Shown: positions 1-21,820 of the stretch, one piece after another | Layout of the letters: each line of letters starts with the position of its first letter | How positions within the stretch are numbered: the stretch's first letter is position 1 | Virus record (IMG/VR): IMGVR_UViG_3300025138_000430 | Coordinates: 1-21,820 of that record | DNA from: a virus | DNA length: 21,820 nt | Strand: one strand, 5' to 3' | Position numbers and translations under genes: made by a program | The notes under the pieces: model-generated | Databases searched by the model: none | Told to the model about the DNA's origin: nothing | The model's input: only the letters and a program-made list of their open reading frames with translations

Positions 1-351
1 GCTATAAGTAAATTTTATAAAGATTTTGTTTTTGATAAAATATTAATAGTAGGATTAGGTATGGGTTTATTACCTAATTATGCAAAACATATAAAAAACT
101 GTAGTGTTATAGATGTTATAGAAAAAAACAAAGAGGTTATAGAATATGTAGATTATTTAGATGATTCTATAAATATAATAGAAGCTGATGCATATGATTA
201 TATTCCTTTAAAAAAATATGATTTAATAATATTTGATTTATGGTGGAAAGAAAAAGATGTGACTTTAAAAATTAAAAATAGTTTAAATAAAATTTACAAA
301 AAAGCATTAACAGATAATGGTAAAATAATATTCCCATTAATAATTAAATAA
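1..351 (+). CDS. SAM-dependent methyltransferase / spermidine synthase-like protein, 5' truncated
   Basis: The reading frame is open from the first base, so the 5' end lies outside the window and the ATG at 61 is internal. The fragment has the Rossmann signatures of class I SAM-binding enzymes. These are a glycine-rich motif I (ILIVGLGMGLLPNY), an acidic strand-2 end (VIDVIEKN), a motif with acidic residues (IIEADAYDY) and the strand-4 motif YDLIIFDLWW, followed by a C-terminal GKIIFPLII strand. The spacing resembles spermidine synthase-like folds, which may transfer a methyl or aminopropyl group. The substrate cannot be told from this fragment. The gene ends with TAA 30 bases before the next gene and belongs to an upstream block, probably an accessory gene rather than a virion gene. 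Confidence 0.65.
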   Translation, partial: AISKFYKDFVFDKILIVGLGMGLLPNYAKHIKNCSVIDVIEKNKEVIEYVDYLDDSINIIEADAYDYIPLKKYDLIIFDLWWKEKDVTLKIKNSLNKIYKKALTDNGKIIFPLIIK

Positions 352-359
352 ATAAATAC

Positions 360-367
360 TAACTTTA
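360..367 (+). promoter_or_regulatory. Weak Bacteroidota-type -7 box
   Basis: TAACTTTA is one base away from the Bacteroidota -7 consensus TAnnTTTG and lies 14 bases before the ATG at 382. The surrounding ATACTAACTTT is identical to the sequence around the better box before the scaffold gene (7397-7404), which is the main reason to list it. No -33 TTTG is visible at a usual distance. Confidence 0.35.
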
Positions 368-381
368 CAAAAAATAAAATT

Positions 382-813
382 ATGGCAATTACTTACAAAT
401 GGGAAATCCCGCAAATGAACGCTCACATTCAGGCAGAGGGTGAAGACAATGTAATATACACGGTACATTACAGATATACTGGCTCTGAAGAATCTGGAGG
501 AATTACTTATTCACAATCCAATATTGGAACACAAAGTTATACATATGTAGCAGGTGAGCCTTTTGTACCTTACGAAAACACTGAAGCTTTTGAAGCTGTA
601 GTTATCGGATGGCTAGAAGGATCTTTAGATGTACCGGCAATGCAAGCTAGTATAGCTGCAAGTATAGAATCTGAAATTACACCAGTAAATGAAGATTTAT
701 ATTTTACTTGGCAAACCCTAATACCACCTGTCCCGCCAGTTGAAGAAGAAGTTGAAGAAGAAGTTGAAGAAGAAGTTGAAGAAGAAGTTGAAGAAGATCT
801 TAGTAATGACTAA
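382..813 (+). CDS. Small phage protein with acidic VEEE repeat tail
   Basis: A 143-aa protein. Residues 1 to about 115 form a beta-rich domain that opens MAITYKWEIPQM and includes a WLEGSLDVPAMQASIAASIE helix. This resembles a conserved uncharacterised domain common in marine phages, recognised by eye only. A short proline-rich linker (PPVPPV) leads to an extremely acidic tail of five VEEE-type units and ends DLSND. The tail is encoded by five near-perfect 12-base repeats, so its length probably varies by replication slippage. The function is unknown. It sits at the start of the virion module behind a weak promoter, which would suit a minor virion or assembly protein. Confidence 0.8.
   Translation: MAITYKWEIPQMNAHIQAEGEDNVIYTVHYRYTGSEESGGITYSQSNIGTQSYTYVAGEPFVPYENTEAFEAVVIGWLEGSLDVPAMQASIAASIESEITPVNEDLYFTWQTLIPPVPPVEEEVEEEVEEEVEEEVEEDLSND
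739..798 (+). repeat. Five tandem 12-base units coding VEEE
   Basis: The unit GTTGAAGAAGAA occurs five times head to tail. The first four copies are identical and the fifth ends GAT instead of GAA. The repeat is in frame and codes the acidic tail of the 382-813 protein. Identical copies, including the third codon positions, point to recent slippage expansion. Confidence 0.95.
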
Positions 814-824
814 ATAATAATTTG

Positions 825-832
825 TATATTTG
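825..832 (+). promoter_or_regulatory. Bacteroidota-type promoter -7 box (TATATTTG)
   Basis: An exact TAnnTTTG lies in the 48-base gap between two genes, 29 bases before the ATG at 862. No -33 TTTG is found 17-23 bases upstream. It would start the transcript covering the small genes, terminase and portal, since no terminator-like structure is seen until the portal stop codon. Confidence 0.55.
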
Positions 833-861
833 TAAATAAATCTAATTTAAAAAAATCTAAA

Positions 862-1113
862 ATGTCAAAAAAATTAACACCAGAGGAACTACAAAATTTA
901 CAAGCTTTAAATCAAGAATTTACTCAAGTAAAATTAAAACTAGCTGATTCAGTTTATCAACAGGTTTTATTTACTAAAGATTTAGATGTTATTAAAGATA
1001 AATTTTCAGTAGTTGAAAAAGAATTAGGAGAAAAATACGGTTTAAACTCTATTATTGATTTAGCTACTGGAGAAGTAAAAGATAAAGAAGAAGAACAAGA
1101 ACAAAGTAAATAA
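862..1113 (+). CDS. Small conserved coiled-coil protein, function unknown
   Basis: An 83-aa highly charged, mostly helical protein. Residues 5-60 read as a long amphipathic helix or coiled coil (LTPEELQNLQALNQEF, then KDKFSVVEKELGEKYG). A short strand-like element with a typical IDLATGEV ending follows, then a Glu/Lys/Gln-rich tail. Similar small proteins occur near the terminase genes of crAss-like and related phages, recalled from family resemblance and not searched. There is no catalytic motif, signal peptide or membrane segment. The next gene starts 8 bases after the stop codon, so the two are co-transcribed. An assembly-accessory role is conjecture. Confidence 0.75.
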   Translation: MSKKLTPEELQNLQALNQEFTQVKLKLADSVYQQVLFTKDLDVIKDKFSVVEKELGEKYGLNSIIDLATGEVKDKEEEQEQSK

Positions 1114-1121
1114 TAATATTT

Positions 1122-1634
1122 ATGGCAAGAATTAGCAATACATCATCATATCCAATAATAACTCCAGATGGTGCTGATTATTTTATATTGACTGATGCCG
1201 AAAACAGCAATGCAACAAAAAACTGCTCTATAAGTAATCTACAAGCTTACTTAGGGGTAGATACAGTAAAAATAACTGTTGCTATTTCGTCTGCTAATTT
1301 AAAAGTTCTATCGACTCCATATGCAATTTTAGCAACACCTGGCGTAGGATATGCTTATGACATAACTAACGTTTCTGTTTTTATGGACTTTAATACAACA
1401 GCATTTGATTTTGCTGCTGTAGCTAGTTTAAAAATAGGAGCTTATATAGCTGGTGAAATACCTATAGCTAGTTTAAATTCAGGATCTGATACTGTATATA
1501 AAATACAGCCAGTTAGTGGTACTTTACCCGCTAACACAGCTATAACCTTATCAGGTGGAAATGCTACAGTTGGAGACGGAATTCTTTACGTAAATATTAC
1601 TTACAGAAAATTAAAATTAGACTCTACTTTTTAA
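1122..1634 (+). CDS. Putative virion decoration or fibre protein
   Basis: A 170-aa protein. The first 45 residues (MARISNTSSYPIITPDGADY, then a T-K-N-x-S-I-S-N-L-Q-A-Y-L segment) resemble the short N-terminal region found at the start of many marine-phage structural proteins. Residues 50-170 are strongly beta-predicted, Gly/Ala/Thr-rich and end in a strand with LYVNITYRKLKL, as in small head-decoration or fibre domains. There is only one Cys and no signal peptide. Position upstream of TerL is compatible with a head-fibre or decoration role. The assignment rests on composition and resemblance, so the exact role is uncertain. Confidence 0.6.
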   Translation: MARISNTSSYPIITPDGADYFILTDAENSNATKNCSISNLQAYLGVDTVKITVAISSANLKVLSTPYAILATPGVGYAYDITNVSVFMDFNTTAFDFAAVASLKIGAYIAGEIPIASLNSGSDTVYKIQPVSGTLPANTAITLSGGNATVGDGILYVNITYRKLKLDSTF

Positions 1635-1638
1635 TTGA

Positions 1639-1863
1639 ATGGACATAAGGAAAATTTCTATAGGGGCAGACTATAAGTCTAGTGCTATGCATTACATAGC
1701 TGGACAGGAAGTTCTTGGAGGAAATTACAAAATCCATTTAATACAAAAAGATGTTAACTTAGATTCTTATAAAATCTGGATTGAAAAATCTAATGAGATT
1801 TTATTATGGAAAGAGTTTAATTCTAATATTCCAATTTCAATCGAATATAATATAAATTTCTAA
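1639..1863 (+). CDS. Conserved small crAss-like-phage protein
   Basis: A 74-aa protein beginning MDIRKISIGADYKSSAMHYI and ending PISIEYNINF. I recall this small protein family from just upstream of the terminase in crAss-like phage genomes, and it is one of the better lineage markers in the window. Strands dominate the predicted structure. GAMHYI-like and VLGGNYKIHLI segments are probably core strands, and the conserved LLWKEFN stretch may be a packing motif. No function is known to me. Its stop codon overlaps the next start codon by one base (TAATG), so it is translationally coupled to the Cpn10-like gene. Confidence 0.75.
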   Translation: MDIRKISIGADYKSSAMHYIAGQEVLGGNYKIHLIQKDVNLDSYKIWIEKSNEILLWKEFNSNIPISIEYNINF

Positions 1864-2426
1864 TGAAGTCACCTTTTTATTTCATTGTAGAACCACACAA
1901 TGGAAGAAGGTATGATAATATTAAAAAGATAGGAGATGTTAACTTAATTATGAGTTCATCTAAAGAAGATCATACCGTTTCCAATAGGTTTGCAAAAGTT
2001 ATTAGTACCCCTCTAGGTTATACTGGAGAAATAATCCCAGGAGATATCCTCCTAGTTCATCACAACGTATTTAAGTTTTATAATGATATGAAAGGTCAAG
2101 AAAGGAGTGGTAAAAGCTTTTTTAAAGACAATTTATTTTTTATAGATATGGATCAGTTTTTTATGTACAAACATAAAAATGAGTGGAAATGTCATTCTAA
2201 GTATGTAATGGTTAAGCCTTTATTAAAAAAAGATTCATATATTAAGGCTGCAAACGTTGAAGAACCTTTAACTGGAGTTATAAAATATATAAATGCTGAG
2301 TTATTAGCTAAAGGATTAAATGAAGGAGACACTATTTGTTACGAGCCTTCAAGCGAATATCCTTTTATGGTTGATGGCGAAAAGCTATATAGAATGTTTA
2401 CTAGTAATATAACGATGGTATTGTAG
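1863..2426 (+). CDS. Putative tandem GroES (Cpn10)-like co-chaperonin
   Basis: A 187-aa protein that reads as two Cpn10-like halves. Half 1 (about 4-103) has FYFIVEP like the first GroES strand, a loop with VNLIM where GroES has its mobile loop GGIVL, NRFAKVIS like RGEVLAVG, IPGDILLVHHNVF like VKVGDIVIFNDGYG, and a terminal NLFFIDMDQFFMYK like EEVLIMSESDILAIV. Half 2 (about 110-187) repeats the order with KYVMVKP, TGVIKYI, LNEGDTICYEPSSEYPFMVDG and LYRMFTSNITMVL. Phage co-chaperonins such as T4 gp31 adapt host GroEL to fold capsid proteins, and position close to the capsid genes fits that role. This is inference from strand order. No IVL-like loop is seen in half 2. It ends with TAG, and the next ATG follows one base later. 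Confidence 0.55.
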   Translation: MKSPFYFIVEPHNGRRYDNIKKIGDVNLIMSSSKEDHTVSNRFAKVISTPLGYTGEIIPGDILLVHHNVFKFYNDMKGQERSGKSFFKDNLFFIDMDQFFMYKHKNEWKCHSKYVMVKPLLKKDSYIKAANVEEPLTGVIKYINAELLAKGLNEGDTICYEPSSEYPFMVDGEKLYRMFTSNITMVL

Positions 2427-2427
2427 T

Positions 2428-2706
2428 ATGGATGTAAAGCAGATAAAATTACAAATAATAAGAGCAGGTGAAAAAGCTGTTATGCAACTTATAAAAGTTG
2501 CTGAAGAACATATAATTAAATATGGAGAAGATGATGAGTTAGCAGCTGATAAATTAAAAAATGCAGCAGCTACTAAAAAACTAGCCATATTTGATGCTTT
2601 TGAAATATTAACTAGAATTGAAACTGAAAAAAATTTAATAGAAGGTATTGATGTAAAAAAGAATACTAATAACTCTCAAGGATTTGCAGAAAGAAGATCA
2701 AAATAA
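2428..2706 (+). CDS. Small helical protein, candidate small terminase subunit
   Basis: A 92-aa, almost wholly alpha-helical protein. It has a helix at 3-30, an acidic YGEDDELAADKL turn, a long helix KNAAATKKLAIFDAFEILTRIETEKNL and a basic tail ending AERRSK. Its gene overlaps the start of TerL by 23 bases, and the neighbour directly upstream of TerL is commonly the small subunit TerS, which recognises DNA and regulates the motor. No helix-turn-helix is clear, and it is short for a TerS, so the call is positional. The AAATKKLAIFDAFEIL stretch looks conserved among crAss-like relatives as I remember them. Confidence 0.5.
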   Translation: MDVKQIKLQIIRAGEKAVMQLIKVAEEHIIKYGEDDELAADKLKNAAATKKLAIFDAFEILTRIETEKNLIEGIDVKKNTNNSQGFAERRSK

Positions 2707-4930
2707 CTTATATGTAAAATTACCTAATTACATTCCTAAAAGTATTGTTACTAATAAAAACAAAGCTAAAACTTGGGATTATGGTTTTAATGAAAAATAT
2801 AATGTTGTTGTAATATCTAAGTCTGGAAAAATAGGAGATGTTATTTCTATAAATGGTTTAGCAATAGCTTTGCCAGTACAACCAAAAAAAACATACAAAA
2901 GATCTGAAACAAAAGCAGATCAATACTGGGAATCATTTCAGATTCCTAAAGTATTAAAAAAAATACCAACTATATTTCAGTGGCATCAAACCTCTGCAAA
3001 CTTTAAAGATCAATGGGTAGAATACATTGAACAAGAGTTTGATAAAAGAGATGAAGGTTTTTGGTTTATGAATAATGGTGTTTCTACTTATATTACTGGA
3101 TCTCATTATATGTATTTGCAATGGACTAAAATAGATATTGGCTTGCCTGATTTTAGAGAAGCTAATAGAATTTTTTATATTTATTGGGAAGCTTGTAAAG
3201 CAGATAAAAGAAGTTTTGGAATATGTTATTTAAAAATTAGACGTTCTGGATTTTCTTATATGGGAAGTGAAGAGTGTGCTAATATTGCAACTATATCCAA
3301 AGATTCTAGAGTAGGTATTTTATCTAAAACAGGAGCAGATGCTAAAAAAATGTTTACTGATAAAGTAGTTCCGATATCAAATAATTATCCTTTCTTTTTT
3401 AAACCAGTACAAGATGGTATGGATAAGCCAAAAACAGAACTAGCTTATAGAGTACCAGCTTCTAAGATTACAAAAAGAAATATGTATGAAGAAGATGACT
3501 TACAAGTTGAAGGTTTAGATACTACAATTGATTGGAAAAATACAGGAGATAACTCTTATGATGGTGAGAAATTAAAATTACTAGTACACGATGAAAGTGG
3601 TAAATGGGAAAAACCTAGTAATATTTTAAACAACTGGAGAGTTACTAAAACTTGTTTAAGATTAGGTAGTAGAATTATTGGTAAATGTATGATGGGTTCA
3701 ACATCAAACGCACTAGATAAAGGAGGTGAAAACTTTAAAAAACTTTATAACGATTCTTCTACTGCTCAGCGAAATTCTAACGGACAAACTAAAAGTGGAC
3801 TATATAATCTTTTTATTCCTATGGAATATAATATGGAAGGATTTATAGATATTTATGGTATGCCTGTTGTTAATAGTGTTTCTAAACAAATACTTGGTAT
3901 TGATGGAGAATTAATAAAAATATCTGCTGTACAGTATTGGCAGAATGAAGTAGATTCTTTAAAAAATGACGCTGATGCTTTAAATGAATTTTATAGACAA
4001 TTTCCTAGAACTGAGTCTCACGCATTTAGAGATGAAAGTAAACAATCATTATTTAACCTAACTAAAATATATCAACAAATAGATTATAATGATTCTTTAA
4101 TAAAAGACAGGTTTTTAACAAAAGGTAATTTTAACTGGAAAAATGGAATAAAAGATGGAGAAGTTTTATGGAGTCCAGATACTCGTGGTAGATTTTTAAT
4201 TTCTTGGACACCTAAAAAAGAATTGCAAAATAAGAGTTATATTAAGAACGGAAGGAAACATCCAGGTAATGATCATATTGGTGCTTTTGGTTGTGACAGT
4301 TATGATATATCTGGTACAGTAGGTGGTGGAGGGTCTAATGGTGCGTTGCACGGAGTTACTCGTTTTAATATGGATGACGCTCCAAGTAATGAGTTTTTTT
4401 TAGAGTATGTAGCTAGACCTCAGACGGCTGAGATATTTTTTGAAGAAGTATTAATGGCTTGTGTTTTTTACGGAATGCCAATTTTGGTAGAAAATAACAA
4501 ACCTAGATTATTATATCATTTTAAAAATAGAGGTTATAGAGCGTATAGTATAAATAGACCAGATAAAACTTATAATAAACTATCTAAAACTGAAAAAGAA
4601 TTAGGTGGTATACCAAACTCCAGTGAAGATGTAAAACAATCGCACGCATCTTCTATTGAATCTTACATAGAAAAACACGTAGGATTAGATTTTAGTGGAG
4701 ATTATAGAGACCCTGATTTAATAGGAAATATGTATTTTAGTCGTACTTTAGAGGATTGGGCGCGTTTTGATATTAACAATAGAACTAAGTTTGATGCTAC
4801 GATCAGTTCTGGTCTAGCTTTAATGGCTATTCAGAAACACTTATATCAGGCGGTTAAAAAAGAATCAAAAATAAAGTTTAACTTTGCAAGATATGACAAT
4901 AAGGGAAGTTACAGCAAAATTATAAGGTAA
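2684..4930 (+). CDS. terL: Terminase large subunit (packaging ATPase-nuclease)
   Basis: A 748-aa motor protein that pumps DNA into the prohead and cuts concatemers. The start is TTG at 2684, the only plausible one: the frame is closed by TAA at 2654 and the first in-frame ATG lies past residue 125, beyond conserved N-terminal sequence (LPNYIPKSIV, WDYGFNEKYN). The ATPase domain has a deviant Walker A at 184-193 (KIRRSGFSYM), Walker B LLVHDE with D303/E304, and a coupling motif MMGSTSN at 336-342. The nuclease domain carries D538 and D541 (GCDSYDIS), E603 (LVENN) and D704 (KFDATISSGLALMA) as probable metal ligands. The Walker A has GFS where GKS/T is usual. The gene overlaps the TerS candidate and its TAA abuts the portal ATG. 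Confidence 0.93.
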   Translation: MQKEDQNNLYVKLPNYIPKSIVTNKNKAKTWDYGFNEKYNVVVISKSGKIGDVISINGLAIALPVQPKKTYKRSETKADQYWESFQIPKVLKKIPTIFQWHQTSANFKDQWVEYIEQEFDKRDEGFWFMNNGVSTYITGSHYMYLQWTKIDIGLPDFREANRIFYIYWEACKADKRSFGICYLKIRRSGFSYMGSEECANIATISKDSRVGILSKTGADAKKMFTDKVVPISNNYPFFFKPVQDGMDKPKTELAYRVPASKITKRNMYEEDDLQVEGLDTTIDWKNTGDNSYDGEKLKLLVHDESGKWEKPSNILNNWRVTKTCLRLGSRIIGKCMMGSTSNALDKGGENFKKLYNDSSTAQRNSNGQTKSGLYNLFIPMEYNMEGFIDIYGMPVVNSVSKQILGIDGELIKISAVQYWQNEVDSLKNDADALNEFYRQFPRTESHAFRDESKQSLFNLTKIYQQIDYNDSLIKDRFLTKGNFNWKNGIKDGEVLWSPDTRGRFLISWTPKKELQNKSYIKNGRKHPGNDHIGAFGCDSYDISGTVGGGGSNGALHGVTRFNMDDAPSNEFFLEYVARPQTAEIFFEEVLMACVFYGMPILVENNKPRLLYHFKNRGYRAYSINRPDKTYNKLSKTEKELGGIPNSSEDVKQSHASSIESYIEKHVGLDFSGDYRDPDLIGNMYFSRTLEDWARFDINNRTKFDATISSGLALMAIQKHLYQAVKKESKIKFNFARYDNKGSYSKIIR

Positions 4931-7366
4931 ATGCAAGATGTAAAAATAGACATTAATCCTATGGGATTTCCAAGTCAGTTTGTTTCTGATTCCACAAAGA
5001 AATCACTTGAGTTTGGATTACAGATAGGACAAGCTATTCAATACGAATGGTTTAGAAAAGACGGAAATACAAATAGATTTTACAATCAATGGGGTGACTT
5101 TCATAGACTAAGACTTTATGCTAGAGGAGAACAATCTGTTTCTAAGTATAAAAATGAATTAGCAGTTGATGGTGATTTAAGTTATCTTAACTTGGATTGG
5201 ACACCAGTTCCTATTATTCCTAAGTTCGTAGATATTGTAGTTAATGGTATGTCTGATAGAATTTTTCAGGTAAATGCCTACGCACAAGATGCTATGTCAA
5301 TGGATAGAAGAAATGAATATCAGCGTATGATTGCTGCTGATATGGCTTCTAAAGAATTAATTACTCAAGTAAACAAAGATTTTGATGTAGACGCATTCTC
5401 TAGTAATGTAGATGAGTTACCTAACGACAGTGAGGAACTTGCTTTGCATATGCAAATGAAGTATAAACCATCAATAGAAATAGCAGAAGAAGAAGCTATT
5501 AATACTGTATTTGAAGAAAACAAATATTTAGAAATTAAAAGACGTTTAGATTACGATCAAACAGTTTTAGGTATTTCTGTAGCTAGACATTCTTTTTTAC
5601 CAGGTGATGGAATTAAAATTGATTATGTAGATCCAGCTAACTTAGTTTATAGTTATACTGAAGATCCTCATTTTAAAGATTGTTTTTATTGGGGTGAAAT
5701 TAAAACTCTACCTATTATTGAATTAAAGAAAATAGATCCTACTTTAACTAATGAAGATATGGAGGAAATTTCTAAATATAGTCAAAGTTGGTATGATTAT
5801 CATAATACTTCTCAATTTTATAATAACAGTTTATTTAGTAAAGACAGTGCTACTGTTTTGTTTTTTAACTACAAAACAACAAACACTTTTACATATAAGA
5901 AAAAAATTAATAATGTAGGTGCTGAAAAAGTTATTGAAAAAACTGATCAATTTGATCCTTCTGTTGAAATGATGGAAGAAGGTAATTTTGAAAAAGTTTC
6001 AAAAACTATTGATGTTTGGTATGAAGGTGTAATGGTTATGGGAACTAATATTATTCTTAAATGGCAAATGGCTGAAAATATGGCTAGACCACAATCCGCT
6101 AGTCAGAATGTATATCCTGAATTTATAGCTTGTGCGCCAAGAATGTATAAAGGTGTTTTAGAGTCTTTAGTTAGGCGAATGATAACCTTTGCTGATTTAA
6201 TTCAGATAACTCATTTAAAGCTACAACAAGTGCTTTCTAAGGTGGTTCCAGACGGTGTCTTTATAGATGCAGATGGATTAAACGAAGTAGATTTAGGAAA
6301 TGGCGCTGCTTACAATCCTGAAGATGCATTAAGAATGTATTTTCAAACAGGTAGTGTTATTGGTAGAAGTTATACTCAAGATGGAGATTATAATCAAGCT
6401 AAAATTCCTATTCAACAATTAACTGCTAGTTCTGGTCAATCAAAAATTCAAAGTTTAATTGGTACTTATAATCATTATTTAAATATGATTAGAGATGTAA
6501 CCGGATTAAATGAAGCTAGAGATGGATCGTTACCAGATGAAAACTCATTAGTAGGGTTACAAAAAATGGCTGCTTTAAATAGCAATACAGCTACAAGACA
6601 TATATTACAAGCTGGTTTAAGCATTACTCAAAATTTAGCAACTGCACTATCTTCAAGAATTGCAGATGTTTTAGAGTATGCAGATTTTAGAGATGAATTT
6701 ATAAATCAAATTGGAAAATATAACGTTTCGGTTTTAAATGAAATTAAAAATTTATATTTAAGTGATTTTGGTATTTTTATAGAAGTAACTCCTGATGAAG
6801 AGGAAAGAGCTATGCTAGAGAAAAATATTCAAATGGCTTTACAAAGAGATTCTATTAACTTAGAAGATGCAATTGATATTAGAGAAATTAAAAACTTAAA
6901 GGTTGCTAATCAAGTACTAAAGCTTAAGAGAAAAAGAAAACAAGAAGCTGAAGAAAAATCAAAAGCAGCTGCTGCACAACAACAAGCGCAAATTAATCAG
7001 CAATCTCAACAGATGGCTGCACAAGCTGCAATGCAAAAATTACAAGCTGAAACTCAAGCTAAACAACAACTGCAACAAAGTGATATGCAATTTCAAATTG
7101 AAAAAATGAGAGGTGAAGCTTCTATTAAATCTGAACTAATGCAGTTAGAATTTGATTTACAAATGCAATTAAAAGGAGTAGAAGTATCTGCACTACAAGA
7201 AAGAGAAACACAAAGAGAAACAGCAAAATCAGATAGAATAAGTCAAACTAACACAGAACAATCAAAATTAATTCAGCAACGTAAAAATAACACTGCTCCA
7301 ATTAAGTTTGAATCTAAAGAAGATAGTTTAGATGGTTTTGATTTAGCTGAATTTGAGCCAAGGTAA
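4931..7366 (+). CDS. Portal protein
   Basis: An 811-aa protein that forms the ring at the capsid vertex through which DNA passes. The size and sequence fit crAss-like portals: an N-terminal region with FYNQWGDFHRLRLYARGEQS, a clip/stem region around 400-500 (VLESLVRRMITFADLIQITH), and the conserved segment TGLNEARDGSLPDENSLVGL near 530. That segment is followed by the long helix QKMAALNSNTATRHIL. Residues about 665-775 form a Gln/Ala-rich coiled coil expected to be the long C-terminal extension or barrel. The start codon directly follows the TerL stop codon (TAAATG), so translation is coupled. The stop codon lies in a small hairpin, and the next gene has its own promoter. Confidence 0.92.
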   Translation: MQDVKIDINPMGFPSQFVSDSTKKSLEFGLQIGQAIQYEWFRKDGNTNRFYNQWGDFHRLRLYARGEQSVSKYKNELAVDGDLSYLNLDWTPVPIIPKFVDIVVNGMSDRIFQVNAYAQDAMSMDRRNEYQRMIAADMASKELITQVNKDFDVDAFSSNVDELPNDSEELALHMQMKYKPSIEIAEEEAINTVFEENKYLEIKRRLDYDQTVLGISVARHSFLPGDGIKIDYVDPANLVYSYTEDPHFKDCFYWGEIKTLPIIELKKIDPTLTNEDMEEISKYSQSWYDYHNTSQFYNNSLFSKDSATVLFFNYKTTNTFTYKKKINNVGAEKVIEKTDQFDPSVEMMEEGNFEKVSKTIDVWYEGVMVMGTNIILKWQMAENMARPQSASQNVYPEFIACAPRMYKGVLESLVRRMITFADLIQITHLKLQQVLSKVVPDGVFIDADGLNEVDLGNGAAYNPEDALRMYFQTGSVIGRSYTQDGDYNQAKIPIQQLTASSGQSKIQSLIGTYNHYLNMIRDVTGLNEARDGSLPDENSLVGLQKMAALNSNTATRHILQAGLSITQNLATALSSRIADVLEYADFRDEFINQIGKYNVSVLNEIKNLYLSDFGIFIEVTPDEEERAMLEKNIQMALQRDSINLEDAIDIREIKNLKVANQVLKLKRKRKQEAEEKSKAAAAQQQAQINQQSQQMAAQAAMQKLQAETQAKQQLQQSDMQFQIEKMRGEASIKSELMQLEFDLQMQLKGVEVSALQERETQRETAKSDRISQTNTEQSKLIQQRKNNTAPIKFESKEDSLDGFDLAEFEPR

Positions 7367-7374
7367 TATACCTT
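7360..7374 (+). terminator. Small hairpin at the portal stop codon
   Basis: AAGGTA and TACCTT form a perfect 6-bp stem with a 3-base loop, followed by A-rich rather than T-rich sequence. It spans the TAA stop codon at 7364-7366. It lacks a U tract, so at best it is a weak pause or RNA-processing site before the next promoter. Confidence 0.25.
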
Positions 7375-7396
7375 AAAAATATAATTAAATTAATAC

Positions 7397-7404
7397 TAAC
7401 TTTG
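7397..7404 (+). promoter_or_regulatory. Bacteroidota-type promoter -7 box for scaffold and capsid
   Basis: TAACTTTG matches TAnnTTTG exactly, 15 bases before the ATG of the scaffold gene in a 53-base gap. No TTTG is present 17-23 bases upstream. It would give the scaffold and major capsid genes their own transcript, ending near the hairpin at 10031-10054. Confidence 0.6.
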
Positions 7405-7419
7405 TAAAAATTAAATCAA

Positions 7420-8556
7420 ATGGAATTCAAACAAGTAAAAGAGGTTACGCCGTTAGAAGCGAAATCCAAACAAGAAGTTGAACAAGATCTTTTAAACAAA
7501 CACGAGGAAAGTTTAAAAGTTTCTGAGTTTAGCGAAACAAAATCTGAAACACCAGTAATTGAGGTTCCAGAAACTAAAGTTGAAAATACTCAAGAGGTTA
7601 ATGAAGAGGTTTCATTACCTGAGTTAAAAGACGAAGATGTTCTTTCTTATATTAAAGAAAGATATAATAAAGATATTTCTTCAGTAGATGAATTATTTTC
7701 AGAAAGAAAAGAAAATGAAGCATTGCCTGATGAAGTATCAAAATATTTAGAGTTTAAAAAAGAAACTGGTAGAGGTTTTGAAGATTTTATTAAAGCAAAT
7801 AAAAGCTATGATAATTTAAATGACAATCAAATACTAGCAGAATATTATTCTCTAACTGAATCTGAATTAGATTCCGAAGATATTCAATATCTAATGGAAG
7901 ATAAATTTGGGTATGATGAAGATGTAGATGAAGAAAGAGATATTAAGAAAAAAAATATCTCCAAAAAAAAAGAACTTGCAATAGCTAAAAAGTATTTAAG
8001 TAAGCTATCGGATACATATAAAACTCCTCTTGAGTCAAGTGGGGGTTCGTTTTCGGAAGATCAGCTTAAAGAATTTAACGCTTACAAGGATTACGTTCAA
8101 GAGGCTCGAACTGAAGTAGATGCCAATAAAAGAAAATCTGAATATTTTCAGAAAAAAACAGAAGACGTTTTTAACTCTGAATTCAAAGGTTTTGAGTTCA
8201 CAGTAGGAGATAAAAATGTAGTTTATTCTTCTGGAGATGCAAATGAAATTAAATCAAAACAACTAAACGTACAGACTTTTATAGATCAGTACTTAGGTGA
8301 AGATGGTTTAATTAACGATGCAAAAGGTTGGCACAAAGCATTAAATGCCGCAATGAACCCAGACAAACTAGCTCAATATTTTTATGAGCAAGGAAAAGCT
8401 GATGCCATAGGAGATGTTTCGAAAAAAAGTAAAAACATTAATATGAATTTGAGGCAAACACCTCAATCAGCTCCACAGACAGGGTTTCAAGCACGAGCAG
8501 TTGGTCAAGATTCAGGCAGAGGCTTAAGAATTAGAAGTAGAAATAAAAATAATTAA
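7420..8556 (+). CDS. Probable capsid scaffolding protein
   Basis: A 378-aa, Glu/Lys/Asp-rich protein between portal and major capsid genes, the usual scaffold position. Residues 1-75 are low-complexity, acidic and Val/Glu/Thr-rich. The middle is helical and charged (DVLSYIKERYNKDISSVDEL, then FEDFIKANKSYDN) with a very acidic DEDVDEERDIKKK patch. The C-terminal part, ending RGLRIRSRNKNN, is basic, as expected of a scaffold tail that contacts the inner capsid surface. Scaffolds direct coat assembly and leave or are cleaved before packaging. I see no protease catalytic motif, so fusion to a maturation protease is unlikely. It shares the promoter at 7397 with the capsid gene. Confidence 0.75.
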   Translation: MEFKQVKEVTPLEAKSKQEVEQDLLNKHEESLKVSEFSETKSETPVIEVPETKVENTQEVNEEVSLPELKDEDVLSYIKERYNKDISSVDELFSERKENEALPDEVSKYLEFKKETGRGFEDFIKANKSYDNLNDNQILAEYYSLTESELDSEDIQYLMEDKFGYDEDVDEERDIKKKNISKKKELAIAKKYLSKLSDTYKTPLESSGGSFSEDQLKEFNAYKDYVQEARTEVDANKRKSEYFQKKTEDVFNSEFKGFEFTVGDKNVVYSSGDANEIKSKQLNVQTFIDQYLGEDGLINDAKGWHKALNAAMNPDKLAQYFYEQGKADAIGDVSKKSKNINMNLRQTPQSAPQTGFQARAVGQDSGRGLRIRSRNKNN

Positions 8557-8559
8557 TAA

Positions 8560-8582
8560 TTAAAAATTTAAAAATTTAAAAA
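8560..8582 (+). repeat. A/T-only TTAAAAAT direct repeats in the capsid leader
   Basis: Nearly three head-to-tail copies of TTAAAAAT lead directly into the ATG at 8583. The leader contains only A and T and has no Shine-Dalgarno sequence. Unstructured A/U-rich leaders favour initiation in Bacteroidota, so this may serve as a translation enhancer for the most abundant virion protein. Confidence 0.5.
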
Positions 8583-10010
8583 ATGGCAGGATCAGTAGCA
8601 GGAAATCCTACTTTTGCACTACAGCCTAGTGCAGAACAGGTAGTATTACAATCAAACTATATCACAAATTTTGATTTCTTAAATCAATATTTACCAGATA
8701 CTTATGAAAAAGAATTTGAAAGATATGGAAACAGAACAGTAGCATCATTCTTAAGAATGGTAGGCGCTGAAATGCCTTCTAACTCAGACCTTATCAAATG
8801 GGCAGAGCAAGGAAGGTTACACACTAAGTATTCTAACGTAACTTCAGCAGGAGCTGCAGGAGCAAATACAGCAGTGTTAACTATTAATGACACATTGATT
8901 CCAAACACTGGTACAATTGCATTAAGAGTAGGTCAGACAATTATGATTTCTGACAATACAGGAGCTTCAGTTTTAAATAACAAAGCTTTAATTACAGCAG
9001 TAGATACAGCTAACGCAACTATTACAGTAGCTTATTATGAAGCAGCTGGACAAGCAGTAGCAGTAGGAATTGTAACTTCTTTATTTGTTTATGGTTCTGA
9101 ATTCCAAAAAGGTTCAAGCGGTATGCAAGGTCAACTAGAAGCTGACGATGTTATCTTTAGCAATTCACCAATTATCATTAAAGACCGTTACGCAGTATCT
9201 GGTTCTGATATGGCTCAAATTGGATGGATTGAAGTAACTACAGAAAACGGCGCAACTGGTTTCTTATGGTATTTAAAATCTGAACACGAAACAAGACTAA
9301 GATTTGAAGATTACTTAGAGACAGCAATGGTGGAAGCAGTTCCAGCAATCGCAGGAAGTGGTGTTGCAGCAATTGCAGCAGGTGTAGCTTCAGGAGTAGG
9401 TAACAAAGGATCTGAAGGTTTATTCTATGTAGTAAATAACAGAGGAAATGTATGGTCAGGTGGAAACCCAAGTACATTAGCTGAATTTGATTCTATTATC
9501 CAAAGATTAGACAAACAAGGATCTATTGAAGAAAATGTTATTTTCTTAAACAGAGAGTTTGGATTTGATATTGATGATATGTTAGCTTCTCAAAATTCTT
9601 ATGGTGCAAATGGCACTTCTTATGGTCTTTTTGACAATGATAAGGATATGGCATTAAACTTAGGGTTTACAGGATTTAGAAGAGGATATGACTTTTACAA
9701 GTCTGACTGGAAATACTTAAACGATCCTACAATGAGAGGTGGTTTAGTAGGTGGAAAAATCAACGGTATTTTAGTACCAGCTGGTTCAACTACAGTTTAT
9801 GACCAAGTACTTGGTAAAAACGCTAAAAGACCATTCTTACACGTAAGATACAGAGCTTCAGAAACTGAAGACAGACGTTATAAAACTTGGATTACAGGTT
9901 CTGCAGGTGGAGCAGCTACTTCTAGCTTAGATGCAATGGAAGTAAACTTCTTATCAGAAAGAGCTTTATGTACTTTAGGTGCTAATAACTTCTTCTTATT
10001 TAAACAATAA
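8583..10010 (+). CDS. Major capsid protein (HK97-fold, crAss-like)
   Basis: A 475-aa shell protein. The N-terminal arm (MAGSVAGNPTFALQPSAEQ) and the motif ELRRYG-like FERYGNRTVASFLRMVGAEM match crAss-like capsid proteins. So does the C-terminal half, with FRRGYDFYKSDWKYLNDPT, GILVPAGSTTVYDQVLGKN, RPFLHVRYRASETEDRRYKT and LDAMEVNFLSERALCTLGAN. Residues about 84-172 form a Thr/Ala/Val-rich beta insertion, interrupting the HK97 core between the N-arm and E-loop regions. The insertion resembles beta modules in two genes downstream. The gene uses more C-ending codons (TTC, AAC) than its neighbours, as expected of strong expression. It has an A/T-only leader and is followed by a hairpin. Confidence 0.93.
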   Translation: MAGSVAGNPTFALQPSAEQVVLQSNYITNFDFLNQYLPDTYEKEFERYGNRTVASFLRMVGAEMPSNSDLIKWAEQGRLHTKYSNVTSAGAAGANTAVLTINDTLIPNTGTIALRVGQTIMISDNTGASVLNNKALITAVDTANATITVAYYEAAGQAVAVGIVTSLFVYGSEFQKGSSGMQGQLEADDVIFSNSPIIIKDRYAVSGSDMAQIGWIEVTTENGATGFLWYLKSEHETRLRFEDYLETAMVEAVPAIAGSGVAAIAAGVASGVGNKGSEGLFYVVNNRGNVWSGGNPSTLAEFDSIIQRLDKQGSIEENVIFLNREFGFDIDDMLASQNSYGANGTSYGLFDNDKDMALNLGFTGFRRGYDFYKSDWKYLNDPTMRGGLVGGKINGILVPAGSTTVYDQVLGKNAKRPFLHVRYRASETEDRRYKTWITGSAGGAATSSLDAMEVNFLSERALCTLGANNFFLFKQ

Positions 10011-10030
10011 GAATAACAATTTGTAATTTT

Positions 10031-10054
10031 TACCCTCGTTTTAAAACGGGGGTA
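10031..10054 (+). terminator. Hairpin after the capsid gene
   Basis: TACCCTCGTT pairs with AACGGGGGTA in a 10-bp stem with one U-G pair and a TTAA loop, 20 bases after the capsid stop codon. No T run follows, so termination would be partial. It may instead protect the 3' end of the abundant capsid mRNA. Confidence 0.5.
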
Positions 10055-10086
10055 ACTATTACTTTATAAACTTTAAATTAAATCAA

Positions 10087-10848
10087 ATGAAAAAATTAAA
10101 TAAAACTGTCTTAAAAGACAAAACATATAAATTAACAGGAGATGTTGCTCCTTTAAGCCTTATGATTCCAGCTAGAAATAGCAGAAGATCACCGTTAATG
10201 TATTTTGACGAAGAACAAGGTATCAACAGACCTTTGCGTTATGCAAAAAACCAAAAAAGTCCTTTTGAGGACGAACAAGATGGAAATGCTATTTTAGAAC
10301 CAATTGTGTTTGAAGATGGTTTTCTTTTTGTGCCAAAAACAAATCCTGTACTACAAGAGTTTTTATCTTTACATCCTTCTAATACACATTTATTTATTGA
10401 GGTTGATAAAGAAATAGATGCTAATGTTGATGTTGAGTATTTAGACTATGAATTAGAAGCTCAGGTTTCTGCAAAAGATTTAAGTCTTGAATTAATGGAA
10501 ACAATAGGTAGAGTAGTTATAGGTTTGAATGTAGATAAATTAAGTTCTGCAGAGTTAAAAAGAGATATTAGGTTATTTGCAAAAAGATATCCTCAAGATT
10601 TCTTAGAGTCTCTTAACGATCCATTATTGATTATGCAAAACAAGTGTTCTCAATTTTTATCTAACAGTTTAATTATAATGAAAAACGAAAAAGACGTTTA
10701 TTATAACTTAAAACAAAATAAGAAAAAACTTTTAACTGTTCCTTATGGAGAAGATCCTTTATTTATACTGGCATCATTTTTTCAAAGTGATGAAGGACAG
10801 CAAGTTTTTACTTTATTAAGTAATAGATTAAAAAAAGTAGACGAATAA
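10087..10848 (+). CDS. Conserved post-capsid protein, function unknown
   Basis: A 253-aa cytosolic-type protein with no signal peptide or membrane segment. Conserved-looking blocks are MIPARNSRRSPLMYFDEEQG with RPLRYAKNQKSPFEDEQDGN (about 27-66), then ILEPIVFEDGFLFVPKTNPV (about 69-88). A helical C-terminal half follows, with KRDIRLFAKRYPQDFLESLND, NLKQNKKKLLTVPYGEDP and a last helix LASFFQSDEGQQVF. I recall this family beside capsid genes in marine and crAss-like phages, with no assigned function. The start context matches that of the scaffold gene over 15 bases, and a strong terminator follows. It could be a minor head component or an assembly factor. Confidence 0.75.
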   Translation: MKKLNKTVLKDKTYKLTGDVAPLSLMIPARNSRRSPLMYFDEEQGINRPLRYAKNQKSPFEDEQDGNAILEPIVFEDGFLFVPKTNPVLQEFLSLHPSNTHLFIEVDKEIDANVDVEYLDYELEAQVSAKDLSLELMETIGRVVIGLNVDKLSSAELKRDIRLFAKRYPQDFLESLNDPLLIMQNKCSQFLSNSLIIMKNEKDVYYNLKQNKKKLLTVPYGEDPLFILASFFQSDEGQQVFTLLSNRLKKVDE

Positions 10849-10867
10849 AAACAACTAACTTTAAAAG

Positions 10868-10897
10868 AAGGCTCTAGAAATAGAGTCTTTTTTTTTT
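10868..10897 (+). terminator. Strong intrinsic terminator
   Basis: AAGGCTCTA and TAGAGTCTT form a 9-bp stem with one G-U pair around a GAAA tetraloop, running straight into ten Ts. This is a textbook rho-independent terminator on the + strand, 20 bases after the stop codon of the post-capsid gene. Confidence 0.88.
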
Positions 10898-10899
10898 AC

Positions 10900-10907
10900 T
10901 ATATTTG
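10900..10907 (+). promoter_or_regulatory. Bacteroidota-type promoter -7 box right after a terminator
   Basis: TATATTTG lies 2 bases after the T run of the terminator and 26 bases before the ATG at 10934. The region where a -33 box would sit is inside the terminator hairpin and contains no TTTG. Confidence 0.65.
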
Positions 10908-10933
10908 TAGAAACAATTAATAAAAAACATATA

Positions 10934-11641
10934 ATGTCAAAACTTATATCTATACCTATTTCTCTTCAAGTAGATTCAGGTACTCAATCAACACTTACTT
11001 CAGGTACAGCAACGGCTTATGTAGCTAACGCATTAACTGATGCTACAAAAAATTTTGTAACTCTAGGAGTTAAAGAAGGCGATACAGTAACAGACACTGT
11101 AAATAATGACACAGCTTTAGTTATTCTTGTTGCACCAGGAGGTGATACAGCAGTTTTAACTTTAGATGCAGATATTTTTTCAGCAGCTAACGAAACTTAC
11201 AATATATCTGTTCCTGCAAATGTTCTTTGTCAAGATAATCAAAATTTTATTGCTAGCGTAAGTATTGGAGATTTTGTATTTAATACAACAGACAGTACAT
11301 CTGCTCAAGTAACATCAATAGTAAATAATAAAAGAGTTAATTTAGATAGTTCAATAATGGCTATTGGAGAAACATATACTGTAAATAGTGGGTCGCAATC
11401 TAGTCCTCTTATAGTAAACGTAGATTCAGTTGTTACAAGCGCTTACGCTTCAGCTACTTCAACTAAAATATATTGTAAAGGAGATTATGTAATTACATTA
11501 GCTAATACAAGTGACTTTAATGAGTATGCTAATAAAGCAATACAAGATGCTTTAATATCATCTTATGATTCATTAAGTACTGTTGAAAAGGTAATAATAA
11601 CACCTCCAACAGTAGTATTTACTACATCAGCTATAGCATAA
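10934..11641 (+). CDS. Putative auxiliary capsid / decoration protein with two beta repeats
   Basis: A 235-aa, Thr/Ser/Ala/Val-rich, beta-strand protein with two internal repeats. Repeat A (about 32-92) has NFVTLGVKEGDTVTDT, a central strand ALVILV and LTLDADIF ending ETYNI. Repeat B (about 97-152) has NFIASVSIGDFVFNT, AQVTSIV and VNLDSSIM ending ETYTV. A distinct C-terminal part (155-235) follows, with IYCKGDYVITLANTSDFNEY and a helix. It has its own promoter and is closed by strong terminators on both sides, so it can be made in an amount independent of its neighbours. That suits a high-copy shell protein. The role is inferred from composition, context and expression layout. A tail-tube role is less likely for a short-tailed phage. 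Confidence 0.6.
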   Translation: MSKLISIPISLQVDSGTQSTLTSGTATAYVANALTDATKNFVTLGVKEGDTVTDTVNNDTALVILVAPGGDTAVLTLDADIFSAANETYNISVPANVLCQDNQNFIASVSIGDFVFNTTDSTSAQVTSIVNNKRVNLDSSIMAIGETYTVNSGSQSSPLIVNVDSVVTSAYASATSTKIYCKGDYVITLANTSDFNEYANKAIQDALISSYDSLSTVEKVIITPPTVVFTTSAIA

Positions 11642-11667
11642 AACACAATAGTTTATTTAAATTATAG

Positions 11668-11702
11668 AGAGGTTTCAATAAAATGAAGCCTCTTTTTTTT
11701 TT
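11668..11702 (+). terminator. Strong intrinsic terminator
   Basis: AGAGGTTTCA and TGAAGCCTCT form a 10-bp stem with one wobble pair and an ATAAAA loop, followed by ten Ts. It closes the single-gene unit 10934-11641. Confidence 0.88.
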
Positions 11703-11704
11703 CG

Positions 11705-11712
11705 TATCTTTG
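11705..11712 (+). promoter_or_regulatory. Bacteroidota-type promoter -7 box for the neck/tail operon
   Basis: TATCTTTG matches TAnnTTTG, 2 bases after the terminator T run and 18 bases before the ATG at 11731. No TTTG lies at -33, where the terminator stem sits. No further terminator is seen before 20153, so it probably drives the whole neck/tail block. Confidence 0.65.
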
Positions 11713-11730
11713 TTTAAATAACAATTTGAA

Positions 11731-12705
11731 ATGATTAACACAGTAAGAGCAACAGTCTTGTCAATTGCAAATAAAAACAATTACGGATATATAACTCCTA
11801 GTGATTTTAACTTATATGCAAAACAAGCTCAACTAGATATATTTGAAGATTATTTTTATCAATACAACAGCTGGATTATAAAACAAAATGCTCGTGTATC
11901 TGGTAGTGAATATGCAGATATTTTAAAAGGATTAGTAGAAGTAATTGATAGTTTTTCTGAAACAAGAGGGTTAACTACATCTGGTATTAATTTATATAAT
12001 TTACCAGAAAATTATTATTTAATTAATAAAATAAATTACTATCCTAATGCAGTTTTTTCTTCAACTACTACGGCAGCTGGAGCAAACACTTTAACAGATA
12101 CTAACGCAACGTTTACTACAACTGGTACGGTATTACCAGGTCAGTTTGTTACTAATACTTCTTTAACTAGTGTATCAGCTGGTTTTGGAGCTTATATAGT
12201 TAGTGTAGATTCAGAAACACAATTAACATTGTCTGAGAATCCATTTGGTAGTGCTGCAACAGTTGGAAATTCTTATACCATTGTTACTACAACTGGTATT
12301 AGAGAAGTAGAAAGAGTTTCTCAAAATAAAATATTTTATTTAAACTCATCTTCATTAACTTCTCCTAATATTTCTTATCCAGCTTATGTTTTAGGTGGCG
12401 CAAATAATCTTATAACAGGTAATACCATTACAGTATATCCTGACACTATTATTGGTGCTGGTAAAATTTTATCACAATATATAAGATATCCTTTAGATCC
12501 AAATTGGACTTATAGTTCATTGACAGGTGGCGAACCTGTTTTTGATGAGGGTGCAGCAGATTATCAAGACTTTGAACTTCCTGATTCTGATGAGCCTAAT
12601 TTAGTAAACAAAATATTACAATATGCTGGTGTATCTATTAGAGATAAAGACATAGCTGTTTTTGGTAATATTCAAGAACAAGAAGATAATCAACAACAAT
12701 CATAA
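11731..12705 (+). CDS. Head-tail connector / ring protein with inserted beta domain
   Basis: A 324-aa protein with the crAss-like connector signature. The helical N-terminus (MINTVRATVLSIANKNNYGY, DFNLYAKQAQLDIFEDYFYQ) is followed by LYNLPENYYLINKI, RYPLDPNWTY, GGEPVFD, YQDFELPDSDEPNLVNKIL and a Gln-rich tail. Such proteins form the adaptor rings under the portal. Residues about 108-187 (AAGANTLTDTNATFTTTG, then ITLSENPF-like strands and SYTIVT) are a Thr-rich beta module. The module appears to be inserted between the two halves of the connector fold and resembles modules in the capsid and 10934-11641 proteins. The next gene starts 3 bases after the stop codon. Confidence 0.82.
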   Translation: MINTVRATVLSIANKNNYGYITPSDFNLYAKQAQLDIFEDYFYQYNSWIIKQNARVSGSEYADILKGLVEVIDSFSETRGLTTSGINLYNLPENYYLINKINYYPNAVFSSTTTAAGANTLTDTNATFTTTGTVLPGQFVTNTSLTSVSAGFGAYIVSVDSETQLTLSENPFGSAATVGNSYTIVTTTGIREVERVSQNKIFYLNSSSLTSPNISYPAYVLGGANNLITGNTITVYPDTIIGAGKILSQYIRYPLDPNWTYSSLTGGEPVFDEGAADYQDFELPDSDEPNLVNKILQYAGVSIRDKDIAVFGNIQEQEDNQQQS

Positions 12706-12708
12706 GCT

Positions 12709-13632
12709 ATGGCATATATAACAGACTATCAATATTATGAAAACGGAGGAGTAAATCCTACGAACTCAAACTGGGGGTCATATCAATTTGTATCATTAGA
12801 CGATATAGTAACTAACTTTATGTTAATGTATGTTGGTAATGATAAATTAATAAACAATGTAGAAAAATATAATATTTTATTTCACGCAAAAAGAGGAATT
12901 CAAGAATTGAATTATGATGCAATGAAAGAAATAAAAATACTAGAGCTTAGTGTATGTGATCAATTAAGGTATGTTTTACCTCCTGATTATGTAAATTGGG
13001 TAAGAATTTCTGTATATCAAAATGGTGTATTAATGCCATTAACTGAAAATATACAAACAAATTGGAGTAATTCTTATTTACAAGATAATGACTGTAAAAT
13101 ATTGTTTGATGAAAATGGAAATATATTAAAACCTGAAAACTCTACTATAGATATGGATAGAATTTCTGGAAGTAAAAAAAGTCTTTATTTAAATTCAAAT
13201 AGTAGTCAAGATGGTAATATGGGTTACAATGTTGATGGTGCTTGGTTTTTTGACTATAGTATTGGTCAGCGTTATGGTCTTAATACAGAGACTGCAAATT
13301 CTAATCCTACGTTTACAATTAACAAAGCATCTGGAGTAATTAATTTTAGTTCTGGAGCTTCTGATAAACTAGTTATTCTAGAATATGTTTCAGATGGTAT
13401 GGAGAATGGTGTAGACTCACAGATTAATTTAAATAAATTATTTGAAGATTTTATCTATGCTTATATTAAATATGCTATATTAACTAGCAAATACGGTGTT
13501 CAAGAATATATAATTAATAGAGCTAAAAAAGAAAAAACAGCTTTATTAAGAAACGCCAAAATAAGATTAAGTAACATACATCCAGGAAGATTGTTAATGA
13601 ATCTTAGGGGTCAAGATAAATGGTTGAAATAA
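12709..13632 (+). CDS. Head-tail connector / ring protein, tail tubular A-like
   Basis: A 307-aa protein. Recognisable blocks are FHAKRGIQELNYDAMKEIKI and YVLPPDYVNWVRISVYQNG, then YLQDNDCKILFDENGN and a C-terminal helical end with FIYAYIKYAILTSKYGVQEY and LSNIHPGRLLMNLRGQDKWL. The arrangement of a helical bundle with a beta sheet resembles ring proteins of crAss-like phages and, more distantly, T7 gp11-type gatekeepers. It would stack below the first connector and bind the muzzle protein. It lies between the first connector gene (3-base gap) and the muzzle gene (1-base gap), so the three are tightly coupled. Which ring it forms cannot be told from sequence alone. Confidence 0.8.
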   Translation: MAYITDYQYYENGGVNPTNSNWGSYQFVSLDDIVTNFMLMYVGNDKLINNVEKYNILFHAKRGIQELNYDAMKEIKILELSVCDQLRYVLPPDYVNWVRISVYQNGVLMPLTENIQTNWSNSYLQDNDCKILFDENGNILKPENSTIDMDRISGSKKSLYLNSNSSQDGNMGYNVDGAWFFDYSIGQRYGLNTETANSNPTFTINKASGVINFSSGASDKLVILEYVSDGMENGVDSQINLNKLFEDFIYAYIKYAILTSKYGVQEYIINRAKKEKTALLRNAKIRLSNIHPGRLLMNLRGQDKWLK

Positions 13633-13633
13633 T

Positions 13634-16600
13634 ATGCCACAGTTTACAAGAAATTTTATAAAAGGAAGAATGAATAAAAGCGTTGATGAACGATTAGTTC
13701 CTCAAGGTGAATATATTGATGCTTTAAATTGTAGGCTTGGATCTACAGAAAACACTGAAATAGGTGCTGTAGAAAATTCTTTAGGAAATACAAAACTTAC
13801 AACTTTAACTTATGAAGGATTAGCATTAAGCTCTCAAGCAAAATGTATTGGAGCTTATGAAGATGGTGGTGAGGAAACTATGTACTGGTTTATAAATGAT
13901 CCAGCAAACGTAAATTCAAATACTGGTAAAGTTGATATGATAGTATCATATAATACTAAATTAGATTTGTTATTCTATCACGTTATATCTACTAGTCTTT
14001 TAAACTTTGATGATACTTATTTAGTTACAGGTATTAATCTTATAGATGGGTTATTGTTTTTTACAGATAATTTAAATCCTCCTAGAAAAATAAATATAAA
14101 CAGAACATATCCATATCCAATAAACGATGTTGATCAAGTTACTGAACAAGATATAGGTGTTATTGTAGCGCCACCTTTATTTGCGCCTACACTTACACCA
14201 ACTCAACAAGGCGGAGGAGAAAATTATATGACAGATATAATGATTTCTTTTGCATATAGATATAAGTATGAAGACAACGAGTATTCTGCTGTTTCTCCTT
14301 TTTCACCAATATCTTTTTCACCAGGACCATTTCAATTAGATTTTTCTACCTATGATAATATAGGTATGCAAAATGTATTTAATAGTGTTATTATGAAATT
14401 TAACACAGGTGGAAAAAATGTAAAAGGAATAGATTTATTATTTAAGTCAACAAATTTTGCAGCAATAAATGTTATTGAAAGATTTAATAAATTAGATCAA
14501 GGTTGGTTAGATAATGTTGAACAAACATTTCAATTTACAAATCAAAAAATATATACTGTTTTACCAGAAGCTCAGCTTTTAAGACTTTTTGATAATGTGC
14601 CTAAAATTGCACAAGCTCAAACACTTATGGGTAATAGACTTATGTATGGCAATTATGTTGATGGATATAATATTACAAATCAAAATGGTCAAGATGTATA
14701 TTTAGACTATAGTTTAGATTTAATATCAGAAAATTTAGATGCTGGGGAAACTCCTTCAGTAAATACTACTTTTAATTATAGTATAAACGGATCAGTTTCT
14801 GTTATTAACGGAACAGCTACATACGATACAACTGGGTTTGATTTAAAAGCTGGTTCTCAAATAGGTATTTCTTTTAATTTAGGTCATTCTCAATTTTCTG
14901 GAGCTGCTGAATATGTAGATGGAACAGAACCTTTAAATAAATATGAATCTACGTTTTTATTTAACGTTCAAGAAGACTTTTCTAATGCTTATGATTTAGT
15001 TAATTCTCCATCATTTATAGCTGCAATGTCTGAATTTGTTGCGCCTTCTAGTTCTACTTGTTTTTCTCAATTATGTTCTACAGGATGTGAAAGTGGTACA
15101 TCAGTTACAGATTTAATTAACTGTGGTGTTGTTGCTAAAACAAGTTGGTATAAAGTAGGTTTTGGAATATCTGGTACAAATCAAGGTATTGTAATTGGAT
15201 CTACTCCTGGTAGTAATAGTTTTTCTTTAACTGTACAAGCAATAAAATATGAAAAATATGATACAACTGTAACACCTAATGTGGGGTTAGGAATTTTTGC
15301 TTATGAATATTTTACTGTAATACAATCAGAATTCCTTTACAGTTTAGATTCTTCAAAAAGCAGTTTACATAGTGATAGAGATTATGAAGTTGGTATTGTA
15401 TATGAAGATAATTATGGAAGAGCAAGTACCGCTTTAGTAGATACAAATAATACAGTATATATTCCTTGTGACAATTCTATTACAAAAAACACAATTAAAG
15501 TTACACTAAATAGTTACCCTCCTTTTTGGGCTACTAAATATAAGTTTGTTTTAAAACCATCTAAAGACGAATACAGAACAGTTTACTCTAACATATTTTT
15601 TCAAGAAGAAGAAACTGGTAATGTGTGGTTTAAATTAGAAGGAGATAATAAATCTAAAGTTGTTTTAGATGAAAACTTAAAAGTTAAAACAGATACCAAT
15701 GGGCCAGTACTTAGATGTGTTGAAACAAAAGTTTTAGATTATGGAAGTCAAGTAGAAAACTGGCTTTGTCAAAGAGCAAGCGATGGTACTTTAATAGATG
15801 ACACTTGTTCTCAACCAACAGGAGTTTATATGCAACTTAGACCAAGTAATTTTTCAGCTGGTATTGCAGAAGATGCATTAATAAATACTGGGGAAGATGG
15901 ATGTAAAGGATCTTATTGTGCTGTAAAGTATGATGTATCTATTCCTAATCCAGATACAACTGGACCAACCAATTTATTTATACCATATACTATACCAGCA
16001 GGAAGTCTTGTTACAATAAAACTTGAAGCAAATAGATTTAAAAGAGGATCTAAATGTGGAGGTAGACGATATCTTTTTGATAAAACTTTTACAGCAAGTC
16101 AAGATTATGATAGTATGTATGCTTTTGTAGAAGGTGATAATATTGATTTAACAGCTGGAATTAGTTCAGGAAGTGACGACACTATAAATAACGTTAATCA
16201 ACCTAGTACATTATATCCTTATTTTACATCATTAGCAACTGGAGGTCAAACCTACATTACTTTTCAAACAGATGCTGCAAACGGTAAAATGTATCTTGTT
16301 TTTCAAAATGGAACTCCTAATTGTGGATCACCAAATAAAAGAAATTCTTATGGTAATGTACAAGTTATAGCTCAAAGAGCAACTACATTAATGGTTTTTG
16401 AAACTGAAGCAAAAGATGCTAATACTGAGCTTTATTATGAAAACGAGCAAGTTTTTAATATAACTGGAGGGTATCATCAATCAGGAACAGATGCTACTGA
16501 TCAAAATCAAACAGTAAGTTTACCAGCTGTAGTTAATTTAACTTTTTCTAATTGTTTTACTTTTGGAAATGGAGTAGAGTCTAATAGAGTATTAGATGCT

Positions 16601-18457
16601 TTAACTACACCTAGTTTTACTATAGGCGAAAAAGTAACTTCTGTTTCTCAAGAAGAATACAAAGAAGTTCATAGATTTAGTGATATAACATATAGTGGTA
16701 ATTTTAATAAAGAATCTAATGTAAATAAGTTAAACGAGTTTAATTTATCTTTAGGTAATTATAAGGCTTTAGAAAGTTCTTATGGTCCAATTAGAAAATT
16801 ACACTCAAGACAAACAGACATACTTACTTTACAAGAAGATAAAATATCTTATGTATTAGTAGAGAAAAATTTACTTTCTGATGCTGCAGCTGGTGGAGCT
16901 GTAACTTCAATACCTGAAGTTTTAGGTACTCAGTTAGCCAGAATAGAAGAGTATGGTATAAGTAATAATCCTGAAAGCTTTGCTTCTTATGGTTATGATG
17001 TATATTTTACTGATGCTAAAAGAAGTTCTGTTATAAATATTAGAGGTGGAGTAAATGCTAAGTCAGATAAACTACAAGTTATATCTTCATTAGGTATGCG
17101 TAGTTGGTTTAGAGATTTATTTACAGAAAGCTTTGATACTCAAAAATTAGGAGGATATGATCCTTATATGAATGAGTTTGTTTTAAGTAGTAATACAGAA
17201 AAAGTACCAGTCCCACCAACAAATAGAGATTGTGGTTATGAAGTTAGACAGTCTAACTCAAGTGAAGCTACATCTTTTAATATAGATTGTACATCACTTA
17301 TAGGTGATGTTGCTTGTGTTTATAATTTTGATTCAGGCTCTGCTGTTTTATTAGTTAATTACAATGGTGTTGCTGTTGTTAATCAAACAATAAGTGGAAC
17401 AGGAACTGTAACTTGGAATAAAGGACAATCTTTCCCAACTGCTGCTCAAGTAACTATTACACCTACAGCTGCAACATACTCATTATCATTAGGCTGTCCT
17501 CAAACACAAAACTTAACAGTAAAACGTATTGTTATAAATTCTGCTGGAGATGCTAGTTTAACTTCTAGTGTTAGATACAGATGGGCTGATGGAACAACTA
17601 CAAGTCCTTATCAAAGTGATAACATTATATTAGAAGAAGATGGTGTTTCTTTATTTGCTTCACAATTAGGACCGGCTTCATTTGGAACTATTCCAGTTAG
17701 TGGCGCAACTGTAACAATGCAAAATTTACAATCTGTTGGAGAAACTTTTGTTTTTGATCCTTTAGCAGATAAATTTAAATACTTAGTATCTAACACTAAT
17801 TACAACGAAGCGGATGTAAATACATTGATACCATTGTTAAATAATGCTACTCCAATTACAAATGTTAGTGGTAATACTTATCAATCAAGTTTCACTTATA
17901 CTAATGCATCAAATGATGATTATTTATATTTAGTTTGGGATTATAGAGTTGCAACAGCAATTGAGTTATGTTATGATGCTACAAGTTCTTCTAATTCTTG
18001 TTGCGACTGTGGTACAAATGCTCCAGTTTGTCCAGACAGAATTTTAGTTTTTCAAGTTTGTAATAGTAATTCAGCACGTGATGATAACTTTGATGTATAT
18101 TTAAACAACAATTATATAGGTGCTTTAGATTTAAATTCAAACACTCAAGCAGGATCTATATTTATAGCTTCTAGTAATGGAACTATTAATGTAACAAGTA
18201 GTGACTTTGTTTGTCCTTTAAACCTTATGGTTACATATCATTTTGATGCTAATTTTGTTGTAGGAGGAGCAAATACTTTAGAATTAAGAAACACACAATC
18301 TAATAATAATGGTAATTACGGTACAATAGGATTAAGAAATTATTTATTAACAGGAAGTAGTTTAACTAATCCTTGTGTTGTAGATAACTTAGTATATTCA
18401 GGAACAACAGGATCTAGTTTTTCATTAACATTTAACTACACTGAGTGTTGTCCATAA
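13634..18457 (+). CDS. Tail muzzle / stabilisation-type protein with Cys-rich C-terminus
   Basis: A 1607-aa protein, the largest in the window. The N-terminal motif GRMNKSVDERLVPQGEYID followed by ALNCRLG and GAVENSLGN is the signature of P22 gp10/T7 gp12-like stabilisation proteins and of the crAss-like tail muzzle. Their beta-propeller-like body closes the tail and contacts the ring proteins. Further blocks include FSDITYSGNFNKESNVNKLN and the segment SSYGPIRKLHSRQTDIL near 1050. Cys clusters lie near 475-490, 695-770 and 1440-1475, the last with CYDATSSSNSCCDCG. The final 130 residues form a separate beta-rich Cys domain ending ECCP. The YxATSSSNxCC motif recurs in the next gene, so the C-terminal end is probably an exposed, exchangeable module. 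Confidence 0.85.
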   Translation: MPQFTRNFIKGRMNKSVDERLVPQGEYIDALNCRLGSTENTEIGAVENSLGNTKLTTLTYEGLALSSQAKCIGAYEDGGEETMYWFINDPANVNSNTGKVDMIVSYNTKLDLLFYHVISTSLLNFDDTYLVTGINLIDGLLFFTDNLNPPRKININRTYPYPINDVDQVTEQDIGVIVAPPLFAPTLTPTQQGGGENYMTDIMISFAYRYKYEDNEYSAVSPFSPISFSPGPFQLDFSTYDNIGMQNVFNSVIMKFNTGGKNVKGIDLLFKSTNFAAINVIERFNKLDQGWLDNVEQTFQFTNQKIYTVLPEAQLLRLFDNVPKIAQAQTLMGNRLMYGNYVDGYNITNQNGQDVYLDYSLDLISENLDAGETPSVNTTFNYSINGSVSVINGTATYDTTGFDLKAGSQIGISFNLGHSQFSGAAEYVDGTEPLNKYESTFLFNVQEDFSNAYDLVNSPSFIAAMSEFVAPSSSTCFSQLCSTGCESGTSVTDLINCGVVAKTSWYKVGFGISGTNQGIVIGSTPGSNSFSLTVQAIKYEKYDTTVTPNVGLGIFAYEYFTVIQSEFLYSLDSSKSSLHSDRDYEVGIVYEDNYGRASTALVDTNNTVYIPCDNSITKNTIKVTLNSYPPFWATKYKFVLKPSKDEYRTVYSNIFFQEEETGNVWFKLEGDNKSKVVLDENLKVKTDTNGPVLRCVETKVLDYGSQVENWLCQRASDGTLIDDTCSQPTGVYMQLRPSNFSAGIAEDALINTGEDGCKGSYCAVKYDVSIPNPDTTGPTNLFIPYTIPAGSLVTIKLEANRFKRGSKCGGRRYLFDKTFTASQDYDSMYAFVEGDNIDLTAGISSGSDDTINNVNQPSTLYPYFTSLATGGQTYITFQTDAANGKMYLVFQNGTPNCGSPNKRNSYGNVQVIAQRATTLMVFETEAKDANTELYYENEQVFNITGGYHQSGTDATDQNQTVSLPAVVNLTFSNCFTFGNGVESNRVLDALTTPSFTIGEKVTSVSQEEYKEVHRFSDITYSGNFNKESNVNKLNEFNLSLGNYKALESSYGPIRKLHSRQTDILTLQEDKISYVLVEKNLLSDAAAGGAVTSIPEVLGTQLARIEEYGISNNPESFASYGYDVYFTDAKRSSVINIRGGVNAKSDKLQVISSLGMRSWFRDLFTESFDTQKLGGYDPYMNEFVLSSNTEKVPVPPTNRDCGYEVRQSNSSEATSFNIDCTSLIGDVACVYNFDSGSAVLLVNYNGVAVVNQTISGTGTVTWNKGQSFPTAAQVTITPTAATYSLSLGCPQTQNLTVKRIVINSAGDASLTSSVRYRWADGTTTSPYQSDNIILEEDGVSLFASQLGPASFGTIPVSGATVTMQNLQSVGETFVFDPLADKFKYLVSNTNYNEADVNTLIPLLNNATPITNVSGNTYQSSFTYTNASNDDYLYLVWDYRVATAIELCYDATSSSNSCCDCGTNAPVCPDRILVFQVCNSNSARDDNFDVYLNNNYIGALDLNSNTQAGSIFIASSNGTINVTSSDFVCPLNLMVTYHFDANFVVGGANTLELRNTQSNNNGNYGTIGLRNYLLTGSSLTNPCVVDNLVYSGTTGSSFSLTFNYTECCP

Positions 18458-18469
18458 ACAAAAAATAAT

Positions 18470-19393
18470 ATGAGTTTAGTAAATAAATATATTGATTCTG
18501 TAAGTTTTTTAACTGCTACTGCCGTTTATGACGATATTAATTTAACGACAAAAGCAACAGATGGTTATTATCAATTTGGAGGTCAATATAGAAGACAGGT
18601 GTCAGGATTATTATTAACAGCAGCTGTATGTAGTGATTGTTTTACTTTTGATTCTTTAGACTATAACGCAACAAGCTCAAGTAATTTATGTTGTTTAGTT
18701 CAAACACCAGCGCAATACTTTTATCCAACTGGATTAACATTTTTAAATACAACTAATATATATACTGATGTAAATTTAACTAACATTGCAGCGGATGGAT
18801 ATTACAGTGAACCAAATGGTTCTCAGTTTAGACAAATAACTGGTAGTGTTCTTGGTTCTTTACAGGCTTGTGCTACTTGTTATACAGCCCGTACTCTTGC
18901 ATTTAGCTTTGTGTCAGCAGTAGATGTGTGTTGTAATTTACCATCAAGTGGGGCTTTTTATGTTGATTACGGAACTACATTACTTACTACTAGTAATATA
19001 TATTCAGATACTTCAGGAACAATTGCACCTGATGGTTTTTATAAAGAAACATCTGGTAATACATACAGACAAATGTCATCTAGTGTTTTAGCAGCTCAAA
19101 ATCCTTGTTCTCCTTGCGGTAGTACAAACTCTTGGAGAGCTATTCAATGTGGTGGTGGTGCTGGAGTTTATTACTTAAACCAAACAAGTGGTTTCCAAGG
19201 TTCAGCTTCAATAGTACTGGCTTATGGATATACAGTTGGAGATGTTGTTTGGGTTAAACAAACATCAACTGGAGTTATTACTTGTGCTACAATACAAGCA
19301 ATATCATCTACACCTCCTAATTACTTTATAGATGAAGCAGCAAATAGTGGGAATGGTCCTTATAATGATTGTACTGTTTGTGTAACACCTTAA
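18470..19393 (+). CDS. Cys-rich repeat protein, possible surface or receptor-binding tail protein
   Basis: A 307-aa protein with three tandem repeats of about 80 residues. Each has an IYxD-like strand, a DGYY or DGFY turn, an R-Q motif (YRRQVSG, FRQITGS, YRQMSSS) and a closing C-x-x-C at 54/57, 134/137 and 213/216. CC pairs lie at 74-75 and 154-155, again 80 apart. Residues 217-307 form a different C-terminal domain (WRAIQCGGGAGVYYLNQ, then YNDCTVC). The paired Cys could form disulfides or bind metal. It follows the muzzle gene by 12 bases and shares its YxATSSSNxCC motif. It has no signal peptide and is not enzyme-like. Receptor binding is inferred from position and repeat architecture, not shown. 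Confidence 0.65.
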   Translation: MSLVNKYIDSVSFLTATAVYDDINLTTKATDGYYQFGGQYRRQVSGLLLTAAVCSDCFTFDSLDYNATSSSNLCCLVQTPAQYFYPTGLTFLNTTNIYTDVNLTNIAADGYYSEPNGSQFRQITGSVLGSLQACATCYTARTLAFSFVSAVDVCCNLPSSGAFYVDYGTTLLTTSNIYSDTSGTIAPDGFYKETSGNTYRQMSSSVLAAQNPCSPCGSTNSWRAIQCGGGAGVYYLNQTSGFQGSASIVLAYGYTVGDVVWVKQTSTGVITCATIQAISSTPPNYFIDEAANSGNGPYNDCTVCVTP

Positions 19394-19403
19394 ATATATA
19401 TAT

Positions 19404-20153
19404 ATGCCAAACTATACATTAACACACAGTCAAGACGTTCAGGGATGGCCTTCGTTTTATAGTTACTTTCCTGAATACATTATGGGTATGAATCAGTATT
19501 TATATACTTTTAAAAACGGAGATTTATATCGACATAATACTAATACTCTTAGGAATAATTATTACAATGTTCAGTATAACTCTACAATTACAAGTGTGTT
19601 AAACGATCAACCGCTTGAAAATAAAGTTTTTAAAACCATAGAATTAGAATCTGATTCTAGTTGGGATGCAACTTTTTTAACTGAGTTACAGTCTGGCAGT
19701 ATTAATGCTAGTTACTTTTCTTTAAAAGAAGGTTCTTATTTTAGTTTTATCAGATATAATCAAAATCAGGAAAATTTAAACTTAAGATCTACTCAAGGTA
19801 TAGGAACTTGTGCTAATGTAACCGGAAGTGTTGCTGCACCACCTATGGCTATTGAATTTAATTTTTCAGTTGATTCTATACTTAATATAGGTGCAACTGC
19901 ATATAAAATTAATTCTGGAGTTTTAGTGGAGTTAGGTCCAGTAACAGCAATATCTGAAAACAGAAGAATTGTTACAATATTAAATCCTATTGCTAATGCA
20001 GTTGGTGGTGATAGTATAGTATACTTGAAAGACCCAGTAGCTGAGTCTTACGGTATGTTGGGTTATTATTTAGAGTTTACTTTAACAAACACTAGCACCT
20101 CAGCAACTGAGTTGTTTGCTGTAAATAGTCAAGTCTTCAAAAGTTATCCATAG
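19404..20153 (+). CDS. Tail-associated structural protein
   Basis: A 249-aa, beta-rich protein. The opening TLTHSQDVQGWPSFYSYFPE, then IMGMNQYLYTFKNGDLYRHN, and the block STITSVLNDQPLENKVFKTI with SYFSLKEGSYFSFIRYN are familiar from tail proteins encoded just after the muzzle gene in crAss-like and marine Bacteroidota phages. I recall the family but not a characterised member. The C-terminal half (145-249) is a beta domain with a GIGTCANVTG linker. The start codon follows an A/T-only leader. The gene ends with TAG, and the next promoter starts 7 bases later, so this is the last gene of the neck/tail operon. Confidence 0.75.
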   Translation: MPNYTLTHSQDVQGWPSFYSYFPEYIMGMNQYLYTFKNGDLYRHNTNTLRNNYYNVQYNSTITSVLNDQPLENKVFKTIELESDSSWDATFLTELQSGSINASYFSLKEGSYFSFIRYNQNQENLNLRSTQGIGTCANVTGSVAAPPMAIEFNFSVDSILNIGATAYKINSGVLVELGPVTAISENRRIVTILNPIANAVGGDSIVYLKDPVAESYGMLGYYLEFTLTNTSTSATELFAVNSQVFKSYP

Positions 20154-20160
20154 ATTTTTG

Positions 20161-20168
20161 TATCTTTG
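20161..20168 (+). promoter_or_regulatory. Bacteroidota-type promoter giving an almost leaderless transcript
   Basis: TATCTTTG matches TAnnTTTG and identically repeats the box at 11705. Only 5 bases separate it from the ATG at 20174, so the transcript should start within a few bases of the start codon. No -33 TTTG is at a usual distance. Confidence 0.55.
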
Positions 20169-20173
20169 CTTTA

Positions 20174-20584
20174 ATGGGATTTACGATAAAAAAATTAAGT
20201 ATTACTGATTACGATGAAATTTTAGTAAATTGGTGGAACGATTGGAGATGGCAAGCTCCTCCTAAAGACTTTTTACCGGAAGATGGTAAAGGTGGATATA
20301 TTATTTACGATGAAGAAATTCCTGTTTGCGCAGGTTTTATTTATGTGACTAATTCCAAAGTAGGATGGTGTGATTGGATTATTTCTAATTTTAATTACAA
20401 GGATAAGGCAAAAAGAAAAGAGGCTTTAAAAAAGCTTATATTAACTTTAACCCAAACCTTAAAAATAAGTAAATGTAAGTATGCTTATGCTTTACTTAAG
20501 TCTGATTCTTTAATAAATATTTATAAAGAAGAAGGTTATTTAGAAGCAGGACAATACAATAAAGAAATGATAAAAAGATTATAA
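20174..20584 (+). CDS. GNAT-like acetyltransferase
   Basis: A 136-aa protein with a GNAT N-acetyltransferase topology. It has an N-terminal strand-helix (FTIKKLSITDYDEILVNWWN), a strand IPVCAGFIYVTNS, the strand VGWCDWIISNF that matches GNAT strand 4, and a helix KRKEALKKLILTLTQTL. It ends with the strand-turn YAYALLKSDSLINIYKEEG and the usual C-terminal Y/F strand. The acetyl-CoA loop (normally Q/RxxGxG/A) is degenerate here, reading NYKDKAKRKEA. Substrate is unknown. Phage GNATs in marine genomes often sit in the structural module, as here, where the gene lies between the tail operon and the cargo genes with its own leaderless promoter. It may modify a virion or host protein, or be catalytically impaired. 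Confidence 0.65.
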   Translation: MGFTIKKLSITDYDEILVNWWNDWRWQAPPKDFLPEDGKGGYIIYDEEIPVCAGFIYVTNSKVGWCDWIISNFNYKDKAKRKEALKKLILTLTQTLKISKCKYAYALLKSDSLINIYKEEGYLEAGQYNKEMIKRL

Positions 20585-20585
20585 T

Positions 20586-21428
20586 ATGGCAGCAATAACA
20601 TCAACAGTTTTAGCTATAGGCGGAATGGCGTATAAAGGTTTTTCAGCTATAGATGCAGCTAAATCACAATCCAGAGAAGCTGGTAGGCTTACGGATCAAG
20701 CAGAAGAATTAGAAAGACAAGCTTTAGCAGATCTAGAACAAAACAGATTAGAAGCAGTACAAGTTCCTTTACAGATATTTGATACTGCTAATGAATTACA
20801 AACATTAGATGGTTCTACTATTTTAGAAGCAGCAGCTGAGGGAGACCAAAGAGGTGTTCAAGCAACGGCTGGTAAAATAAAAGCAACTCAAGATGCAGCA
20901 AGAACTGAAGCTAGAGACACTGTTGCTGACATTAAATTAGATTTAGATACTCAAACAGCAAAAGAAGGTAATAGAAAAGGTGAGTTAGTATCTGGTATGA
21001 AAGATGAAAGAGCCATAGAAATGTCTTTAGAGGCAGATGCTATGCAAGCAAATGCAGATGCTTTAGAAATGGCAGGAACTGGTGATTTAGTTTCAGCAGG
21101 TGCTTCAGCTTTTAGCGCTTTAACTCCAGCTTTTGGAAGTAAAGCAGGTAAAGTTGCTGATGGACTTATAGAAGGTGATTCTACTCTTACTAAAACAGAA
21201 GCTTTAGCGAAAGCAAAAGAAATGATTGCAGATGGAACAGCACCTCAAACAGGGTTTCAAAAAGGTCTTGCTTCAGTTGGTGGCGCTCTTAAAAATGCTT
21301 TTTCAAAAACTAAGAATACAACAGATGAATTATTTTCTGAAGAAAATATGGCAGACTTGACTGAAAAAGCAAAACAAGCAGGAGTATCTATTAAAGAATT
21401 TATAGCTAATTTGCTTAAAAAGAAATAA
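20586..21428 (+). CDS. Putative internal virion / cargo protein
   Basis: A 280-aa, Ala/Glu/Lys-rich, predominantly helical protein. The N-terminus (STVLAIGGMAYKGFSAIDAA) is hydrophobic, like the short membrane-active N-termini of podovirus ejection proteins. Residues 30-170 are a long charged coil (QAEELERQALADLEQNRLEA, ATAGKIKATQDAARTEARDT). A Gly/Ala-rich hydrophobic stretch (GDLVSAGASAFSALTPAFGS) precedes a Lys-rich C-terminal end with VSIKEFIANLLKKK. Composition and position after the tail genes suit proteins carried in the head and ejected with the DNA. Crystallised cargo proteins give no recognisable motif to confirm it. The next gene starts 4 bases later, as expected for a pair of cargo genes. 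Confidence 0.6.
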   Translation: MAAITSTVLAIGGMAYKGFSAIDAAKSQSREAGRLTDQAEELERQALADLEQNRLEAVQVPLQIFDTANELQTLDGSTILEAAAEGDQRGVQATAGKIKATQDAARTEARDTVADIKLDLDTQTAKEGNRKGELVSGMKDERAIEMSLEADAMQANADALEMAGTGDLVSAGASAFSALTPAFGSKAGKVADGLIEGDSTLTKTEALAKAKEMIADGTAPQTGFQKGLASVGGALKNAFSKTKNTTDELFSEENMADLTEKAKQAGVSIKEFIANLLKKK

Positions 21429-21432
21429 TTAT

Positions 21433-21820
21433 ATGGCGGATAGATTAGATATTGCAAAATTTAAACAAGAACAGGGTTTATTAAAAGGCAAAGGCTTACC
21501 AAGTCAAGCTCTAGCAGCTGGGGTTGAAGGATTACTTAGTAGTATTGATAAAGATGTACAAGCTAAAAGAGAAACTCGTCAAGCATTTAAAGAAGAAGGC
21601 GCATCTGATATAAGAGATCTTAGATCTTTAAGAGCAGAAGCAGAGAAAGGAGGAGCAACAGCTGATAAAAGTTCTTCAGGACAAAGTATTAAATTAGGTG
21701 ATATACCAACTAGTACTACATTAGCTAACTGGACACTAAGTCAATTAGATGGATTTATACAAGATTCTTACGATCAACAAGAAGTTGTTACTTCAGGTTT
21801 AGGTGGTCCATTTGCTGTAA
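21433..21820 (+). CDS. Putative cargo/ejection protein, 3' truncated by the window
   Basis: An open frame from ATG at 21433 runs off the end of the window after 129 codons. It begins MADRLDIAKFKQEQGLLKGK and is rich in Ala, Lys, Glu and Gln, with helical segments LSSIDKDVQAKRETRQAFKE and IRDLRSLRAEAEKG. A less charged part follows (SSGQSIKLGDIPTSTTLANW). Start choice rests on the 4-base gap after the preceding stop codon and the lack of an earlier in-frame ATG. It shares composition with the preceding cargo-like gene and probably belongs to the same ejected set, usually the largest genes of such a phage. The function is otherwise unrecognised. Confidence 0.6.
   Translation, partial: MADRLDIAKFKQEQGLLKGKGLPSQALAAGVEGLLSSIDKDVQAKRETRQAFKEEGASDIRDLRSLRAEAEKGGATADKSSSGQSIKLGDIPTSTTLANWTLSQLDGFIQDSYDQQEVVTSGLGGPFAV

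Follow-up and report, generated by a model that had tools for sequence, protein, structure and literature searches.

In crAss-like phages the muzzle is believed to control how DNA and proteins are ejected and, in the available text of the phi-crAss001 structural report, is described as one chain (PMC10172136). This chain, gp44 (1371 aa; PDB 7qok, 7qol, 8ckb; PMC10172136), resembles both ends of the muzzle encoded in the window, the whole 21,820-nt stretch of viral DNA analysed here: gp44 residues 27-160 are homologous to the N-terminus of protein P0001, and residues 1200-1284 to protein P0003. However, the window has two chains where gp44 has one, with muzX added, with Cys junctions and with a further gene, P0002, lying in the cut. 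The muzzles of the Flavobacterium elemo phages and Cellulophaga phage phi38:1 are homologous to the window over residues 1-1184 and the C-terminal MUZ_C domain, but each is one chain, lacking both muzX and the module of P0002. Cellulophaga phage phi19:3 (Baltivirus; gp120/gp121) is split at the same place as the window, with muzX in gp120 and MUZ_C in a separate gene annotated as a structural protein, though it has neither an intervening gene nor the module. Phage MW202828 (Manatee Spring) shares with the window the split muzzle and a single intervening ORF with the module at its start (E 2e-24), though this ORF, annotated as a putative glycosidase, is unlike P0002 in its length of 183 aa and its single module.

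The muzzle of the window is made as two chains, with the module gene located in the break (Table 1). P0003 scored 61.2 bits against PF25729 (cut-off 27), placing it in the C-terminal-domain family, and matched phrog_38031 and phrog_18548; neither P0003 nor the MUZ_C profile had a solved-structure relative by sequence up to E 10. Since the gene after P0002 thus encodes the muzzle C-terminal domain, the boundary between P0001 and P0002 falls inside a muzzle that is split in two. The initial annotation had overlooked the nature of this downstream gene. The Crassvirus muzzle is one polypeptide, whereas the window has two genes, and purifying selection was found on P0001, P0002 and P0003 in colinear comparisons (dN/dS of P0003, 0.09-0.18 against four relatives). 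Relatives were collected as the best 80 of 120 and the best 80 of at least 510, and in 94 of the 97 loci left after an imperfect de-duplication (L024 and L025 were both kept) MUZ_C is split off from the muzzle; the junction is continuous in 3. In phi38:1, the elemo phages and phi-crAss001 gp44, MUZ_C and the rest of the muzzle form one chain. In a tree of MUZ_C, L002, a Baltivirus with a split muzzle, grouped with the continuous-junction phages (96/93, long branches), so that the tree does not demonstrate that the split arose only once.

Table 1. Coordinates of the muzzle genes, the intervening gene and their parts in the window
Feature	Position	Strand	Match or remark
Muzzle N-terminal chain P0001, 1607 aa	13634..18457	+	phrog_14478, 1.8e-253
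Fused-muzzle-homologous part of P0001, residues 1-1184, C-terminal end ..GGYDPYMNEFVLS	13634..17185	+	
muzX, P0001 residues 1193-1439	17210..17950	+	
Muzzle Cys junction LCYDATSSSNSCCDC, Cys 1446, 1456, 1457, 1459	17969..18010	+	
Variable muzzle tail, P0001 residues 1460-1607	18011..18454	+	present again in L099, not L021
P0002, Cys-repeat protein of 307 aa, putative tip adhesin	18470..19393	+	
Module 1, P0002 residues 2-57, proposed anchor	18473..18640	+	E 2e-26
Cys junction 1 (C54, C57, C74, C75), includes YNATSSSNLCC	18629..18694	+	
Module 2, P0002 residues 82-137	18713..18880	+	E 1e-20
Recombinant tract across modules 2 and 3	18760..19145	+	L006 version carried by L005
Cys junction 2 (C134, C137, C154, C155)	18869..18934	+	
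Module 3, P0002 residues 159-216, C-terminal CxxC 213/216	18944..19117	+	E 2e-17
P0002 C-terminal domain, residues 217-307	19118..19390	+	unrelated sequence instead in L024, L029, L030, L048
Muzzle C-terminal chain P0003, 249 aa, first strand.YTLTHS	19404..20153	+	PF25729, 1.4e-16
Pfam crAss_MUZ_C match, P0003 residues 50-119	19551..19760	+	

P0001 shares 31-40% identity with its relatives in named phages and has an N-terminal region homologous to the gp44 family of Crassvirus muzzles. A clade N-terminal HMM matched gp44 at 27-160 (18.7 bits, i-Evalue 1.8e-08) and no other stretch of gp44 significantly, and no solved structure related to P0001 by sequence was found up to E 0.1. The muzX part was present in 93 of the 94 split loci (absent from L105, in which the muzzle ORF is broken) versus none of the three continuous-junction loci. 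Its modelled fold appears to be a beta-sandwich resembling PPC/collagen-binding/GOLD domains followed by a second beta domain (pLDDT about 90-96), the first half matching ColG 1nqj (Z 9.7, rmsd 2.4, 89 residues), with SIDT1 (10.1) and GOLD domains (9.2) tied; Cys 1200 and Cys 1288 were invariant in 48/48 aligned relatives. Cys content is 3.3% in muzzle residues 1185-1607 versus 1.3% in 1-1184. The model of a muzzle fragment was poor over its first 114 residues, with a pLDDT of about 30 in the propeller part, and the position of the cut in the propeller thus rests on sequence alignment, not on the model.

We propose the following scenario, to which we assign a probability of about two in three: the three genes at 13634-20153 may encode a single tail-tip assembly, a split gate carrying an anchored, Cys-jointed and exchangeable adhesin. 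The muzzle, which forms the T7-nozzle-like gate at the tip of crAss-like tails, would be built from two chains, P0001 providing the N-terminal part with muzX added at its end and P0003 the C-terminal part. By sequence homology, the cut falls between the predicted strands ..NEFVLSSN and NYTLTHS..; since these are continuous in fused muzzles, a complete gate would require the two chains to pack against each other. P0002, whose gene lies in the break, would be a tip adhesin, whose first module may anchor at the C-terminal Cys junction of the muzzle, as suggested by natural module-muzzle fusions, while the further modules and the variable C-terminal domain would point outward. The junctions, usually with four Cys, would most likely form two disulfides each after the virion exits the cell. 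Because the junctions are alike, recombination could swap modules and end domains there, and such swaps are observed among relatives; they may alter the surface while leaving the gate intact.

The Cys pattern of P0002 (4.6% Cys) is as the initial annotation described it: CxxC starts at 54, 134 and 213, 80 and 79 residues apart, with one more at 301, and CC starts at 74 and 154, 80 apart. A strict pairing rule is weakened among relatives, as one of the 19 inter-module linkers has three Cys and the muzzle-end junction stretch has four in 42 but another number in 32 of 74 distinct relatives. The reducing cytosol in which phages assemble, the frequent use of CxxC for binding metals and the exactly four Cys of the remaining 18 linkers would all suit zinc or iron-sulfur sites in place of disulfides, with the muzzle and adhesin otherwise unchanged. 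Such sites are nevertheless unlikely: the second pair is CC and not CxxC, 17 of the 19 linkers lack His, and some single-module ORFs (L063, L197) carry a lone terminal Cys, insufficient alone for a four-Cys site. Furthermore, the phi-crAss001 report, in its available text, places disulfide bonds in the tail barrel, the fibre hubs and the portal-vertex protein (PMC10172136), so that the earlier view of Cys pairs as unusual in such virions is not supported.

The proposed disulfide-jointed anchoring of P0002 as an adhesin agrees with the distribution and exchange of its 57-aa module, of which P0002 has three copies. P0002 itself gave no Pfam family up to E 1, no PHROG match, no solved-structure relative by sequence up to E 1, no solved fold at 0.001 in Foldseek and no tblastn match in named phages up to 0.001; predicted viral proteins yielded 11 structure matches at 0.001, none of them informatively named. 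A narrow search of bacterial and archaeal genomes with one pattern yielded 9 fitting stretches, none encoding a P0002 relative. Residues 5-54 may resemble choline-binding/CROP/glucan-binding hairpin repeats, which made up 14 of 17 rows of a structure comparison (Z 2.0-2.9), and the C-terminal domain was modelled with low confidence.

The module was found in 89 of the 94 split loci versus none of the three others: 73 have it only in a separate protein, 8 only in the muzzle and 8 in both. The five split loci without it (L002, L179, L186, L207 and L168, the last on a cut contig) indicate that the split does not need the module. Where intervening ORFs exist, the module stood at an N-terminus within the first two of them in 76/77 loci, and at four loci (L063, L191, L197, L215) it forms a lone ORF of 55-58 aa between both muzzle genes. 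On the MUZ_C tree, muzzle-only placement required 4 changes, of which no fewer than 3 are forced, and the presence of any muzzle copy required 9, with 5 or more forced. Occurrence of a module both at the muzzle end and in a separate protein, in line with the initial suggestion, is seen among relatives but not in the window, where the two proteins have in common the 11-residue junction alone.

The number of repeats ranges from 0 to 6 module copies per locus, unlike the constant number that would have refuted the initial annotation, and swapping is evident among relatives. Relatives share the N-terminal module and differ in their ends, that of L031 being a Fib_succ_major domain; L024, L029, L030 and L048 have 17-26% identity to P0002 in residues 217-307 versus 74-85% in 1-80. 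Partial N-terminal alignments ended no more than 3 residues from a CxxC node in 63/72 cases. Outside its recombinant tract L005 is near-identical to the window, and within it 51 and then 16 L006-like informative sites are separated by one window-like and one other site, the longest run in 2000 shuffles being 7. P0002 and its relatives thus combine a conserved N-terminus with exchangeable C-terminal domains, as receptor-binding proteins do. It is rather improbable that P0002 is instead an assembly factor or internal tail protein aiding the joining of the muzzle chains: though the presence of the module in nearly all split loci and none of the others, and its occurrence alone, were taken as more than an adhesin needs, the ends are highly variable and swapped, one is a domain found in binding proteins, some split loci dispense with the module, and in 16 loci, 8 of them without a separate copy, the muzzle C-terminus carries it as a fusion.

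The proposed adhesin resembles the C-type-lectin tail fibre proteins of zeta crAss-like phages in having a variable C-terminal binding domain, but, as far as the consulted text of that source goes, those fibres are varied by diversity-generating retroelements (PMC12386605), whereas the window group uses module exchange. The BACON domains of crAssphage also form tandem repeats within a protein of a crAss-like phage, though the domain is a different one, and the listing from that source shows no link to a split muzzle (PMC6949934).

Both 11-mers of the junction motif lie where the initial annotation had placed them, YDATSSSNSCC from P0001 residue 1447 (nt 17972-18004) and YNATSSSNLCC from P0002 residue 65 (nt 18662-18694). 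They form the top-scoring P0001-P0002 pair, scoring 51 against a shuffle maximum of 47, and since none of 300 shuffles reached this score, a chance origin was ruled out. A gapped local alignment of the whole proteins scored 56, equalled by 67/300 shuffles and thus not significant, and the module search did not find the 57-aa module in P0001; within the window the two proteins therefore have only the short junction in common. This would be expected of a convergent low-complexity junction, yet convergence is very improbable as the explanation, because in 11 relatives (L031, L053, L123, L125, L127, L128, L171, L183, L203, L208, L213) the same muzzle junction is followed by a whole module at E 5e-20 or better, to the 2e-23 level. 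That the split itself is unreal, whether because frameshifting, read-through of the stop or protein splicing re-creates one chain or because a sequence error produced the stop, was rejected as scarcely credible: in a few loci the muzzle genes overlap or lie 0 to 11 bases apart, but the split recurs in 94/97, entire genes lie between the parts, MUZ_C has its own start 2-15 residues ahead of the first strand in most loci, and it is annotated as a separate gene in MW202828 and phi19:3.

In some relatives hydroxylase-like and glycosyltransferase genes occupy the same break beside proline-rich tail proteins. The breaks of these sister phages contain two-headed 2OG-dioxygenases, the first half being a PF13640 domain of the prolyl 4-hydroxylase type, glycosyltransferases, an O-fucosyltransferase-like gene and a carbamoyltransferase gene, and the adjoining tail proteins have runs such as PTPTPTPT. 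Proline runs were present in 13/13 loci with hydroxylase-like genes versus 0/81 without, an association that follows the clade, with 2 changes on the tree. The HxDFF first domain is absent in three of the 13 (L061, L066, L070), and the proteins of L061 and L066 had no Pfam match. An enzyme-first scan of 47 de-duplicated loci found a proline run in 41 and none in 6. We tentatively suggest, at somewhat less than even odds, that the muzzle cut is a dedicated site of diversification, serving Cys-jointed adhesin modules in the window group and a phage-made hydroxyproline-glycoprotein pathway in sister phages, the substrate and chemistry of the pathway being read from gene neighbourhood alone. By analogy, the sister phages would hydroxylate and glycosylate their own tail tip as plants do their extensins.

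If so, phage prolyl hydroxylases would gain a substrate. A published survey, in the text available, calls viral use of prolyl 4-hydroxylase cryptic (PMC9301287); its purpose becomes testable in the loci that combine hydroxylase-like genes with proline-rich tail proteins. The split muzzle also explains why annotation tools overlook P0002 and the nature of P0003. The large group of relatives with a two-chain muzzle and an exchangeable protein in the cut is a natural experiment on the construction of the gate, and the P0002 gene is a likely determinant of host range where these phages offer no other clue.

A crAss-like phage structural gene run fills the window, and its larger ORFs are all on the + strand. 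The muzzle, the tail-tip gate of these phages, is one chain in Cellulophaga phage phi38:1, the Flavobacterium elemo phage and phi-crAss001 (gp44), whereas in the window it occupies two genes. The profile of MUZ_C, the muzzle C-terminal domain, matches the C-termini of the one-chain muzzles of phi38:1 (1079-1323) and the elemo phage (1260-1492) and matches gp44 at 1200-1284, and the fused-muzzle profile crosses the junction unbroken in gp44 (1048-1284, 36.7 bits). Together with the Pfam match of P0003, these matches indicate that the break in the window muzzle, as judged from sequence, falls after the strand ..NEFVLSSN and before the strand NYTLTHS.., the C-terminal part being a gene of its own, P0003. 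P0001, P0002 and P0003 are all real genes. Against the related loci L006, L009, L048 and L024, dN/dS was 0.11, 0.11, 0.21 and 0.13, respectively, for the muzzle gene and 0.09, 0.12, 0.18 and 0.12, respectively, for P0003; for P0002 it was 0.16 and 0.25 against L006 and L009, respectively, and up to 0.46 and 0.58 against L048 and L024, in both of which comparisons P0002 is mosaic.

Coordinates of the window genes and ORFs considered here
Feature	Position	Strand	Length	Remarks
ORF	382-813			Acidic EEEV repeat near C-terminus; matches phrog_7802, function unknown
P0001	13634-18457	+	1607 aa	Muzzle gene
P0002	18470-19393	+	307 aa	Gene next after muzzle gene
P0003	19404-20153	+	249 aa	Pfam PF25729 'Crassvirus muzzle protein C-terminal domain', E 1.4e-16
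Small ORF	20174-20584			After MUZ_C gene; without a Pfam match at E 1 or below; MW202828 neighbour at this place annotated N-terminal acetyltransferase complex subunit

Among 97 loci, de-duplicated, imperfectly, by MUZ_C identity and layout, the muzzle was split in 94 and had a continuous junction in three, namely elemo, phi38:1 and Maribacter phage Panino. The two muzzle genes of split loci were separated by zero to five ORFs 75 aa or longer, and muzX, the region added after muzzle residue 1184, was present in 93/94 split and 0/3 continuous loci. In Panino, the muzzle is annotated as two pieces approximately 110 bases apart (L081:4777-8690), with the break further upstream than the cut of the window group. 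The MUZ_C gene or the module gene is apparently interrupted in contigs L023/L050, as is the muzzle in L019. In the accessible literature on phage muzzle proteins, no description of a split muzzle was found, and neither split nozzles or split tail tips in Crassvirales/Flavobacterium phages nor a prolyl hydroxylase linked to phage tails was recognised by title or abstract, subscription journals and preprints being outside the scope of these searches.

The initial annotation proposed that a Cys-rich module is shared by the muzzle end and P0002. The motifs YDATSSSNSCC (muzzle) and YNATSSSNLCC (P0002) and the Cys spacings were confirmed at the positions claimed, and the 11-residue match is above chance (0/300 shuffles reach its score). 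Presence of the module at both places was borne out in part: whole modules follow the muzzle motif in relatives, but whole-length P0001 and P0002 align no better than chance (67/300 shuffles as good). In L031 and L053 the muzzle motif (LCF/LRY..CC) leads directly into a complete module, which accounts for the link that the initial annotation supposed between the muzzle end and P0002: the muzzle motif is the junction preceding a module. By translation of the whole gap between the muzzle genes, the 57-aa module was found in 89/94 split loci (in a separate gene in 73, in the muzzle only in eight and in both in eight); it was absent from split loci L002, L168 (a cut contig), L179, L186 and L207 and from all three continuous-junction loci. 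Copy number ranged from zero to six per split locus: 58 loci had a single copy, 17 had two and 11 had three, one locus each had four, five or six, and five loci had none. Of the 77 loci having intervening ORFs, 76 had the module at the N-terminus of the first or the second such ORF, and in the other (L105) it lay in the fourth; in L063, L191, L197 and L215 it constitutes an entire 55-58 aa gene within a 153-182 base gap. The intervening protein at L031:7445-9322 ends C-terminally in a Fib_succ_major domain (1.2e-38).

The P0002 model had a mean pLDDT of 78, with 10-residue means of 83-96 across residues 1-150; its C-terminal domain was modelled weakly, and no solved fold matched P0002 at 0.001. 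Among the 17 weaker structural matches listed, 14 were choline-binding, CROP or glucan-binding hairpin repeats, all aligned on residues 5-54 at low Z (2.0-2.9), which hints at a possible carbohydrate-binding hairpin in the module. The muzX portion of the muzzle model was good (pLDDT approximately 90-96), and its first half (1195-1288) resembles PPC/collagen-binding and GOLD beta-sandwiches (ColG 1nqj, Z 9.7; SIDT1, 10.1).

The most direct case of exchange is L005, a near twin of the window across the muzzle and MUZ_C (99-100% in most). It carries the L006 version at 18760-19145, with 51 consecutive L006-like informative sites (a run reached by 0/2000 shuffles) and then 16, and has a further, shorter L006-like run at 19376-19427. 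Furthermore, L024, L029 and L030 are 91-95% identical to the window at muzzle residues 1-1184, and in P0002 84-85% at residues 1-80 and 24-26% at 220-307. Of the partial P0002 alignments starting N-terminally, 63/72 stop within three residues of a CxxC node (57, 137 or 216), most commonly the first, a pattern that partly just reflects the many one-module relatives.

Successive modules are joined by linkers with exactly four Cys (CxxC and CC) in 18 of 19 distinct cases, and His is absent from 17/19. Within 34 residues at the muzzle end, 74 distinct sequences had four Cys in 42, five in nine, three in nine, two in eight, one in four, and none and six in one each; the eight with two had CC only, followed by a fused module. 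In muzX, Cys 1200 and 1288, at both ends of its first half, were invariant in 48/48 aligned relatives. The tail of phi-crAss001 is described as containing disulfides (PMC10172136). The Cys junctions are probably disulfide-bonded joints rather than metal sites. The division of the muzzle over two genes, the placement of a module gene between them, module-muzzle fusion in other phages and swaps at Cys nodes are established. We propose further that the two muzzle chains would pack into one gate, that P0002 would be held at the muzzle end by its module, that the variable parts would bind the host, and that the disulfides would arise outside the cell.

Hydroxylase-like genes lay in the gap of 13/94 split loci (L059, L061, L066, L068, L070, L073-L075, L077-L079, L132 and L201), and stretches of four or more consecutive Pro-(T,S,V,A,I) pairs occurred in neighbouring tail proteins in 13/13 of these and 0/81 others; the association is clade-linked. 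These proline-rich (PTPTP-like) Cys tail proteins adjoin genes for prolyl-hydroxylase-like two-headed 2OG oxygenases, glycosyltransferases, O-FucT, carbamoyltransferase or radical SAM. PF13640 was present in all four two-domain enzymes tested by Pfam (L059, L075, L132 and L201), and the HxD..H set is kept in both halves of nine aligned enzymes (92/94/161 and 305/307/368). Neighbouring genes encode, by Pfam, a GlcNAc-type glycosyltransferase (L059, L072), radical SAM/SPASM (L059), O-FucT and carbamoyltransferase (L061) and a DXD glycosyltransferase (L068). An enzyme-first scan covering 80 of 203 relatives left 47 loci after de-duplication. Within the stretch examined, MUZ_C was present in 37 of these, the module in 34 and a proline run in 41, the six without a run including several short contigs. 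In L236, L238 and L239, an enzyme of that type adjoins an approximately 1100-aa proline-rich protein, with MUZ_C, muzzle and module absent within the stretch examined. One survey terms viral use of prolyl 4-hydroxylase cryptic and cites 4-hydroxyproline in chlorella virus proteins (PMC9301287); hydroxyproline in these phages, if true, would thus not be the first in a virus.
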